Assembly: GCA_025462735.1 (NCBI GenBank)
Contig: JAOAPC010000003.1
Location: forward strand, 1-64,000
Length of the DNA: 64,000 nucleotides
Source: Acidobacteriaceae bacterium
Lineage (GTDB): Bacteria; Acidobacteriota; Terriglobia; Terriglobales; Acidobacteriaceae
Reading direction: 5' to 3'
The translations under genes and the position numbers were made by a program. This document shows positions 1-64,000 of the stretch, one piece after another. Within the stretch, counting starts at the first letter, position 1, and every line of letters starts with the position of its first letter. The notes under the pieces are model-generated. The model ran no database searches. It saw only the letters and a list, made by a program, of their open reading frames with translations, and was not told the origin of the DNA.

Positions 1-120
<120 letters not shown>

Positions 121-372
121 AACCTGAAATTTGTTCGGAATGAACAAATTCGCCACCGTAGCGTAAGCCACGGCGACTCGCTTCGCGCCCGACGAGGCAG
201 GCGCTAGCTAATGTTGTGAGAACGCTCGGACTTTGGCCCGAACATTTCTTCTCACGACTGGCACGTTCAACCTAGTTGTCAAAGACCGATTCGCATCTCC
301 GCCTGAGCGGCGCGTTTTCAGTCCAGGCGAACCCGCTACTAGAGCGAATCCGACTGTCCTCGAAACCTGTTT
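121..372 (-). other. 16S rRNA leader
   Basis: Transcribed but non-coding leader between the probable promoter and 16S. A perfect 9-bp hairpin (AATTTGTTC / GAACAAATT) lies at 128-150, directly before 16S, and could be a processing or antitermination structure. I see no convincing protein gene on either strand. From 402 to 886 I also see nothing recognisable; the reading frames there have no family resemblance. Confidence 0.6.
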
Positions 373-401
373 AAAATATCGTTATGCTGCTGCCCTGTCA
401 A
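373..401 (-). promoter_or_regulatory. Probable rRNA operon promoter
   Basis: On the minus strand a perfect -35 box TTGACA (401-396) is followed after exactly 17 bases by TATTTT (378-373). It points toward the 16S gene about 250 bases downstream, the normal geometry for an rrn promoter. A second TTGACA occurs at 282-277 but has no good -10 box. Confidence 0.55.
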
Positions 402-886
402 TCGACTCGAATCACAGGATTTCCACAATCCCGCACTTGGCATTTAGCAGTTGGCATTCAGTCATTTCTGGCCAGTGCGGCCAAATGCTAATTGCCAAAT
501 GCTGCTTTCCCGCGCAGCAAAACGCACCTTCCTCCCCGCTCCAGCGCCGAATGGACAAAAACTCACAATTTCGGCACGAGCCGAGTCGGAAGATGATTGG
601 TTATAAGAAAAGATCTTTCAGAGGTTCTTGCTTTTGCCAGACCTGACGGCCTGACCTACCGAACCCTTCGAGGAGCGCTGTCCCCGAATGTGAAGCCCCG
701 TGGCCGAGGCCAATTCCAGCTTTTAAGGCTTGCTTTTGCTGGTGTACTACAGTTTGATGCCGGGGACGATACGAGAGATTCAAAAAACCCGGCTTGCCAC
801 ACTTGCTCTCGACGGTTTGTCTGTTATAGCACGGAGGAGGAGGAGAGTGCAAGGGGGAGTTGGCGGAGCTGGCTGGGCCTGGAGCG

Positions 887-1456
887 TTATACTCGTGCTG
901 TGTTGGACAGAGCGCGTAACCGTTCAGCCAAATGGAATTCCTCAGCCAGCCGTACCGTAGCGCTTGGAACCATCGCCTTCCACCGCGAACCTCCGGCGAT
1001 GATGTCCGTCCTGATTTCTCCACCGCTGATCGCCTTTTGCTGACGTTCCCAGAGTACGCGCACTTCGTACCCCTGCGATTGAAGCACCAAGATCTTCTCT
1101 TTATTCCACTCCTCATAAACTGTCGTAAAACAGGGAACGCTCGTAGGCAAGAACTGAGTCAACTTGGTTGGTGTCTCAATCGGGAAAGGGACGAAAGCAA
1201 ACTCGTCCTGACCGATGCCGGACTCGCTCAGAGCGGCGCGAATCATTGTTAGGCGTTGATGATAGGTCAATGGATTGTTCTCAGGTCTCTCGCGTATTCG
1301 AGCGAGTGGGCTCGGCTCGGAAATGTCGAATTTCGTAATGCCGATCCAAAGTAAGCTGCATTGCTTCTGTGCCGCGAGCACGTATTCCAGATGGCCGTTG
1401 TGGAACGGCTGAAAGCGTCCGTGGACCGATCCTTCTCTCAATGGCTTATGACTCAT
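887..1456 (-). CDS. NMNAT-like nucleotidyltransferase (NadM type)
   Basis: 189 aa. The N-terminal GRFQPFHNGH (residues 13-22) is the HIGH-type motif of nicotinamide/nicotinate mononucleotide adenylyltransferases, and ISGGEIR (143-149) matches the second adenylyl-binding motif (ISxTEIR) of the archaeal NadM type. The family joins NMN and ATP to make NAD+ in the cytoplasm. The ATG follows the TAA of the upstream gene with no gap, so the two are translationally coupled. It is the last gene of a four-gene unit with a Nudix protein and a DNA methylase, so a role in NAD supply or repair during conflict seems likelier than housekeeping NAD synthesis. The substrate could also be another nucleotide. 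Confidence 0.82.
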   Translation of the reverse strand: MSHKPLREGSVHGRFQPFHNGHLEYVLAAQKQCSLLWIGITKFDISEPSPLARIRERPENNPLTYHQRLTMIRAALSESGIGQDEFAFVPFPIETPTKLTQFLPTSVPCFTTVYEEWNKEKILVLQSQGYEVRVLWERQQKAISGGEIRTDIIAGGSRWKAMVPSATVRLAEEFHLAERLRALSNTARV

Positions 1457-2293
1457 TTACGGCTCCAGATCCGAAACAAAGTCCCACTGCGTTGCTTTAT
1501 TCCAGAGCTCTTCAAAGTAACGTCTGAAGGGCTCATATAGTGAACTCACATCTCTCTGGGATTCGATTCTGCGGACGTGAAGTTGAGGCCACTGCGATCC
1601 TTCCCCTTCCCCGAACACGTAATGGCTTGCCAAGCAAAACCAACCGTCAATGAACATCAATCGGAACAAGGGGAGCCTGTCATAGAAGCGAACTTCAATA
1701 TTCCGCGCACGATCATTTCTTTGTTGAGCTATGACACGAAGCGATTGTCTTACGGTCCTTTGGTACTCCTCCGGGTCTCGGCCAGCTTGGCGTGCAATGC
1801 TCTGGAGTTCCGGGTTGTTTGGTCTTGATAGCAAGAACCTTATCGGGGTATGCGAGCGATGACATCGCTGCAGGGCACTCTCGAAGGACGGCATTTCCCG
1901 CGTGAGTTTGCCAGCGCCTATCCCTAAAAAATCGAGGGAGTTCGAGCAGAGATTCAAACTTCGCTTGAAGTCGATGCCCGTAGAAATCTGGCGATCAGCG
2001 CCAATCAGCCCGATACTCCAAAACTGGTCCAACTCTTTCCAGACGAACGTCCCGGCGATACCGAAGGAAAGGATGGAAGCGCACAAGAACGCGAATCCGT
2101 GAAGTGTCTTGTAGAAGATGATATCGAGCAAAATCCACGACAAGGCCAGTAGTAAGAGGACGAACCTGCGATAGAGCGGGCTTCGGCGCTCAAGGCGATT
2201 GGCTAACCACCTCCCAGCCCAGCATAGAAACGCGAAGACTGCATTGCCAATGACACCATTAAGCAGATTGCTGGTGTCGAGTGTTGGAGTCAC
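1457..2293 (-). CDS. Membrane protein with degenerate PLD-like domain
   Basis: About 278 aa. Three hydrophobic segments fill the first ~85 residues. The soluble C-terminal part has the pattern of phospholipase-D-like sensor domains: 'LDFLGIGAGKL', a 'RFLLSRPNN' strand, 'IEVRFYD' and 'LMFIDGWFCLASHY', then a final helix ending FEELWNKA. The catalytic HxK is absent, so it is probably a binding or effector domain rather than an active lipase. Start: an upstream ATG at 2338 overlaps the previous gene by 80 bases; the GTG at 2293 has GAGAGGA 12 bases before it and fits better. Lower G+C than the housekeeping genes by eye. Exact function unknown. Confidence 0.65.
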   Translation of the reverse strand: MTPTLDTSNLLNGVIGNAVFAFLCWAGRWLANRLERRSPLYRRFVLLLLALSWILLDIIFYKTLHGFAFLCASILSFGIAGTFVWKELDQFWSIGLIGADRQISTGIDFKRSLNLCSNSLDFLGIGAGKLTREMPSFESALQRCHRSHTPIRFLLSRPNNPELQSIARQAGRDPEEYQRTVRQSLRVIAQQRNDRARNIEVRFYDRLPLFRLMFIDGWFCLASHYVFGEGEGSQWPQLHVRRIESQRDVSSLYEPFRRYFEELWNKATQWDFVSDLEP

Positions 2294-3170
2294 GAATGCG
2301 CTGTTCCTCTCGGACGAGCAACCCGGACCAATTCTCAAACTGGTCTATGCGTGCACTGACCTCGTCAACAGTTTCGAACTTCGAATCAATTAAGAAGCCA
2401 CGTTCCCCGATTGTGTACTGCTCGGATTTGAGATTGACGTCATAAACGAGTCCCAAGTGCTGCTTGCTAACTTCACGAGAATCGTCATACAGCAGGCCTC
2501 GGTAGGCGATCTCACCGAGATGGCCCTTCTCAATCCGTAGCTCTTCGTGCAGTTCGCGGACAAGCCAGGCGTGCGCCTGGCTTGCGTCGAAAATATTGAA
2601 AAGATGCAAAACGTCATCGGGATTCAGGTGACCACCAAAAGCTACTGAATAGTAGCCGTGTAGGCGGTTTTCTGGAAGGCGCTTAGTACGTTTGTATGTA
2701 AGAAGGCGACCATCAAATCGAACCAGGAAAACTGAGACCAGCTGTATCACAGAAATGTCGTTCTCGGCCTCCCTACGACGCATTGGGTAGCACTCACTCA
2801 GCAGGGCATCCTGGTCGAAGGGGTCGCTGTAAATGCCCACCTGCGGAACATATGCACTTAATGAGTCAGCAGGGAAAACTACGATGTCTTCATCGAACAG
2901 CGCTTTTTGATATCTGTCTGCTATGTGTTCCCTGTACTCGTGAGACCATTCTCGAAGAGCAAATTTTCCTCGTTCCGAGCGCATGAAGAGCGATTTCTCG
3001 CGATGTTGAAGAATGTCAACCGAGAGTTTCGCTTTCATTGTTTGCCATGGTGTCGCGCCATCGGTGGACAAAAAATGCTCTTGAACTGCGATTTCGGTAA
3101 TTTCTTGGACGGAGAGCGGCCTTCGCTCCCGTGCTAGAACTTTGTAGGCCGAGTCTAGGAAAATACCCAT
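2259..3170 (-). CDS. HARE-HTH and Nudix-like domain protein
   Basis: 303 aa. Residues 1-75 match the HARE-HTH winged-helix domain: 'FLDSAYKVLARERRPLSVQEI' start, 'TPWQTMKAKLSVDI' helix, and 'RGKFALREW' end. Residues ~130-245 look like a MutT/Nudix fold of the 'predicted phosphoesterase' kind: FGGHLNPDD, then RELHEEL as the Nudix-box core. HARE-HTH is known from proteins predicted to read modified DNA; Nudix enzymes cleave nucleoside diphosphates linked to another group, including ADP-ribose and NAD. A good GAGGAG precedes the ATG. It sits 19 bases after a DNA adenine methylase and before a membrane protein and an NMNAT, suggesting it couples DNA-methylation sensing to nucleotide chemistry. 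Confidence 0.78.
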   Translation of the reverse strand: MGIFLDSAYKVLARERRPLSVQEITEIAVQEHFLSTDGATPWQTMKAKLSVDILQHREKSLFMRSERGKFALREWSHEYREHIADRYQKALFDEDIVVFPADSLSAYVPQVGIYSDPFDQDALLSECYPMRRREAENDISVIQLVSVFLVRFDGRLLTYKRTKRLPENRLHGYYSVAFGGHLNPDDVLHLFNIFDASQAHAWLVRELHEELRIEKGHLGEIAYRGLLYDDSREVSKQHLGLVYDVNLKSEQYTIGERGFLIDSKFETVDEVSARIDQFENWSGLLVREEQRIRDSNTRHQQSA

Positions 3171-3189
3171 CGGGATCTGCTCCTCAAAT

Positions 3190-4020
3190 CTACGCTCGAC
3201 CGATGAAAAGGAACTCGCTCACTTCTCTACGGCCGTCGGGCAGTGCGCTCATACAAGAAGGACGATTGACCGTGACGACCTGAAAGCCTTTGTATAGCGC
3301 TCGAACGTGGTCTGTTCCAGCATTACTCACTACAACATGCGCGCCGCGGCGCATTGCAACCCTCGCCAGCTGAGCTAGAAGTTTCTGATCTGCCCACGAG
3401 AATAAACTCTCGTTGTATCTCAGAAACCCGTTGTTGTTATGTCGAACCGTATATGGAGGATCGCAGTAAACGAAGTCCCCTTCTCTGACCGACTCCAGCA
3501 TCTTTGCAAAGGGTCGAGCAAGCAGCTGCGATTTCTGCAGATATCTCGATGCATCTGCGAGAGCGCCTGCGTCGAAAACTTTGCGATCAAGTTGCCGAGC
3601 GAATGGCACGTTGAAGGTCCCCTGCTGATTCACTCGGTATACGCCGTTGAATGCCGTCTTGCTCAAATATATAAGCCGAACAGCCCTCGCAACATCGTTC
3701 GTCAGGTGGGCCTTGCGTATGCGGTCATAAGTCGCCTGGTTGATCTTCAGCTTGGCAAGTCCTGCAATGACCTCCTCAAGATTGTCGCGAACCTGGATGT
3801 AGGCGTTAATCAGGTCGGGGTTGATGTCCGATAAAATAGCTCGTCTTGGGCGAAGCGCGAAAAAAATCGCGCCTCCTCCTAAGAAAGGTTCATAGTACCG
3901 TCGGAAATGCGCGGGGATGAATGCCTGTAATGTCGCCCAAAGCCAGCGCTTCCCACCTGGCCATTTTAGGAACGGCTTGGGGCGGGGCAAATCGCCAGCA
4001 TCGAGATCCTTCGAAATCAC
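3190..4020 (-). CDS. DNA adenine methylase (Dam/D12 class)
   Basis: About 276 aa. Transfers methyl from SAM to N6 of adenine in DNA. Motifs in order: KPFLKWPGGK near the start, YYEPFLGGGAIFFAL (SAM-binding FxGxG motif), SDINPDLINAY, KTAFNGVYRVN, and the catalytic YCDPPY, all typical of D12-class (Dam, M.DpnIIA) enzymes. Start: the longest frame begins at TTG 4035 without a ribosome site; GTG at 4020 has TTGAGG nine bases upstream and is preferred. First gene of the 887-4020 unit. No restriction nuclease is encoded next to it, so it is an orphan methylase or part of the cassette's self-marking. Confidence 0.9.
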   Translation of the reverse strand: MISKDLDAGDLPRPKPFLKWPGGKRWLWATLQAFIPAHFRRYYEPFLGGGAIFFALRPRRAILSDINPDLINAYIQVRDNLEEVIAGLAKLKINQATYDRIRKAHLTNDVARAVRLIYLSKTAFNGVYRVNQQGTFNVPFARQLDRKVFDAGALADASRYLQKSQLLARPFAKMLESVREGDFVYCDPPYTVRHNNNGFLRYNESLFSWADQKLLAQLARVAMRRGAHVVVSNAGTDHVRALYKGFQVVTVNRPSCMSALPDGRREVSEFLFIGRA

Positions 4021-4343
4021 GTTGAGGGACCTCAAAGATGTTAATTACAGGGCCACTCTAGCATTGAGGTGCAGTTTACCCGACTACACATAAGCTGGAA
4101 CGCAATGTTCGGTAACTCTATCACAGAGTTCGAATTTCTCCCCTTTCAAACTGACGGGAATCTTCAATATCTTCTACACGCCATTACTCAACAGGTGCCA
4201 GGCTTCCTCGTACTCTCCATATTTGGAATTGGGGCGGGAGTAAGGAAGACTTCGGCCTGTCCGTTAGTGGCGTGGACGGGCAAACGCAAGGTTCCTCGAC
4301 TTCACAATGACTTTCGCTTCGCTCAAATCATGCTTCGCTCGGG

Positions 4344-5250
4344 ATGACAGAGTTGGGGTGGTAAGTGGCGGTTTGCAGGTTCAGTGAAAACACCGCGAAC
4401 GTGTCATCTCGAGCGCAGCGGCGCGTCCGCAAGCGGACGGGCGGCGGAGTCGAGAGACCTTGTGGTGAAGAGGTCCCTCGACTTCGCTCGGGATGACAGA
4501 GTTCCGGTAATCCGAAGTCGCTCGGGATGGCGGAGTGGTGGTGATTGGTTTTCTAATTCACCACGAACGTGTCATCTCGAGCGTAGCGGCGCATCCGCTA
4601 GCCGGACGGGCGCGGAGTCGAGAGACCTTGTGGTGAAAATGCGTCATCTGCTCAAAAGCAAACACAAGGTCCCTCGACTGCACGTGATTTTCGCTTCTCT
4701 CAAACATCACCCTTCGCTCGGGATGACAGAGTTGGGGTGGTAAGGGGCGGTTTGCACGTTCAGTGAAAACACCACGAACGTGTCATCTCGAGCGCAGCGG
4801 CGCGTCCGCTGGGGCGGACGGGCTGCGGAGTCGAGAGACCTTGTGGTGAAAATGCGTCATCTGCTCAAAAGCCAACACAAGGTCCCTCGACTGCGAGTGA
4901 TTTTTCGCTTCGCTACGAATCACCCTTCGCTCGGGATGACAGAGTTGGGGTGGTAAGTGGCGGTTTGCACGTTCAGTGAAAACACCACGAACGTGTCATC
5001 TCGAGCGGAGCAGCACGTCCGCTGAGCGGACGGGTTGCGGAGTCGAGAGACCTTGTGGTGAAGTTGCGTGCTAAAGCAATCTTTGCTTAAAAACAAACAC
5101 AAGGTCCCTCGACTTCGCGTAATTTCGCTTCGCTGCAAATCACGCTTCGCTCGGGATGACAGAGTGGGTGGCGAAAGATCACGCGGTGCTCGGGATGGCA
5201 GAGTTCGGGTGGTAACAGGCGGTTTGCACGTTCAGTGAAAACACCACAGA
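4344..5250. repeat. Tandem array of long hairpin repeats
   Basis: Four units of roughly 150-250 bases. Each holds a spacer ('GGCGGTTTGCACGTTCAGTG', then ACACCACGAAC) and an arm starting TGTCATCTCGAGCG and ending GTCGAGAGACCTT, followed by its inverted counterpart AAGGTCCCTCGACT...CGCTCGGGATGACA. Hairpins span about 4402-4499, 4570-4729, 4781-4941 and 4994-5161. Reading frames here are coded by the repeats and are not genes. The same two arms enclose the GIY-YIG gene at 5255-5614, so these units look like gene-less derivatives of that element. From 4021 to 4343 I see nothing recognisable except the end of one solo arm. Confidence 0.85.
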
Positions 5251-5251
5251 C

Positions 5252-5312
5252 GTGTCATCTCGAGCGCAGCGGCCCGTCCGCCGGGCGGACGGGCGGCGGA
5301 GTCGAGAGACCT
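5252..5312 (+). repeat. Left inverted arm of GIY-YIG element
   Basis: Same arm as in the 4344-5250 array: TGTCATCTCGAGCGCAGCGG, an internal perfect hairpin (CCCGTCCGCC / GGCGGACGGG), then GGAGTCGAGAGACCTTG. It overlaps and encodes the last ~20 residues and stop codon of the GIY-YIG gene. Confidence 0.8.
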
Positions 5313-5614
5313 TGCGCTTGATACCAGTCGGCAGCAAGGTCGTGCCACTGAGGATTCATCTTCTCAATCAGCCAACTTTTCTTTTCTCGCCGCCAGCGTT
5401 TTAGCTGCTTCTCGCGCGCGATTGCCTTGCCGACGCTACCGAATTTCTCCCAATAGACGAGACGGATTGCGTTGTAGTCGTCGGTGAATCCTTCATACTG
5501 GTGGGTTTTGTGCTGGAAAACACGGTGGCGCAGGTTGTTAGTGACGCCAATGTACAGAGCGCGGCGGGAGGCGCTTTGGAGGAAGTAGACGTAGAAGTGG
5601 TAATCGCGACTCAT
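5255..5614 (-). CDS. GIY-YIG nuclease domain protein
   Basis: 119 aa. YVYFLQSASRRALYIGVTNN carries the GIY-YIG motif as Y-V-Y...Y-I-G, followed by the conserved R and H of 'LRHRVFQHK', the E of 'YWEKFGSV' and the basic helix 'AIAREKQLKRWRREKK'. This is the short single-domain type (UPF0213/YhbQ-like), often called a putative endonuclease. The ATG at 5614 is preferred over an in-frame TTG two codons upstream. Unusually, the last ~20 residues and the stop lie inside the inverted-repeat arm, and the other arm lies just upstream of the start: gene and repeats form one unit resembling a mobile element with its own ends. Whether the protein acts on the repeat is inference. Confidence 0.85.
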   Translation of the reverse strand: MSRDYHFYVYFLQSASRRALYIGVTNNLRHRVFQHKTHQYEGFTDDYNAIRLVYWEKFGSVGKAIAREKQLKRWRREKKSWLIEKMNPQWHDLAADWYQAQGLSTPPPVRPADGPLRSR

Positions 5615-5626
5615 ACTCAAAGAAAA

Positions 5627-5691
5627 CGCAAGGTCCCTCGACTAGGCGTGATTTTCGCTTCGCTCAAATCATGCATCGCTCGGGATGACAG
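5627..5691 (+). repeat. Right inverted arm of GIY-YIG element
   Basis: AAGGTCCCTCGACT, a GC-poorer middle, then CGCTCGGGATGACA: the inverted partner of 5252-5312. In the neighbouring array the two arms lie within a few tens of bases of each other; here the nuclease gene separates them by about 310 bases. Confidence 0.78.
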
Positions 5692-5719
5692 ATTTTGTAG
5701 CCTTAATACTGCTCAAGTC

Positions 5720-5735
5720 TGTGACGAGCGTCACA
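5720..5735. promoter_or_regulatory. 16-bp palindrome upstream of GIY-YIG gene
   Basis: TGTGACGAGCGTCACA, matching the CRP/FNR-type consensus TGTGA-N6-TCACA. It lies 105 bases upstream of the GIY-YIG start. Near-identical palindromes precede both RAYT genes (51035-51050 and 53367-53382). Confidence 0.6.
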
Positions 5736-5900
5736 ACCGGGGCGGGGCGCGAAACCAAAGCGGTGGAAAACTCTTGTCAATAGGCAGAATTTACTCGAAC
5801 GAACCAATCCCAAACAAAACACGCCAAATATAAAGTTCTAAAACATGGCACAATTGCCCCTTTCAACCTGCTACTCTGGATATAGCAATTAGATAATCTC

Positions 5901-5935
5901 AAGAGCGCGGCCTAAAGCCGCGCTCTTCGTGTTTT
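5901..5935 (+). repeat. REP-like hairpin, terminator-like
   Basis: A perfect 11-bp stem, AAGAGCGCGGC / GCCGCGCTCTT, with a CTAAA loop, followed by a short T-rich stretch (CGTGTTTT). The GGC-CTAAA-GCC core is the same type as the REP hairpins at 51088-51350. No plus-strand gene ends just upstream, so a repeat is likelier than a functional terminator. Confidence 0.55.
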
Positions 5936-5944
5936 GGGGCCAAT

Positions 5945-6415
5945 TTGTCAATATCACATGAAGAGTTGTTCAACCAACCACCATCCAAAATCGAACTCAG
6001 GACTAAGCCTCGCGGTGAACTCGCCGAGCTCGCGTTCATGCGCAAAGCCGCCAGCCTCGGCTTCGCGGTCGCAAAGCCCTGGGGAGATTGCGACCGCTAC
6101 GACGTGATCGTTCGCTCGGGAAGAACTCTCTGGCGGGTTCAGGTCAAGTCCGTGGCCGCACTGAACCCCTACAGGCGTCACTACAGAATTGGTGTGGTGG
6201 ATCGCTGGCGCTTTCCATACACTGCTGACCAGATCGATTTTCTCGTCGGTTATGTTTTCCCGGAAGACGCTTGGTACATTTTTCCAGTGGCAGTGACTGA
6301 AAGTCACAAAATCGTTTGTGTGAGGCCGGGTTTAAAGGGCGCTAAGTATGAGGAGTACCGCGAAGCCTGGGAACTGCTGAGGACGGGACCCAGAAAAGCG
6401 AGTCCTACGGTCTGA
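5945..6415 (+). CDS. PD-(D/E)XK endonuclease-like protein
   Basis: 156 aa. The core '[19 protein letters not shown]' has the catalytic D and QxK arrangement of the PD-(D/E)XK fold, preceded by '[25 protein letters not shown]', whose early Glu (ELAEL) is also typical. It resembles the group-I-intron endonuclease-like PDDEXK family often found free-standing in Acidobacteria and cyanobacteria. The chosen start is TTG at 5945 with GGGG just upstream; another TTG seven codons later is possible. It stands alone between a hairpin repeat and purH. Target and role are unknown; it could be a remnant of a homing or restriction-like element. Confidence 0.72.
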
Positions 6416-6535
6416 CTCAAATTCGCCTCTCCCCAACAATGCGCCCGATCCCCGTCCATCCAAATTCTGGGGTGCCCCGTCCTTCCCGCGTTCTCTGCGG
6501 GAGGGCGGGGATTTTGACTTCTTGTCGGACAGGAA

Positions 6536-8095
6536 TCAGTGGCGGAAGTGCCTGACCCCGGTGAAGATCATCGCTAAACCGAGACGGTCGGCGGCCTCAA
6601 TGACTTCCTGGTCGCGCACCGATCCGCCGGGCTGGATGATAGCCGTGGCGCCGGCTTTGGCGATCTCCTCGACGCCATCCGGGAAGGGGAAAAAGGCGTC
6701 GGAAGCGGCGACCGTGCCTTTAAGCGGCAGCACCGCTTTCTGCGCGCCGAGGCGGCAGGAATCGACGCGGCTCATTTGCCCGGCACCCACGCCCACAGTT
6801 TGACCGTCGCGAACGTAAAGAATTGCGTTCGACTTAACGTGCTTGCACACCTTCCAGGCAAAGAGCAGCGCGCGCTTCTCTTCCGGCGTGGGCGGCCGCT
6901 TGGTGACAACTTTCAGATCGGAGTCGCGAAGCTGATGAAGGTCAGCGTCCTGCACCAGCATGCCTCCGGAGACGTTTTTCAGCACCCACTTTTGCGGACT
7001 GTTGGCAATCTCGACCAGGCGCAAGTTTTTCTTGGGCGAAAATTTCTCGAGCGCAGCTTTGTCGAAGGATGGCGCGGCGATGACTTCCAAGAATAGCTTT
7101 GCCATTTCTTCTGCGGCGGCGGCATCGACCGGGCGATTGACGCCGATCACGCCGCCGAATGCAGAGACGGGATCGCACTCGAGCGCGCGCTGGTAGGCCT
7201 CGGCCAAAGTCGCGCCGGTGGCGGCTCCGCATGGATTCGTGTGCTTGATAATTCCGCAAAATGGCTGGTCGAATTCCTGGGCGAGGTCCCAGGCCGCCTG
7301 CAGATCAACAATGTTGTTGTAAGAGAGCTCTTTGCCCTGGACCTGACGGGCGTTGGCGACTCCGGTGGCTGAGCCGTCGGAATACATGGCAGCCTTCTGG
7401 TGAGGATTTTCGCCGTAACGCAGATCGCTGACTTTCTTGAAAGAGAGCCGCAGAGTGTCGGGAAAATTTTCTTTGGGCTGCAAATGGAAATTGCCGTTTG
7501 CGCTTACGCGTTCGAGCGTTGAAGCAATAGCGGAATCGTAGGCAGCGGTTGTGGCGAAAGCTTTTTGCGCCAAGCGCCATTTGGTTTCCGACGAGAGTTC
7601 GCCCTTGGAGCTTTTCATTTCCGCAGCGATGACATCGTAGTCGGCGGGTGAAGTAACCACGGCTACATCGTGGAAATTCTTCGCCGCTGAACGAATCATG
7701 GATGGGCCACCGATGTCGATGTTCTCGATGAGTTCTTCGAAGTGCACGCCCTGCTTCGAGGCAGTTTTCTCGAAGGCGTAAAGATTCACCACGACCATGT
7801 CGATGGGCTGGATTCCGTGCTCAGCGACGGCAGCGCGGTGTGCGGGATCTTCGCGGCGATGGAGAATTCCGCCGTGAACTTTGGGATGCAGCGTCTTCAC
7901 GCGGCCGTCGAGCATTTCAGGGAAGCCGGTGAGGTCGGAAATGTCCTGGACCGGAATTCCGGAATCGCGCAGCAATTTGGCGGTCCCGCCCGTCGAGATC
8001 AGTTCCACGCCCATGGCGGAGAGTTTGCGGGCGAACTCGGCCAAGCCGGTTTTGTCGGTAACGCTAAGAATTGCGCGCTGGATTTTCTCGGACAT
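6536..8095 (-). CDS. purH: Bifunctional AICAR formyltransferase / IMP cyclohydrolase
   Basis: 519 aa, normal length. Catalyses the last two steps of purine synthesis: AICAR to FAICAR (10-formyl-THF dependent) and FAICAR to IMP. The N-terminal MGS-like IMP cyclohydrolase domain (1-~195) contains [13 protein letters not shown] and [15 protein letters not shown]. The C-terminal formyltransferase domain has [27 protein letters not shown] and the final [18 protein letters not shown]...[13 protein letters not shown] single-gene unit on the minus strand; ATG start. About 120 bases with nothing evident separate it from the gene on its right strand end. Confidence 0.97.
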
Positions 8096-8348
8096 TACAA
8101 GCCTCAGTCGGGAATTTTCGTGGCGGAAGGACTAAGAGAATTTTATCAGGAGGACGAGGTTGCGCGCGCGATCCAAGACCAGCTTACCGCGGAGACACTG
8201 AGGCACGGAGCGGCTGCCGTGGGACTATTCGCCTGAGCTTGGTGCGTGTTTTAGAAGAGCAGATTCCTCGACCGCGCTCGGAATGACAAGATTGATTAGG
8301 TTTCTGATTGGCACGAGCGGAACTCGTGCCCTTCCCGCCAGGATGCCG
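8096..8348. repeat. Intergenic repeats (solo arm and hairpin)
   Basis: Holds no gene. 8180-8200 has the 'CGCGGAGACACTGAGGCACG' type of dispersed repeat, 8265-8290 a solo CCTCGAC...GCTCGGAATGACA arm related to the GIY-YIG element, and 8310-8331 a hairpin GGCACGAGCGGAACTCGTGCC. Confidence 0.6.
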
Positions 8349-8942
8349 CTAGGTCTTTGCTCGCGCGGTGAGTTTCACTTTGCCGTCAGCGATGTCGACG
8401 GAGTACTCGACTTGCTCACAGCCGTACTGCTTGCGAATCTGCTGAGTTTTTTTCTGCACGAATGAATTGAAGCTTTCGAGCGAGCCGGAGACGTTTTCGC
8501 CCGCCTTCTTTTTCGCCTCGCTGAGTGCGACAAAAAGTTTTTCGACTTTGTCGCGTTCGGATTTGACGTCAGTCACCACGAAGGGCTCAGGGTGCGCGCG
8601 CACTCCATAAACTTTGTGCGGCGCCTCGTGCTCTTCGGGACGAACGCCCTGAACTGAAAGCAAGGCATCTTGCGGACGGCGGTAGCCTTCCTCGCGAATT
8701 CGCGCCTTTTTGCGCCACAAATCGCTGTAAACCGCATAGCGTTGGGCCATTTCGTTATAGCGAAAACGCTGGGAGAAATTCAGGCGGCCGCCGCCATCGG
8801 AAAATTTGCGCAGCAGAGCTAACACCTTCCACTCCAAGTCGGAAGGCGGCCTCTTCTGCGGGCTGTTGAAATAGATTTCGTACTCGATTTTCAGCCGCCG
8901 CAAGTGCGATTCGAGTAAAGTCAGTTCTTCATCAACAGTCAT
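8349..8942 (-). CDS. MXAN_5187 C-terminal-domain protein, function unknown
   Basis: About 197 aa from the ATG at 8942. The start MTVDEELTLLESHLRRLKIEY, then 'KVLALLRKFSD' and 'RFRYNEMAQRYAVYSDLWRKK', is the pattern of the MXAN_5187 family conserved in myxobacteria and Acidobacteria. It is largely helical and charged, with likely coiled-coil at 5-35 and 130-165, and no signal peptide or membrane segment. The open frame extends upstream to a TTG at 9044, giving a Pro-rich leader; I prefer the internal ATG because it matches how the family usually starts. The next gene upstream is an XRE regulator. Biochemical function unknown. Confidence 0.7.
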   Translation of the reverse strand: MTVDEELTLLESHLRRLKIEYEIYFNSPQKRPPSDLEWKVLALLRKFSDGGGRLNFSQRFRYNEMAQRYAVYSDLWRKKARIREEGYRRPQDALLSVQGVRPEEHEAPHKVYGVRAHPEPFVVTDVKSERDKVEKLFVALSEAKKKAGENVSGSLESFNSFVQKKTQQIRKQYGCEQVEYSVDIADGKVKLTARAKT

Positions 8943-9072
8943 GAGCTCTCTTGGGTCTCCGGCAGGCGCACTTTCCGGTGCTGGGACCGCAACCGTCAGT
9001 TTAGGGGAGATCGGTAACCGGGGCGAGGTACCCGCCGGACACAATAGTGATGGTACGAAGGTAAGCCGTCAG

Positions 9073-9414
9073 CTATTTCACGGCCATTTTCTTGACCATG
9101 GCAATCACCAGTTTGCGATCGCTGTCATTCAGATTGCCGGAGTAGCGGCGGATCTGGGTCAAAAAACGGAGCTCGTCATCGGAGAGTTGCGGCAGGGCTT
9201 TTGATCCGTTGCCGCTCCCCGGCTCGGCGAAGAAGTGCGAGAGCGGAAGCTCCATAGCGCCGGCAATTTTGGATAGCGTATCGAGAGAAGGTACGGTGTG
9301 GCCATTCTCAACCCGGGAGAGGTAGCAGCGGAGCAGCCCGGTCCGTTTTTCAATGTCACCTTGCGACATTCCCCTTTGCAGCCGGAAATTCCGGATTGTT
9401 ACCCCAATATTCAT
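9073..9414 (-). CDS. XRE-family transcriptional regulator
   Basis: 113 aa from ATG 9414. A classic Cro/C1 helix-turn-helix occupies residues 1-60: IRNFRLQRGMSQGDIEKRTG then LLRCYLSRVENGHTVPSLDTL. The tail (85-113, 'LRFLTQIRRYSGNLNDSDRKL') may be for oligomerisation. The frame stays open for 46 more codons upstream, with another ATG at 9432, but the upstream part has no domain character. DNA-binding cytoplasmic regulator; the target is not evident. Confidence 0.88.
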   Translation of the reverse strand: MNIGVTIRNFRLQRGMSQGDIEKRTGLLRCYLSRVENGHTVPSLDTLSKIAGAMELPLSHFFAEPGSGNGSKALPQLSDDELRFLTQIRRYSGNLNDSDRKLVIAMVKKMAVK

Positions 9415-9568
9415 CTGAAGGTCAGCGTGCATGGTAACCAGAGTAGTACACGTTGGCAAGCGAAAAGTTACAATATCGGCAGCAACTCGGTTGTGCTTAT
9501 TTCTCTGTCTCCTACGATCATCGCGCGAAAGCGATCCAACGGATTTACACAAGCGAAATTTTCACGAT

Positions 9569-10324
9569 CTATTTGTTTAGCGTGCTGGCGAAGAATCTCA
9601 CCGTCTTATTCCACGCGTCCTGAGCGTCTTTGGGCCGATAGCCATCCTTGTTGTTGGGATTTTCGAATGCATGTCCAGCGTCGGGATAAATTGAGAAGTC
9701 TGCCTTTTTCCCCAGCTTGGCCAGTTGATCCCAAAACTTCCTTAGATCGTCAGCCGGGATGCCACGGTCCTGAGCGCCGAAAATTCCTAGAATCGGAGCA
9801 TTGATCTTCTTGATCGCTGCCTGGTCTTTTGCGAGACTCGCATAGTCGAAGACCCCGTAATTGATGACATCTGCCGCAAGCTTCGGCTCTTCGAGGGCCA
9901 GACCCAGCGCGTATCCACCTCCCATGCACCAGCCGATTGCGCCGATCCGATCTTTCTTAACGTTGGGCCGTGACGCCAGAAAATTGAAAGCCGCCTCCAA
10001 ATCACGCTTAGCGCGGTCCGGCGGAACTCCTCCCATGAATTCGTGCGCTTCGTTCGGAGTTGTGGCAACTTTGCCGCGATACAGATCAATCGCTAGCGCC
10101 GCGTAACCCTGGGCGGCAAGCTTCGAGGCCTGCTCTTTCACCCAATCGTTCAATCCCCAGTACTCATGAATCACAATAATTCCAGGAAACGGCCCTTTCC
10201 CATTTGGCGTGTAGAGAATGCCATGAACCGTTTCATTCCCGCTCTTGTAAGTCACATCTTTCGAAGTGGCCAGCGCGGAAATTTCCAGCAGCAGGAGAAT
10301 GCAGCAAATAAAGACGGATTTCAT
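9569..10324 (-). CDS. Secreted dienelactone hydrolase-family protein
   Basis: 251 aa with an N-terminal signal peptide (~1-20), so periplasmic or exported. Alpha/beta hydrolase of the dienelactone hydrolase family: nucleophile Cys133 in IGWCMGGGYA, Asp186 in FGAQDRG, His218 in DAGHAF, forming the Cys-Asp-His triad. The family hydrolyses dienelactones and other small esters; the true substrate cannot be read from sequence. Start: ATG at 10324 with AAAGGA seven bases upstream, preferred over TTG 10339. It follows the GNAT gene by 11 bases, so the two are probably co-transcribed. Confidence 0.9.
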   Translation of the reverse strand: MKSVFICCILLLLEISALATSKDVTYKSGNETVHGILYTPNGKGPFPGIIVIHEYWGLNDWVKEQASKLAAQGYAALAIDLYRGKVATTPNEAHEFMGGVPPDRAKRDLEAAFNFLASRPNVKKDRIGAIGWCMGGGYALGLALEEPKLAADVINYGVFDYASLAKDQAAIKKINAPILGIFGAQDRGIPADDLRKFWDQLAKLGKKADFSIYPDAGHAFENPNNKDGYRPKDAQDAWNKTVRFFASTLNK

Positions 10325-10335
10325 ACGGGTTCCTT

Positions 10336-10857
10336 TCAAAGTTGTAGTTCCATATACAGCGCGCCTTCGATCGGGTTCTGGCGATAAGGCGAGATTTCGC
10401 GGAATCCTAGCCTTCGGTACATCGCCACCGCCGTCTTCATGACCGGCTCGACTGTATCAAGCCGCAATTTCTTATATCCGAGCTGGCGCGCTTCTGCGAT
10501 GATTTTCTCGGCGAGCTCAAGGCCCAGGCCTTTTCTGCGAAACTGCGGCCGCACGTATAGCCGCTTCATTTCGCAAACATCTGCGGACAGTTTGTGAAGC
10601 GCACAGCAGCCAGCCGCTTGGCCGTTGGTTGTGGCAAGCACGAGTCGGCCTTCTGGCGGAGCATAGTCGCCGGGAAGAGCTGCCAGTTCCTGATCGAAGC
10701 TCTGAAAGCACAGGCTGAAACCGAGAGACTGGGCGTATTCGAGGAAGAGTTCGCGTATGGCTGCTATTTGTTCTGGAGATTTTGCGCGCTGAAAGTCAAA
10801 AGGTTGAACCGCAGAAGTCACAGACGACTGTTTCGATTCTCGGTAGTTCGCCTTCAT
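10336..10857 (-). CDS. GNAT-family N-acetyltransferase
   Basis: 173 aa. GNAT fold: 'EMKRLYVRPQFRRKGLGLELAEKIIAEA' gives strand beta4 and the acetyl-CoA-binding R/Q-x-x-G-x-G/A loop (RRKGLG), followed by 'KKLRLDTVEPVMKTAVAMYRRLGFREI', the usual family end. Transfers an acetyl group to an unidentified amine in the cytoplasm. ATG start at 10857. The stop codon lies 11 bases before the dienelactone hydrolase start. Confidence 0.9.
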   Translation of the reverse strand: MKANYRESKQSSVTSAVQPFDFQRAKSPEQIAAIRELFLEYAQSLGFSLCFQSFDQELAALPGDYAPPEGRLVLATTNGQAAGCCALHKLSADVCEMKRLYVRPQFRRKGLGLELAEKIIAEARQLGYKKLRLDTVEPVMKTAVAMYRRLGFREISPYRQNPIEGALYMELQL

Positions 10858-10898
10858 TTGTTTATCCGACGCAAGCTTAAACCTTAACCTAATTCAAA

Positions 10899-11005
10899 AG
10901 CTTTTAACCGCAGAGGACGCCGAGATCGCCGAGGAAGACAAATCTATTTTGCAATACCAATGTCCATTTTATTTCTCGGCGTGCTCGGCGCTCGCGGCGG
11001 TAAAG
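10899..11005. repeat. Dispersed 'CCGCAGAGGACGCCGAG' inverted repeat
   Basis: TTTTAACCGCAGAGGACGCC with following GAGATCGCCGAGG and, about 35 bases on, the imperfect inverted partner CTCGGCGTGCTCGGCGCTCGCGGCGGTAAA. A clear relative is at 41483-41578; partial copies are at 8180 and 15298-15335. Confidence 0.65.
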
Positions 11006-11014
11006 ATCGAGAGC

Positions 11015-11785
11015 TTATCCCATTAACATTCCACCATTAACATTCAACACGTGCCCGGTGATGTATCCGGCTTCTTCGGACGCGAGAAAAGCTACACAGT
11101 TCGCCACATCTTCTGGCGAACCAATCCGGCCGAGGGGAATCATCTTGAGCGCATTTTGCTTCAATTCGTCGGACAATGCCGAGGTCATGGCAGTTTCAAT
11201 GAATCCCGGCGCCACCGCATTGCAGGTAATATTGCGCGACCCCAGTTCGCGCCCGACTGCCATAGTGAGCCCGATCAATCCGGCTTTGGACGCAGCGTAA
11301 TTGGCCTGTCCGGCTTGGCCCATCTGTCCAAAAATTGAAGTGATATTGATGATCCGGCCCCAGCGCTGCTTGAGCATGGAGCCGATCGCCTGCTGAGTAC
11401 ACAAATATGCGGAGGTCAGGTTGGTGGCAAGCACCGAATCCCAATCGGCGCGCTTCATTCGCATCACCAGCTGATCGCGGGTTATGCCGGCGTTGTTCAC
11501 CAGAATATCGATCTTGCCAAACTCGGCGAGGATAGATTTGAAGGCGGCCTTGACCGGTTCTTCGTCACCAATATCTGCGGTGACGACGTAAGCACGGGCG
11601 GGGACGCCCGTGCCTCCAGAATCAGAGATATGCTGCTCAATCTCCCGTGCCACTTCGTTTAGCCTTTGCTGATTGCGTGCGACCAGCGCCACGCTGGCCC
11701 CGTAATTAGCGAGCTTCAACGCGCACGCCCGCCCGATTCCTTGAGATGCGCCGGTCACAACGGCTACACGTCCGTTCAAATTCAT
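11015..11785 (-). CDS. fabG: 3-oxoacyl-[acyl-carrier-protein] reductase
   Basis: 256 aa. NADPH-dependent reductase of fatty-acid elongation. Short-chain dehydrogenase motifs: TGASQGIG (11-18) for the cofactor, NNAG (92-95 region), catalytic Ser-Tyr-Lys in 'INITSIFGQMGQAGQANYAASKAG', and the C-terminal 'YITGHVLNVNGGM'. A palindromic repeat (11592-11613) is inserted in frame and codes for residues ~57-65 (GGTGVPARA), in the loop between helix and strand where FabG usually has only a few residues. SDR paralogues with other substrates cannot be excluded, but the whole-length match is to FabG. Confidence 0.92.
   Translation of the reverse strand: MNLNGRVAVVTGASQGIGRACALKLANYGASVALVARNQQRLNEVAREIEQHISDSGGTGVPARAYVVTADIGDEEPVKAAFKSILAEFGKIDILVNNAGITRDQLVMRMKRADWDSVLATNLTSAYLCTQQAIGSMLKQRWGRIINITSIFGQMGQAGQANYAASKAGLIGLTMAVGRELGSRNITCNAVAPGFIETAMTSALSDELKQNALKMIPLGRIGSPEDVANCVAFLASEEAGYITGHVLNVNGGMLMG
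11592..11613. repeat. Palindromic insert inside fabG
   Basis: Hairpin GCACGGGCG / CGCCCGTGC with a 4-base loop, followed by CTCCAGAAT, lying in frame in fabG. Same family as the hairpins at 22830-22848 and 32652-32671. Confidence 0.7.
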
Positions 11786-11808
11786 CCTGAGTTCCTGCGA
11801 AGGCGGAA

Positions 11809-13023
11809 TTATAACTGGACTGCGACACGAACGTTTTCTGCCTCTGCGTGTGGGTGGCTGATCTCATTGCGGAACAGATAGCGCAAAATCGGCGGAGCCA
11901 GAATCGTGGTCACGACTGTCATCATAACTACTATGCCGTAAGTGGCCTGGCTAAGATAATGCGATTGGAGGCCGACGAGCGCCACGATTAGCGCCACTTC
12001 GCCGCGCGGCATCATGCCGATTCCAACTTGAAACACCATCGACCAGCCTTCTCGTATTAGCGGCAAGCCGCATCCGATAACCTTGGAAACAATCGCCAAT
12101 AACGAGATGACAATTGCCATGGTGAGGAGATTTCCGGTGAGCAGGTGAGGGTTGAAGCGGGAGCCAATGTCGAAAAAGAAGAAAGGCGCGAGAAATGCTG
12201 TAATTCCTCCAACACGGGGAATGAGGTTCCAACGGGGTGCGTAGTCGGCGAATATCAATCCAGCGAAGAAGGCTCCGACGATCGCGGCCATTCCGATCTT
12301 TGACGCCAGCCACGAAAGCAACAGACAGATGGCCAACGCAACTACCAGGGACGCGTTCTCAGTGGAGAGCTGTTCCACATGCGGCCGCAATTGTCGGACA
12401 AGAGGTGGGCCGAGAAACATCATGAACAACGCGAACGCAACCGCTTCGCCCGTCAGTACGCCTAAATGCACCCACTGCACGCCGCCGCGAGATGACGCGC
12501 CAGCCACCACAGCCAATACAACCATGCCCAGGACATCGTCGAATACTGCTGCAGCCAGGATAATTTTTGCGGTGCGCGACGCGAGAACTCTCATTTCTCC
12601 CAAAGCGCGCGCAGTTATGCCGATGCTGGTCGCAACCATGGCCGCAGCCACGAACACCGACTCCACCGTGGTCTCGTGACGCAACCTCATGTAGGTGAAG
12701 CCGACGATGAAAGGAACTATCACTCCCGCGATCGAGACCACCAGCGCTTTGCGGCTGACGCCGATAAGATCACGCGGACTGGTTTCGAGGCCCGCGCTAA
12801 ACAGAACAAAGATGGCGCCGACTTGTGCCACGGAGGACAGCGTAAGGGTCGAAGGGATCCAGCCCAGGGCGTAAGGGCCCAGAATAATTCCCGCGAGAAT
12901 CTCTCCCGGCACGCCCGGCAGACTGAGCCGTTCGAAGATTTCGGCCATCAGTTTTGTGGTGACGAAGATAACGAAGAGATAGAGCAGCAGTTGCTCAGTG
13001 CCGTTGGGAATAGCCGTGCCCAT
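11809..13023 (-). CDS. Cation:proton antiporter (CPA2/KefB type)
   Basis: About 404 aa with 11-13 hydrophobic segments across the whole length. 'GEILAGIILGPYALGWI', 'GAIFVLFSAGLET', 'VATSIGITARAL' and 'AAVFDDVLGMVVLAVV' are the hallmark segments of CPA2 sodium/potassium-proton antiporters; the DD pair holds the ion-binding Asp. Inner membrane. No TrkA-N regulatory domain follows, so it is the short Na+/H+ antiporter form. ATG 13023 is chosen; a TTG 13 codons upstream is open but has no ribosome site either. Confidence 0.9.
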   Translation of the reverse strand: MGTAIPNGTEQLLLYLFVIFVTTKLMAEIFERLSLPGVPGEILAGIILGPYALGWIPSTLTLSSVAQVGAIFVLFSAGLETSPRDLIGVSRKALVVSIAGVIVPFIVGFTYMRLRHETTVESVFVAAAMVATSIGITARALGEMRVLASRTAKIILAAAVFDDVLGMVVLAVVAGASSRGGVQWVHLGVLTGEAVAFALFMMFLGPPLVRQLRPHVEQLSTENASLVVALAICLLLSWLASKIGMAAIVGAFFAGLIFADYAPRWNLIPRVGGITAFLAPFFFFDIGSRFNPHLLTGNLLTMAIVISLLAIVSKVIGCGLPLIREGWSMVFQVGIGMMPRGEVALIVALVGLQSHYLSQATYGIVVMMTVVTTILAPPILRYLFRNEISHPHAEAENVRVAVQL

Positions 13024-13114
13024 GTCTAAAGGCAGGATATGGAAAGACAGAACTGCGCGCAATAAAACTCGTGAGCTGGATTTTGCGCCTTGAACAAAGA
13101 ATGAGAGCGGCCTG

Positions 13115-13834
13115 TCAAGCGCTTTTCAGCGGCCAGACAAGCACCTGCAGCCGTCTTGCGAAGTGCAGCAGCGGCTGGATTTCGGGCAGTTTGATCCCCG
13201 CCGCGATGCCCAAAGTATTTACAGAAAATTCACCTTCGGCGTCCTGCAAGGGCCATGGCTCATGGTGAATTTCCGCCCGGTAGACCGAATTGCGAACCAC
13301 TGTATAGAGGCAGTAACGCTCGGTGAGCCAGTGTTCGAGTGTGCCACGCCTTCTTATCTGGACAGGACCAGTTGGCCGATATCTTCCACTCAGTTCAGCG
13401 CCGGAGTTGCGAAGAGAGTGGTATTGGATCCATCCGTCGTGTTCGGAAACACTCATGCGGGCATGAAAGTAGGGCAAGTGATAAGTCATTCTCGCAGCCC
13501 ACGCGGCCAGGCGACTTCCAGCGTCAAGGCTGAAAAAGTACACGCCAGGCTTTCCAAGGTAGGTGACGCAGGTGCGAACGTTTAGCTCCGGGAAGGCTGA
13601 TAGCCCAGGCAAGGGTGGCATCCAGCGGGCACGAACACCACTCATATGGAACGGCGTAACCGCTACCCAGCACTGCGCGTCAAATGTGTCCAGAGGGAGA
13701 ACGGAAGGAACCAGCGGGCGCAGGATTTCGGGCGCTACCGGCCAGTGCGCAAACAGCAAATCGTTCCAAGTCTGCTCCATGATCCATTGCCCGGAAGTCA
13801 AGGGCCAGGGACGATGACTCGTGAATTTCAGCAC
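13115..13834 (-). CDS. DUF2071 (YqjF-like) protein
   Basis: 239 aa from a GTG start. 'RPWPLTSGQWIMEQTWNDLLFAHWPV' is the usual beginning of DUF2071 proteins, and 'LPGLSAFPELNVRTCVTYLGKPGVYFFSLDA' the conserved centre. No signal peptide. The family fold is acetoacetate-decarboxylase-like but no enzymatic activity is established. It stands alone, downstream of a ~300-base intergenic stretch. Confidence 0.85.
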   Translation of the reverse strand: MLKFTSHRPWPLTSGQWIMEQTWNDLLFAHWPVAPEILRPLVPSVLPLDTFDAQCWVAVTPFHMSGVRARWMPPLPGLSAFPELNVRTCVTYLGKPGVYFFSLDAGSRLAAWAARMTYHLPYFHARMSVSEHDGWIQYHSLRNSGAELSGRYRPTGPVQIRRRGTLEHWLTERYCLYTVVRNSVYRAEIHHEPWPLQDAEGEFSVNTLGIAAGIKLPEIQPLLHFARRLQVLVWPLKSA

Positions 13835-14185
13835 TGGATGCAGGACATTTCTCCGGTGGCCAAAATGGTAGCGCAGTCATCGGCGAAATGCTTGAGCGGA
13901 GATGCACGCAGCATTGTGGTGATCCTGGCCACGGTAGTGCTGACACATCCGCATCGTAGGATCTCTCTTTCGTCCGCCCAGGGCGAACGAATTCGGGATG
14001 ACATCGTTTCAGCTCTGTGCGGCCATTGTCAGCGGCAGCTTCGAAAATCTCTGCTGCTGTCAGGCGCCGGGTTTCAACAACAGCAGCAGCTGGCTGGCTT
14101 CGAGGCATGACGCTTTGATTCCGTTTATCCCTTGGGAGTTTATGCGGTCACCGGAGCCGATTTCCTTAGCAGCTACAATAAATTT
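13835..14185. other. Intergenic region with degenerate repeat
   Basis: No gene supported. 13960-14005 holds a degenerate hairpin-arm pair (GGATCTCTCTTTCGTCCGC and GCGAACGAATTCGGGATGACA) related to the 'GGGATGACA' repeats elsewhere. Nothing else recognised. Confidence 0.4.
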
Positions 14186-14932
14186 GTGAGCACCGCAGTG
14201 ACTCCCGCCGCTCCGAGGATCGACAAGCCGTGGCGAAAATTCACACTGAAACAGCGAATCCTGCTCTGGCTGATCGAGTGGGCGGGATTTCTCGCCATAC
14301 GCGTTCTTGGCCCGACGATCCGCTTCTCGGTTTCGTGGGAAGACGGATCGCCGAAAAGTCTCGCGGAAAGACCATTTGTATATTCTTTTTGGCACAACTG
14401 CATGATTCCTGCGATGTACTGGTGCCGCGACTTGCAAGTGCGAGTGATGAGCAGCGACAGCTTCGACGGGGAGTACACCGGCCGTATTATGCAGAAATTC
14501 GGCTTCGTCAAAGTACGCGGTTCAAGTTCCAAAGGTGCGGTTCGAGCTTTGCTGGGTTTGAAGCGGGAGATCGAGGAGGGCTGGACAGCGGCATTCACTA
14601 TCGACGGCCCTAAAGGTCCCCGTTACGTCGCCAAACCGGGGCCAGTGGTCTTGTCGCGCAGTACTGGAGCCCCGATGGTGGTGTTCCATATTGCGCTGGA
14701 TCGGGCGTGGGTTTTAAAAACCTGGGACGGCTGCATGATCCCAAAGCCATTTGGCCGCGCGCTAATGCGAGTGAGCCGGAAAATTCCTGTGCCGCCAGAC
14801 GGCAGCGATGAACAATATCTTCAAGAGCTACAATCTGCGCTCGACCGGGTCCGGGTTTTCGCGGAAGAAAACATTAGCAAGGCGGGTACGCCGGAGTTTC
14901 TCCGCGTAAACAGCAATCGCGACGAGCACTAA
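14186..14932 (+). CDS. Lysophospholipid/lipid A acyltransferase-like (DUF374)
   Basis: About 248 aa. DUF374 family, related to lipid A late acyltransferases: 'YSFWHNCMIPAMYW' gives the H-x4 acceptor motif and 'AFTIDGPKGPRY' the second conserved block; 'GSSSKGAVRALLGLKREIEEG' between them is also typical. Hydrophobic region near residues 20-45 suggests inner-membrane association. Likely transfers an acyl chain in outer-membrane lipid synthesis. Start uncertain: GTG 14186 or TTG 14132, neither with a clear ribosome site. Confidence 0.85.
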   Translation: MSTAVTPAAPRIDKPWRKFTLKQRILLWLIEWAGFLAIRVLGPTIRFSVSWEDGSPKSLAERPFVYSFWHNCMIPAMYWCRDLQVRVMSSDSFDGEYTGRIMQKFGFVKVRGSSSKGAVRALLGLKREIEEGWTAAFTIDGPKGPRYVAKPGPVVLSRSTGAPMVVFHIALDRAWVLKTWDGCMIPKPFGRALMRVSRKIPVPPDGSDEQYLQELQSALDRVRVFAEENISKAGTPEFLRVNSNRDEH

Positions 14933-14948
14933 AGTTTCACGAGGCATG

Positions 14949-14978
14949 TTGGTCAAATCGAGCCGTATCCGGTAAAAT
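14949..14978 (+). promoter_or_regulatory. Probable rpmB promoter
   Basis: TTGGTC, 18 bases, then TAAAAT, lying 40 bases before the rpmB start. GGAG is placed about 6 bases before the ATG. Confidence 0.5.
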
Positions 14979-15018
14979 CTAGTTTCAGCAATCAAGTTCT
15001 GATCTATTCGGAGTAGTC

Positions 15019-15207
15019 ATGGCACAAGTTTGCGAGATCTGCGGCAAAGGGCCGCAATTTGGAAATAACATCAGCCACGCCCACAACGTGACCAAGCGGC
15101 GCTGGAACGTCAATCTGCGCCCGGTCCACGCCAAAGTGAAGGGCGCGAGCAAGCGTATCCGCGTCTGCACCTCCTGCCTGCGCAGCGGCAAAGTCGTTAA
15201 GGCGTAA
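15019..15207 (+). CDS. rpmB: 50S ribosomal protein L28
   Basis: 62 aa. Full-length L28: [20 protein letters not shown] start with the zinc-ribbon-like CxxC (CEIC), '[15 protein letters not shown]' in the middle and a second CxxC in '[11 protein letters not shown]'. Cys-containing (C+) form. Component of the large ribosomal subunit. Single-gene unit with its own promoter. Confidence 0.97.
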
Positions 15208-15364
15208 ATCAGTTTTAGACATACATCACAAATGTGTTTTAGGGGACTTCCTGCGTGCTGCTGCGGGAAGGCGTAAAGCGTCAACCAAAACCTAAAAGCT
15301 TAACCACAGAGGGCACAGAGTTACACTGAGGAACCACTGAACTTGCCGACGTGTGCTGGTGCGC
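15208..15364. other. Intergenic, partial dispersed repeat
   Basis: 15298-15335 carries TTAACCACAGAGGGCACAGA, a solo copy of the CAGAGG-type repeat. No gene seen; no convincing terminator after rpmB. Confidence 0.4.
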
Positions 15365-15862
15365 TTACTGCGGGGGTTCCTGAACGCTCAGCAGCCGCAC
15401 GTCGAAGATCAACGTTGAGTTGGGTGGAATAGTGCCGTCGGGAGTGCCACCTTCGCCATAGCCCAGGTCCGCAGGAATGCGCAACTGGCGCTTGCCGCCA
15501 ACTTTCATTCCGGCGACGCCTTCGTCCCATCCTTTGATGACTTCGCCGTTGCCGAGCACGAAGGTAAACGGACGCCCCGCATCAACCGAGCTATCAAATT
15601 TCTTGCCGGTGGTGAGCCAACCGGTGTAGTGCACCCGTACACCGTCGCCTTCTTTCGCGACTTTGCCGGTGCCTTCCGTGATGTCCCAATACTGCAGGCC
15701 GGACTCGGTCTTAACGCCGTCTCCGGTGACTTTGGATGGGACCTTCGTATTTGGACGCACATTCGCGGTCTTCACCGGCTTCTTTGCGGGCGCGGTCTGC
15801 GCGACAAGTGTTGCCGCAAGCACCGCGAATGTCATGAGTATTAGCGTTAGGCCCTTCAACAT
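15365..15862 (-). CDS. FKBP-type peptidyl-prolyl isomerase, exported
   Basis: 165 aa. Signal peptide at ~1-22 (TLILMTFAVLAATLVAQT), then a linker and one FKBP domain from ~60: 'GVRVHYTGWLTTGKKFDSS', 'PFTFVLGNGEVIKGWDEGVAGMKVGGKRQLRIP', 'GYGEGGTPDGTIPPNSTLIFDVRLL'. Aromatic residues of the proline pocket are present. Catalyses cis-trans isomerisation of Xaa-Pro bonds in the periplasm. Nine bases separate it from ridA, so the two probably form an operon with ridA first. Confidence 0.94.
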   Translation of the reverse strand: MLKGLTLILMTFAVLAATLVAQTAPAKKPVKTANVRPNTKVPSKVTGDGVKTESGLQYWDITEGTGKVAKEGDGVRVHYTGWLTTGKKFDSSVDAGRPFTFVLGNGEVIKGWDEGVAGMKVGGKRQLRIPADLGYGEGGTPDGTIPPNSTLIFDVRLLSVQEPPQ

Positions 15863-15871
15863 TTCTCGCTC

Positions 15872-16279
15872 CTATTTGTAAAAATCGCCGCCTTCGTCGA
15901 CCGAGGTCAGCGCGATTACGTCTATCTCCACCAGCACGTCTTTTGGCAGCCGCGAAACTTCGACAGTAGACCTGGCCGGGGGCGCGGTCGCGAAGTGCTT
16001 CCCATAAACTTCGTTCATCGCGGCAAAATCATTCATGTTTTTCAGGAAGACTGTGGTGCGCACCACCTGGTCGAGCTTGCTCTCGGCGGACGTCAAAATC
16101 GCAGAGATGTTCTTCAGCACGCGCTCGGTTTGCGCGGCGACATCGCCCTCGATCACCTGTTGTGTGGCCGGATCAATCGCCACTTGCCCGGAAACAAACA
16201 CCAAGCCTCTGGCGCGGATCGCCTGAGAATACGGGCCGATGGCCTTAGGCGCGTTCGGAGTTGAAATGGTTGAGCGCAT
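15872..16279 (-). CDS. RidA-family enamine/imine deaminase
   Basis: 135 aa. YjgF/YER057c/UK114 family: 'APKAIGPYSQAIRARGLVFVSGQVAIDP', 'QTERVLKNISAIL', 'VVRTTVFLKNMNDFAAMNEVYG', 'PPARSTVEVSRLPKDVLVEIDVIA'. The conserved substrate-binding Arg (PARSTVEV) is present. RidA hydrolyses reactive 2-aminoacrylate-type enamines released by PLP enzymes in the cytoplasm. ATG start; upstream of the FKBP gene. Confidence 0.93.
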   Translation of the reverse strand: MRSTISTPNAPKAIGPYSQAIRARGLVFVSGQVAIDPATQQVIEGDVAAQTERVLKNISAILTSAESKLDQVVRTTVFLKNMNDFAAMNEVYGKHFATAPPARSTVEVSRLPKDVLVEIDVIALTSVDEGGDFYK

Positions 16280-16301
16280 GGTTCCTTTTCTTGTGTGAGT
16301 G

Positions 16302-16383
16302 CCGTCCCTTCGGGACTCCCGTTTACTCCAACTTTACCCAGCGCTCACGCGCTGGGCTAACTATATTCCGTCCCTGTGGGACT
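16302..16383 (+). repeat. Three-hairpin dispersed repeat, copy 1
   Basis: Three successive hairpins: CCGTCCCTTCGGGACTC, CCCAGCGCTCACGCGCTGGG, and CCGTCCCTGTGGGACT after an AT-rich CTATATT. Other copies at 18782-18867 and 45563-45648 keep the stems with different bases. Confidence 0.75.
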
Positions 16384-16421
16384 GATTTTGCTTTCGATGA
16401 CGCACAGCCAACAACGGGTTT

Positions 16422-18623
16422 CTATACTCTCTGCAATCTTTGCACATCGTGCACGCCAGGAATCTTTCGGACGCCGTGGATGATGTTTTCGAGGTGCTTC
16501 AGGTCTTCAATCTCCATGACGATGTCGACATTCGCCTGACCATTCTCGGTGCGCGCGCCAATACTGCGGATATTGGTTTTGAAATCACTGATGACGGCGG
16601 TGATCTGCTTCAGCATACCGAAGCGGTCGTCGCAAAAAACGGTGAGCTTAACCGGAAACGAAACCGGTGCGCCTTCTTCTTTCCCCCACTCAACCTCGAT
16701 TCGCCGTTCTGGCTCGTACATCAGGTTGACCACGTTGGGACAGTTCACGGAATGCACGGCGACGCCTTTGCCGCGGGTCACGTAGCCAACCACTGACTCT
16801 CCGCGAATGGGATTACAACATCGGGCTCGATAAACCAAAAGGTCGCCTTGACCTTTTACGCGGATGGCGCTGCTGTGGTCTCCGCCAAAGACGCGGCGTA
16901 CGACACTGCCAATACTGGAATCTTCATCGACAGGCGTCGCGGTGGTTTCGGAAACCGGCGTGAGTTTGCCTAACACCTGCCGCGCCGAATATTTTCCGTA
17001 TCCGATGGCAGCCATCAGATCGTCGGGCTGACCGAGCCCGTAGTCGGAGGCGATCCGCTGGAAATCTTGCTCCTTGATGTCCTTGAGCGAAATGCGGTAT
17101 TTCCGAGCCTCCTTATCGATCAACTTCCTGCCGATTTCGATTGCCCGCTCGCGCTGGTGAACATTCAGCCAGTGTTTAATTTTGTTGCGCGCGCGAGATG
17201 AACGCACCACGCTCAACCAGTCGCGGCTAGGCTTGTGCGCGGGCTGAGTGATGATTTCGACGATGTCCCCGCTGTGCAGTTTGTGGCGCAAAGGCACCAT
17301 GCGTCCATTGACTTTGGCACCCACGCAGGTGTGCCCGACTTCGGTGTGAACGGTGTACGCGAAATCAATTGGCGTGGACTCGCGCGGCAGCACTACAACT
17401 TTGCCCTTCGGGGTGAAGGTGTAAACCTCTTCGGGGTAAAGATCGATTTTTAGCGTGGAAAGAAATTCGTTGGGATCGGAGACGTCGCGCTGCCACTCGA
17501 CCACCTGCCGCAACCAGGCGAGACGCTCTTCATCTTTGACTGAGACCGGGCCATCTTTATATTTCCAGTGCGCCGCAATTCCTTCCTCAGCCATGCGGTG
17601 CATTTCCTCGGTGCGAATCTGAATCTCGAAGCTGGTGCCGGCTTCGGTGATGACCGAGGTATGCAGCGATTGGTACAAATTCGGCCGCGGCATGGCGATA
17701 AAGTCCTTGATCCGGCCCGGCACCGGCCTCCACATGTTGTGGACGATCCCCAGCACTCCGTAGCAATCTTGCACCGAGCGCGTAATCACCCGCATGGCGT
17801 AAAGGTCGTAAACCTGGTCGACGGAGATGCGCTGCTTAATCAGCTTCTTGTGAATGCTGTAAAGGCGCTTGATGCGGCTTTCGACTTTCGCCGTAATACC
17901 GGCTTCGCGGAGCTTGTCGCTAAGTTCGCGCTCGATTCCCGACAAGAAGTGCTCGCCCTTTTTCCGCCGCGCTTCGACTGCGTCGTGCACTTGCCGATAG
18001 CCAATCGGGTCGAGATAACGGAACCCAAGGTCTTCGAGTTCGCCACGAATTTTACCCATGCCGAGGCGGTGCGCGATGGGACCATAAATGTCGAGGGTTT
18101 CACGCGCAATTTTTTGTTGGCGATCCGGCGGCAGGTGCTCGAGCGTGCGCATATTGTGCAGCCGGTCGGCGAGCTTGATGAGCACGACGCGGATGTCGTC
18201 GACCATGGCCAACATCATCTTGCGCAGGTTCTCGGCCTGTTGTTCTTCCTGCGAAGAGAAATCGATCTGGCTGATTTTGGTGACGCCCTCAACGATGTGC
18301 GCCACCTGTTCGCCGAATTCTTTGCGGATATCGACGATAGTGATTGAAGTGTCTTCGACTGAATCGTGCAGCAGCCCCGCCGCCACGGACACCGCGTCCA
18401 TTTTCATTTCAGCAAGCACCAGCGCAACTTCGAGCGGATGCACGAGATAGGGTTCGCCGGAGGCGCGCTGCTGGCCGGAATGGTAGCGCTGGGAAAATTC
18501 GTAGGCCTTGCGGATCAACTCTAAATCGTCATTCGGACGGTTCTCGCGCATGTCCCGTAACAGCTCGCGGAACTTGGTCACCGTGAGCACGTTGGTCGCG
18601 ATTTGTTCGCGCAGGGTCGTCAT
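16422..18623 (-). CDS. Bifunctional (p)ppGpp synthetase/hydrolase (Rel/SpoT)
   Basis: 733 aa, usual length. Controls the stringent response. Domains in order: HD hydrolase (~45-190; 'YLVHPLEVALVLAEM', 'AAGLLHDSVEDT', 'IKLADRLHNMRTL'), synthetase (~235-350; 'YDLYAMRVI', 'GRIKDFIAMPRPNLYQSLHT', 'EIQIRTEEMHRMAEEGIAAHW'), TGS (~390-450; 'VYTFTPKGKVVVLPRESTPIDFAY'), helical/zinc-finger region ('RARCCNPIRGESVVGYVTRGKG') and C-terminal ACT (~660-733). Both the HD histidines and the synthetase motif are intact, so it should make and degrade (p)ppGpp. Single gene, ATG start. Confidence 0.96.
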   Translation of the reverse strand: MTTLREQIATNVLTVTKFRELLRDMRENRPNDDLELIRKAYEFSQRYHSGQQRASGEPYLVHPLEVALVLAEMKMDAVSVAAGLLHDSVEDTSITIVDIRKEFGEQVAHIVEGVTKISQIDFSSQEEQQAENLRKMMLAMVDDIRVVLIKLADRLHNMRTLEHLPPDRQQKIARETLDIYGPIAHRLGMGKIRGELEDLGFRYLDPIGYRQVHDAVEARRKKGEHFLSGIERELSDKLREAGITAKVESRIKRLYSIHKKLIKQRISVDQVYDLYAMRVITRSVQDCYGVLGIVHNMWRPVPGRIKDFIAMPRPNLYQSLHTSVITEAGTSFEIQIRTEEMHRMAEEGIAAHWKYKDGPVSVKDEERLAWLRQVVEWQRDVSDPNEFLSTLKIDLYPEEVYTFTPKGKVVVLPRESTPIDFAYTVHTEVGHTCVGAKVNGRMVPLRHKLHSGDIVEIITQPAHKPSRDWLSVVRSSRARNKIKHWLNVHQRERAIEIGRKLIDKEARKYRISLKDIKEQDFQRIASDYGLGQPDDLMAAIGYGKYSARQVLGKLTPVSETTATPVDEDSSIGSVVRRVFGGDHSSAIRVKGQGDLLVYRARCCNPIRGESVVGYVTRGKGVAVHSVNCPNVVNLMYEPERRIEVEWGKEEGAPVSFPVKLTVFCDDRFGMLKQITAVISDFKTNIRSIGARTENGQANVDIVMEIEDLKHLENIIHGVRKIPGVHDVQRLQRV

Positions 18624-18781
18624 TTGCGGGCGCCAGTCTGGCGGAAGGGCTGGCCTTGTCTCTGATTATATCGGCGATTGGAAGGGCGAGGCCGAGATGA
18701 CCGGGAATGGCACGAGTTCACTCGTGCCCTTCCCGAGTAGTAGTCATAAGGGTGGCGCAATTTTGGTACGTGTGAACACGT

Positions 18782-18867
18782 GTCGTCCCTTCGGGACTCG
18801 TGTCGGCTGCACTCTTCACCTAGCGCTGACGCGCTGGGCTATCTAAATTCCGCCCTTGCAGGGCTGG
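18782..18867 (+). repeat. Three-hairpin dispersed repeat, copy 2
   Basis: GTCGTCCCTTCGGGACTCG, CTAGCGCTGACGCGCTGGG and CGCCCTTGCAGGGCTGG, in the same order as at 16302-16383. Preceded by hairpins GGCACGAGTTCACTCGTGCC (18712-18731) and GTACGTGTGAACACGTGT. The whole 18624-18976 interval holds repeats and no gene. Confidence 0.7.
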
Positions 18868-18976
18868 GATTGTGCTCGGCTCCTGGGTTTGTGCTTCCTC
18901 GCATCTCGGAATTCGGCGAGCGGACAGCCGAGGGCAGATGTCTCCACACGTTCAGAGGCGAAGTAGAATTCTTTTC

Positions 18977-19867
18977 GTGCCCCGAATTCTTATCAGCGGC
19001 GCTTCTGGACTGATTGGTTCAGCCCTGGTGCCAGCGCTGGAATCTCACGGACACAAAGTCACTCGCCTGGCGCGGGGACCGACCGGAAACCAAAACGAGA
19101 AGCAATGGGACCCGATGCACGAAGTTTCTCCTGAGCTGGTCTCCGGGTTCGATGTTGTGATCCATCTCTCGGGTGAAAGCGTCGCCGGTCGCTGGACTGC
19201 CGAAAAGAAGCGTCGAATACGCGAAAGCCGGATCGTAAGCACGAGCAATTTATCGCGGGCACTCGCGAAAACTGAGAGGCCGCCGCGCACGTTCCTGTGT
19301 GCTTCAGCCATTGGATACTATGGCAACCGCGGTGATGAAATCCTGACGGAAGACAGCCCGCCGGGTGAAGGATTTTTGCCGGAGGTCTGTCGTGAATGGG
19401 AAGCCACAAGCGAGCCAGATGTTCGCGCAGGAATTCGAACCGTTAATCTCCGCTTCGGGATAGTCCTGAGCCAGCATGGCGGCGCTCTCATGCAGATGCT
19501 GTTGCCGTTCCGCCTGGGCCTGGGTGGAAAAATCGGCAGCGGGCGCCAATGGTATAGCTGGAGTCATATTAATGATGTCGTGTCTGCGGTCATGCACATT
19601 CTGCAAGAGGAATCGTTACGGGGCCCGATCAATATGACTGCGCCAAATCCAGTCATCAATGCCGAGTTCACTCGAGCGTTGGCGTCGGTGCTAAAGCGTC
19701 CAGCATTTTTTGCGGTGCCAGCATTTGCGGCAAAGCTGGCTTTTGGAGAATTCGCAGAGGAAGGTTTGCTAGCAAGCGTGCGAGTGCTGCCGAAAAAGCT
19801 GCTCGAAAGTGGATTCGAGTTTCGGTACCCGGAACTAGGGGCGGCGCTAGTGCACCTGTTGACGTAA
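18977..19867 (+). CDS. TIGR01777-family epimerase (YfcH/SDR39U1-like)
   Basis: 296 aa from GTG 18977. Atypical extended SDR: 'RILISGASGLIGSALVPALESHGHKVTRLAR' is the NADP-binding Rossmann start, then 'VIHLSGESVAGRWTAEKKRRIRESRI', 'CASAIGYYGNRGDEILTEDSPPGEGFL' and 'WYSWSHINDVVSAVMHIL', all diagnostic for TIGR01777. C-terminal DUF1731-like end ('VRVLPKKLLESGFEFRYPEL'). The longer open frame to 18872 lies in repeat DNA and is not used. Substrate unknown. Confidence 0.93.
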   Translation: MPRILISGASGLIGSALVPALESHGHKVTRLARGPTGNQNEKQWDPMHEVSPELVSGFDVVIHLSGESVAGRWTAEKKRRIRESRIVSTSNLSRALAKTERPPRTFLCASAIGYYGNRGDEILTEDSPPGEGFLPEVCREWEATSEPDVRAGIRTVNLRFGIVLSQHGGALMQMLLPFRLGLGGKIGSGRQWYSWSHINDVVSAVMHILQEESLRGPINMTAPNPVINAEFTRALASVLKRPAFFAVPAFAAKLAFGEFAEEGLLASVRVLPKKLLESGFEFRYPELGAALVHLLT

Positions 19868-19972
19868 GCTCCGCGGGCGACGCCCGTGGGTTGGTCATGG
19901 TCGCTTGGCGACGTCGAACAGGTGCATGGATTCTTCGACTGCGCGATCAGGATGACAACCCTCTAGGAGCAC

Positions 19973-20051
19973 CGTGGAAGAGCGGCGCTTCTAGCGCCGC
20001 GTAAGTCGGAAGGGCGAGGAGACGCGGCGCTGAAAGCGCCGCTCTTCCACG
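19973..20051. repeat. Inverted repeat with nested hairpins
   Basis: CGTGGAAGAGCGGCGCTTCT...GCGGCGCTGAAAGCGCCGCTCTTCCACG. Outer arms pair over 16 bases, and each arm also forms its own GCGGCGC/GCGCCGC hairpin. Near 19875 is another hairpin GCGGGCGACGCCCGT. It lies between the convergent ends of the epimerase gene and gltX. Confidence 0.7.
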
Positions 20052-20091
20052 TTACTGCAATCGTGTGCTCTAGTCTTCCACAGTTCTGCAG

Positions 20092-21645
20092 TCATTTCCC
20101 TCTTGCCTTCGCAAACTGCTCGACGCGCTGATGCACGTTCAGCACGTGCTTGGGAAGCGGCAAGCGGCTTCCCTCCTCCAAAATCGGAATCAATTTGTCG
20201 AACTCGGGGCCGGAGTGCGAGCCGGTCACCACGATGCGGATGGGATGAAACAGCTCTTTACCCTTGGCCGCGGTTTCGGCCTTCACTTCATTGACAATTT
20301 TCTTGAACTGCTCGGGAGTGAGTTTGCCTTCGCGCGCGGATTCGTCTTCGAGTATTTTGAATGCAAACCTCGCCAGCACCGCATCGGTGTGGGCCCACGC
20401 GAGCACCTCGGCATTGTCGGGAGAGGCCAGTGCGGCTTTGGCATCATAGTTGAAAATGAGCGAAGCCCTTACTGGAAGCTGATCAAGGCGGTCCACTGAG
20501 GGCGCAAGCAGTTGCGTAACGCTTGCGAACCACTTGGCGACATCGGGAACTTCGGAGGAATCGGACTTGTTGGTCTCCTGCTGAGATAAAAACTCGCCAA
20601 GTAACGACGAAAAATACGGCAAGGCCAATTTTTGGATCCGCTCCGGCGGACTTTCTTTAATGTAATGCCGGTTCAGCCAGTACAGCTTCTCCATGTCGAA
20701 GACGGCGGGCGATGGCGTGACCCGCTCGAGCGAAAATTCTTTGATCAACTCCTGCGAAGAAAATATCTCCCGCGTGCCTCCAGTCGGCGCCCAACCTAGC
20801 AGCGCCAGATAATTGACCAGCGCTTCCGGCAGAACTCCCATGTCGCGGAAGTTGGCGATCGAAGTTGCGCCGTGGCGTTTCGACAGCCGCTCGCGATCGG
20901 CGCCGAGGATGGTCGACAGGTGAGCGAACTCGGGCACCGGCCAGCCCAGCGCTTCATACAGCGCGACCTGCTTGGGCGTATTCGAAAGATGGTCGTCGCC
21001 GCGAATTACGTGCGTGATCTTCATCAGCGCGTCATCGATCACCACGACGTAGTTGTAAACCGGCATTCCTGAGGAGCGCAGAATGATCGGATCGCTGACG
21101 ACTTCATTGGAAAACTCGACGTCCCCGTGAACAATGTCGTGAAAACGAATCGGGTGCTCGGGAATCCGGAGGCGGATGGCGCACTGTTCGCCCGCGGCGC
21201 GACGGCGCTGGGCTTCTGCAGGATCAATCGCGCGGCATTTACCGGAATAAATCGGCTGCCGGTGCTGAGCCGTGGCACGGTCGCGTTCTTTCTGCAGTTC
21301 TTCTTCAGTGCAAAAGCACAGGTAGGCTTTGTGCTCACTGAGTAGTCTCTCGGCGTGTTCGCGATAAATTGGCAGCCTGTCGGATTGACGGTAAGGGCCA
21401 TATTCACCGCCCACGTCGGGGCCTTCCTCCCAATCAAGGCCGAGCCATTTCAAATCAGCGATGAGTTGGTCTTCAAAGCGGGCTTCGCTGCGACCGACGT
21501 CGGTATCCTCGATCCGGAGCACCATGGTCCCGCCCTTCTGTCGCGCGAAGAGCCAGTTGAAAAGAGTTGTACGAGCGTTCCCGACATGCAGATGGCCGGT
21601 GGGTGAGGGAGCGAAACGTACGCGGACGGAAGAGGATAGAGCCAC
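20092..21645 (-). CDS. gltX: Glutamyl-tRNA synthetase
   Basis: 517 aa. Class I aminoacyl-tRNA synthetase charging tRNA-Glu. '[19 protein letters not shown]' holds the HIGH-type motif, '[14 protein letters not shown]' the KMSKR motif, and '[21 protein letters not shown]' and '[22 protein letters not shown]' type blocks are present. C-terminal anticodon-binding helices from ~360. Length and order are normal. Single-gene unit. Confidence 0.97.
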
Positions 21646-21661
21646 GAATTGATGTTAGCAA

Positions 21662-21892
21662 ATGGCTACACGAGATAATTCCCACCCTTTGAAAACCGGA
21701 AAGGGTGGGGCAGCCTCGCGATTCGGAAGCGGGCGAGACGTCCGCTACTCCAAATTCCTCAACATCATTAACCACGAAGGACATCCTTCGACTTCGCTCA
21801 GGGCAGGCGAAGGTACACGAAGGGAAAGCATGGCCAGGTCATTTTCAGCGCTATCAGAAGCGGGCGAGGACGCCCGCTGCCCCAGACTCAGA
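21662..21892. repeat. Repeat-rich intergenic region
   Basis: Contains AAGCGGGCGAGACGTCCGCT with CTCCAAATTCCT (21726-21754), GCGGGCGAGGACGCCCGC (21849-21866) and a 'CCTTCGACTTCGCTCAGGGC' arm (21787-21806). These are members of the GGGCGAGACGCCC and CCTTCGACTTCGCTC families. No gene. Confidence 0.6.
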
Positions 21893-23041
21893 TTATTTTC
21901 GAGGCGCTAGATGCGTTTTCGTGAGGCGGTCGTGCCAACATAACTGGTCTTCATCGAAAAAGCACCATGCGTATCCCAGCCCGAGAGAAACACAGGAGAG
22001 GAGGGATGCCAGTGCACGCCAGCGCCGCAAGGTTCTTGGCACCGGAGTTCCGTCAAAGCGGGCGATCTTCATTCGGGCGGCGCGCAATCCCGGCGTGGTC
22101 CCACAGAAAATGAGAAACGCCGACTGATATGCGAACCATAAAATTCCCAAAAGTGCAGCAGACAATTCGACCGCTGCACGCATCTGTGGAAGAGACGAGT
22201 TAAATCGCAAGAACATGTATCCGAAGATCGCCAGTGCCGCCGCGACCACAAACCCGTCTACTGCCGCCGCGAATACTCGGCGCGAAAGCTGGGCGGTTTG
22301 CAGCGGCATGTCTACCCCGGGCTGCCGTTCAGATTCGGGTTCGAGGGATGGCTCGATAAGAATGCCTCCCATGGCCGGCGGTGGAGGCAAAAGATCCGGC
22401 GCTTCCATAATGCGCGGCCGATCAATCACCGGGTCCGCAAGCTCATCCCGGTTGAATGGAAGAGTGCCGGGCCGCGGGAATTCCAGCACTCGGGCTGCGG
22501 CTTCGGTCGTTGCTGGCACCGAGACGCGCGGCTCCGACGGGGGAATCTGTTCCGGAGAACTTGACCTTAGCGCAGCAAAAGAGCCGCGGTCGGCGGTTGA
22601 TTTGGTCGGCGCGTCCAGTTTCCAGGAGTGACCCGAATCAAATTGCAACTGCAGCGACGGGTAGCGCTCCTTTCGGGGCTTGAGCGTTTTATAGTTCTTT
22701 ACTTTGGCGCTGACCTGATCTCGCCAATCGGACCGCGGTTCAGCTTCCGTCAGCGAACTCGTAGTGTACGGTTCCTGATCTCTAGCACCCTCTCGATCGG
22801 AGTCTGGGTGAGTCGCAGCGTCCATGATGGACGGGCGAGACGCCCGTCGCTCCAAATTCTCGGTGAAATTGCCGCTACGCAGACCCGCACTCAAGTTCTG
22901 AGGGGAGTCCACTACAAAACCGGGGCTTTCGCCAGGTACTTCAAGGCTGGCGGAAAATTCCTCTTCGTTGGTGTCCAGAACTTTGGGATCGAAGTAAGTT
23001 TCCTGCGCGGAAGAATCGGATTGGGTTTCGGGCGGGTTCAT
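21893..23041 (-). CDS. RDD-family membrane protein with long disordered N-terminus
   Basis: 382 aa. Residues 1-~245 are acidic/Pro/Ser-rich and look disordered; the C-terminal ~135 residues are an RDD domain with three membrane segments ('LSRRVFAAAVDGFVVAAALAIFGYMFL', 'LLGILWFAYQSAFLIFCGTTPG', 'RALASLLSCVSLGLGYAWCFF') and the R-D, D, D signature. RDD proteins are inner-membrane proteins, some of which act in ion or compatible-solute transport. A palindromic repeat (22830-22862) is inserted in frame in the disordered part, coding 'ENLERRASRPSIMD'. Divergent from lptD with ~100 bases between. Confidence 0.85.
   Translation of the reverse strand: MNPPETQSDSSAQETYFDPKVLDTNEEEFSASLEVPGESPGFVVDSPQNLSAGLRSGNFTENLERRASRPSIMDAATHPDSDREGARDQEPYTTSSLTEAEPRSDWRDQVSAKVKNYKTLKPRKERYPSLQLQFDSGHSWKLDAPTKSTADRGSFAALRSSSPEQIPPSEPRVSVPATTEAAARVLEFPRPGTLPFNRDELADPVIDRPRIMEAPDLLPPPPAMGGILIEPSLEPESERQPGVDMPLQTAQLSRRVFAAAVDGFVVAAALAIFGYMFLRFNSSLPQMRAAVELSAALLGILWFAYQSAFLIFCGTTPGLRAARMKIARFDGTPVPRTLRRWRALASLLSCVSLGLGYAWCFFDEDQLCWHDRLTKTHLAPRK
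22830..22862. repeat. Palindromic insert inside RDD gene
   Basis: GACGGGCGAGACGCCCGTC followed by GCTCCAAATTCTC. The same hairpin plus CTCCAAATTC tail occurs between genes at 32651-32680 and 21726-21754. Confidence 0.75.
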
Positions 23042-23145
23042 GCCTATACTGCAAGGTGATCATCAGCCGGGCGATTTTCTCCGCGGATAGCGAACGTATT
23101 AACTTCGCGAAGCAAGCGCTCAGCCATGTTTATCGTACGCTGCAA

Positions 23146-25788
23146 ATGCGTCCTCTTCGATTGCTTATCACGGCACCTTTGCTTTGTCATCTGCTACTCA
23201 TGCCACCCCTAGTAACCAGCCAGTTGCATCCAGATTCGAATGCGGCACAAGCGCTGCCGAATGCACCTTCCGGCAGGCCGAGCGTTCCAGTGACCATCCA
23301 GGCGCTCGAACAGGAAAAAGATGGTGCAGTTTACAAGCTGCGCGGGAAAGTGAAAGTTGATTACGGCCCTTACACGATTTTTGCAGACCGGGCCACCTAC
23401 AATTCCGATACCGGGGAGGTTGAGGGCGAAGGTAATCTTCTGCTGGAGGGCGGGCCCAACAATGAGCACATCGAAGCCTCGCGCGGCAAATACAACTTGC
23501 AGAACGAAACTGGAACGTTTGACTACGCAATTGGAAGCGTCGGTATCCGTCTGCGGAACCGACGGAATGTTTTTACCACGACCAATCCGTTTTTCTTTAC
23601 TGGCCGCGTGGTCGAAAAGCTCGGGCCCCACCACTACGTGGTCACCGACGGGACCGTGACTACGTGCGAGTTACCTCGTCCTAAGTGGGAATTCGCCGCA
23701 CATCGAGTCAATATTGAAGCCGGCGCACACGCAACTATTTATCACAGTAACTTCCGCCTGGAAGGCATTCCCATCTTGTATTTTCCTTTTGCGACGCATC
23801 CGCTGCAGAAAAATCCCAGGCAGTCCGGGTTGCTTATCCCTAGTGTCGGACAATCTTCAACCCGCGGCTATACGGCGGGCGACTCTATTTTCTGGGCGAT
23901 CAACCGCAGCATGGACCTGCTGGCCGGAACCGAATATTTTTCCAAGCGTGGCTGGGCACCGGATGCGGAATTTCGTGCGCGTCCCACAGATAACTCCTTC
24001 TTTGACCTTGTGTATTACAGCGTTTTCGACCGGGGAGTGAATGGTGTGACGCTAGTCAATGTCAACGGAGTGGTGAAGCCTGTACAGACTACGACAAACC
24101 AGGGCGGGACTGAGGTCCGGCTGAACACTGAGGGACAATTTCCGCATAATTTTCGTGGCGTGGCGAACATCGACTATCTCAGCTCGTATCTTTTCCGGCT
24201 GGCATTCAGCGATGCATTCGCGCAGGCGGTGAACTCGGAAGTCCTCTCCCAGGCGTTTGTGTCCAACACCACCGGCGCTCTTTTTCTCAATGCTATCGCC
24301 AGCCGTTACCAGGATTTCCAGAGTACGACTCCACGCGACGTCATCACAATTCTGCATGCGCCCGGAGTTGAACTATCGAGCGTTGACCAGCGGCTTGGGA
24401 CAACACCGTTCCACGGCAGCTTCGACTTTGACGGCGAAGGCCTCTCCCGAAGCGAGCCCGGTTTCAGCACAGCGCCTTTGCTGGGGCGATTCGACCTCAA
24501 TCCGATTATCTCTCTGCCACGGTTATTTCACGGTTGGAGTTTCCGCCCGGCGCTGTCGTTGCGGGACACAATCTACACGCAGCAACTCAATCCTGCCGGT
24601 GGCACGGGACTGACGCAGGTGGGCACGGCCATATCGAATACTCTGAACCGGAAATCATTGGAAGGGTCGTTTGAACTACGACCTCCCGCGCTCGATCGCA
24701 TTTTCGACCACGAGATTTTGGGCCGCAAGTGGAAGCACGTGGTTGAGCCGCGGATCCGATATGACTACGTGACCGGAGTGAGTAATTTTTCACGGATCCT
24801 GCGCTTTGACGATCGCGACATTTTGAGCGATACCGATGAGGTCGAGTATGCAGTTGTGAACCACCTCTATGCCAAACGTACCTTGTCGCGCGACGAGAAA
24901 TGTACGCCCGAAGGAATGCCCGCGCTGATCGTTGGAGGCGCGCCAGCGCCGAACCACATTCCTTGGGAGCGCGATCGGGGCCTGCCGCAACCGGCTTCGC
25001 AACAGCCCAGTTCGGAGCAACCCAGCCCGCAACAGCCCAATTCGGAGCAACCTGGCACCGAGCAGCCCAACTCGGAGCAAGCCAGCTCGGAGCAACCCAA
25101 CACCGGGCAGCCCCGTCCCCAACAGGCCGATCCGCGGCAGACCTGTCCCCCGCAACCGGATACCCGGGAGATCATAAGCTGGGAACTGGCGCAGAAGTAT
25201 TTTCTGGACCCCACGTTTGGGGGCGCGGTAATCCCTGGCAGGACCAACGTTTTCACCAGTACCGTCAATTTGACGGGGATCGCATTCCTAACCGAGCCCC
25301 GGCACCTTTCGCCAGTGATTTCCCGCCTGCGCATTGGAACCACTCGCAGCAGCGATCTGGAGTGGGATGCGGATTACGATTTTCTGGCGGGACGAGTCAA
25401 CTCCAGCACCTTCCTCTTCAATTACCACTTTGGCCTTTTCACAGTGGGCCTGGGCGATGCTTTTCTGAACGTGCCGGGCGAGATTACAAATACGAGCGTG
25501 GCCCCAGTGGCGCAAAAGTTCAATCAGTTCCGCACAGGTTTGGGATATGGAAGCGGAGGGAGACGTGGCTTTAGCGTCGCAACCAGCTTAGGATTTGACG
25601 CGGAAGTCGGGCAAGTACAATACGGTTCCGTACAGATGGCGTATAACTGGGACTGTTGCGGGGTGAATGTGGAATACCGCCGCTTTGCTTTGGCCTCGGT
25701 GCGAAATGAAAACCAGTACCGCTTTACTTTTTCGCTTGCCAACGTCGCGGCGTTCGGAAACATGAGGCGCGGAGAACGGCTCTTTTGA
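23146..25788 (+). CDS. lptD: LPS-assembly outer-membrane protein LptD
   Basis: About 880 aa. Outer-membrane beta-barrel that inserts lipopolysaccharide into the outer leaflet. Signal peptide ~1-25; N-terminal OstA/LptA-like beta-jellyroll ~45-190 ('YKLRGKVKVDYGPYTIFADRATYNSDTGEVEGEGNL'); barrel domain from ~200 ('YFPFATHPL', 'GLLIPSVGQSSTRGYTAGDSIFWAINRSMDL'). Residues ~618-673 are a low-complexity run of QP-x-x-E/Q units, probably an extended barrel loop. ATG at 23146 is chosen because the signal peptide begins there; the frame is open to GTG 23056. Even-numbered Cys near that loop could form disulphides. Confidence 0.9.
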   Translation: MRPLRLLITAPLLCHLLLMPPLVTSQLHPDSNAAQALPNAPSGRPSVPVTIQALEQEKDGAVYKLRGKVKVDYGPYTIFADRATYNSDTGEVEGEGNLLLEGGPNNEHIEASRGKYNLQNETGTFDYAIGSVGIRLRNRRNVFTTTNPFFFTGRVVEKLGPHHYVVTDGTVTTCELPRPKWEFAAHRVNIEAGAHATIYHSNFRLEGIPILYFPFATHPLQKNPRQSGLLIPSVGQSSTRGYTAGDSIFWAINRSMDLLAGTEYFSKRGWAPDAEFRARPTDNSFFDLVYYSVFDRGVNGVTLVNVNGVVKPVQTTTNQGGTEVRLNTEGQFPHNFRGVANIDYLSSYLFRLAFSDAFAQAVNSEVLSQAFVSNTTGALFLNAIASRYQDFQSTTPRDVITILHAPGVELSSVDQRLGTTPFHGSFDFDGEGLSRSEPGFSTAPLLGRFDLNPIISLPRLFHGWSFRPALSLRDTIYTQQLNPAGGTGLTQVGTAISNTLNRKSLEGSFELRPPALDRIFDHEILGRKWKHVVEPRIRYDYVTGVSNFSRILRFDDRDILSDTDEVEYAVVNHLYAKRTLSRDEKCTPEGMPALIVGGAPAPNHIPWERDRGLPQPASQQPSSEQPSPQQPNSEQPGTEQPNSEQASSEQPNTGQPRPQQADPRQTCPPQPDTREIISWELAQKYFLDPTFGGAVIPGRTNVFTSTVNLTGIAFLTEPRHLSPVISRLRIGTTRSSDLEWDADYDFLAGRVNSSTFLFNYHFGLFTVGLGDAFLNVPGEITNTSVAPVAQKFNQFRTGLGYGSGGRRGFSVATSLGFDAEVGQVQYGSVQMAYNWDCCGVNVEYRRFALASVRNENQYRFTFSLANVAAFGNMRRGERLF

Positions 25789-25826
25789 GCGCGATCTGAA
25801 CGCAATTTTTGGCATAACATATCTGC

Positions 25827-26669
25827 ATGGCAATCTCAGCCGAACTGGCCGAAAAGCGGGCTGCCCTCGATCACGAGCTTCGTTCTTTGGGCCGCGTGCT
25901 GGTTGCGTACTCCGGAGGAGCGGACTCGGCATTTCTGGCCTGGGCCGCGCATCAGGCGCTGGGAGCGGAGATGCTGGCCGTCATCGCCGATTCGCCGAGC
26001 CTGGCGCGTTATCAGCTTGCCGATGCTATTGATTTCGCACGCGAGCAGAATATTCCTCTTGAGGTCATTCGTACCCAAGAACTCAGCCGGCCAGAGTACG
26101 TTCGCAATGATGGGGCGCGCTGTTTTCACTGCAAAGACGAACTATTCAGCATGATGCAGGACTACGCTGCGGCGCACAATTTCCAGACAATCGCGTACGG
26201 CATAAATCTGGACGACAAAGGCGACTTTCGTCCTGGTCAGGCCGCGGCCGTCCAGCATAATGTGGCGGCGCCACTGCTCAAGGCAAGACTCGGTAAGGAA
26301 GAAATTCGCGCCTTGGCTCGGGAAGCCGGGCTGCGCATCTGGGACAAACCCGCCTCCGCGTGCCTGTCATCGCGGATTGAATACGGCCGCGCGGTTACGA
26401 CCGAGGCGCTATCGGCGGTTGAGCAAGGTGAAGACGCGCTCCGGCAGCTTGGGTTTCGCCAATTTCGCGTGCGCCACCACGGTGACATTGCGCGTATAGA
26501 AATTGCGCGGGATGAGATGCTGCGCGCTATGACTGCAGAGATGGCGGCTGAGTTTACTCGCATTTTCAAAAACCTTGGATTCAAGTTTGTGACTCTCGAT
26601 CTGGAAGGGTTCCGCTCCGGCTCGATGAATGTGCTACTTTCTCCGGAACAGATCTTCCGCGCCGGATAG
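25827..26669 (+). CDS. larE: ATP-dependent sacrificial sulfur transferase LarE
   Basis: 280 aa. PP-loop 'YSGGADSAFLAW' (28-39) activates its substrate with ATP. 'KPASACLSSRIEYGR' carries Cys179, the residue that in Lactobacillus LarE gives up its sulfur to make the nickel-pincer cofactor of lactate racemase. 'CFHCKDELF' is the second conserved block. No larB or larC is nearby in the window, so the cofactor pathway would need genes elsewhere. ATG start 38 bases after lptD. Confidence 0.92.
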   Translation: MAISAELAEKRAALDHELRSLGRVLVAYSGGADSAFLAWAAHQALGAEMLAVIADSPSLARYQLADAIDFAREQNIPLEVIRTQELSRPEYVRNDGARCFHCKDELFSMMQDYAAAHNFQTIAYGINLDDKGDFRPGQAAAVQHNVAAPLLKARLGKEEIRALAREAGLRIWDKPASACLSSRIEYGRAVTTEALSAVEQGEDALRQLGFRQFRVRHHGDIARIEIARDEMLRAMTAEMAAEFTRIFKNLGFKFVTLDLEGFRSGSMNVLLSPEQIFRAG

Positions 26670-26753
26670 CTTCTGCCCTCCCAGGGCAAACCATCGTCAA
26701 TCCCCGGCTGTGAGATAATTTTCATCACACTCAGTTTGTCTAGGCGGTTTCTG

Positions 26754-27695
26754 GTGACAACGTGCAAGCGCACGCTTCTGCTTTCATTTCTAACTTGTTT
26801 GGCCTGCGCGCAGGTTCCTCCGGCGGATGTCGCGCCGCGGATCGAGCGCCAGATCCGTGCTTACTATGATCTCCCCGAGTCGGTCAAAGTAACTATTTCA
26901 GCGCCACACCCTAGCGACTTCCCGAACTACGATGGGTATACGGTTACGCTGGACGGCGGCAGCGAAAAGAAGACCTTCGACTTCCTGCTTTCCAAAGATC
27001 AGAAGACGCTGATCCGCATGACCAAGATGGACTTGACCAAGGACCCGTATGCGGACAACATGAAGAAAATTGACATCAAAGACCGTCCGGTCCGCGGAAA
27101 TCGAAATGCCAAAGTTGTGGTCGTGAACTATGACGACTTTGAATGCCCGTTTTGCTCGCGCGCGCACCAAACCCTGTTTCCGGAGCTGCTGAAGGAATAC
27201 GGAGACCGAGTAGCGTTCATCTACAAAGATTTTCCGCTGGCTGAAATACACCCCTGGGCGGTACACGCTGCGGTAGACGCTAATTGCCTGGCGGGTCTGA
27301 ATAATGACGCGTACTGGGACTTTGCCGACTACCTCCATGGCAATCAGGCAGTAGTCAATTCGGAGAAGGGCCGCGACAATCAGTTCGCCGCGCTTGACCG
27401 CATCACATTGAACGAGGGCGCCAAATTCAAGGTGGATACCGCCCAGCTGCAAGCTTGTATGAAGGCGAACAAGGAAAACGCGGTGACTGCATCGGTGAAA
27501 GAGGGTGAATCACTCGGGATCGATGGCACGCCAACGATGTTCGTCAACGGCCGAATGTTGAACGGCGCGCGATCAGTCGCGGAACTCCGTTCCGTCTTTG
27601 ACAATGCATTGCAACAGGCGGGAGTTGCTGCGCCGGCTCATCCCTCGGCCTCAGTCAATCCACCAGCGCAACCGAGAGACAGCGCGACCCGCTGA
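26754..27695 (+). CDS. DsbA/thioredoxin-fold exported oxidoreductase
   Basis: About 313 aa from GTG 26754, chosen for AGGCGG eight bases upstream. Signal peptide ~1-19 ending LACAQ. Residues ~20-105 form a small N-terminal alpha/beta domain; the DsbA-like thioredoxin domain follows with active site CPFC at 131-134 ('DDFECPFCSRAHQTLFPELL') and the cis-Pro loop 'IDGTPTMFVNGR'. Probably a periplasmic disulphide oxidase or isomerase acting on exported proteins. It precedes a SurA-like isomerase by ~20 bases, forming a periplasmic folding operon. C-terminal Pro/Ala-rich tail. Confidence 0.9.
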   Translation: MTTCKRTLLLSFLTCLACAQVPPADVAPRIERQIRAYYDLPESVKVTISAPHPSDFPNYDGYTVTLDGGSEKKTFDFLLSKDQKTLIRMTKMDLTKDPYADNMKKIDIKDRPVRGNRNAKVVVVNYDDFECPFCSRAHQTLFPELLKEYGDRVAFIYKDFPLAEIHPWAVHAAVDANCLAGLNNDAYWDFADYLHGNQAVVNSEKGRDNQFAALDRITLNEGAKFKVDTAQLQACMKANKENAVTASVKEGESLGIDGTPTMFVNGRMLNGARSVAELRSVFDNALQQAGVAAPAHPSASVNPPAQPRDSATR

Positions 27696-27716
27696 CGGGC
27701 CCCGAACGGAGACACA

Positions 27717-28778
27717 TTGGATCTGCGAGTCATTGCGAAGAGAATATTTCTACCCTGCGCCACGCTGATATTGGCGTCTCTTGCCATGTCTTGCGGAAAG
27801 ACCCCGGGTAATGACGTTGCCGCCACCGTCGATGGCGAGAAAATTTACCGGGCGGACGTCGAGAGGTATTTCCAAAATCAAACTGCAGGATCGAACCAGC
27901 CGCTGAACGACGAACAGGCGACCGGCCTGCGACTGAGTATTGTTGAGAACCTGATCGAGAACCAAATCCTCATGCATCGCGCGGGTAAGCTCGGATTGCT
28001 CGCTACAGACGACGAGGTAGAGCGTCGCCTCAAAGAGATTCGGTCGCCGTACACAGACCAGGAGTTCACCCAAAGGCTGCAGGAGCGCAAGCTTTCACTC
28101 GACGATATTAAACGCGAGATTCGGCGTTCGCTTACCGCCGAGAAAGTCGTCAATAAAGAGATCACTTCCAAAATCAACATCACCGACCAGGACATCGGCG
28201 ACTATTACAGCGAACACAAGTCGGAGTTCAATCTCATCGAGCCGAAGTATCACTTGGCGCATATCCTGGTGACTACTTCGCCCGATCCTCACGGACGCGA
28301 TCCCAACAAGGCCCGCGGCGAAGCTGAGGCGCGAAAGAAAATTGATGGTGTGCTGCTACGCCTGCAAGCCGGCGATGAATTTTCGACTCTGGCCGCGACT
28401 TACTCGGAAGACGCCGCCACTTCAGCAAACGGAGGAGACATCGGCATTGTGCCGGAGTCCGCGCTCAAGCAGACCGACGTTGCCACGCGCGAGAGTGTAG
28501 TAAAACTCAAGCCCGGGCAATACACGCCGGTTATCCCTCTCGCAAATCCCACCGGGAAGCAGATTGCCGGGTTTCAAATTGTAAAGTTGATCTCGATTCA
28601 ACCGGCTGGGTTACGTGAGATTTCGGACCAGCATGTAAAACAGGAAATCCGGCAAAAATTGCAGGACCGGCGCGAGCAACTTCTAAAGACGGCTTACTAC
28701 AACGTCATGCGCGATCGGGCGAAAATCGAGAACTACTATGCGCAACAGGTGCTCAATGCGGGCGGCACTGGTCACTGA
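27717..28778 (+). CDS. SurA/PpiC-type peptidyl-prolyl isomerase lipoprotein
   Basis: 353 aa from TTG 27717 (CGGAG just upstream). Lipoprotein signal with lipobox LAMSC (Cys26). SurA N-terminal chaperone domain ~35-165 ('ATVDGEKIYRADVERYF', 'RLSIVENLIENQILMHRAGKLGL'), then a parvulin domain ~175-295 ('KYHLAHILVTTSPD', 'FSTLAATYSEDAATSANGGDIGIV'). It should help outer-membrane proteins such as LptD fold. Runs with the DsbA-like gene upstream. Confidence 0.92.
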   Translation: MDLRVIAKRIFLPCATLILASLAMSCGKTPGNDVAATVDGEKIYRADVERYFQNQTAGSNQPLNDEQATGLRLSIVENLIENQILMHRAGKLGLLATDDEVERRLKEIRSPYTDQEFTQRLQERKLSLDDIKREIRRSLTAEKVVNKEITSKINITDQDIGDYYSEHKSEFNLIEPKYHLAHILVTTSPDPHGRDPNKARGEAEARKKIDGVLLRLQAGDEFSTLAATYSEDAATSANGGDIGIVPESALKQTDVATRESVVKLKPGQYTPVIPLANPTGKQIAGFQIVKLISIQPAGLREISDQHVKQEIRQKLQDRREQLLKTAYYNVMRDRAKIENYYAQQVLNAGGTGH

Positions 28779-28834
28779 GTCGAAATTCGGTTTCGTGATG
28801 TTTTTCCACGCTGAGGACTGACCTTCCTCGTTTT

Positions 28835-29389
28835 TCATTCAATGATCGCCAACACTTCTCCAGCGACCACGTTCGCGCCTTCACGAACAAGCAATTTCTT
28901 CAGCTGACCTTCCTTTGGCGATCGAACTTCGTTCTGCATCTTCATGGCTTCAATTACCAGGATCCCCTGGCCCGTCGCAATTTGATCACCTACGCTGGCG
29001 AGTATCCGAACCACCTTGCCGGGCATGGACGCTGTCAGCTTCTGTTCGCCGGCATCCGCGACGCCGGCACGCTTCCTGGTGCGCAGCGATCGCGGGTCCC
29101 GCACTGAGCACTCGTATGCTCGGCCGCGGACAAAAATCCGCAGGCTTTCTCCGATCCGCTCATGTGTCACGTCAAAAGACTCTCCGTTCACAATAAGTGA
29201 TAGAGCACCTGAGCCTGATCGTGAGTAGCTGACTTGGATTTCGCGGCCATCCAGCCGAAGATTGCAGTGGACTTCATTGCTGCGGCTTGCATTCGGCTGG
29301 TGCTGCGTGCTGCCGGATGACGCACCAGCCGCTCGTTCTATTTGAATTTGATGGCTTCTGCCGCCGATGCTTACCTCGTAGAAGATCAT
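28835..29389 (-). CDS. Biotin carboxyl carrier protein of acyl-CoA carboxylase
   Basis: 184 aa. C-terminal biotinyl domain (~112-184) with the biotinylated Lys in 'VIEAMKMQNEV' and 'MPGKVVRILASVGDQI' start. The N-terminal half is beta-rich, as in the BT domain of 3-methylcrotonyl/propionyl/acetyl-CoA carboxylase alpha chains. It overlaps the upstream biotin carboxylase by ATGA, so the two are translationally coupled. The split resembles an acyl-CoA carboxylase alpha chain broken in two. The carboxyltransferase is not in the window. Confidence 0.92.
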   Translation of the reverse strand: MIFYEVSIGGRSHQIQIERAAGASSGSTQHQPNASRSNEVHCNLRLDGREIQVSYSRSGSGALSLIVNGESFDVTHERIGESLRIFVRGRAYECSVRDPRSLRTRKRAGVADAGEQKLTASMPGKVVRILASVGDQIATGQGILVIEAMKMQNEVRSPKEGQLKKLLVREGANVVAGEVLAIIE

Positions 29390-30897
29390 CCGGTTTCCAT
29401 GGCCTCACTGCGGGCAGCTTGTTTCCACGCGGACGGCGCTGCGGTTCGGGCCCTTCCCCGTTTCTCATTCGCGGGATCAATGGCCCACGAAATAGCGGCA
29501 GCTATGATCGCAATTTCCGCTTCACGTTCACTGCCGGCCGGCGCCGGTTGCAGGGATAAGCGTGCCAGATATCCCGTGTCAGTCTTGCCGGCAAGAAATT
29601 CCGGATCTGTCAAAATGCGACGAAAGAGCGGAAGATTTGTCTTTACTCCCCCAACCACGTACTCACCTATCGCCCGCTGCATCCGGGCGATTGCCTCAGA
29701 ACGGTCTCTGCCATAAGAGATCAGCTTCGATAGCAGCGGATCATATTCGACGGGCACGTTCCATCCCTGGTAGATTCCGCTATCCAGGCGGATCCCAGGC
29801 CCCGCCGGCTCGGTCAAAGAAGAGATCGGCCCCGGGCTGGGGAAAAAGTTGTTCTCCGAGTCCTCGGCGTAGACGCGGCATTCGATCGCGTGGCCGCGAA
29901 GTTGGACGCTTTCTTGTGTGAACGGCAGCTTCTCGCCTGCGGCAATGCGAATCTGCAAGTGGACCAAATCCAGCCCGGTGACAAACTCGGTCACCGGATG
30001 TTCCACCTGCAAACGCGTATTCATTTCGAGGAAATAGAAGTCACCTTTAGGATCGGCAAGGAACTCGATGGTTCCAGCATTTGTGTAGCCCGCAGCCTTT
30101 GCCGCGCGCACGGCGGTTTCGCCCATGCGCCTGCGTACTTCCGGCGTCACCGCAGGAGATGGAGACTCCTCAAGCACCTTCTGATGCCGGCGCTGGATCG
30201 AGCATTCGCGTTCCCCGAGATAGACGCAGTTGCCATGCTCGTCGGCAAGTATCTGCATCTCGATGTGGCGCGGGTCGGTTATGGCCTTTTCCAAATAGAC
30301 CTCGTCATCACCAAACGCCCGCCGGGCTTCGCTTCGCGCCGCCTCAAGGCTCGACGCCAGTTCCGATTCGTTGGCTACGAATCTCATGCCTTTGCCGCCG
30401 CCGCCAGCAGCGGCCTTCAGCATAACGGGATAGTCAAACTTCGAGGCGGTCTCGCGCGCAGCCTCCAGGGACTCCAAACCGCTCGACGATCCGGGCACAA
30501 ATGGCACGCCCGCTTTCTCCATTTGCTGCCGTGCGCGGGTCTTCGAGCCCATAAGCTCCATGGACTCGGGCGAGGGCCCAATAAATTTGATTCCCGCATC
30601 TCGGCAAGCCTGCGCGAACGCTGCGTTCTCCGATAGGAATCCATAACCGGGATGGATTGCGTCAGCTCCGCAGCGCTTCGCGGCATCGAGAATGCGCTCA
30701 ATATTTAGATAAGATTCCGCTGCAGGAGCGGGCCCAATGGCATACGCCTCATCCGCTTTCAGCACATGCAACGAGGTCCGGTCGGCATCCGAGTAAACGG
30801 CCGCCGCGGTAATGCCTAGCTCGTGACATGCGCGGATTAGCCGCACGGCAATCTCGCCGCGATTGGCAATCAAAATTTTCTTGAAGGGTTTGCGCAC
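29386..30897 (-). CDS. Biotin carboxylase subunit (acyl-CoA carboxylase)
   Basis: 503 aa, GTG start. ATP- and bicarbonate-dependent carboxylation of biotin. 'ILIANRGEIAVRLIRACHELGI' start, 'HPGYGFLSENAAFAQAC', 'KAAAGGGGKGMRFV' (ATP-grasp Gly-rich loop), 'FLEMNTRLQVEHPVTE' with catalytic Glu/Arg, C-terminal BC domain to ~450. About 50 residues longer than AccC; the tail is Ala/Arg-rich and was probably the linker to the biotin domain. Acetyl-, propionyl- or methylcrotonyl-CoA specificity cannot be told from this subunit alone. Confidence 0.94.
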   Translation of the reverse strand: MRKPFKKILIANRGEIAVRLIRACHELGITAAAVYSDADRTSLHVLKADEAYAIGPAPAAESYLNIERILDAAKRCGADAIHPGYGFLSENAAFAQACRDAGIKFIGPSPESMELMGSKTRARQQMEKAGVPFVPGSSSGLESLEAARETASKFDYPVMLKAAAGGGGKGMRFVANESELASSLEAARSEARRAFGDDEVYLEKAITDPRHIEMQILADEHGNCVYLGERECSIQRRHQKVLEESPSPAVTPEVRRRMGETAVRAAKAAGYTNAGTIEFLADPKGDFYFLEMNTRLQVEHPVTEFVTGLDLVHLQIRIAAGEKLPFTQESVQLRGHAIECRVYAEDSENNFFPSPGPISSLTEPAGPGIRLDSGIYQGWNVPVEYDPLLSKLISYGRDRSEAIARMQRAIGEYVVGGVKTNLPLFRRILTDPEFLAGKTDTGYLARLSLQPAPAGSEREAEIAIIAAAISWAIDPANEKRGRARTAAPSAWKQAARSEAMETG

Positions 30898-31003
30898 GCT
30901 GCTTCAATACTCGCTGGACCAGCCGAAGTCTTTGTTCTTGACTTCGCCTAATCCCATTGCTGGCCTAATAAAACAGAACTTCGTACTATAAGCATTCTTC
31001 GCC

Positions 31004-32647
31004 ATGTTCTCCAGTGAGAAGACCGCCAACCCGGAGTCTATCTCAGCTCCGCATCTCGGACTGGCCCAGCAGCTGGCTGCGGCAGTTCCGGCGCTGCTGA
31101 TTTTTGCGGGGCTGATCGCACGATTAATCAGCGCGCATTCCAAGTTCCTGAACGCCGACGAAGCCATGCATTATCTGTTGGCGATGCAGCCTACGATAGG
31201 CGATACGTATCGTGCAACCCTAGGCACTGCGCATCCTCCGCTGCTGATCATTTTCCTGCATTACTGGGCGATGATTTTACATTCGGAGTTCTTCCTGCGG
31301 CTGCCGTCTGTCCTCGCCGGAACAGCCGCCGGATGGTTCCTCTACGCATGGCTGCGCGGTGCGACCGGTCGTGCGACCGCGCTGGTAGCGCTAAGTCTCG
31401 TGCTGTTTTCGCCTGCGCTGATCTACACCTCGGCTGAGGTCAGGCAATATGCTTTGCTGCTTTGCTTGATGTCGGCAACGCTGTATTTTCTGGAACGCGC
31501 TTTCGGAGAAAATTCTCCCCGGCTGATGATCGCGTCGGCGATGGCATTGTATTTGGCGTTGTTCACCCATTATGCCGCGCTGATTTTTGCGGCGAGTATC
31601 GCGGTCTATGGCGTACTCCGCATCGCAGCCACGCGTCCGGAAGGCCCGCTTTTTTCAGTGTGGATTGCGGCTCAAGCGGGCTGCCTAGCGATTGCTGCCT
31701 TCCTATGGAAGACGCACATTGCGGTCATCCGCCACCGCTCGCTGACACACGACGTCGCGGAATCCTATCTGCGCAGTTCGTTATTTCATCCAGGGCAGGA
31801 GAACGTGTTCTTATTCCTCGCCAGAGCAAACCTTCGGCTTTTTCATTTCCTGTTTAGCGAGGGGGCGATTTCAGTCCTGGGGATGTTGCTGTGTGTCGCC
31901 GGAATCGTGTTGTTGTTACAGAGGGGCAATACCGGCAGTGAAGGCGGCCAGCCGAGCTCCCGCCAATTGGGGACCCTGCTGCTGTTGCCATTCGTGCTCA
32001 ATTGTGCCGCAGCTCTGATTGGAGTTTATCCATATGGCGGGACGCGGCATAATTCCTACCTTGCGCTTTTCGCCATGCCGGCAATTGCGATCGCTATCAC
32101 GCGATGGAGGCCAAGCCGGAAATGGGCGACACCTCTCGCCATTGCCATCGCGCTCGTGATCTGCAATTTCACCGTAACTCCTGCCGGGTCGTACATCAAC
32201 CCGAGGAACCAGAAGAAAGAGTTGATGGACCAGGCGGCGGGGTACCTAGGCGCGTCCGTTCCCGACGGCTCGATTGTTCTCACGGATTACGAGAGCGGAC
32301 TTCTCCTCAGCTATTACTTATGCCACGCGGACATAACTCACTCCGGCGAGCCCAAAAGCTTTTTCTATCGTTCTCCATGCGGAAATTACAACGCTGCTTC
32401 GTTGCTTCCGCGGCTATGGGTTTTTCGCGCTGATACATTTCCCCAGCAGATGCAGGAGCTCGCAAAGAGTGAGCCTGCTCTCATGCGTGCTCACGAAGTC
32501 TGGTTATTTCAGGCAGGGTTTATTGTGGATCGCGAACCTGAGTTCCAGTCGCTCTTGGCACAATACGGATGCTCATCACCTCGAAAATTCGGGCCGAACA
32601 TTCTAGTTTGCAGGATTGGGTTGCCGGTTCTTGCCGAAGGCCAATAA
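31004..32647 (+). CDS. GT39-family membrane glycosyltransferase
   Basis: 547 aa, multi-pass inner-membrane protein (about 11-12 hydrophobic segments up to ~400, then a soluble end). 'AHSKFLNADEAMHYLLAM' carries the D-E acidic motif of the first periplasmic loop in GT-C enzymes, and 'AHPPLLIIFLHYWAMI', 'FFLRLPSVLAGTAAGWFLY' and 'SAEVRQYALLLCLMSATLYFL' are the PMT/ArnT pattern. Transfers sugar from a polyprenyl phosphate to an unknown acceptor in the periplasm. Single gene, followed by a GGGCGAGGACGCCC hairpin repeat. Confidence 0.88.
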   Translation: MFSSEKTANPESISAPHLGLAQQLAAAVPALLIFAGLIARLISAHSKFLNADEAMHYLLAMQPTIGDTYRATLGTAHPPLLIIFLHYWAMILHSEFFLRLPSVLAGTAAGWFLYAWLRGATGRATALVALSLVLFSPALIYTSAEVRQYALLLCLMSATLYFLERAFGENSPRLMIASAMALYLALFTHYAALIFAASIAVYGVLRIAATRPEGPLFSVWIAAQAGCLAIAAFLWKTHIAVIRHRSLTHDVAESYLRSSLFHPGQENVFLFLARANLRLFHFLFSEGAISVLGMLLCVAGIVLLLQRGNTGSEGGQPSSRQLGTLLLLPFVLNCAAALIGVYPYGGTRHNSYLALFAMPAIAIAITRWRPSRKWATPLAIAIALVICNFTVTPAGSYINPRNQKKELMDQAAGYLGASVPDGSIVLTDYESGLLLSYYLCHADITHSGEPKSFFYRSPCGNYNAASLLPRLWVFRADTFPQQMQELAKSEPALMRAHEVWLFQAGFIVDREPEFQSLLAQYGCSSPRKFGPNILVCRIGLPVLAEGQ

Positions 32648-32650
32648 AAA

Positions 32651-32680
32651 GACGGGCGAGGACGCCCGTCTCTCCAAATT
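32651..32680. repeat. GGGCGAGGACGCCC hairpin repeat
   Basis: AGACGGGCGAGGACGCCCGTCT followed by CTCCAAATTCGC. An intergenic member of the family found in frame in the RDD gene. Another related hairpin GGACGGGCGGGGCCGCCCGTCC is at 33632-33653. Confidence 0.7.
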
Positions 32681-32703
32681 CGCTTCTTAACCCTCGGTGA
32701 AGT

Positions 32704-33516
32704 TTATTTCGATTGGTCCAGGGTGATGCCATTTGGCCCGGCAGATTTCTCAGCCTTGGCTTTCTTGGCAGCCATTGCCTTGTCCACCCACTCGTCCGCA
32801 GCTTTCAAGTCGGCAGCGCGCTGGTCGGGTTGATCGCATTCGCGGTCTGCCTTCTCGCGGTACATCAAGTTCATGTACGCCATGGCATCGTCGTAGTCCT
32901 GCCGGAGAGACAACGCCTTGTTCAGATTGTCGATCCCATCCTGAATGGCAGGGCCGTCCTTTTCACGCAGTTTCACGCAAACTTTTTTATCTTTCAGCGG
33001 CTCGTCGGGCCTAAGTCCTAGCTTCGCGCGTTCTTCCATTCGGGGTTGGAACGCCATCGTCCAGTCGATTACACCAATTGAGTAATAAGCCTCAGGATCG
33101 TTGGGATCCAGATCAATCGCCTTGCGATAGTAGCTTTTCGCGTCGTCGAATTTTTTCATCTGCAAGGACAGGCCGGCGATGCCTTTCATACTGTTTACGT
33201 TTTTCGGGTCCTGCTCCAATACAGATTTGTACTGCGCGATCGCGCCATTCGCGTTCTGCAAGTTCTCTGGAGAATCCACCCCTGGGATGTACTGGGCCAC
33301 ATAGGCGGCCGCCAAATACAACTTGGCATTCTGAAGACTTGGATCCAGTTCCACGGCGTCCTTAAAGTGCTCAATCGCCTGCTCATACCGCGCGTTTTTG
33401 TACGAGGCCACGCCCTTGTTGAGTTGGTCGCGCGCGCGGAGCTTGTTGCAGCCCGTGGTCGACAATGCGACCGCAGCTACTGCCATCATTGCTAGAACTC
33501 TTAAACTTACTTTCAT
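32704..33516 (-). CDS. TPR-repeat lipoprotein
   Basis: 270 aa. Lipoprotein signal peptide with lipobox ending STTGC (Cys23). Three to four tetratricopeptide repeats: 'KGVASYKNARYEQAIEHFKDAVELDPS', 'AIAQYKSVLEQDPKNVNSMKGIAGLSLQ', 'AKSYYRKAIDLDPNDPEAYYSIG', 'DNLNKALSLRQDYDDAMAYMNLMY'. Envelope-anchored scaffold, similar to TPR lipoproteins near Tol/TonB systems in Acidobacteria. Lys-rich end. Downstream of the second exbD and probably in that operon, with about 160 bases between that hold a hairpin repeat. Confidence 0.88.
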   Translation of the reverse strand: MKVSLRVLAMMAVAAVALSTTGCNKLRARDQLNKGVASYKNARYEQAIEHFKDAVELDPSLQNAKLYLAAAYVAQYIPGVDSPENLQNANGAIAQYKSVLEQDPKNVNSMKGIAGLSLQMKKFDDAKSYYRKAIDLDPNDPEAYYSIGVIDWTMAFQPRMEERAKLGLRPDEPLKDKKVCVKLREKDGPAIQDGIDNLNKALSLRQDYDDAMAYMNLMYREKADRECDQPDQRAADLKAADEWVDKAMAAKKAKAEKSAGPNGITLDQSK

Positions 33517-33679
33517 GAAAGTTACTCCCCCTCGCAGAAACCTGCCCCATTTCCAGCCGCATACGATAACACAAATTTCGCTGGGGCGCGGACCTTCTTC
33601 ATATGCGCTCAGAACCAGCTTGAACCGCGCGGACGGGCGGGGCCGCCCGTCCTTCGATCTCGGAGCAATGCCGCCGCTT

Positions 33680-34123
33680 CTAACCGCCGGCTTCGATCTT
33701 CGCCGTGATCAAACCGACCTTGTCGACGCCCGAAGCGTGCGCAATATCAATCACGTTGGCAACATCAGCGAAGGGAATATTGTCGTCACCCTTCACGAAC
33801 ATCACTTTCTCGGCACGGGACTTGAAAATATCGGTGAGTCGTTGCTGTAAATCCGTCCAAGTGGTGTCGTCCTGATTGATTTTCACACCCGGAGTCTGGC
33901 CGGGGCCGCGATCGATCACCTGCACCACGATGGTGCGATCCGGCTGCGTATTCTTGGGCTGGTTCGGCGGAGGCGGCTGCGGCACTAAGGCGTCGAGCCC
34001 CTTCGGCGTGAGCGGCGTGATCACCATGAAAATGATCAGCAGCACCAGCAAAACATCGATGAGGGGCGTGACGTTAATGTCAGCGCTCGGCCCACCTTTT
34101 CCACCACCCATTGACATTGCCAT
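33680..34123 (-). CDS. exbD: Biopolymer transporter ExbD (second copy)
   Basis: 147 aa. 'DINVTPLIDVLLVLLIIFMVI' is the single membrane helix with the proton-carrying Asp; the rest is periplasmic. Part of the proton-driven motor with ExbB that energises TonB. Differs from the upstream ExbD in its N-terminus (MAMSMGGGKGGPS). Separated from the first exbD by 19 bases. C-terminus GLITAKIEAGG. Confidence 0.95.
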   Translation of the reverse strand: MAMSMGGGKGGPSADINVTPLIDVLLVLLIIFMVITPLTPKGLDALVPQPPPPNQPKNTQPDRTIVVQVIDRGPGQTPGVKINQDDTTWTDLQQRLTDIFKSRAEKVMFVKGDDNIPFADVANVIDIAHASGVDKVGLITAKIEAGG

Positions 34124-34142
34124 AGGAATCCCCCCTGGAAAT

Positions 34143-34616
<474 letters not shown>

Positions 34617-34776
34617 AACTGTTCTCCCGCCCGAATTTGACGCATCGGACCGCGTTCGGAGGCAGGCCCGGCTGGAATCGCTTCCGGCCGGACCTTAGCA
34701 ACTCATTTCGTAGCCATGTACGGGCGAGATCCTTCGGCTTGGCTCAGGACAATCGCCCATACTTCCACGATCCCGA

Positions 34777-35535
34777 TTAGCGGCGCACTGCTCCGCGGCG
34801 CTTCAGGAAGTAATCGATCAGTTCGCTCGATGAGTTGTCCATCTCCACATCGAACGCTTCCACGCGCCCGGTTAAGTAGTTGAACATCATCACGGCCGGG
34901 ATTGCCACCAGCAATCCAAAAGCGGTCGTGACCAGAGCTTCGGCGATACCGCCGGCCACTGCGGCCAAACCAGTTGCCTTCTCCTGCGAAATGCCTTTGA
35001 AGGCGTTCAAGATGCCCATGACCGTGCCAAACAGTCCGACGAAGGGTGCGGTCGAACCAATGGTGGCCAAGCCGCCGAGGCCGCGCTTCAGTTCTGCGTG
35101 GACGATGGCTTCGGTGCGTTCAAGGGCCCGCTTGGAAGCTTCTATCGTTTCACCGGGAATGTCGCTGCTCTCCTGGTGGGCACGGAACTCCATCAGACCA
35201 GCGGTGACAACCTTCGCCAGGTGACTCTTCTTGTTGCGTTCCGCCACCTTGATGGCCTCATCGATCTTGCCGTCCCGCAGTGCGCCTGCCACTGCCGGAG
35301 CAAAGGCCCGGGATTGCTTGCGGGCCGCGCTAAACGCCATCCAACGGTCGATCATCACGCCAAACGACCAGCCAGACATGATGAATAGAATGAAGACCAC
35401 GCCACGGGCCACCCACCCCATCTGCTTCCACAGTGAGATTGGGTCCCATTGCGGCGCCCCAGCCTCTTGAAGCAGCCAGGTGGCCGTTGTCGAGAAATGT
35501 GTTACCAGGTGTGTTGCTGCATGAGCTGCAAACAT
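34777..35535 (-). CDS. exbB: MotA/TolQ/ExbB proton channel protein
   Basis: 252 aa. Three membrane segments: ~35-55 ('GVVFILFIMSGWSFGVMIDRW'), and a pair at ~150-220 ('LATIGSTAPFVGLFGTVMGILNAF', 'EALVTTAFGLLVAIPAVMMFNYL'). The Thr/Gly-rich channel signature of the family is intact. Forms the pentameric proton channel around ExbD. First gene of the exbB-exbD-exbD unit; a terminator separates it from tonB. Confidence 0.95.
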   Translation of the reverse strand: MFAAHAATHLVTHFSTTATWLLQEAGAPQWDPISLWKQMGWVARGVVFILFIMSGWSFGVMIDRWMAFSAARKQSRAFAPAVAGALRDGKIDEAIKVAERNKKSHLAKVVTAGLMEFRAHQESSDIPGETIEASKRALERTEAIVHAELKRGLGGLATIGSTAPFVGLFGTVMGILNAFKGISQEKATGLAAVAGGIAEALVTTAFGLLVAIPAVMMFNYLTGRVEAFDVEMDNSSSELIDYFLKRRGAVRR

Positions 35536-35624
35536 GAGTTGCTTCTCCTCCTCAGGATCTTAGCTTTCACAAAAATTCAGATGCTTACATTTCTTTAGAC
35601 GAATACCTTACCCTGCAAATCCGA

Positions 35625-35655
35625 GCAAAAAGATCGTCCGCCAAGCGGACGATCT
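35625..35655 (-). terminator. Rho-independent terminator of tonB
   Basis: On the minus strand a perfect 9-bp stem AGATCGTCC / GGACGATCT (loop GCTTGGC) is followed by TTTTTGC. It lies 20 bases after the tonB stop and before exbB, so tonB can be transcribed separately. Confidence 0.85.
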
Positions 35656-35675
35656 CGCATTTTAGGATCTGAAGA

Positions 35676-36404
35676 CTATCCGCCGGAGAGGGTGAAGTTC
35701 ACCGTCACCTGCGTATCAACCTCTACCGGCTCGCCGTTCAAAATATATGGCTTGTAACGCCACTGTCTCACCGCATCCAGAGCTGCCTGAGTCAGGAGCG
35801 GGTGTCCGCTGACCACGTGCAGGTTCTGAATAGTGCCGTCCTTGCCGATCACAGCAGCCAACAGTACGCTGCCTTGTACACGCGCCGTGCGCGCTAGTGG
35901 CGGGTACGCTGGATTCACCTTCTTGATTACCAGACCGGCGGTGACGCCCTGCGAGACGCGTATGCGCGTTGGCGTTGCCACCTTCGGCACGGCCATGGGG
36001 GCATTGCTGATGATTCCGCCAATCACGCCGTTCATCTGCCCACCGGGCACGCCACCCGGAACGCCTCCGACTACTCCGGTCATAGGCGGTGGGGCTTCCT
36101 CTTCCTTAATCATCTCCACTTTCTTTGGAATCTTAGTCGGAGTTCGAAGCTGTCCATTGACGAGATCAGTCTGCACTTGCTTAACGATGCGCACTTCGGC
36201 GGGCGGAGGAGGTGGGGGAGGCGGCGGAGGAGGCGCGACCAGCGCCATCATAAGCTGCGCCTTCGGCAGGGCCTCAGTAAACAGCAGCGGAATCAGAACC
36301 ATGATTCCGACAATCACTGCCTCTAGAACGAACGAGAACGTCGTCGTCCTGCCCCGACTAGTTTTTAGCTTTCCACCCGATTCAATCAGACTATCCTCAA
36401 ACAT
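35676..36404 (-). CDS. tonB: TonB-family energy transducer
   Basis: 242 aa. N-terminal membrane anchor ~25-45 ('FSFVLEAVIVGIMVLIPLLF'), then a run of 11 prolines spanning the periplasm, a Gly/Pro linker, and a C-terminal TonB domain (~165-242): 'VNPAYPPLARTARVQGSVLLAAVIGKDG', 'LTQAALDAVRQWRYKPYILNGEPVEVDTQVTVNF'. Transmits proton-motive energy from ExbB/ExbD to outer-membrane receptors. Own terminator downstream (35625-35655). Confidence 0.95.
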   Translation of the reverse strand: MFEDSLIESGGKLKTSRGRTTTFSFVLEAVIVGIMVLIPLLFTEALPKAQLMMALVAPPPPPPPPPPPAEVRIVKQVQTDLVNGQLRTPTKIPKKVEMIKEEEAPPPMTGVVGGVPGGVPGGQMNGVIGGIISNAPMAVPKVATPTRIRVSQGVTAGLVIKKVNPAYPPLARTARVQGSVLLAAVIGKDGTIQNLHVVSGHPLLTQAALDAVRQWRYKPYILNGEPVEVDTQVTVNFTLSGG

Positions 36405-36665
36405 AAGGTTCCTCCTGCACAGGTCTACGATGCTTTAGACACCGAGCATCGCCAATTTGCTCCCAGCTTTCACCAGCTTCAAGCTTTTGTAAGATGCAAT
36501 TTAAAGGCGGACCTTTCGTCCACCTGACTCCGGACGGGGGCGTCCAAAGCCATATCCGAACCAAGAAAATCCGGCGAGCAGCACTGCCCATCGAATAGAG
36601 CTAACACAAGTTTAGGAAACTGAGCTCTGGCGAGTGCTCCACCCCACCCTTTGCAGGGAGGATAT

Positions 36666-37871
36666 TTAAGCCTTCGCTCTGACTTTCTCACGACGACCGC
36701 CGCTGCCCGCAGGAACCATGGCTGGCGGCTTGTTCCGACCAGATCGCCAATCCTGATAGGCCACCAGAATCGGGGCAGCGATGGCGATCGACGAATATGT
36801 CCCAATTAAGATGCCAATAACCAGGGCAAAGGAAAACCCGTGCAACACCTCGCCCCCGAAAACGTACAAAGCGAGCACAGTCAGGAATGTTAAACCTGCT
36901 GTCAAGATTGTTCGACTTAAAGTTTGATTGATGCTGCGGTTGACGACGTCAGACAGCTTCTCTCGCCGCATCAGCTTCAGGTTCTCACGTATGCGGTCGA
37001 ACACCACGATGGTGTCATTATTCGAGTACCCGATCAGGGTCAGAATGGCCGCTATCACTGTGAGAGATATAGGTTTGTTAGTCAGAGAAAAGGCGCCCAG
37101 CGTGATCAGGGTATCGTGGAAAACGGTAACCACGGCGGCGACGCCGTAGATCCACTCGAACCGGAAACCGAGATAAATCAGCATCCCAGCCAATGAATAT
37201 GCGGTTGCCAAGACAGCCTGCTTACGCAACTGGGCTCCTACCTGCGGACCCACAATCTCTACCTGATAGACACCGAAATCGGACAAAAAGAAATTGTTCT
37301 GAATAGAAGCCAGCACGGCTGGTTCAGCAACTCCCCTCAATTCATCGAAGCTGGACAGCACACCACCTTTGGTCTTGTCGCGATAATTGACTATTGCCTG
37401 GGCAATCGCGGAGTAGCGCTGCTGCGCGTCGGTCCCGAGGTGTAGCGGATCCTTTTGCATTAAGTAAGAGGTGAGTGCCAGCGCGCTGGTGTTATTCAGG
37501 TCGGGTTTGCCAGCAGGGGCATTCGTCTGCAGGGCGCTAATGATTTGATTTCTGCCACGATCAAGCGCCTGCTCATTAGTTTCCTGCACCGGAAGGTCGA
37601 TCAGAATCTCATTGCCCCCTACCGCGCCGAGCCGTTGAATGCGGACGTTGTGTAATCCTGCCCGGTCCATGGCTGCGCGGACCGCGTTGTCATCAGGAGC
37701 ATGGGAGTACTTCACATAAACCAATGTGCCGCCGCGAAAGTCGATTCCTAACGGAAGGCCATGCCAGAACAGCATGGAAAGAATTCCCGCCACGCTGAAG
37801 ACCAGCGAGAAGGCAATGAAGTACCACTTCTTGCTTAAAAAATCGATGTTCGGATCACGAAAAAATTCCAC
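36666..37871 (-). CDS. secF: Protein translocase subunit SecF
   Basis: 401 aa. Six membrane segments: first at ~17-37, then a periplasmic domain from 'GIDFRGGTLVYVKY', and five near the end ('AYSLAGMLIYLGFRFEWIYGVAAVVTVFHDTLITLGAFSL', 'TLIGYSNNDTIVVFDRIREN', 'VLHGFSFALVIGILIGTYSSI'). The periplasmic domain is longer than in E. coli SecF, with ~70 extra residues ('QKDPLHLGTDAQQRY'). Works with SecD to pull exported proteins across the inner membrane using the proton gradient. Follows secD in the same direction. Confidence 0.96.
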   Translation of the reverse strand: MEFFRDPNIDFLSKKWYFIAFSLVFSVAGILSMLFWHGLPLGIDFRGGTLVYVKYSHAPDDNAVRAAMDRAGLHNVRIQRLGAVGGNEILIDLPVQETNEQALDRGRNQIISALQTNAPAGKPDLNNTSALALTSYLMQKDPLHLGTDAQQRYSAIAQAIVNYRDKTKGGVLSSFDELRGVAEPAVLASIQNNFFLSDFGVYQVEIVGPQVGAQLRKQAVLATAYSLAGMLIYLGFRFEWIYGVAAVVTVFHDTLITLGAFSLTNKPISLTVIAAILTLIGYSNNDTIVVFDRIRENLKLMRREKLSDVVNRSINQTLSRTILTAGLTFLTVLALYVFGGEVLHGFSFALVIGILIGTYSSIAIAAPILVAYQDWRSGRNKPPAMVPAGSGGRREKVRAKA

Positions 37872-37880
37872 GAAAAACCT

Positions 37881-38005
37881 CAGGTTTCAATGTTGCAAAG
37901 TTTCAAGGTTTCAACGTTGCAAAGTTTCTAGGTTTCAAAATCGGGGTAGCGCGACGGCGAAAGCTAGAAACCTTCTGAAACATTTTGAAACTTTGAAACC
38001 TCAAC
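37881..38005. repeat. GTTTCAA/GTTGCAAAGTTTC repeat between secD and secF
   Basis: Two direct copies of GTTTCAAYGTTGCAAAGTTT (37884 and 37908) and inverted copies further right (AAACCTTCTGAAAC, TTGAAACTTTGAAACCT), forming a large imperfect palindrome in the secD-secF spacer. Confidence 0.75.
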
Positions 38006-38058
38006 TCCATAACAACAGATTCCTCACCGCTAAAGCGGTTCGGAATGACATCTCGAAA

Positions 38059-39663
38059 TTAAATACTCAACGCTTCGCCGACGCGCTTGCGGCTCAGCAC
38101 CCAATCAAAAATCACCCGCGACACAAAAACTGCGGTGAATAAATTAGCAAACAATCCAAAACTTAGTGTCACCGCGAACCCTTTCACCGGGCCGGTGCCG
38201 AATAAAAAAAGAATGACCGCCGAAACGATGGTGGTCACGTGCGTATCCACGATGGTCACCCAGGCATGGCCAAAACCCTGCTCCACAGCGGAAGGCGGAG
38301 TCTTGCCGTTTCGCAACTCCTCTCGAATACGTTCAAAAATGAGAACGTTCGAGTCCACACCCATACCGACTGTGAGGATCACGCCCGCGATTCCGGGCAA
38401 GGTAAGCGTGGCACCGGTGAAACCCAAAAACCCAAGCAGAATTACCAGGTTCAAAATCAACGCGACGTCAGCATTGATTCCCGCCGCGCGGTAATAAATG
38501 AGCATGAAAATCAGGACAGCGGACATGCCAACGATCGCCGCGCGAACGCCAGCCCGAATGGAATCGCTGCCCAACGAGGGCCCCACTGTGCGCTCTTCGA
38601 GGTATTTGATCCCTGCTGGCAGCGCGCCTGAGCGGAGAACCATCGACTGGTCTTTCACTTCCTGTTCGGTGAAGCGACCCTTAATAATCCCTTGATCGTG
38701 GATGGGCTCGTCAATGGTGGCGACGCTCTGGACTTTTCCATCTAGAACCACGCCCAGCAGGTCTTTGACGTGGGCAGAGGTAAAAGCATAAAACTTGCGT
38801 CCACCTTCGGCCGTTAAGGTGAAACCCACGGCCGGTTGCCCATTTTCATCGCGCGATGGTTCAGCGGCGCGCAGGTCTTTTCCACTCACCGCCGGAATGC
38901 GCGATACAAAATACCAGGTCTGGGTGCCATCGGGATTATTCTTGCCCGGCATCAACATTGAATCCTCGGGCATCACTCCGCCTTTATCCTGCAGCGCTGC
39001 TTCCTGGCTCGGATATGGGCCGCCCAGCACCTGTCGAATTTCCAGCATGGCCGTTGATTTTATGATGGCCTCGACGCGCGCCGGATCATCCACACCCGGC
39101 AGTTGGACCAGAATCTGGTACTGACCAAGTCCGTGTTCTTCTATGACCGGTTCGCTCACACCCAGCGCGTCAATTCGGTTGCGAATGGTTTCAATGGCCT
39201 GCTGCACGGCGCGATTCTTCAGGTCGGCCAGATTCGTTGGCTTCATCGTAACGGTGAAAGTGTTGTTTGGACCCGAAGTAAGGTCGTACTCGGGCAGACG
39301 ATCTTGCACGATCGTGCGCAGGTCGGAACTCGCCTCCGGCGGTACCCCCTTAATCACAATTTGCTCAGGGTGATTGACTGGATCAGGCTTAGAGATGTCG
39401 GCGGCATTGATTTTCGCGTTTCGCAAACCCGACTTGAGCGTCTGGATGGCGTTATCGGTGTCGATGTTGACGGCATCGTTCACCTGCACCTGCAAAATCA
39501 GGTGCGTGCCACCTTTGAGGTCCAGCCCAAGGGAAATGCGGTTCTGCAGCGACGAGAGCAACGCATTACCGGAAAAGCCATTGGGAATGCCAAAGATGCC
39601 GTAAACAAACAGCAGCAGCACCCCGATAATGACAATCAGTTTCCAACCCAAATTCTTATTCAT
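38059..39663 (-). CDS. secD: Protein translocase subunit SecD
   Basis: 534 aa. N-terminal membrane helix (8-25), periplasmic P1 domain beginning 'LGLDLKGGTHLILQV', and five C-terminal helices including 'ALILNLVILLGFLGFTGATLTLPGIAGVILTVGMGVDSNVLIFERIREEL' with the essential Asp. Partners SecF in late steps of Sec export. Gene order yajC-secD-secF is the ancestral one. A 187-base spacer with repeats follows before secF. Confidence 0.97.
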   Translation of the reverse strand: MNKNLGWKLIVIIGVLLLFVYGIFGIPNGFSGNALLSSLQNRISLGLDLKGGTHLILQVQVNDAVNIDTDNAIQTLKSGLRNAKINAADISKPDPVNHPEQIVIKGVPPEASSDLRTIVQDRLPEYDLTSGPNNTFTVTMKPTNLADLKNRAVQQAIETIRNRIDALGVSEPVIEEHGLGQYQILVQLPGVDDPARVEAIIKSTAMLEIRQVLGGPYPSQEAALQDKGGVMPEDSMLMPGKNNPDGTQTWYFVSRIPAVSGKDLRAAEPSRDENGQPAVGFTLTAEGGRKFYAFTSAHVKDLLGVVLDGKVQSVATIDEPIHDQGIIKGRFTEQEVKDQSMVLRSGALPAGIKYLEERTVGPSLGSDSIRAGVRAAIVGMSAVLIFMLIYYRAAGINADVALILNLVILLGFLGFTGATLTLPGIAGVILTVGMGVDSNVLIFERIREELRNGKTPPSAVEQGFGHAWVTIVDTHVTTIVSAVILFLFGTGPVKGFAVTLSFGLFANLFTAVFVSRVIFDWVLSRKRVGEALSI

Positions 39664-39678
39664 AACTGATAAAAGACC

Positions 39679-39999
39679 TTATTTCGCAGTAGTTTCTTCC
39701 GGCGTCGTGACCGCAGAAATCGACGCCCGGGTCACTTCCAGCCGCAAATTGTCTGGCGGGACACGGAGATGCACCGAGTCATCCTTTAATGCAACAATCG
39801 TGCCTCGCAGGCCGCCTGTGGTCGTGACTTTATCCCCGGTCTTCAGCTCACCGAGCATCGCCTGCCATTTTTTTTGCCGCCGCTGCTGCGGCATGATCAG
39901 GACAAAGTAGAAGACTGCGAAAATAAGGATAAGAGGCGCGATCCCGATCCAACTGGGGGTGCCGCTGGACTGCCATGCGATTAAGCCGTATGTAAACAT
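39679..39999 (-). CDS. yajC: Preprotein translocase subunit YajC
   Basis: 106 aa from ATG 39999. One membrane helix at ~18-40 ('IGIAPLILIFAVFYFVLIMP') followed by 'QQRRQKKWQAMLGELKTGDKVTTTGGLRGTI', the YajC signature. The frame extends 22 codons upstream without family similarity. Accessory subunit of SecDF. Fifteen bases before secD. The 245 bases between this gene and tgt hold no gene. Confidence 0.95.
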   Translation of the reverse strand: MFTYGLIAWQSSGTPSWIGIAPLILIFAVFYFVLIMPQQRRQKKWQAMLGELKTGDKVTTTGGLRGTIVALKDDSVHLRVPPDNLRLEVTRASISAVTTPEETTAK

Positions 40000-40244
40000 T
40001 TGATGCGCTTTCTTCGTTCTCTTCGTGCCGCAGAAGCTTGAGCTAAGGGATGTTGCCGTGCTCAATCGCTAAAGCGGGCGTCTATTACGCGATTTCCACC
40101 CCAGCGCGCCGCAAGCAGGCGTGCCGGGAATTCCGATTATTGCGGAAACGATTGCGTATTCAGAATCGGACGTTGCCACAGGGACAGCGAGCCACGTCAC
40201 TTCTTCCGGCTGTCCGCCAGAAAGGAAATAAAACCTTTCCCAAG

Positions 40245-41432
40245 TCAAATAGAATGCCGGACGCGCCGCATAGTGTCAAGGTAGTAGCTGAGGTTGTGGA
40301 TGGTATTTAGAACTTGCGCCAGCACTTCGTTCGACGCATAAAGATGACGTAAGTAGGCGCGCGAGTATCGCGTACAAACCTGGCATGGGCAATTGGGGTC
40401 GAGCGGGCTCTCGTCTCCCGCGTACCGGGCTTGTTTGATGGAGATCTTTCCCTCGGACGTGAACAGCAATCCGTGGCGAGCAGCCCTGGTGGGCAGCACG
40501 CAATCCATCACGTCGATGCCCAGATTCGAATATTCAACAATCTCTTCGGGCGTGCCGACGCCCATCAGATAGCGCGGCTGGTCTTGAGGTAAGTACTCCA
40601 GAGTTGATTCAACAATTTCGCGAGTGAGCGCGCGAGGCTCGCCGACGCTCAATCCGCCGATCGCGTATCCGTGGAATCCGATTTCAATTGTCCGCTCGGC
40701 GGATTCTTTTCTGAGCGCATGGTCCATTCCTCCCTGGACGATGCCGAAAAGGGCCTGGGTCATCGCTTCTCGGGTGGGGACGGGCGTCCCCACCCGCCCG
40801 GCCGAGTTGCGCTCGGCATTGCTTGGCGCAGCGGCCTTGTTTGGGCGGGCGTGGACGGCCGCCCCTACACCATCTAAATTCCAGGGCACCTCATTCTTGT
40901 GCTCCTCGAAATACCTCTTGCTTCGCTCCGCCCACCGCAGCGTCATCTCCATTGAGTCGCGAATGCGGGACGGCTCGGCCGGATATTCGGTGCACTCGTC
41001 GAATGCCATGATGATGTCCGCGCCGAGTCCAATTTGCGCTTCCATGGCGGTTTCCGGCGAGAGAAGATGCGATGACCCGTCCAGATGCGAGCGAAATGTC
41101 ACGCCCTCTTCGGTGACTTTCCTGAGATCGCTAAGGCTGAAAACCTGGAATCCGCCAGAGTCGGTCAGGATCGCGCGCGGCCACGACATGAAACGATGCA
41201 ATCCACCCAACTTGCGAATCTGCTCAACGCCCGGCCGCAGATAAAGGTGGTAAGTGTTCGCGAGCAGAATCTGGACGTCCAAGTCTTCGAGCACGCCTTG
41301 GGGCACGCCTTTGACCGTGGCCGCGGTCCCGACCGGCATAAAAACCGGAGTTTCGACCTCGCCGTGAGGAGTGGTCAACTTTCCTCTGCGCGCAGGGCCG
41401 TTGGTTTTGCCGATTTCAAATCGCAAAGACAT
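40245..41432 (-). CDS. tgt: Queuine tRNA-ribosyltransferase
   Basis: 395 aa, about 20-25 longer than usual. Exchanges guanine 34 for preQ1 in tRNAs with GUN anticodons. 'ILTDSGGFQVFSL' holds the general-acid Asp, 'GIDVMDCVLPTRAARHG' the nucleophile Asp region, and 'DPNCPCQVCTRYSRAYLRHL' the zinc site. Residues ~183-220 ('GVGAAVHARPNKAAAPSNAE' and on to 'VPTREAM') are coded by palindromic repeat DNA inserted in frame just before 'ALFGIVQGG'. The rest aligns normally, so the enzyme is presumably active. Confidence 0.95.
   Translation of the reverse strand: MSLRFEIGKTNGPARRGKLTTPHGEVETPVFMPVGTAATVKGVPQGVLEDLDVQILLANTYHLYLRPGVEQIRKLGGLHRFMSWPRAILTDSGGFQVFSLSDLRKVTEEGVTFRSHLDGSSHLLSPETAMEAQIGLGADIIMAFDECTEYPAEPSRIRDSMEMTLRWAERSKRYFEEHKNEVPWNLDGVGAAVHARPNKAAAPSNAERNSAGRVGTPVPTREAMTQALFGIVQGGMDHALRKESAERTIEIGFHGYAIGGLSVGEPRALTREIVESTLEYLPQDQPRYLMGVGTPEEIVEYSNLGIDVMDCVLPTRAARHGLLFTSEGKISIKQARYAGDESPLDPNCPCQVCTRYSRAYLRHLYASNEVLAQVLNTIHNLSYYLDTMRRVRHSI
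40771..40886. repeat. Palindromic repeat insert inside tgt
   Basis: Nested hairpins: GGTGGGGACGGGCGTCCCCACC, GGCCGAGTTGCGCTCGGC and GGGCGGGCGTGGACGGCCGCCC with a CCTACACCATCTAAATTCCA tail. Shares GGCCGGGCGGGT and CCGCCCCTACA blocks with the second thrS insert. Confidence 0.75.
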
Positions 41433-41482
41433 TCAGCGAGATTCTAAAGGAACACGAGGAGATCATCTCGACAGGAGTTTCT

Positions 41483-41578
41483 GATTTTCTCTGCGATCTC
41501 TGGACAAACTCTGCGTACTCTGCGGTGAAAAGCTTTTAACCGCGGAGATCGCCGAGAAATCGCAGAGTTCGCAAAGAT
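41483..41578. repeat. Dispersed 'GCGGAGATCGCCGAG' inverted repeat
   Basis: CTCTGCGATCTCTGG..., ACTCTGCGGTGAAAAGCTTT and inverted TAACCGCGGAGATCGCCGAG then AAATCGCAGAGTTCGCA. Same family as 10899-11005, sharing AAAGCTTTTAACCGC. Lies between tgt and the phosphoesterase gene. Confidence 0.7.
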
Positions 41579-41596
41579 AATCCCTACGAACCTACA

Positions 41597-42055
41597 TCAA
41601 GGGAGCAGTTGAATGATCTCAGCGCGAATTTTCCCGCCCTGCACGATCAATTTCCCGACCGTGACTGACAGTTGGAAACGCCTCGGCCCGGCGCTCCCCG
41701 GGTTCAAATAAAGCACGCCGTCTTTCATCTCTTGCTTGGGAACGTGGCTATGGCCGTAGATCACGGCGTCGATTCCGGCAGATCTCGGCTTCAGATCTAG
41801 ATTTTCCAGGATGTGCAGTACGTAAATCGAGACTCCATCTACTTCCAAAACATTGGTTTCTGGAATGTTCTCCGCCCATGCCTCTCGATCCACATTTCCG
41901 CGCACCGAGGTGACGGGAGCAATTTCGGACAATCGATCGAGAATCGCCGGATCACCAATATCGCCGGCATGGATGATGCGGTCTGCGCCACGTAGTGCCG
42001 TGACCGCTTCGGGCCGTAGAAGTCCATGCGTATCGGAAATCACACCGATAAACAT
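41597..42055 (-). CDS. YfcE/MJ0936-family metallophosphoesterase
   Basis: 152 aa. Calcineurin-like phosphoesterase with all metal-binding motifs: 'VISDTHGLL' (D-x-H), 'IIHAGDIGD' (GD), 'SVRGNVDRE' (GN-D), 'VIYGHSHVP' (GHSH). Small single-domain phosphodiesterases of this type act on small phosphodiesters with Mn2+; physiological substrate not known. Single gene, 58 bases downstream of pilT in the same direction, probably co-transcribed. Confidence 0.92.
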   Translation of the reverse strand: MFIGVISDTHGLLRPEAVTALRGADRIIHAGDIGDPAILDRLSEIAPVTSVRGNVDREAWAENIPETNVLEVDGVSIYVLHILENLDLKPRSAGIDAVIYGHSHVPKQEMKDGVLYLNPGSAGPRRFQLSVTVGKLIVQGGKIRAEIIQLLP

Positions 42056-42113
42056 GGTTTCAGTCTAAGGGAACGCGGCGAAGATGTTTGCTGCTGTGCT
42101 TAGAAGTCGGCGC

Positions 42114-43433
42114 TTACGGAGTTATCTCGGAATTCGACTCCACCGGCGGCGGCGCGAAGTCGGCCAATTCGAGGCGCAGGTTCCCGGCATTAGTCGCGTA
42201 GGCCATGCCGGTCTCATAGTCGATAGTTCCGGCGCGGACTAGCTTTTCGATCTCCCCATCGAAATGCTGCATGCCTTCGGTCGTGCCCACGCGCATTGCA
42301 TCGAGCAGGGTTTTGCCGTCACCCTCACCTTTTTCAACGTACTCGCGGGTGCGAAGCGTCGATTTCAAAATCTCGATCGCTGCTACTCGGCCACCGGCAT
42401 CTTTGCGCGGAATCAGCCGTTGGGAAATGATGTAACGAAAACTCTTCGCCAGGCGATTTCGAATCGTGTGCTGCTCGGCCAGCGGAAATACTCCGACAAT
42501 TCGCTCCACGGTTTTCGCAGCGTCGATAGTGTGCAGCGTGGACATCACAAGGTGTCCGGTCTCGGCTGCTTCCATGGCGATCTCAATGGTTTCGCGGTCG
42601 CGCATCTCTCCGACGAGAATTACTTTTGGCGCCTGCCGCAACGCCGCCCGCAGAGCCTGCGCGAAACTTTTTGTATCGCTGTGGAGTTCGCGCTGGTGGA
42701 CGATGCAGTTCTGGTGCGGGTGCAAAAACTCGATCGGATCTTCAATGGTCAGAATATGAAACGACTGCTGCTTGTTGATGAGATCGATGATGGCCGCAAG
42801 CGTCGACGACTTGCCCGATCCGGTAGGTCCGGTCACCAGCACAATGCCATTGCGCAGCCCGACGATGTTTTGCAGCTCTGCCGGCAAATTGAGGTCGGCA
42901 AACGTGGGGACAGCGCTGGGAATTACCCGCATCACGATTGCGCAAGTGCCGCGCTGCATGAAAGCATTTACGCGAAATCGGGAGGTCCCAGCCAGGCTGT
43001 AGGAGACGTCGCACGAACCCTGGTCACGTAGATTGCCGAGCGCGTATTCGTTATCGCCGATCAACTCGGCAGCAATGTGACGGGTGTCGTCGGGAGTGAG
43101 CGATCGCCCCCCTATTGGTTTAAGTTTTCCGTTAACTTCAACCATCGGCGGTTTTCCCGGCGAGAAAAATAAGTCGCTGATTTTTGGCGCACTACGCAGC
43201 ATCCCTCCGAGCAACCCAGGAACCGAAAATGGAGCGGGAGCTGGCGCCGCTGCTGAACCTGCGCTTTGTGCGGGGGCCGCGGACGGTTGGGCGGATGTCG
43301 GAGCTTGGGCCGGCGCTGGAGCACTTGCTGCAGCGCGAGCCGGGGCGGCCGCGGTGGCGCTGCCCGCAGTACTCGTTGGATTTGGATTATTGCCCGGAAC
43401 AGTGTTGCTGGTAGATGACGTTGACGATGACAT
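42114..43433 (-). CDS. pilT: Type IV pilus retraction ATPase PilT-like
   Basis: 439 aa. N-terminal ~75 residues are an Ala/Pro/Ser low-complexity tail absent from classical PilT. Core: 'DLFFSPGKPPMVEVNGKLKPI' start, Walker A 'VTGPTGSGKSSTLAAI', Asp box, Walker B 'ILVGEMRDRETIEIAMEAAETGHLVMSTLHT', and the AIRNLIR-equivalent near 'RTREYVEKGEGDGKTLLDAM'. Cytoplasmic hexamer that pulls pili in. The usual C-terminal AIRNLIRE motif is not obvious, so a PilT paralogue (PilU-like) is possible. Confidence 0.9.
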   Translation of the reverse strand: MSSSTSSTSNTVPGNNPNPTSTAGSATAAAPARAAASAPAPAQAPTSAQPSAAPAQSAGSAAAPAPAPFSVPGLLGGMLRSAPKISDLFFSPGKPPMVEVNGKLKPIGGRSLTPDDTRHIAAELIGDNEYALGNLRDQGSCDVSYSLAGTSRFRVNAFMQRGTCAIVMRVIPSAVPTFADLNLPAELQNIVGLRNGIVLVTGPTGSGKSSTLAAIIDLINKQQSFHILTIEDPIEFLHPHQNCIVHQRELHSDTKSFAQALRAALRQAPKVILVGEMRDRETIEIAMEAAETGHLVMSTLHTIDAAKTVERIVGVFPLAEQHTIRNRLAKSFRYIISQRLIPRKDAGGRVAAIEILKSTLRTREYVEKGEGDGKTLLDAMRVGTTEGMQHFDGEIEKLVRAGTIDYETGMAYATNAGNLRLELADFAPPPVESNSEITP

Positions 43434-43529
43434 GGGCCCTCGAACCGAACAGACCTAAATTCTCTCAGAGTATGGGCGGGCGTTCGGGTTACGAAGGTCA
43501 TGGTGGAGCTGCAAGGATTCTCCCCGGCC

Positions 43530-45335
43530 CTAGCGTGCGGAAACAACCGGCAGGATCAGCGCCGAAGGATGTTCCGCATCGTGATAGATGACATTCGTGG
43601 CCGACCTGAGTGGTTGCTCAGAGTTCACGTCTTCGCTGGCCTTCAGATAGCGGTTGCGCCCGGTGTTCAGGTTGCGGTCGAAGCGCGGAAAGTTGCTGCT
43701 GGAAATTTCGAGGCGCAACGTGTGTCCTTTTTTGAAGACATTGCCGGTCGCCCAGACGTCAATGTTGAATTTGTATATCTGGCCGGGCGTGATCAGCGAC
43801 GGCGTCTCCTGGGAATCGCGATAGCGGGCGCGCACAATTCCTTCGGTCAGATTTTGCGCGAAACCGTCGGGCCATACGTCAACTAACTTGGCGGTGAAGT
43901 CCGTGTCCACGGCTGAAGACTTGGCGTAGAGCTCGAGGGTCACAGGGCCGGTGACTTCTGTATCTTCCGAAATCGGCGGGGTCGAATAAACCAGAACGTC
44001 ATCGCGAGCCTCGACGGCGCGTTGGTCGCGCGGTCCGGGCCCTAAGTGTTGTGAATCGCAACAAAGAGGCCCGCCGACGGTTGGTGCAGGATTCGCCGGA
44101 TCGTAAACATATTGGTCGGACGGTTCTCTGCTGGCAGGCGCTGTGATTGAAAGACTACCGTTCCCGCCGAGCGAATTCGCCTTCCCGCCGGAGTGCAGGA
44201 AATATTTCGTGCTGTGCGCTCTGGCCAGCGGCCAATCGTCTTCTTCGCGCCACTGGTTGGCGCCCATCACGAAAATTTTCACCAGCTTGCCGGACGCGAA
44301 TTCATTCTGCACCCCCTTGAACAGGTATTCGTACCAGTGCAGGGTTATTTCCTCTTCGTCGAATTTGGAGGCAGCGCTGAAGTCCACGTCGCCGATCTTG
44401 GGCCCATTGCCGGCGTGGCCGCCAACAATGACCAACAGCCGTTGCCCGCGGCGCGCTTGTTCCGTCGCCCCATGTGCCTTAATTCCTTCGTAGTTACGCA
44501 ATGAGCCGCCAAGAAAAAGGTCATACCACGCAGCAACGTGCAAAGCGGGAACGTTGATATCACCGAAATGGTCTTCGATGGAGATTGCCTTCCAGTAATC
44601 GTCATAGCTCGGATGCGCCAGCCAGTCGAGATAGTAAGGCGCGAGGGCGGCGGTCGAAGCTGCATCGGAATTTTTATCGAGATTAAATAGCGAATAGCCG
44701 GACAAAGGAAATGTCGAAATTCCCTGCAGCGTGTTGATGTTGTTTGCGACCTCGCGATCGAATGTGTTTAGCGCCAGGCCGGAGGTCCAGTTCTGGTCAA
44801 ACCATTGCTCGAAGGCGCCGCCCTGGTAAACCCAATTCGAATGGTAGTTGCTGGCGGTGACGACGGGACAAATTCCGGCAAGATGCGGAGGATGCGCGAT
44901 TGCCGCAAGCATTTGGGTTGCTCCCACGTAAGACCCGCCGAACATTCCGACCTTGCCGTCTGAGTAAGGAAGCGTGGCGGCCCATTCGACCGAGTCGTAT
45001 CCGTCGTTGGGTTCGTTCTTGAAGGTGTACCACTGGCCTTCGGAGGCGTAGCGGCCGCGCACGTCCTCAAAAATCACGACGAATCCATGCGCCGCAGCCT
45101 TCAATCCAAAATCGACGCCGTTATCTTTGTTGTAGGGCGTGCGCTGCAGGAGCACGGGAAACTTACCGTCGGCGGCGGGACGATAAATGTCGGCGCGCAG
45201 CGTGACTCCATCGCGCATTTTGACGGGCGCGTTGCGCTCGTAAGTGACGGGATATTGGTCGGCAGCACGGGCGAGGGAGGAGGAGAGGAGACAACTGACA
45301 ATTGCCAACACCGACCGGAATATTTTTTGATTCAT
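43530..45335 (-). CDS. CocE/NonD-family hydrolase, exported
   Basis: 601 aa from ATG 45335 (AGGAG seven bases upstream). Signal peptide ~1-24 (ending LARAA). Alpha/beta hydrolase of the X-Pro dipeptidyl-peptidase S15 / cocaine-esterase type: 'YERNAPVKMRDGVTLRADIYRP', 'QRTPYNKDNG', catalytic Ser in 'GMFGGSYVGATQMLAA', Asp and His further on ('VVGGHAGNG'), and a C-terminal jelly-roll domain (~370-600) with 'GPVTLELYAKSSAVDTDFTAKLVDVWPDG'. Probably a periplasmic acyl or peptide hydrolase; substrate unknown. Single gene. Confidence 0.92.
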   Translation of the reverse strand: MNQKIFRSVLAIVSCLLSSSLARAADQYPVTYERNAPVKMRDGVTLRADIYRPAADGKFPVLLQRTPYNKDNGVDFGLKAAAHGFVVIFEDVRGRYASEGQWYTFKNEPNDGYDSVEWAATLPYSDGKVGMFGGSYVGATQMLAAIAHPPHLAGICPVVTASNYHSNWVYQGGAFEQWFDQNWTSGLALNTFDREVANNINTLQGISTFPLSGYSLFNLDKNSDAASTAALAPYYLDWLAHPSYDDYWKAISIEDHFGDINVPALHVAAWYDLFLGGSLRNYEGIKAHGATEQARRGQRLLVIVGGHAGNGPKIGDVDFSAASKFDEEEITLHWYEYLFKGVQNEFASGKLVKIFVMGANQWREEDDWPLARAHSTKYFLHSGGKANSLGGNGSLSITAPASREPSDQYVYDPANPAPTVGGPLCCDSQHLGPGPRDQRAVEARDDVLVYSTPPISEDTEVTGPVTLELYAKSSAVDTDFTAKLVDVWPDGFAQNLTEGIVRARYRDSQETPSLITPGQIYKFNIDVWATGNVFKKGHTLRLEISSSNFPRFDRNLNTGRNRYLKASEDVNSEQPLRSATNVIYHDAEHPSALILPVVSAR

Positions 45336-45414
45336 CCAGACTCTCCTGGAAATGAGAAACGGCAAGAGCTTACCAGAAAAGATCAGGGCGGCGGATGTTT
45401 AGGAGTGAATGTGG

Positions 45415-45660
45415 AGGCGCGGGCGTCTCGCCCGTGCCACGGCCCTTCGAGGCGGTCGAACTGCCTTGAAAGGGCTCGGCTTTCAGCCGAGCTGTCCGTC
45501 GGCTTTGGGGAAGTTACGGCACGGCTGAAAGCCGTGCCCTTTCAAAGATTCTCAGGACCCATGCCGTCCCTGAAGGGACTCGGGGCTTTCTGCATTCCTT
45601 CCCGGCACTCACGTGCCGGGCTATTTATATTCCGCCGCTGCGCGGCTAGTTATCGTGGTG
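45415..45660 (+). repeat. Repeat cluster incl. three-hairpin repeat, copy 3
   Basis: 45418-45439: GCGCGGGCGTCTCGCCCGTG. 45466-45545: inverted AAAGGGCTCGGCTTTCAGCC / GGCTGAAAGCCGTGCCCTTT. 45563-45648: the three-hairpin repeat, GCCGTCCCTGAAGGGACTCG, CCCGGCACTCACGTGCCGGG, CCGCCGCTGCGCGGC. No gene from 45366 to 45806. Confidence 0.75.
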
Positions 45661-45806
45661 AACCGCTGTTATTCCGAGCGGAGCAGGATGGTGGCTTGCG
45701 AATCATCTTGCGAAGTCGGAACCTGCTGTTCGGAGCATGCTTGCAGTCCAACAGAACAGGGCCAGCGCCCGAGTTGTTTAATAATTGATTCAGTATTGAA
45801 CCGAGT

Positions 45807-46687
45807 ATGTTGCTAAACAGTCTTCTCGATCAGGGTACTTCGCCCCTTGTCGTTCCCTCTGTCTACTTCGATACCCAAATCCTATCCCGCGTCGCACGCG
45901 GGAGATTTCCGAGCAAGACTGGAAAATCATCGCCGAGTACGTAGATCGTAACGCTCAGCACTGGGTATCCTTGACGACGATGTATGAATTGTTATCTGGA
46001 GCGCCAGATGGTGACGAATCGCGTTTCGGCGAGTATCGCAACGCCTTCGCCGCCTTACGGATAAGTCGCCGTCAGACCTATCTTCCCCTCGTCGGAGACT
46101 TCATTCGTAACAGGTTGTTCGGACTTCCGCTACGACGACAGGATTTCGGACCGGACGAATTGAGCAAGTGGATTGATATTGTGGTTCGGTCTTCCTCCCG
46201 CGCCGATTTACTGAGTGGTCTTGTTGAACTCGATGAATCCGACCCCCAGAGTTACGGCTTCAAATTGGCAATGGTCCGAGATCATATATCAAAAGGAAAG
46301 GCCCAATACGTTGAACGATTGAAGGCCCTCAAAGCCGAAGGAAAGAAACGCCACGATATTGGAACTTGGGCTTCGCGAATAGTGTACCAACTACAGCTGC
46401 CTCTCACGAAGCAGAATAAGCGGAAAATAGAAGAAGCACTGGATGTTGCATATCATCATGACGTAAGCATTCGGACGAAGTCTAGAGAGAAGAAATTCAA
46501 CTTCGAAAAACACGCAAGCTCATGGCTTGATTCCAACCAACTCTTCTATTTAGCAGACCCGAATTTCATTTTCGTAACTGCGGATAGGAAGTTAGTTCGG
46601 GAAGTATCAGCAAGCTCGCAAGCAAAGCGAACGCTTCTCTTCGATGATTTACTCAAGATCGCGAAAGTCGACATGCCACCCTTATAA
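45807..46687 (+). pseudogene. PIN-domain protein, frameshifted
   Basis: The 5' part (45807-~45900) reads MLLNSLLDQGTSPLVVPSVY then FDTQILSRVARG in one frame; from about 45890 the homologous continuation 'REISEQDWKIIAEYVDRNAQ' is in another frame and runs to 46687. Joined, it gives a PIN-like nuclease of ~290 aa: first acidic motif 'VYFDTQIL', Glu in 'LTTMYELLSG', and the C-terminal 'NFIFVTADRKLVREV' acidic motif. It is therefore either a real mutation that inactivates an RNA-cleaving (toxin- or defence-type) protein, or a one-base sequence error near 45885-45905. Lower G+C than its neighbours by eye. The last 6 bases overlap the thrS end tail-to-tail. Confidence 0.65.
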
Positions 46688-48892
46688 CAGCGACGTTTTT
46701 TCCGCGATCAGCTTCCTAACTCTCTCCCCAAATTCCTCCGCGCTCATATCTTCCGTCTTCTCTTTTCCTCTGGTCCGGACGTTCACCTTGCCGGCTTCGG
46801 CTTCTTTGTCTCCGACGACCAGCATGAACGGGACTTTCTGCATCGCGTGCTCGCGGATTTTGGCGTTCATTTTTTCGTTGTGGGCGTCCACTTCGACGCG
46901 AACGTTCACGGATCCCACGTCTCGCAAAACCGGCGAGAAATGGGGCACCCCCAACTCTGCCGAGCTCGGCTCGGCCGGGCGGGTCTGGAGACCCGCCCCT
47001 ACATGGGCACTCTCACCACGCAGCATCGCTGCAACTTTGTTCGCATACTCGACATGCCTCTCGGCGATTGGAATCAGCACGACCTGCACCGGTGACAACC
47101 ATACCGGGAACGCTCCCGCGTAGTGCTCAATCAGCACGCCGAAGAATCGCTCGATTGATCCATACAGCGCGCGATGCACCATCACCGGCTGTTTGCGGGT
47201 TCCGTCTTCCGCGACGTATTCCAGCCCAAAGCGAGCAGGCAAGTTGAAATCAAACTGCACGGTCGAAAGCTGCCAGAGCCGGCCAATCGCATCCACAAGC
47301 TTGATATCAATTTTTGGGCCGTAGAAAGCCGCTTCACCCGGAATCGTCTTGTACTCGATCCCAAGACGCTTGAGCACTTTTTCCAAAGAAGCCGTCGCCG
47401 TATTCCACTGCTCTTCTGATCCCACAAAGCTTGCACGCTGCGCTGGGTCCCAGGTCGACAGCTCCGTAACGAATTGATCGAACCCAAAATCTTTCAGTAC
47501 GTCGCGCGCAAACTCAACGCAATCGGCAATTTCTTTTTCAATCTGCTCCGGAGTGCAAAATATATGCGCGTCGTCTTGAGTAAACCCTCGCACACGTAGA
47601 AGCCCGTGCATCACTCCAGACCGCTCATACCGATACACCGTGCCCAGCTCGCTCAGCCGCACCGGCAAATCGCGATACGACTTCAGCGAGTCCTTATATA
47701 TAAGAATGTGTCCGGGGCAGTTCATCGGCTTCAGGCGATACTCGGCGTCGTCCAGCTCCATCACGTCAAACATGTTCTGCGAGTAATAGCCCTCGTGCCC
47801 CGAGGTCTGCCAAAGCTGCTTGCGCATCACGTGCGGCGTGTACACCAGCGAATAGCCGCGCTTGATGTACTGGTCGCGCATCCAGTCTTCCATCTCTTTG
47901 CGGATGATGCCGCCCTTGGGGTGCCAGAAAATCAGCCCCGGCCCGGCCAGCTCCTGAATGGAAAACAGATCGAGCTGCTTGCCCAGCACGCGATGGTCGC
48001 GCTTCTTGGCCTCTTCGATCTGGTGCAGATAATTGTCGAGGTCTTTTTTTGAGAAAAATGACGTCCCGTAGATGCGCTGCAGTTGCGGGTTCTTCTCGTC
48101 GCCCAACCAGTACGCGCCGGCAATATTCAGCAGCTTGAATGCCTTGATCTTGCCGGTTGAAGGAATGTGCGGCCCGCGGCAGAAGTCGAGAAACTTGCCG
48201 GTCTTGTAAATCGAAATCTTTTCATCGGGACGAGTGAACTGCTCGATGAAGTGGCACTTCATGAAGTCGCCTTCACTCTTGAAGCGCTGCAAGCCTTCAT
48301 CCCGCGGCAAAAACTCGCGCGCGTACGGCAGGTTCTGCTGCACCAGCTCCTGCATTTTCTTTTCGATTTTTTCCAGGTCCTCGGGAGTGAATGGAGTTGG
48401 ACGATAGAAGTCGTAAAAGAATCCGCTCTCGGTGGCGGGGCCGTGGCCAAGCTTGGTCTCCGGAAAAAGTTCGAGCACCGCTGCTGCGAGTAAGTGTGCG
48501 GACGAATGCCGATAAACTCCCAGCGCCTCGGGATCTTTTTCCGTGAGGATGCGCAGGTCGGTGTCTTTATCTAACGGCCGGGTCAGATCGATGAGGTCGC
48601 CATCACTCGCTGATTGTGGAGGGACGGGCTGTGTGGGGCGGGCGCCCTCGCCCGCCTGATCTTGAGTGTAGCGGCGGCCCTCCAGAGCCTGCCCTGAGCT
48701 CGCCGAAGGGTCCGCCCGACTTTGATCTTGCGAGCTGGGGCCGTTTCCCCGATGCAAAGGCTTTGCCTTGGCCGCTATCGCCGCATCCGCCAGCCGCGGA
48801 CTGATCGACTTCGCGACATCGAGCGCAGTCGCGCCCTTAGGCACTTCTTTCTCGCTCCCATCTGGGAGCTTAATGTGAATGTTTTCTGACAT
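46682..48892 (-). CDS. thrS: Threonyl-tRNA synthetase
   Basis: 736 aa, roughly 90 longer than usual. Charges tRNA-Thr. TGS (1-~105), editing domain ('RHSSAHLLAAAVLELFPETKLGHGPATESGFFYDF' with HxxxH), class II catalytic core ('YTPHVMRKQLWQTSGHEGYYS', 'MNCPGHILIYK', 'RVRGFTQDDAHIFCTPEQ', 'VMVHRALYGSIERFFGVLIEHYAGAFP') and anticodon-binding domain (~600-736). Two palindromic repeats are inserted in frame: residues ~49-93 within the TGS domain and ~623-650 in the anticodon-binding domain. Catalytic motifs are intact. Confidence 0.96.
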   Translation of the reverse strand: MSENIHIKLPDGSEKEVPKGATALDVAKSISPRLADAAIAAKAKPLHRGNGPSSQDQSRADPSASSGQALEGRRYTQDQAGEGARPTQPVPPQSASDGDLIDLTRPLDKDTDLRILTEKDPEALGVYRHSSAHLLAAAVLELFPETKLGHGPATESGFFYDFYRPTPFTPEDLEKIEKKMQELVQQNLPYAREFLPRDEGLQRFKSEGDFMKCHFIEQFTRPDEKISIYKTGKFLDFCRGPHIPSTGKIKAFKLLNIAGAYWLGDEKNPQLQRIYGTSFFSKKDLDNYLHQIEEAKKRDHRVLGKQLDLFSIQELAGPGLIFWHPKGGIIRKEMEDWMRDQYIKRGYSLVYTPHVMRKQLWQTSGHEGYYSQNMFDVMELDDAEYRLKPMNCPGHILIYKDSLKSYRDLPVRLSELGTVYRYERSGVMHGLLRVRGFTQDDAHIFCTPEQIEKEIADCVEFARDVLKDFGFDQFVTELSTWDPAQRASFVGSEEQWNTATASLEKVLKRLGIEYKTIPGEAAFYGPKIDIKLVDAIGRLWQLSTVQFDFNLPARFGLEYVAEDGTRKQPVMVHRALYGSIERFFGVLIEHYAGAFPVWLSPVQVVLIPIAERHVEYANKVAAMLRGESAHVGAGLQTRPAEPSSAELGVPHFSPVLRDVGSVNVRVEVDAHNEKMNAKIREHAMQKVPFMLVVGDKEAEAGKVNVRTRGKEKTEDMSAEEFGERVRKLIAEKTSLL
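46930..47024. repeat. Palindromic insert 2 inside thrS
   Basis: Contains GCCGAGCTCGGC and GGGCGGGTCTGGAGACCCGCCC followed by CTACATGGGC. Codes for 'HVGAGLQTRPAEPSSAELGV' and a few flanking residues in the anticodon-binding domain. Confidence 0.72.
48612..48745. repeat. Palindromic insert 1 inside thrS
   Basis: Contains GGGCGGGCGCCCTCGCCCGCC, a TGATCTTGAGTGTAGCGGCG block and CCTGCCCTGAGCTCGCCGAA. Codes for about 45 residues of low-complexity 'SSQDQSRADPSASSGQALEG' type inside the TGS domain. Confidence 0.72.
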
Positions 48893-48951
48893 GGAATGAG
48901 TTTCAGTTTATGGGAGTTGGGAAAGGAGGGTCAAACAAGCGGCTGTTGCCG

Positions 48952-49383
48952 CTATCGAATGATCCACATATTAGGTGGGTGAAACGCCAGCAAACCGTCA
49001 TCCTCCATCTCACGTAAGACGGCCTCTATTTTGATCGACCGATCCGGGTCTCTCGGATCTGGCAGTCCCAACTTGCGCTGTGCCCTGACTGTCTGCCTGT
49101 ATTTCTGTTCGTGTTCTGATGGTATCGGATCACCGAACAGCGGGACATCTCCGAGCGCCTGATTCATTTGCGCGATGTACACTCTACGATCAATCGTCGC
49201 CAGATCATAACGGACTTCACCAGGTAACGGAGCGATCAAACGTCCCGGTTCCGTCGCGATGGCTCTCAAGACAAATCGATTTCGTTCTTTCCTGCGGCTC
49301 TTGCGGAACGCCGATACAGCAGCAACTAAACGGTCGCGCAACGCAGGGGCAATAAGGTCGACCAATTCGCCGAGCCAATTCAT
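48952..49383 (-). CDS. Hypothetical protein
   Basis: 143 aa, not recognised. Starts with an amphipathic helix (MNWLGELVDLIAPALRDRLV) and a basic stretch (FRKSRRKERNR); no signal peptide or strong membrane segment. The last ~35 residues ('SIKIEAVLREMEDDGLLAFH') could be a winged-helix-like unit. ATG start. It lies between thrS and another orphan gene, at the border of the repeat-rich accessory region. Function unknown; moderate confidence that it is a real gene from its length and codon use. Confidence 0.5.
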   Translation of the reverse strand: MNWLGELVDLIAPALRDRLVAAVSAFRKSRRKERNRFVLRAIATEPGRLIAPLPGEVRYDLATIDRRVYIAQMNQALGDVPLFGDPIPSEHEQKYRQTVRAQRKLGLPDPRDPDRSIKIEAVLREMEDDGLLAFHPPNMWIIR

Positions 49384-49428
49384 GGCAGAATTCTAGCTCT
49401 CGGTTGCACCTCTAATGACAATTAGTGT

Positions 49429-50010
49429 CTACCGGACTGGTTCCAGCGTTTCGTCGAGTGTGACAAAATCCCGCCTGTTGCTATCGTTGGGCGTGTCCAG
49501 TGTCCCAATATGAAATTCAAGACCCTGGCCGTTCGCAAACACAAAAGTCACGACGTCTGACTCAGCATTACTCACCCTCTCGTGTTTAACGGAGATTGCA
49601 GCGGAGGTTTCACCCTCGGGCAAGGAACGTTTAACCGCCCTCATGAAGGCAACTAGATCCTCGTTAAATGTGTCGACGTTATCTGCTAAAGCTCGGGAAA
49701 TGCGTACGACTTTCCCCTCAGAAAAGTAAATAACACCAAGAATGGCCTGCGTTGATTCTTCTTTGGGTAGGACGAAATGTCCAACCATCTTGCCCGCCGG
49801 GCTTGGTCGTTTCTCAACCTCGGACTCGGCAGGAGGTGAAAGCCTGCAGCAAGAAGACAGTGCCATTGCCGCGTCACGCTTTGACATTCCAACGTAGAAC
49901 TGTTCTCCGCCAAAGTAAAACACGGGCGGGTTGCGGTCGTTACTCTGCGAATACAGCAGACAACTTTGGAACAGAACTACTGCGAAAACGCACACTTCTC
50001 TTTTTGACAT
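49429..50010 (-). CDS. Hypothetical exported protein
   Basis: 193 aa from ATG 50010. Signal peptide ~1-20 (VCVFAVVLFQSCLLYSQS). Then 'VFYFGGEQFYVGMSKRDAAMALSSCCRL', a region like the SmpA/BLIP-type 'vG-s-k-da' fold seen in small periplasmic binding proteins, and 'AILGVIYFSEGKVVRISRAL'. Two adjacent Cys (SSCCRL). Function unknown. The longer frame to 50061 lies in a region without coding character. Confidence 0.6.
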   Translation of the reverse strand: MSKREVCVFAVVLFQSCLLYSQSNDRNPPVFYFGGEQFYVGMSKRDAAMALSSCCRLSPPAESEVEKRPSPAGKMVGHFVLPKEESTQAILGVIYFSEGKVVRISRALADNVDTFNEDLVAFMRAVKRSLPEGETSAAISVKHERVSNAESDVVTFVFANGQGLEFHIGTLDTPNDSNRRDFVTLDETLEPVR

Positions 50011-50119
50011 GGCTAGCTCCGATTCAGAAATCGTTGACATGATAGCTGATTGGAAACCCACGGCTCAGCTGCCCAACCTCCGCGATTTTCGATGGGTGAG
50101 GACCCTTAAAAATCCCAAA

Positions 50120-50325
50120 GCAGGTTCCCCCACTCCGCAGGATGATTCGCTTCACGAATCATCCTGCCTCGGTCGGAATGACAGGGTCCTGGGGATCGTG
50201 TCGGCACGGCTGAAGCCGTGCCCTGATACAACCCGTGCTCTTTCGGCACGGCTGAAGCCGCCGTTATCTTTAAAGGAAGCTTTTTGGGCACGTCTGAAGA
50301 CGTGCCCCGATACAACCTTCGGGGA
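50120..50325 (+). repeat. REP and long-hairpin repeats
   Basis: 50136-50182: AGGATGATTCGC...GAATCATCCTGCCTCGGTCGG, a hairpin family also at 60066-60105. 50208-50232: GGCACGGCTGAAGCCGTGCC + CTGATACAACC. 50245-50270: a partial unit. 50287-50316: GGCACGTCTGAAGACGTGCC + CCGATACAACC. These are REP units of the kind flanking the RAYT genes. Confidence 0.8.
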
Positions 50326-50441
50326 CAAAAATCAACAGCCCCGGTAGTCTGCCGGGACTGGATTGCCAGGGAGTACGCTGCCTATCAGGACGATCATAGC
50401 AAGCTGAGCGCAATTATCTAGTGGCCGTGCGGAGGACGACG
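50326..50441 (-). other. Decayed second copy of allo-tRNA locus (3' part)
   Basis: On the minus strand: 3' acceptor strand CGTCCTCC (50438-50431), then a spacer with TGCTATGAT (50401-50393), a tail CCTGATAGGCAGCGTACTCC and CTGGCAATCC, and the terminator hairpin CAGTCCCGGCAGACTACCGG..., the same order as after the intact tRNA at 53812-53900. The 5' part and T arm of the tRNA are missing or decayed; RAYT1/REP sequence begins immediately beyond (50456). The tail differs from the other copy at several places, implying a tRNA with anticodon stem GCTGC/GCAGC and again anticodon ATC. Confidence 0.6.
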
Positions 50442-50465
50442 AAGTTAACTCGATGCGCGGTTGTA

Positions 50466-50999
50466 TCAGGGCACGCCTTCAGGCGTGCCGACCGGGAGCA
50501 GGAAGCTTGAGGGCTTTAGCCCCTGAGGCACTTCGTCAAGCTCGAATCTGCCACAAGCGGAAGAATACGCGTATTCCGTGGCGCTCAGCACGAGTCGCCG
50601 CTTCACCGGATTCTGGGCGATGTACTCCTGGACGCGACCGAGGTGCTCCGGGTCATAAATTCGCACTTCTGAGAATCCGCGCTGCCAGACCGGTGGCCTG
50701 AACCCGAACTGTTTACCGGCACGGAAGGCGAATCCGCCTTTGATGAATTGAGCCGCGCGCTCAATGGTGATTTCGTGGCCGACTGTGATCAGTAGGTGAA
50801 AATGGTCAGGCATAACCACGAAGCTATGCAGAAAGTATTTGCGCTCTGAGCGGTAGTGGTACAAAACATCGATGAAGAGGCTTGCGGAGCGCTCGGATTG
50901 CAGCAGATTGCGTTTTCCTGCGATTGATGATGTCACGAAAAAAGCTCGCAGTGTTGGAGGAATGGCGGATAGTCCGGCGTGACGACTGGGGATTGCCAT
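50466..50999 (-). CDS. REP-associated tyrosine transposase (RAYT), copy 1
   Basis: 177 aa. Y1/HUH-type single-strand transposase: HUH motif in 'VVMPDHFHLLITVG' and catalytic Tyr in 'RVQEYIAQNPVKRRL', with 'WQRGFSEVRIYD' between, the pattern of TnpA_REP proteins that process REP hairpins. 23 of 177 residues differ from RAYT2 (about 87% identity by eye). Its last codons and stop lie inside a REP hairpin (GGCACGCCTGAAGGCGTGCC codes GTPEGVP), and 'GLKP' is coded by a second hairpin (GGGGCTAAAGCCC). REP units in inverted orientation flank both sides. Confidence 0.93.
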   Translation of the reverse strand: MAIPSRHAGLSAIPPTLRAFFVTSSIAGKRNLLQSERSASLFIDVLYHYRSERKYFLHSFVVMPDHFHLLITVGHEITIERAAQFIKGGFAFRAGKQFGFRPPVWQRGFSEVRIYDPEHLGRVQEYIAQNPVKRRLVLSATEYAYSSACGRFELDEVPQGLKPSSFLLPVGTPEGVP

Positions 51000-51034
51000 G
51001 CGCGAGATTGTCGCGTTTGGATATGAAATAAAGA

Positions 51035-51050
51035 TGTGACGATTGTCACA
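51035..51050. promoter_or_regulatory. 16-bp palindrome upstream of RAYT1
   Basis: TGTGACGATTGTCACA, 35 bases before the RAYT1 start. Matches the CRP/FNR-type consensus and the palindromes before RAYT2 and the GIY-YIG gene. Confidence 0.65.
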
Positions 51051-51087
51051 ATAGAATATTCTGATGCCCAGAATGGGACGGCCCCAC

Positions 51088-51350
51088 AGCGGCTAGAGCC
51101 GCCCTTATCTTTAACGAATCTTTCGGCACGTCTAAAGACGTGCCCTGATACAAACCTTGTCCGCATAAATGCCGCGGGAAGGCCCCACAGCGGCTAAAGC
51201 CGCCCTTATCTTTAACGAATCTTTCGGCACGTTTGAAGACGTGCCCTGATACAAACCGAACCATGCCAGGTTTTGAAGAGGAGCGGCTAAAGCCGTCCTT
51301 ATCTTTAACGAATCTTTCGGCACGTCTAAAGACGTGCCCTGATACAAACC
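51088..51350 (+). repeat. REP array upstream of RAYT1
   Basis: Three tandem two-hairpin units: GCGGCTAAAGCCGC, TTATCTTTAACGAATCTTTC, GGCACGTCTAAAGACGTGCC + CTGATACAAACC. Positions ~51088-51157, 51190-51257 and 51282-51350; spacers differ. From 51351 to 51675 I see nothing recognisable apart from the ribosome site of the next gene. Confidence 0.88.
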
Positions 51351-51675
51351 TTGTCCGCATAAATACCGCGGTTAGGAATGATCCAAGTCGGTCGGCACGA
51401 CCAAGGGCTTGGGGTCGAAATCTTCTTATCCGTGACTGCGCGGAAGGGCGGACGAATTTACGAAGAAATTACAAATCCGTTTGCCGATGGAGAGCAGATG
51501 CGAGTATGCTGATTGCCGCGCGCCACGGCCCATTCGGGCAGGCTACGCAGGCCCTACCCGAAACGGGCTACAACGTGGCTTCGCATCGGTGGTTTCCGGT
51601 GTGACGCCAAAAACACATTGATCGGAATCCTCTCCGACGTTCGGTGCCGAATGACTTTGCACACAGGAGCACTCT

Positions 51676-52761
51676 ATGAAACTGCTAAGTATTAATAAAG
51701 GTTTGCGCTCTTTCCCTCGATTCCTGGCCGCAACCGGGACTGCGTTTTTGGTCCTCGGGTGCGCCGTCAATCTCCAATCGCAGAAGTCTCCCTCCAATCA
51801 AGTGACGGTGACCGCTTCCGCAGCCGATTACGCAGCAGCCGCAGCAGCACGGAACGTGAAGGTCCATCTCAGGCCCGCCAATACTCCGATTGGGCGCAAG
51901 ACGGGCGCGGCCGCAATCTCCAATTCGCCTGCAGGAGCAGTCATCCAGAACACCGCGCCAGACTCGGGAGGACCGCGGTTTCCAGCCGACCTTCAGTTCC
52001 ATGGCGGGAAGGTTGTGGTTTCGATGCAGCAGCATGCGATCTACATGAACCCGAACGGCGCCTGCAGCATTGCCGGCTGTTGGGGCGACCCGGAAGGCTT
52101 CCTGAGCGACCTTGGGAAAAGCGACTTCATCCACGTCGTCGACCAATACACCGGCAGCAGTGCGGATAACCGGTACACGGTGGGTACCCGTGCGATGATC
52201 AATTACAAGCCGAATGCGGTGCCGTTCACTGATGCCGACATGCTGGCCGTGGTGCATGCGGTTGCGTCAGCTCTGGGTGAACCTGGCGGCTACGGCCACC
52301 AGTACCACGTGTTCCTACCGCCGGGACAGGACGAGTGCTTCAACCTGGGTTACAAGGTCTGTTACTCTCCGGACGACCCCAAGACGTTCTTCTTCTGTGC
52401 CTATCACGGGAGTGCCGACTTCAGCGACATCGGGCACGTTCTATACAGCGTTGAACCTTTTCAGGACAATTATGGTTGCAGTTCGAGGCCGGGAACCCCG
52501 AATGGCCAGCTTGCCGACTCGACGAACAACGTGCTCTCACATGAAGTATTCGAAACCATCACAGACCCGGATGGAACCGCGTATTGGAATAGCCTCGACA
52601 ACGGCATCTATGGGGAAGAGATCGGAGACGAATGCAGTTTCCTGCTATTCACCTCAACCGCGGTGTATTTCGACCCCAGCGACGTGACCCTCAATGGCAA
52701 GAGCTACGTAGCGCAACCGGAGTACAACAACGCCCAGCACGCCTGTACAACCTCGCCGTAA
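51676..52761 (+). CDS. Exported 'HExxExxTDP' protein, putative metalloprotease-like
   Basis: 361 aa, ATG with AGGAG upstream. Signal peptide ~1-30 with a possible lipobox (LVLGC). No catalogued domain recognised with certainty. The conserved C-terminal block 'LSHEVFETITDPDG...W...GEEIGDEC' (H-E-x-x-E, then a second acidic GDxC) looks like a metal site; 'CAYHGSADFSDIGHVLYSVEPFQDNYGC' precedes it. The same order occurs in the gene at 63201. Similar secreted proteins are numerous in Acidobacteria; function unknown. It lies between the two RAYT units. Confidence 0.7.
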   Translation: MKLLSINKGLRSFPRFLAATGTAFLVLGCAVNLQSQKSPSNQVTVTASAADYAAAAAARNVKVHLRPANTPIGRKTGAAAISNSPAGAVIQNTAPDSGGPRFPADLQFHGGKVVVSMQQHAIYMNPNGACSIAGCWGDPEGFLSDLGKSDFIHVVDQYTGSSADNRYTVGTRAMINYKPNAVPFTDADMLAVVHAVASALGEPGGYGHQYHVFLPPGQDECFNLGYKVCYSPDDPKTFFFCAYHGSADFSDIGHVLYSVEPFQDNYGCSSRPGTPNGQLADSTNNVLSHEVFETITDPDGTAYWNSLDNGIYGEEIGDECSFLLFTSTAVYFDPSDVTLNGKSYVAQPEYNNAQHACTTSP

Positions 52762-52792
52762 GCTGTAGCAGCTTGGCTGCCCGTCGCGCTGG

Positions 52793-52826
52793 TTTGTATC
52801 AGGGCACGCCTTCAGGCGTGCCGATC
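52793..52826. repeat. REP hairpin at RAYT2 3' end
   Basis: TTTGTATCAGGGCACGCCTT then CAGGCGTGCC: an inverted REP unit overlapping the stop codon of RAYT2, equivalent to 50459-50488 at RAYT1. Confidence 0.85.
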
Positions 52827-53332
52827 AGGAGCAGAGAGTTTGAGGGCTTTAGCCCCTGAGGAGGACCATCCAGTTCAAATCTGCCACACGCGGAAGAATA
52901 CGAATATTCCGTCGCGTTCTGGGCGAGCCGCCGCTTCACCGGATTCTGGGCGATGTACTCCTGGACACGACTGAGGTGTTTCGAATCATAAATTCGCACC
53001 TCTGAAAATCCTCGTTGCCAGACCGGTGGCCTAAACCCGAACGATTTTCCGGCACGAAACGCGAATCCACCTTTGATGAATTGAACCGCGCGTTCGATGG
53101 TGATTTCGTGGCCGACTGTGATCAGTAGGTGAAAATGGTCAGGCATAACCACGAAGCTATGCAGAAGGTATTTACGCTCCGAGCGGTAGTGGTACAAAAC
53201 ATCGATGAAGAGGCTTGCGGAGCGCTCGGATTGCAGCAGATTGCGTTTTGCTGCGATTGATGATGTCACGAAAAAAGTTCGGAGCGTTGGCGGAATGGCC
53301 GATGGTTCGCCCTGACGGCGGGGGATTGCCAT
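52799..53332 (-). CDS. REP-associated tyrosine transposase (RAYT), copy 2
   Basis: 177 aa, same length and layout as RAYT1: 'VVMPDHFHLLITVG' HUH motif and 'RVQEYIAQNPVKRRL' with the catalytic Tyr. Differences cluster at the N-terminus, around the Tyr helix and at the C-terminal tail. It also ends inside a REP hairpin (GTPEGVP plus stop). A REP array lies upstream (53418-53692) and the allo-tRNA gene just beyond it. Intact and probably functional. Confidence 0.93.
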   Translation of the reverse strand: MAIPRRQGEPSAIPPTLRTFFVTSSIAAKRNLLQSERSASLFIDVLYHYRSERKYLLHSFVVMPDHFHLLITVGHEITIERAVQFIKGGFAFRAGKSFGFRPPVWQRGFSEVRIYDSKHLSRVQEYIAQNPVKRRLAQNATEYSYSSACGRFELDGPPQGLKPSNSLLLIGTPEGVP

Positions 53333-53366
53333 GAGCGAGATTGTCGCGTTTGGAGAAAATGAAAGA

Positions 53367-53382
53367 TGTGACGAGTGTCACA
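53367..53382. promoter_or_regulatory. 16-bp palindrome upstream of RAYT2
   Basis: TGTGACGAGTGTCACA, 34 bases before the RAYT2 start, nearly the same distance as at RAYT1. Confidence 0.65.
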
Positions 53383-53417
53383 ATCGCAGATCGTTATTCC
53401 CCGAATGGAACGGACCC

Positions 53418-53692
53418 CAGCGGCTAAAGCCGCCCTTATATTTAAGGAATCGTTCCGGCACGTCTAAAGACGTGCCCTGATACAAGCAAATCTAGCCAGA
53501 CCTTGAAGCCGTGCCCTGATCCAAACGAATCTTTTCGGCACGTCTAAAGACGTGCCCCGATACAAACGAATCTTTCCTTTCGGTACGTCTAAAGACGTGC
53601 CCCGATACAAACAAATCTAGCCAGACGTTGAAAGGCGTGCCCCGATACGAACGAATCTTTCGGCAGGTCTGAAGACGTGCCCTGATACAAAC
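53418..53692 (+). repeat. REP array between RAYT2 and allo-tRNA
   Basis: GCGGCTAAAGCCGC at the left end, then at least five hairpins of the GGCACGTCTAAAGACGTGCC type, each followed by CYGATACAAAC, with decayed copies between (53505, 53630, 53663). Confidence 0.85.
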
Positions 53693-53701
53693 TTTCGGGT
53701 G

Positions 53702-53735
53702 CAAAAATCAAAAGCCCCGGTAGTCTGCCGGGGCT
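53702..53735 (-). terminator. Rho-independent terminator after allo-tRNA locus
   Basis: On the minus strand a perfect 8-bp stem AGCCCCGG / CCGGGGCT with loop CAGACTA is followed by TTTTGATTTTT. The same terminator, with one stem mismatch, ends the decayed copy at 50326-50360. Confidence 0.85.
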
Positions 53736-53738
53736 GGA

Positions 53739-53778
53739 TTGCCAGTTGGTACGCCGTCTATCAAGGACAATTATAGCA
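53739..53778 (-). ncRNA. Segment antisense to the allo-tRNA (3' tail or small RNA)
   Basis: On the minus strand the segment TTGATAGACGGC...GTACC...ACTGGCAA (53764-53739) is complementary to the tRNA's own anticodon arm (12 of 12) and D arm (8 plus 5 bases). It is preceded by TGCTATAAT (53778-53770), an extended -10 sequence, and followed by the terminator at 53735-53702. It may be the 3' tail of the tRNA transcript or a separate ~60-nt RNA. Kept with sequence changes in the decayed copy at 50326-50441. Confidence 0.45.
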
Positions 53779-53811
53779 AGCGCACAGTTTTGATTTAATC
53801 GAGTGGTCGCG

Positions 53812-53900
53812 CGGAGGACGACGGACTCGAACCGTAATGGCTGACTAGGCCACTCGACCGTTTGATAGACGGCGTCCAGTACCCACTGGCAACGTCCTCC
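53812..53900 (-). tRNA. Allo-tRNA with 8/4 acceptor/T-stem, anticodon AUC
   Basis: 89 nt. 8-bp acceptor stem GGAGGACG (53900-53893) with CGTCCTCC (53820-53813), G73 at 53812, no encoded CCA. D arm: 5-bp stem CCAGT/ACTGG with 4-base loop GGGT. Anticodon arm GCCGT-CTATCAA-ACGGT, so anticodon ATC at 53866-53864 (codon GAU). Long variable arm TGGC/GCCA with a 7-base loop. T arm ACGG-TTCGAGT-CCGT, 4 bp, with all T-loop consensus bases, joined directly to the acceptor. The 8/4 shape, 12 bp in total, is that of the allo-tRNAs reported from Acidobacteria. G73 and the long arm predict serylation, so it could be a missense suppressor. Terminator downstream. Confidence 0.82.
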
Positions 53901-54038
53901 CAAACGCGATCTATCCTCGTTCAGTGTTGGACTTAACGGCGCTGCGCGCAAGCCCACGAAAGTAGGTACTTGTAGCTCCCAAAACGGGAATCGGCAGTTG
54001 CCTCGGAATGACAAATCTTGGGATGGCATAGGCGGCAC

Positions 54039-54270
54039 CCTTCGACAAGCTCAGGGGAGGCTCTGAAGCCGCGCCCTACGACGCTGTTGCTCGCCGGAAG
54101 AAAACGCGAGGTCCTTCGACTGCGTTGTCGTCCGCTTCGCGAACGACAACTCCGCTCAGGATGACAGAGTTAAAGTGGCTCATGGATCAAAAGCAGGCTC
54201 CTCCATCTCGAGGATGATTCCACACCGGTCGCTCCGCGAATCATCCTCCTGAGGTCGTCACAGGTTTGTA
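54039..54270. repeat. Degenerate long-hairpin repeats
   Basis: 54100-54165: GAGGTCCTTCGACTGCGTTG and TCGTCCGCTTCGCGAACGAC (hairpin), CTCAGGATGACAGAG: relative of the GIY-YIG arm. 54195-54250: GAGGATGATTCCACACCGGT...GAATCATCCTCCTGAGG. No gene between 53901 and 54437. Confidence 0.6.
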
Positions 54271-54437
54271 TAGAAAGGTAAACGCCGCCCTTTCCGTTGG
54301 CAACCACGGCTTTCAGCGGTGGCATCAGACCTGATAGTCCTGGCCTGCTTTAACATAGTGAGTGCGGTGGAATTTTTCGCGAACTGATCCCAATTGTTTA
54401 GTGCCACGCATCTGACTTCGCCATTTCCAATCTAAAA

Positions 54438-55793
54438 ATGCCAATCGCCGAGCGCCTATCTACCGACGCCTACGCCGACCACGTGAATCCTCACTGGGTG
54501 AAGCTGCTGGGCTTGCTGGAAATGAACGTCAGCTATGAGCGGTGCGTGGGGACGGAGTTGTTCACCGCGGACGGACGCCGCATCCTCGACTTTCTTTCGG
54601 GCTACTGCGTACATAACACCGGCCACAATCATCCGGCAATCGTAGCCGCACTCAAAGATGAGTTGGATAAATCGGGACCGGTGATGCTGCAAAGCAACGT
54701 CCCTGAACTCGCGGGCGAGTTAGCGGAGCGCCTGGTGAAACTGGCGGGAGGCGGGCTGTCGAAGGTGTTTTTTGCCAGTTCGGGAAGCGAAGGCGTGGAA
54801 ACCGCGATCAAGTTTGCGCGCGCCTACACCGGCCGGGTGGGGCTGCTCTCCTGCGATCGGGCTTTCCATGGTCTGAGCTGCGGCGCGCTATCACTGATGA
54901 ATGGCGACTACTGGCGGAAAGGCTTTGGGCCGCTTTTGCCGGAGACCGCGACGGTGCCATTTGGCGACCTCGCGTCGCTTGAACAAGAACTGGCGACTCA
55001 ACGTTATGCCGCGTTTTTTATAGAGCCTATCCAGGGTGAGGGTGGCATTCGCGTTCCGCCCGCTGGGTACCTGAAAGGCGCACAGGATTTGTGCCGGCGT
55101 TATGGATCGTTGCTGGTTGCCGATGAAGTGCAGACTGCGATGTTTCGCACCGGCCCGTTCCTGGCATCGCACCATTTTGGCATCACCCCAGACATGGTCG
55201 TGCTCGCTAAAGCACTCAGTGGCGGACTCGTCCCGGTAAGTGCCGTGTTGATGTCGGACGCTATACACGGTTCGGTATTCAGCTCCTTCAAGCGCTCGAT
55301 AGTGCACGCCTCCACGTTCAGCGAAAACACCTTGTCCATGCGCGCCGGGCTGGCGACGCTGGATGTGCTCGAAGGGGAAAAGCTGGGGGAACGCGCAACC
55401 CAGCAAGGCATGGAACTCCAGCAGCGGTTAGACGATGTGCTCGCGGGCTATGAGATGGTGAAGGCGGTCCGCGGCAAGGGTCTGTTGCTCGGAATTGAGT
55501 TCACCGCCCCGCAAAGCATTATGTTGCGAGCGCCGTTTGAGGCTTTCGCGAAAATTCATCCTGCGATGTTTGGACAGATTCTGGTCATGAACCTTTTCCG
55601 GGATGGGGGAATCCTCACCCAGATCTGCGGAAATGACTTCATGGTGCTGAAAGCCGCTCCTCCGCTGATCACCACTTCGTCGCAGATTACCGAATTCGTT
55701 TCAGCTGTGCGCAATGTCGTGGAGTTGGCGCATCATCCCGGTGCGTTCTGGTCGCAGGCTTTGGGCATGGCGCGAAGAGCGATCAGCTCATGA
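54438..55793 (+). CDS. Class III aminotransferase (PLP-dependent)
   Basis: 451 aa. Fold-type I, ornithine/acetylornithine-type: 'GTELFTADGRRILDFLSGYCVHNTGHNHPAIVAAL', 'VFFASSGSEGVETAIKFARAYTGR', 'FIEPIQGEGGIRVPPAGYL', PLP-Asp in 'LLVADEVQTAMFRTG', Schiff-base Lys in 'VLAKALSGGLVPVSAVLMSD'. All catalytic residues are present. Substrate unknown; ~60 extra C-terminal residues. It precedes a type III PKS by 46 bases and is probably co-transcribed, so it may make or consume an amine or amino acid used in a small natural product. Confidence 0.9.
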   Translation: MPIAERLSTDAYADHVNPHWVKLLGLLEMNVSYERCVGTELFTADGRRILDFLSGYCVHNTGHNHPAIVAALKDELDKSGPVMLQSNVPELAGELAERLVKLAGGGLSKVFFASSGSEGVETAIKFARAYTGRVGLLSCDRAFHGLSCGALSLMNGDYWRKGFGPLLPETATVPFGDLASLEQELATQRYAAFFIEPIQGEGGIRVPPAGYLKGAQDLCRRYGSLLVADEVQTAMFRTGPFLASHHFGITPDMVVLAKALSGGLVPVSAVLMSDAIHGSVFSSFKRSIVHASTFSENTLSMRAGLATLDVLEGEKLGERATQQGMELQQRLDDVLAGYEMVKAVRGKGLLLGIEFTAPQSIMLRAPFEAFAKIHPAMFGQILVMNLFRDGGILTQICGNDFMVLKAAPPLITTSSQITEFVSAVRNVVELAHHPGAFWSQALGMARRAISS

Positions 55794-55839
55794 CTCGCCG
55801 GCCAGAGCGTCCAATTCGAGGAATAGAACTAACTAACTT

Positions 55840-56910
55840 ATGCAGATAATCAGCGCCGCGAGCGCGTTTCCCAAGCACTACTATCCCCAGGCAGTCTTGC
55901 TTGAGGCATTGCAAGCGTACTGGGGCGCACGGCTGGAAAACCCGGAACTACTTCGCCGCCTGCATCGCAACACCGGCGTGGAAGGGCGCTATCTGGCGCT
56001 GCCGGTGCAGGCTTATCCGAAACTTTCCAACTGGGGCGAGGTGAATGACCGATGGATTGAAGCCGCCGTCGATCTGGGTGAGCAGGCGATTTGCCGCGCG
56101 TTGACTTATGCGGGACTTGCGCCGCAAGACCTGAGCGCGTTTTTCTTCACGTCCGTCACAGGCATCGCCAGTCCTTCGATCGATGCATTGCTGATAAACC
56201 GGATGGGGCTCTCGCCAGACATCCGCCGGGTGCCGATGTTTGGCCTGGGCTGCGTTGCGGGCGCGGCGGGAACAGCGCGCGCAGCTGATTATGTGAAGGC
56301 GTATCCCAAGCAGATCGCTGTCCTGCTCGCCGTGGAATTGTGCTCCTTGACAGTGCAGAAGGAAGATTTGTCTCCAGCTAATTTGATCTCCTCGGGGCTT
56401 TTCGGGGATGGTGCTGCCACGGTGCTTGTCGCGGGCGAAGAATGCAGCGCGTTGGAATCTGACTCGGAGCCGCGTGGTCCCAGGATCGTTGCAACACGTT
56501 CGGTCTTTTATCCGCAGACCGAAGCGATGATGGGATGGCGCATCTCCGATAAGGGATTCCGTATCGTGCTCTCCCCCCAGGTTCCTGATCTGGTTCGAAC
56601 GCACATTGGCAATGACGTGGATAAGTTTCTGGCCGAACACGGGCACACCCGCAAGGACATTGGAAGCTGGGTGCTGCATACCGGAGGTCCCAAGGTGCTC
56701 GAAGCGATGCAGGACGCGCTCGGTTTAAAAGATGGTGAACTCGAAGCTTCCTGGGAGTGCTTGAAGAAGATGGGGAATCTATCGTCAGCTTCGGTGCTGA
56801 TCGTTCTGGAAGACACCATGAAACATCGCCGCCCGGCGCCGGGAACTTTAGGCGTAATGGCGGCGATGGGGCCGGGCTTTTGTTCAGAACTCTTGTTGCT
56901 GCAATGGTAA
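55840..56910 (+). CDS. Type III polyketide synthase
   Basis: 356 aa. Chalcone/stilbene synthase superfamily; decarboxylative condensation of malonyl-CoA on an acyl-CoA starter. Catalytic triad: Cys138 in 'FGLGCVAGAAG', His280 in 'VLHTGGPKVLEAM', Asn313 in 'KKMGNLSSASVL'. The C-terminal 'GVMAAMGPGFCSELLLLQW' is the GFGPG-type loop. Related to bacterial alkylresorcinol/alkylpyrone synthases. Ends overlapping the next gene's start by 7 bases (ATGGTAA). Confidence 0.93.
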   Translation: MQIISAASAFPKHYYPQAVLLEALQAYWGARLENPELLRRLHRNTGVEGRYLALPVQAYPKLSNWGEVNDRWIEAAVDLGEQAICRALTYAGLAPQDLSAFFFTSVTGIASPSIDALLINRMGLSPDIRRVPMFGLGCVAGAAGTARAADYVKAYPKQIAVLLAVELCSLTVQKEDLSPANLISSGLFGDGAATVLVAGEECSALESDSEPRGPRIVATRSVFYPQTEAMMGWRISDKGFRIVLSPQVPDLVRTHIGNDVDKFLAEHGHTRKDIGSWVLHTGGPKVLEAMQDALGLKDGELEASWECLKKMGNLSSASVLIVLEDTMKHRRPAPGTLGVMAAMGPGFCSELLLLQW

Positions 56911-58010
56911 AAGAGACGGATGTGTTCATTATCGGAGGCGGGCCGGCCGGATTGGCCGCGGCCATTGCAGCGCGGCAACGTGGTTTCAGTGTGGTCGTGG
57001 CCGATGGAACGCGCCCACCCATAGATAAGCCCTGCGGCGAAGGGCTCATGCCGGATGGCCGCGCCGCCCTCGAGAATTTAGGCATAACCATCCCCGCGGA
57101 AAATTCGCATCCGTTTCGCGGTATCTGCTTTGTCAGTGAGGGCGTTAGTGTAAATGCGAGTTTTCCCCAAGGCAGCGGCCTCGGCGTACGCCGCACCGTG
57201 CTGCACCGCATCATGATCGAAAGAGCGGAGGCCGCCGGGGTGACTCTGCTCTGGCACTCACCCGTTACCGGCTTACTTCCCGAAGGCGTGTTGCTTGGCG
57301 GCCAGTTGGTCCGCTCACGCTGGGTTGTGGGCGCGGACGGCGGCCATTCGCTGGTACGGAAGTGGGCAGGCCTAGATAGTTACACCAGCAATCGGAGCCG
57401 ATTCGCTTTCCGCCGGCACTATCGCCTGGCCCCATGGAATGACTGCATGGAACTGCATTGGGGCCCGCGCTGCCAGCTCTATATAACTCCGGTCGCGGAG
57501 GACGAAGTCTGCGTAGCGCTGATCTCGCGCGATCCTCATCTTCGACTCGATGCAGCGCTGTCCGCATTTCCGGAGATCACGGCACGCCTGCGCGGGGCGC
57601 AGCCAACATCTCCGGAGCGGGGCGCAATCTCGGTGACTCGTACGCTGCGGAGAGTGTACCGCGGACGCGTCGCGCTGATCGGAGACGCATCGGGCGCGGT
57701 TGATGCCATCACCGGAGAAGGCTTGTGCCTAGCCTTCCGCCAGGCCGTAGTGTTGGCGGAGAGTTTCAGCAGGAGCAATCTGGAGCATTATCAGCAAGCG
57801 CACAGAAAGTTGGCGCGACGCCCGGCGCTGATGGCGCAGCTCATGCTCGCGCTGGATTGGAAAAGTTCTTTGCGGCGGCAGGTCATGCGAGCGTTCGCCT
57901 CTGACCCGCGTCTATTCAGCCGGATGCTGGCAATGCACGTGGGCGCATTGTCGCCAGCAAACCTGGTGGCTGACGGCCTTGCCCTGGGATGGCGGGCGCT
58001 CACTGCGTGA
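56904..58010 (+). CDS. FAD-dependent oxidoreductase (hydroxylase/reductase-like)
   Basis: 368 aa from ATG 56904, which overlaps the PKS stop. FAD-binding Rossmann 'VFIIGGGPAGLAAAIAARQRGFSVVV' (8-33), 'WVVGADGGHSLVRKWAGL' and the second FAD motif 'RVALIGDASGAVDAITGEGLCLAFRQA'. It belongs to the PHBH/geranylgeranyl-reductase-like group found next to type III PKSs in many bacteria, where it is thought to oxidise or reduce the polyketide. No methyltransferase follows. Translational coupling suggests direct partnership with the PKS. Confidence 0.92.
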   Translation: MVKETDVFIIGGGPAGLAAAIAARQRGFSVVVADGTRPPIDKPCGEGLMPDGRAALENLGITIPAENSHPFRGICFVSEGVSVNASFPQGSGLGVRRTVLHRIMIERAEAAGVTLLWHSPVTGLLPEGVLLGGQLVRSRWVVGADGGHSLVRKWAGLDSYTSNRSRFAFRRHYRLAPWNDCMELHWGPRCQLYITPVAEDEVCVALISRDPHLRLDAALSAFPEITARLRGAQPTSPERGAISVTRTLRRVYRGRVALIGDASGAVDAITGEGLCLAFRQAVVLAESFSRSNLEHYQQAHRKLARRPALMAQLMLALDWKSSLRRQVMRAFASDPRLFSRMLAMHVGALSPANLVADGLALGWRALTA

Positions 58011-58080
58011 AACTACTTACTTCATGAAGACAACAAACGAGACCGACTCTGCTGGTTCCGTCGGTTGTTGCGGAAGGCGA

Positions 58081-58443
58081 TCACCGCATCTGGACGACAA
58101 CGGCAGCGTCGAACTTTGAATAGTACTTCTTAACGTCACTCGCCCCGTACTTCTCGCGGAATTTCTCGACCACGGACGATACCTCTTTGGAGTCGGTGAT
58201 AGGAACGGCCCTGAACTCAGCCTCCGTGCCGCCCGCCTCGACCCGAATAGTCGGATTCTTAAGCACGTTCTTGTACCACTGTGTATCCGACCCCTTCACC
58301 GGCAGCAGGTACAGTTTGTCGCTGTCGAGTACGAACCAGACCGGGATTGAGATTGGGCGTCCTGACTTTCTGCCGGTCACAGTAATCGTAATTTCGTTAG
58401 ATTTGGAGAGGCGGTCTTTTAGAGCGTCTTTCGATGTTGGCAT
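58081..58443 (-). CDS. Deazaflavin/F420-dependent nitroreductase-like protein (DUF385)
   Basis: 120 aa from ATG 58443, chosen because AAAGGAG lies at the right distance; a GTG two codons upstream is too close to it. 'ITITVTGRKSGRPISIPVWFVLDSDKLYLLPVKGS' is the split-barrel flavin/F420-binding start, then 'NPTIRVEAGGTEAEFRAVPI'. The family includes F420H2-dependent quinone reductases and PPOX-like proteins. Cofactor not determinable by eye. Confidence 0.8.
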   Translation of the reverse strand: MPTSKDALKDRLSKSNEITITVTGRKSGRPISIPVWFVLDSDKLYLLPVKGSDTQWYKNVLKNPTIRVEAGGTEAEFRAVPITDSKEVSSVVEKFREKYGASDVKKYYSKFDAAVVVQMR

Positions 58444-58514
58444 GTGCACTCCTTTGTTCTCTTTCAGACGATGAAGTTTGTGGTCCGCCGTTCGATCCTT
58501 TGCACGCGGGTCAC

Positions 58515-59562
<1,048 letters not shown>

Positions 59563-59737
59563 TTAGGCTGGCCTCAAGGATAATCAGAGCTTCCTGAAGG
59601 CATTTCTGAATTCCTTCACATGATTGGTTTTGGTTTGATGATCCTGTTACTGATTTGGTGATCCAAAAGTAGATTTCTGCTCGGTCTGGTGATACGGTAT
59701 CCGAGCGTTTAATTCCCCCACAGGAGGACGCTGTCCT

Positions 59738-60010
59738 ATGTCTTTCGGCAAACACTTCTCAAGTTTGGTTTTGTTGGTCGCACTCACGTCTACATCTTTT
59801 GCAGTCCCACAAGAAAGCGCAAAACAAGACATGAAAGATGCCGGACACGATACTAAACAGGCCACCAAACATACCGGACGAGCGGTGAAGAAAGGTACCA
59901 AGAAAACCGGGCATCAGGTGAAGAAGACCAGCAAGAGCGCTGCGCACAAAACGGCGCGAAAGACCAGACAAGGCGCAGAAAAGGTCGAGGATAAGACTCA
60001 GCCCAATTAA
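59738..60010 (+). CDS. Small secreted Lys/Thr/His-rich protein
   Basis: 90 aa. Strong ribosome site (GGAGGA) before the ATG. Signal peptide ~1-22 (LVLLVALTSTSFA). The mature part is very basic and has a loose heptad-like repeat of KK-T-H/K: 'TKHTGRAVKKGTKKTG', 'VKKTSKSAAHKTARKT'. Resembles histone-H1-like or cell-wall-binding basic peptides in composition only. Alone, ~200 bases from the aldo/keto reductase. Function unknown. Confidence 0.72.
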   Translation: MSFGKHFSSLVLLVALTSTSFAVPQESAKQDMKDAGHDTKQATKHTGRAVKKGTKKTGHQVKKTSKSAAHKTARKTRQGAEKVEDKTQPN

Positions 60011-60047
60011 ACAGAGCGGGAACGCTCGGTATTCGGTTTCCAACGAA

Positions 60048-60156
60048 AATCAGGTTCCTCCACTCCGCAGGATGATTCGCGTTGCGAATCATCCTGCGTC
60101 GGTCGGAATGACAATTAGACCTACATAAATGGCACGTCTGAAGACGTGCCCTGATA
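60048..60156 (+). repeat. Hairpin repeats upstream of IPT gene
   Basis: 60051-60112: CAGGTTCCTCCACTCCGCAG, GATGATTCGCG/CGAATCATC hairpin, CGGTCGGAATGACA: second copy of the family at 50120-50185. 60129-60156: one REP unit GGCACGTCTGAAGACGTGCC + CTGATACC. The 60160-60343 stretch shows only the ribosome site. Confidence 0.75.
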
Positions 60157-60343
60157 CCAACCAAACCAAATGACAGGGCAGCCGGCCCTGAGCTCAATAG
60201 CAACCTGTCCTCTCATCCAAACTGTCCTACTCTTACTCACTTAAATTAATCAAGAAATCCAGAGACTTTCCTCGCAACTATATGTACACTGCCTTCGCGC
60301 GTGTCTGCTCAGAGGGGGAATTCGCGCATAGGAGCTTTACCTT

Positions 60344-62533
60344 ATGAATCGGACGCTATTTGTCACTCTGGTCTGCGCCTGCCTCGCTTTAACTGGAACC
60401 TTGGCCCAAGCCGCGGTTACTGTTTATCCCAACCCGGTACAGTTTGGAACTGTCCCTCTCAATTCGACCGGCTATCCCCCAGTACCCGTATACCTGAGTA
60501 ATTCGAGCGTGAATGCGGTCACCATTTCCAGCATCACGATTAGCGGAACAAGTAGCTCCAACTTCGGCTTGGGCACATGGACTTGCGTCGGAACTCTCTC
60601 CGGCAACCAAAGCTGCCAGATGTATCTGACTTTCACACCCTCTGCCATGGAAAGTATTACGGCGAACTTAGTGATCGCAGTTAGCGGCGTGACTACCCCG
60701 ATCACTATCCCCTTGCAGGGTGTGGGCGGAAATCCCATTCCTAACGTAACCTCGCTCTCGCCGTCCACTGTATATGTCAATAGCCCGACTACAACAATCA
60801 CCATCAACGGTTCGGGATTTGTGCCTTCGTCGGTAGCGATAGCCTATGTTCAGAACATCAATACCCCGTTGCCTACTACGTATGTGAGCGCAACTCAGAT
60901 CAAAGCTCAGGTACCCGATACGGCTTTGTCGAGTCTCGGCCAAGTTTCCTTATACGTTTCGAACCCGCAGCCAGGCGGTGGCACGGGCTCGGCCACTTTG
61001 CAGGTCGTCGGAGGGCAGCCCTCGATTAGTAACGTCAATCCAAGCTCGATAGACGCGGGAACTGCCTCGGAGCCAATCCTGATTACCGGTCAGAATTTCA
61101 TGAGCGGAGCGAAGTTACAGTGGAACGGCACAAGCATTCCGACCACGTTTGTGAGCTCCACGCAATTGCAGGTTCAACCGACTACCGCCCAACTGGCCAG
61201 CCCCGGGATAGTTCAGCTGTCCGTAATTAACCCGGCGCCGGGAACAGTTTCGCAATTCGTGAATTTCGACTTGACCGCTCCTATTACCATCACGGTCTTG
61301 GATCTCCCCGCGAATGATCTGGTGTGGGACCCCTTCGCACAAATGATCTATGCCTCTCTGCCCAGCAGCTACGGAACAAACGGAAATAGCATCGCCGTAA
61401 TTAATCCTTCCACGGGAGGTATAACGGGATACCATTTCGCAGGCAGCGAGCCCAACCAGCTGGCAATCGACAGCACTTCCAAATATCTCTACGTGGGCCT
61501 GAATGGGACTGGTTCGATACAGCGGCTGGCCCTTCCCGCCTTCACCCCCGACATCAACATCGGCCTCGGTAACACAAGCGACGCACAAGGCATCGCCGTA
61601 TCTCCCACGAATTCGCAGACCATCGCCGTAGCCGCCGGTGCGAACGGTTGCTGTTCAGGCGGAACACTCGAATTCTTTACCGGTTCGACCAAACTTGCCA
61701 GCTCCGTTAACTCAACCTCCTTCAGCCAACTGGTATTCGCCAACGGGACTACTCTCTACGGCTATTACCCTGGCAACCTGAGCCAAGTAAACGTCACTTC
61801 GACAGGTGGCACCCTAGGTCAGACTTGGAATGGCGTCGTAACTGGAAGTGCAATCAGTTATTCCGGCGGGTTGATCTTTGGCGGCGATGGTCAAGAATTT
61901 AATCCGGCAACCGGCCTGCTGAAGGGCACCTTCGACGTAAAACCTGTTACTTGTTGCAGCAGCAACGGCACTCAGCTCTTGTCGAATTCGTCCATCAACC
62001 GGGCATTCGTGCTCGGCCAGACTCGCTTCTTTAACTCGTTAGGCATTACCAGCTACAACCTTTCCCAGTTCACTCCCGTGGCTGTGGCCAACTTATCTGA
62101 ATTAAGTCCGCAGTACAACTCCTCTACTGTTTCCAAGTTCATGCAGTGGAGCACCAACGGAATGGCTTTCATTCTGACCAGTGGCTGTTGCGGAACGACC
62201 AGCTCTCAAGTTGTACTGGTGCAAAGCCCCACTCTAATGCTTACTCTGACCAGGACCGCCAGCACTGTCCCAGTGTCGAATTCCTTGAACCCTGCAACGG
62301 TTTCTCACGGTACTGGGAACTTCCGCATGACCGTGCGGGGCTCAGGATTTGTGCCCGGCACAGTTGTCACTTGGAACGGGAAGAAGATATCAGCGAGCTA
62401 TGTAAGCGCGAACCAGATGACGGTCTACGTAACTAAGGCCGCCGTCTCGTCTGCCGGCACGGCTACGATTGCGGTGCACAACCCGGCGCCGGGTGGAGGA
62501 AAGTCGAACACTCTTACCCTCACTATCAAGTAA
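60344..62533 (+). CDS. Exported IPT/TIG-domain protein with beta-propeller-like centre
   Basis: 729 aa, ATG with GGAG upstream. Signal peptide ~1-24. An ASH-like domain (~25-130, 'VYPNPVQFGTVPLNSTG'), two IPT/TIG domains (~132-225 and ~227-310: 'SPSTVYVNSPTTTITINGSGF', 'PSSIDAGTASEPILITGQNF'), a ~330-residue region with repeated 'IAV/LAID/VGLNGTGSIQR' strands like a YNCE/lactonase propeller, and a final IPT/TIG (~645-729). Cys pairs 'NGCCSGG', 'VTCCSSNG', 'SGCCGTT' suggest disulphides. Probably cell-surface or secreted; partner unknown. Confidence 0.85.
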   Translation: MNRTLFVTLVCACLALTGTLAQAAVTVYPNPVQFGTVPLNSTGYPPVPVYLSNSSVNAVTISSITISGTSSSNFGLGTWTCVGTLSGNQSCQMYLTFTPSAMESITANLVIAVSGVTTPITIPLQGVGGNPIPNVTSLSPSTVYVNSPTTTITINGSGFVPSSVAIAYVQNINTPLPTTYVSATQIKAQVPDTALSSLGQVSLYVSNPQPGGGTGSATLQVVGGQPSISNVNPSSIDAGTASEPILITGQNFMSGAKLQWNGTSIPTTFVSSTQLQVQPTTAQLASPGIVQLSVINPAPGTVSQFVNFDLTAPITITVLDLPANDLVWDPFAQMIYASLPSSYGTNGNSIAVINPSTGGITGYHFAGSEPNQLAIDSTSKYLYVGLNGTGSIQRLALPAFTPDINIGLGNTSDAQGIAVSPTNSQTIAVAAGANGCCSGGTLEFFTGSTKLASSVNSTSFSQLVFANGTTLYGYYPGNLSQVNVTSTGGTLGQTWNGVVTGSAISYSGGLIFGGDGQEFNPATGLLKGTFDVKPVTCCSSNGTQLLSNSSINRAFVLGQTRFFNSLGITSYNLSQFTPVAVANLSELSPQYNSSTVSKFMQWSTNGMAFILTSGCCGTTSSQVVLVQSPTLMLTLTRTASTVPVSNSLNPATVSHGTGNFRMTVRGSGFVPGTVVTWNGKKISASYVSANQMTVYVTKAAVSSAGTATIAVHNPAPGGGKSNTLTLTIK

Positions 62534-62553
62534 TAGGTTCGGTGTTTAATACG

Positions 62554-62598
62554 AGGCCCCATTTCTCACGTTGCGAGAAAGTGGGGCCTTATTATTTT
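62554..62598 (+). terminator. Rho-independent terminator
   Basis: Stem AGGCCCCATTTCTC with GAGAAAGTGGGGCCT (one bulged base), loop ACGTTGC, then TATTATTTTT. Ends the IPT/TIG gene, 20 bases after its stop, just before the convergent trmO stop. Confidence 0.8.
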
Positions 62599-63053
62599 TG
62601 TCGCGCTTCGGCTTCGGCTAGCCATCCACGGCGTAACTTTTCGGACGGAATGTTCGACAGGTAGGGTTTGATATCGAGGATAGGTGTCCCATCCAGCATG
62701 TCGACGCCGCGAACAGAAAGCTCGACGCCTTCGCGGCGAAGCAGCTCAACGGTCGTAAGTCCGATCGGGTTCGGACGTCGCGGAGACCGGGTCGCAAACA
62801 CGCCATGCGGCCGGTTGTCGGACGGCGGCGTTCCGAGTAAGTCGTCCCCGCGCAACTCGATCTTAGGGGAACGGTCGAACGCCCAGATGACAATGAGATG
62901 TGAGAAGCCCTCAATGTCCGTCAGCCCCGGCTCAAACTCAGCCAGTATCTTGAGGACACCATCTGCGTCGTGTTTAGCTCCCAGACCCTTCGGGACTTCG
63001 CTTGCGTCTTTGTATGGACTACTCACAAATCCGATGGGGCGTGAGGTGAACAT
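62592..63053 (-). CDS. trmO: tRNA (N6-threonylcarbamoyladenosine-37)-N6-methyltransferase-like
   Basis: 153 aa from ATG 63053 with GGAGG ~12 bases upstream. TsaA/TrmO/YaeB single beta-barrel domain: 'PIGFVSSPYKDASEVPKG', 'GFSHLIVIWAFDRS', 'GVFATRSPRRPNPIGLTTVELL' and 'VDMLDGTPILDIKPYL', the SAM-binding signature. Methylates t6A37 of tRNA-Thr in E. coli. The extra C-terminal domain of the E. coli enzyme is missing, as in many short homologues. The frame continues upstream to 63152 through repeat-like DNA. Confidence 0.88.
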   Translation of the reverse strand: MFTSRPIGFVSSPYKDASEVPKGLGAKHDADGVLKILAEFEPGLTDIEGFSHLIVIWAFDRSPKIELRGDDLLGTPPSDNRPHGVFATRSPRRPNPIGLTTVELLRREGVELSVRGVDMLDGTPILDIKPYLSNIPSEKLRRGWLAEAEARQK

Positions 63054-63200
63054 ATACGGGAAGGCCTCCGGTTCCCATACTAATGCCGGGTGCCCCGTCC
63101 TGTTTTCCACCGCTTCGGCTGCGGTCAAGGCAGGCTGTACCACTGTGCGCAAATTTTTCTTCTAGAAATGCGAAGCTAGTGCTATGGGTGGAGGTGGCCG

Positions 63201-64000
63201 ATGAAACGAGCAGCAAAGAAAACCACAACGATAAAAGTTGCGGGCGAGAAGAACGCGAAAGTCCTGCGCCTCAACGATCCAATTCGAATTGTTCCATTGC
63301 ACTTGCCGAGCGAGTTGTACCGACCGTCAGTAGGCATTGCTGCTGCTCCCGCGGCGCAACTCACCTACCGCCAGGGTCCGTTACTGGTCTCAGTAAAAGT
63401 GTTGACCATTTTCTGGGGGCAGGCGTGGCAGACAAGTCCGAACTCCGATCTGGCAAACCAGATCAACCAGTTTTTCAGCTTCGTGGTGAGCAGCGCATTA
63501 ATGGATCAGCTTGCGGAATACAGCGTGCCTGGGCAACCGATTGGGCGCGGATCGTTTATTGGCACGGTGAACATCAGCCAGCCCGCGCTCTCACACTCGG
63601 TCACTGATGCTGCGATTCAGACGATGTTGCAACAGGAGATCAACAACAACTCGTCGGTTCCCAAGCCCGACGCCAACACACTCTATTTCGTTTATCTTCC
63701 GCCGGGAACCGCGGTAGTGCAGGGCGGATCCCGTTCCTGCCAGGCTTTCTGCGGCTATCACGACACATTTGGTAGCGGCATCTACTACGCCGTGATGCCC
63801 TTCCCGAATTGCGCTGGGTGCCTGGGCGGCATGACTAACCTTGACGCCTTGACCTCCACCAGTTCGCACGAGTTCTGCGAAGCGATCACCGATCCGGTAC
63901 CGGGCCAGGGTTGGTACGACGACGCGCACGGCGAGATCGGCGACATCTGCGCCTGGCAGACAAAGAAACTAGGGAATTACACCGTACAGCTTGAGTGGTC
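63201..64000 (+). CDS. 'HExxExxTDP' family protein, partial at right edge
   Basis: At least 266 aa; the frame is open to the window end. Strong ribosome site GGAGGTGG before the ATG. No clear signal peptide (MKRAAKKTTTIKV start). C-terminal blocks match the protein at 51676: 'CGYHDTFGSGIYYAVMPFPNCAGC', then 'SHEFCEAITDPVPGQGWYDD' and 'HGEIGDICAW', with the H-E-x-x-E and GDxC arrangement. Resembles the putative metalloprotease-like secreted proteins of Acidobacteria; activity unproven. Confidence 0.72.
   Translation, partial: MKRAAKKTTTIKVAGEKNAKVLRLNDPIRIVPLHLPSELYRPSVGIAAAPAAQLTYRQGPLLVSVKVLTIFWGQAWQTSPNSDLANQINQFFSFVVSSALMDQLAEYSVPGQPIGRGSFIGTVNISQPALSHSVTDAAIQTMLQQEINNNSSVPKPDANTLYFVYLPPGTAVVQGGSRSCQAFCGYHDTFGSGIYYAVMPFPNCAGCLGGMTNLDALTSTSSHEFCEAITDPVPGQGWYDDAHGEIGDICAWQTKKLGNYTVQLEW

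Follow-up and report, generated by a model that had tools for sequence, protein, structure and literature searches.

An 8/4 allo-tRNA gene of Acidobacteriaceae with a covarying antisense element downstream: a candidate antisense-silenced tRNA

The window (the whole stretch of 64,000 nucleotides of Acidobacteriaceae DNA analysed here) carries an 8/4 allo-tRNA gene followed, on the same strand, by a short element complementary to the tRNA's own anticodon arm. Comparison of related loci supports this complementarity, its covariation and a consensus promoter and terminator for the downstream unit. We consider it rather probable that such loci encode an allo-tRNA, probably of a serine-accepting missense type, silenced by a dedicated antisense sRNA, the pair plausibly forming an RNA-only module that resembles toxin-antitoxin systems. 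The earlier note on this DNA, made from the letters alone, is partly supported; what tells most about this locus, the covarying antisense partner, escaped it.

The proposed module would comprise two RNAs. The first, an 8/4 allo-tRNA, combines a serine-type architecture with a non-serine anticodon and, if charged with serine, would in the case of the window copy put this amino acid at GAU, a common sense codon for Asp. The second would be a short antisense RNA of roughly 60 nt, with its own promoter (closer to consensus than that of the tRNA) and an intrinsic terminator at its end. Decoding would be blocked by its 5' part, which would pair with the loop and stem of the anticodon and with a portion of the D arm. 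The trailer, and perhaps the leader, may pair with the same central region and thus confine the unprocessed precursor to an inactive conformation. A drop in antisense level would set the stable tRNA free, in the manner of an RNA-only toxin-antitoxin-like switch. We infer that both RNAs are made, that the antisense silences the tRNA and that the tRNA carries serine.

Features of the allo-tRNA locus and of its broken second copy in the window
Feature	Position	Strand	Remarks
5' leader element	53902..53916	-	complements own D-stem 3' end, anticodon stem 5' strand and anticodon loop; 13/15 pair
8/4 allo-tRNA gene	53812..53900	-	anticodon ATC; anticodon arm 53857-53873; CCA not encoded
3' trailer element	53798..53808	-	complements anticodon-stem end and variable-arm 5' strand; 10/11 pairs
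Extended -10 promoter element TGCTATAAT	53770..53778	-	precedes antisense; best -35 partner 3/6 matches
Antisense stretch, 26 nt	53739..53764	-	complements anticodon arm and D arm of neighbouring allo-tRNA
Intrinsic terminator of antisense unit	53713..53735	-	also first terminator found downstream of tRNA
Broken second copy	50326..50441	-	last bases of tRNA, trailer, antisense and terminator; 79% match to query bases 98-219

The allo-tRNA gene

ARAGORN recognized a tRNA with anticodon ATC at 53811-53900 on the minus strand. Together with the fold and a conserved, covarying cloverleaf, this bore out the intact 8/4 tRNA with anticodon AUC that had been described from the letters. The minimum free energy of its fold was -36.5 kcal/mol (z = -2.43), a value equalled or bettered by 2 of 200 dinucleotide shuffles. 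The acceptor stem (GGAGGACG/CGTCCTCC, 8 bp) and the T stem (ACGG/CCGT, 4 bp) add up to a 12-bp acceptor branch, the T loop TTCGAGT is the consensus one, and the D stem (CCAGT/ACTGG, 5 bp) encloses the loop GGGT; these stems and loops, as well as G73, agreed with the earlier description. The variable-arm stem did not, since 4 bp had been counted where there are 6. The anticodon loop, CTATCAA, displays U33 and A37. The long variable arm and G73 are SerRS identity features. No CCA is encoded, in contrast to the 45 canonical tRNAs examined in the same genome, which do encode it.

An alignment of 30 tRNAs of relatives had 97.4% of its 835 cells paired. Two-sided changes occurred at 13 of 28 pairs (reached by none of 500 shuffles), all within the acceptor, anticodon and T stems, so that the retention of the 8/4 fold with compensatory changes, which the earlier note had named as support, was indeed observed. 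The variable arm displayed one-sided changes only, and the D stem was invariant, partly because many loci were found by an exact D-arm pattern (TTNCCAGTGGGTACTGGAC), which makes this invariance in part an effect of selection.

At gathering thresholds, an Rfam scan assigned the window allo-tRNA to no family. The tRNA-Sec covariance model that had been suggested as a check was the closest one (RF01852, 45.4 bits, just under the gathering value of 47, E 3.8e-8); both share a 12-bp acceptor branch and a short D loop, the difference being the window anticodon AUC instead of UCA. A selenocysteine tRNA was rejected on account of the anticodon ATC and of a separate tRNA-Sec (69.9 bits, anticodon TCA) and selA in the genome. 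That tRNA-Sec had no antisense in the tests applied to the allo-tRNAs, its values being 9 downstream and 7 in the leader. The filling of a decoding gap was likewise rejected, a canonical tRNA-Asp(GTC) being present in the genome.

Assignment to the allo-tRNA class also held, a type that is reviewed for Acidobacteria in the allo-tRNA section of PMC7609411. In E. coli, according to the same section, Ser insertion was seen with two allo-tRNAs from Silvibacterium bohemicum. By analogy, Ser-for-Asp decoding by the window allo-tRNA is plausible.

The antisense unit

The antisense stretch TTGATAGACGGCGTACCAACTGGCAA lies on the same strand as the allo-tRNA, 47 nt downstream of it and behind TGCTATAAT. 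Positions 53751-53764 are a perfect 14-nt complement of the anticodon loop and 5' stem strand (53862-53875), and positions 53739-53752 complement the D arm (53879-53892) at 93% over 14 nt. The -10 box ends 6 nt before the first pairing base. The best promoter score at the window locus was 9/12, and a stricter scan gave no promoter there. The downstream terminator mentioned in the earlier note is present. Yet it follows the antisense and therefore closes an antisense unit that had been overlooked.

The general organization was examined in the 80 loci that reached 11 or more of the 13 pairs (see below), antisense promoters being scored in the 71 with enough upstream sequence. A sigma-70-like promoter of at least 9/12 occurred upstream of the antisense in 53 of the 71 (shuffled 6%) and upstream of the tRNA in only 5 of 80 (shuffled 3%). 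In 47 of the 71, the end of the -10 box lies 9-10 nt ahead of the first pairing base, and the antisense RNA would therefore start close to the anti-anticodon. A terminator followed the antisense in 77 of 80 loci (shuffled 0/80). Modelled net hybrid energies averaged -17.2 kcal/mol for an antisense with its own tRNA (range -32.4 to 0.0) and -4.3 for swapped partners. In the predicted sRNA, no more than 45% of the 13 antisense bases are free of pairing on average.

Two antisense units occurred without a tRNA of their own. One is the second of two tandem units behind a single tRNA at L213 (G196:C70). Equipped with a separate promoter and terminator, it has a different specificity, its match being a GCC-type anticodon arm that is absent from the six compared loci of that genome. 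The other is the broken copy of the window, located beside a transposase-like gene: its antisense fits a different anticodon arm, the remainder of the tRNA is missing, and a promoter-like TAGATA-16-TATGAT and a terminator-like site persist.

Distribution and genomic surroundings

Two further copies were present in the same genome (C8:210172, anticodon GTC, and C11:39048). DNA searches of 61 related genomes yielded 11 matches in 8 of them, a patchy presence. The exact D-arm pattern occurred in 56 stretches of the species collection, 53 of which were labelled as Acidobacteria or groups within it; the other three comprised two chance matches (L051 and L065) and a broken locus labelled as Verrucomicrobia (L056) closely resembling an Acidobacteria contig. 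The exact pattern had no match in viral contigs, and carriage by phages or plasmids was rejected, no similar DNA having been found with that pattern in viral contigs or with blastn at E <= 1e-5.

At E <= 0.001, a covariance model picked up 131 of the 397 genomes searched in this order, the matches near 33-35 bits including ordinary tRNAs. Matches of at least 79 bits were recorded, among those listed, in 48 of the 397 genomes, all within the window's own family. Across the phylum (396 genomes), three matches reached E <= 1e-6, one of them a tRNA-Sec.

Many of the loci compared came from the exact D-arm pattern, and part of the covariance-model matches were included. A first set retained 48 of 59 unique loci and left out the chance matches L051 and L065, contig ends, broken copies, one locus with an N run and L067, where no antisense was seen by eye; L067 re-enters the 91-locus test below as L092. 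Fourteen lower-scoring, diverged loci, read by eye, also had an antisense to their own anticodon arm.

Hairpin-like repeats within the variable arm or T side break the tRNA in L013, L056, L058/L132, L133 and L119; in L132 and L133 the antisense is still found downstream. A further ensemble of allo-tRNA-like loci (L106, L107, L109, L113, L114, L117, L121, L123-L126 and L128) mostly displays a UAU-type anticodon loop. UAU-type loci reached 9-10 of 13 downstream pairs, which is chance level (11 of 12 with a usable segment), and these genes without downstream antisense seemingly form a different group.

As to the window itself, two closely similar Y1_Tnp genes (IS200-like, RAYT-like) are located at 50466-50999 and 52799-53332, both on the minus strand, and REP-like repeats such as GTATCGGGGCACGTCTTTAGACGTGCC occur beside them, close to the intact element as well as to the broken one. 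The thrS frame (46682-48892, minus strand) contains the in-frame stretches RADPSASSGQALEGRR and VGAGLQTRP, which by eye look like translated repeat elements inserted in an essential synthetase. Three Acido-Lenti-1 RNAs (RF01687, an sRNA family) scored above gathering at 16337-16383, 18819-18865 and 45601-45647 on the plus strand, and the 5' end of a 16S rRNA gene lies at the window edge (1-120, minus strand).

Complementarity and covariation

Complementarity was tested in 91 of 111 unique loci by searching 170 nt downstream for complements of a 13-nt anticodon-arm segment. The other 20 lacked a D-arm motif (for the most part UAU-type, tRNA-Sec-like and canonical matches) or had less than 130 nt downstream; L079, which has no D-arm motif and hence stands outside the 91, displays an antisense visible by eye. 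At least 11 of 13 pairs with the own anticodon arm were found in 80 of the 91 loci, against 18% for swapped and 5% for shuffled sequences, and pairing was complete in 55. On average, 12.3 bases of the segment were paired, versus 9.7 (swapped) and 9.3 (shuffled).

The 11 loci below 11/13 were heterogeneous. The antisense lies beyond the 170 nt searched in L137, L138 and L140, and in another register in L144 and in L100, the third copy of the window genome (10/13, plus a 13-nt complementary run in the shifted register). L063 and L156 have partial complements only, in L091 the trailer is followed by a gap of N (seen in this contig under the name L068), and the tRNA of L131 and L119 is degenerate. 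Finally, L092/L067 has a well-scoring tRNA (100.5 bits) and no recognisable antisense (8/13).

Earlier contrasts had used loci preselected for pairing (86 and 80), and the covariation test was repeated with nulls on all 91. It relied on 44 disjoint pairs of nearest relatives, chosen by tRNA sequence outside the anticodon region, a design that reduces the effect of shared ancestry. As many as 148 of 187 anticodon-arm differences between sisters coincided with a difference in the antisense, where 76.4 were expected. This excess of 71.6 compares with 14.2 (maximum 21.1) for shuffled and re-anchored sequences and 16.1 (maximum 23.3) for swapped regions. A pair was preserved in both loci at 133 of the 187 differences, the null maxima being 73 and 65. 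Such covariation, far above the nulls, is hardly compatible with a DNA-level inverted repeat generated by mobile-element insertion or template switching in a pseudogene family without RNA function, a disfavoured and extremely improbable reading to which the REP-like repeats, the two Y1_Tnp genes flanking the locus and the broken copies would lend themselves, and against which the G.U bias, the promoter and terminator conservation and the cloverleaf covariation also stand.

The same test supported the complementarity between the 3' trailer and the variable arm, with an excess of 20.8 (nulls 5.9, maximum 11.4, and 10.0, maximum 17.3). That between the 5' leader and the anticodon arm was suggestive, with an excess of 19.4 (nulls 6.8, sd 4.5, maximum 13.6, and 7.8, sd 5.7, maximum 20.1). 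Across the 13-nt antisense duplex, G.U oppositions numbered 48 and A.C oppositions 13; the corresponding figures were 230 and 55 for the leader and 123 and 18 for the trailer. This bias fits RNA pairing on the transcribed strand, and base composition may contribute to it, above all in the leader.

Canonical tRNAs of the window genome displayed no such feature. Downstream of 31 of them, 9.13 of 13 bases paired versus 9.17 after shuffling, two reaching 11, and the leaders of 45 gave 7.73 versus 7.68. An antisense aimed at canonical tRNAs was also rejected, since the antisenses of two of this genome's three loci (L100 lying outside the set used) did no better than shuffled ones (fractions 0.17 and 0.93). 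Within genomes, the antisense fits its own tRNA at 12.5/13, versus 9.2 for paralogues (39 loci in 16 genomes); among 60 cross pairings, six attain 12-13 of 13. An extra divergence of paralogues was not supported, with 5.57 anticodon-arm differences within and 5.53 between genomes.

Anticodons and recurrent sites

The 80 loci displayed anticodons for Arg (GCG, 25), Gly (GCC, 16), Asp (GTC, 14, and ATC, 7), Leu (GAG, 8), Glu (TTC, 6, plus L011 read as TTC, and CTC, 1) and Ile (GAT, 2). In the 2270 codons of six window reading frames, GAT, GAC, GGC, CGC, GAA, GAG, CTC and ATC ranged from 21.6 to 35.7 per thousand versus a mean of 16.4; GGT, CGT and ATT, possibly also read by some of these anticodons, were below that mean. 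Mistranslation by a serine-type tRNA that reads codons this common would be widespread. Base 37 was A in 78 of 80 relatives. Base 73 was G in 62, T in 17 and A in 1, so that G73 is not a family constant, and base 33 was C in 21 and G in 1. A variable base 73 and a base 33 other than U are unfavourable for decoding, and C33 and T73 leave room for a non-decoding role.

No neighbouring protein was conserved across all loci; there were several different recurrent sites instead. At two of the five syntenic sites examined, rpoD (6 loci) and quinone-oxidoreductase/xdhC (11 loci), the anticodon switches among GTC, GCC and GCG, and the antisense switches along with it. The anticodon was GCC in 4 of 4 loci (3 genomes) at the groEL site, GAG in 5 of 5 at the hemC site and TTC or CTC (both Glu, L011 read as TTC) in 4 of 4 at the response-regulator site. 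A universally fixed anticodon per site was thus rejected, the amino acid being constant at only three of the five.

Possible roles

These loci may serve as toxin-antitoxin modules, in defence or in regulated mistranslation. We put forward only tentatively, as a somewhat doubtful proposal, that they constitute a class of RNA-only toxin-antitoxin modules in which a toxin tRNA would cause common codons (those of Asp, Gly, Arg, Glu, Leu or Ile) to be read as Ser, the antisense would be the antidote and the precursor segments a second lock. Anticodon and antidote would diversify as a unit, and many specificities would therefore be found in one bacterial family. Among related loci, complementarity and covariation point to an RNA partner able to pair with the putative toxin RNA, and at the level of consensus this antitoxin has its own promoter (53/71) and terminator (77/80), the -35 of the window copy being poor. 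L092/L067, without antisense, speaks against a strict toxin-antidote pair, unless its flank was rearranged or misassembled. For part of the family, C33 (21/80) and T73 (17/80) make efficient missense decoding with serine less likely. Recurrent sites at housekeeping genes and the lack of phage or plasmid matches are unlike typical addiction modules and also count against this proposal. The silencing module as such has to contend with paralogues that are no more divergent than loci of different genomes, with the six cross pairings that attain 12-13, with the limited accessibility of the antisense bases (45% unpaired), with net hybrid energies that go up to 0.0, with a mature cloverleaf predicted as the minimum in 60 of 80 and with a leader covariation that is no more than suggestive.

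The same antisense-silenced tRNA might benefit its host through conditional mistranslation, by stress-induced serine misincorporation or control of decoding, and not act as an addiction device. The recurrent sites beside housekeeping genes and the three sites with a constant amino acid would agree with this. Yet the anticodon switches at the rpoD and quinone-oxidoreductase/xdhC sites, presence is patchy (8 of 61 relatives), and we regard this role as unlikely.

Quite unlikely, in our opinion, is a device acting in cis only, in which tRNA and complement form one self-folding transcript that controls processing, with no antisense in trans. The absence of a terminator between tRNA and antisense in all 80 loci would suit it. 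So would predicted folds: the antisense paired with the anticodon arm in the long transcript of 71 of 80 loci, and leader or trailer pairing appeared in 42 and 44 of 80 precursors, the window-locus precursor keeping the cloverleaf. (The predicted minimum of the mature form was the cloverleaf in 60 of 80.) Nevertheless, 53 of 71 loci have a promoter consensus positioned for transcription to begin with the antisense, and L213 has a second unit with its own promoter and terminator, two points that speak for an independent antisense RNA.

It is very unlikely that the antisense regulates other mRNAs and that the tRNA-like RNA is a titrating decoy whose decoding is irrelevant. C33, the variable base 73 and an antisense promoter closer to consensus than that of the tRNA would be understandable in such a sponge pair, but a decoy needs neither compensatory cloverleaf changes nor A37 in 78 of 80 loci, and with a paired region that changes fast, no fixed set of mRNA targets could be maintained. 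A tRNA silenced by its dedicated antisense sRNA remains the reading that we favour.

Comparison with known systems

The RNAI/RNAII pair controls plasmid copy number with a short antisense made from a strong promoter, and target and antisense diversify together. The loci described here share the short antisense and the joint diversification; they differ in that the target is the anticodon arm of a tRNA and that the antisense shares the strand of its target, lying downstream of it instead of opposite. SdsR/RyeA is, like CreTA, a type VIII toxin-antitoxin system. With CreTA, the present loci would have in common that both partners are RNAs and that the toxin RNA, putative here, acts on translation. 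According to PMC9458426, CreA directs Cascade to repress transcription of the toxic RNA CreT, in contrast to the direct pairing of antisense and tRNA proposed here.

The 8/4 allo-tRNAs themselves were reportedly first described by Mukai et al. (2017, NAR, doi 10.1093/nar/gkw898). Features shared with those of the allo-tRNA section of PMC7609411 are the 8-bp acceptor and 4-bp T stems, the long variable arm, occurrence in Acidobacteria and non-serine anticodons, GCG and GUC being among the commonest there. The difference lies in the partner RNA, which that section does not describe, the word 'antisense' being absent from the main text. More broadly, the relevant passages of PMC7609411 and PMC7590224 mention no antisense partner of such a tRNA, and none was recognised in a literature search conducted mostly at abstract level, the original 2017 description, outside its scope, possibly mentioning the complement.

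Conclusions

Allo-tRNAs are puzzling, since a serine tRNA reading the codons of other amino acids should poison the cell. A matched antisense gives a concrete answer to how cells carry such tRNAs, and makes this question directly testable in E. coli with short synthetic genes. Allo-tRNAs are known, and what may be new is an antisense RNA against a tRNA anticodon arm as a regulatory design. We know of no other tRNA controlled by a dedicated antisense RNA, and the present loci would be a natural example of it. They are also a potential ready-made set of switches for missense tRNAs.
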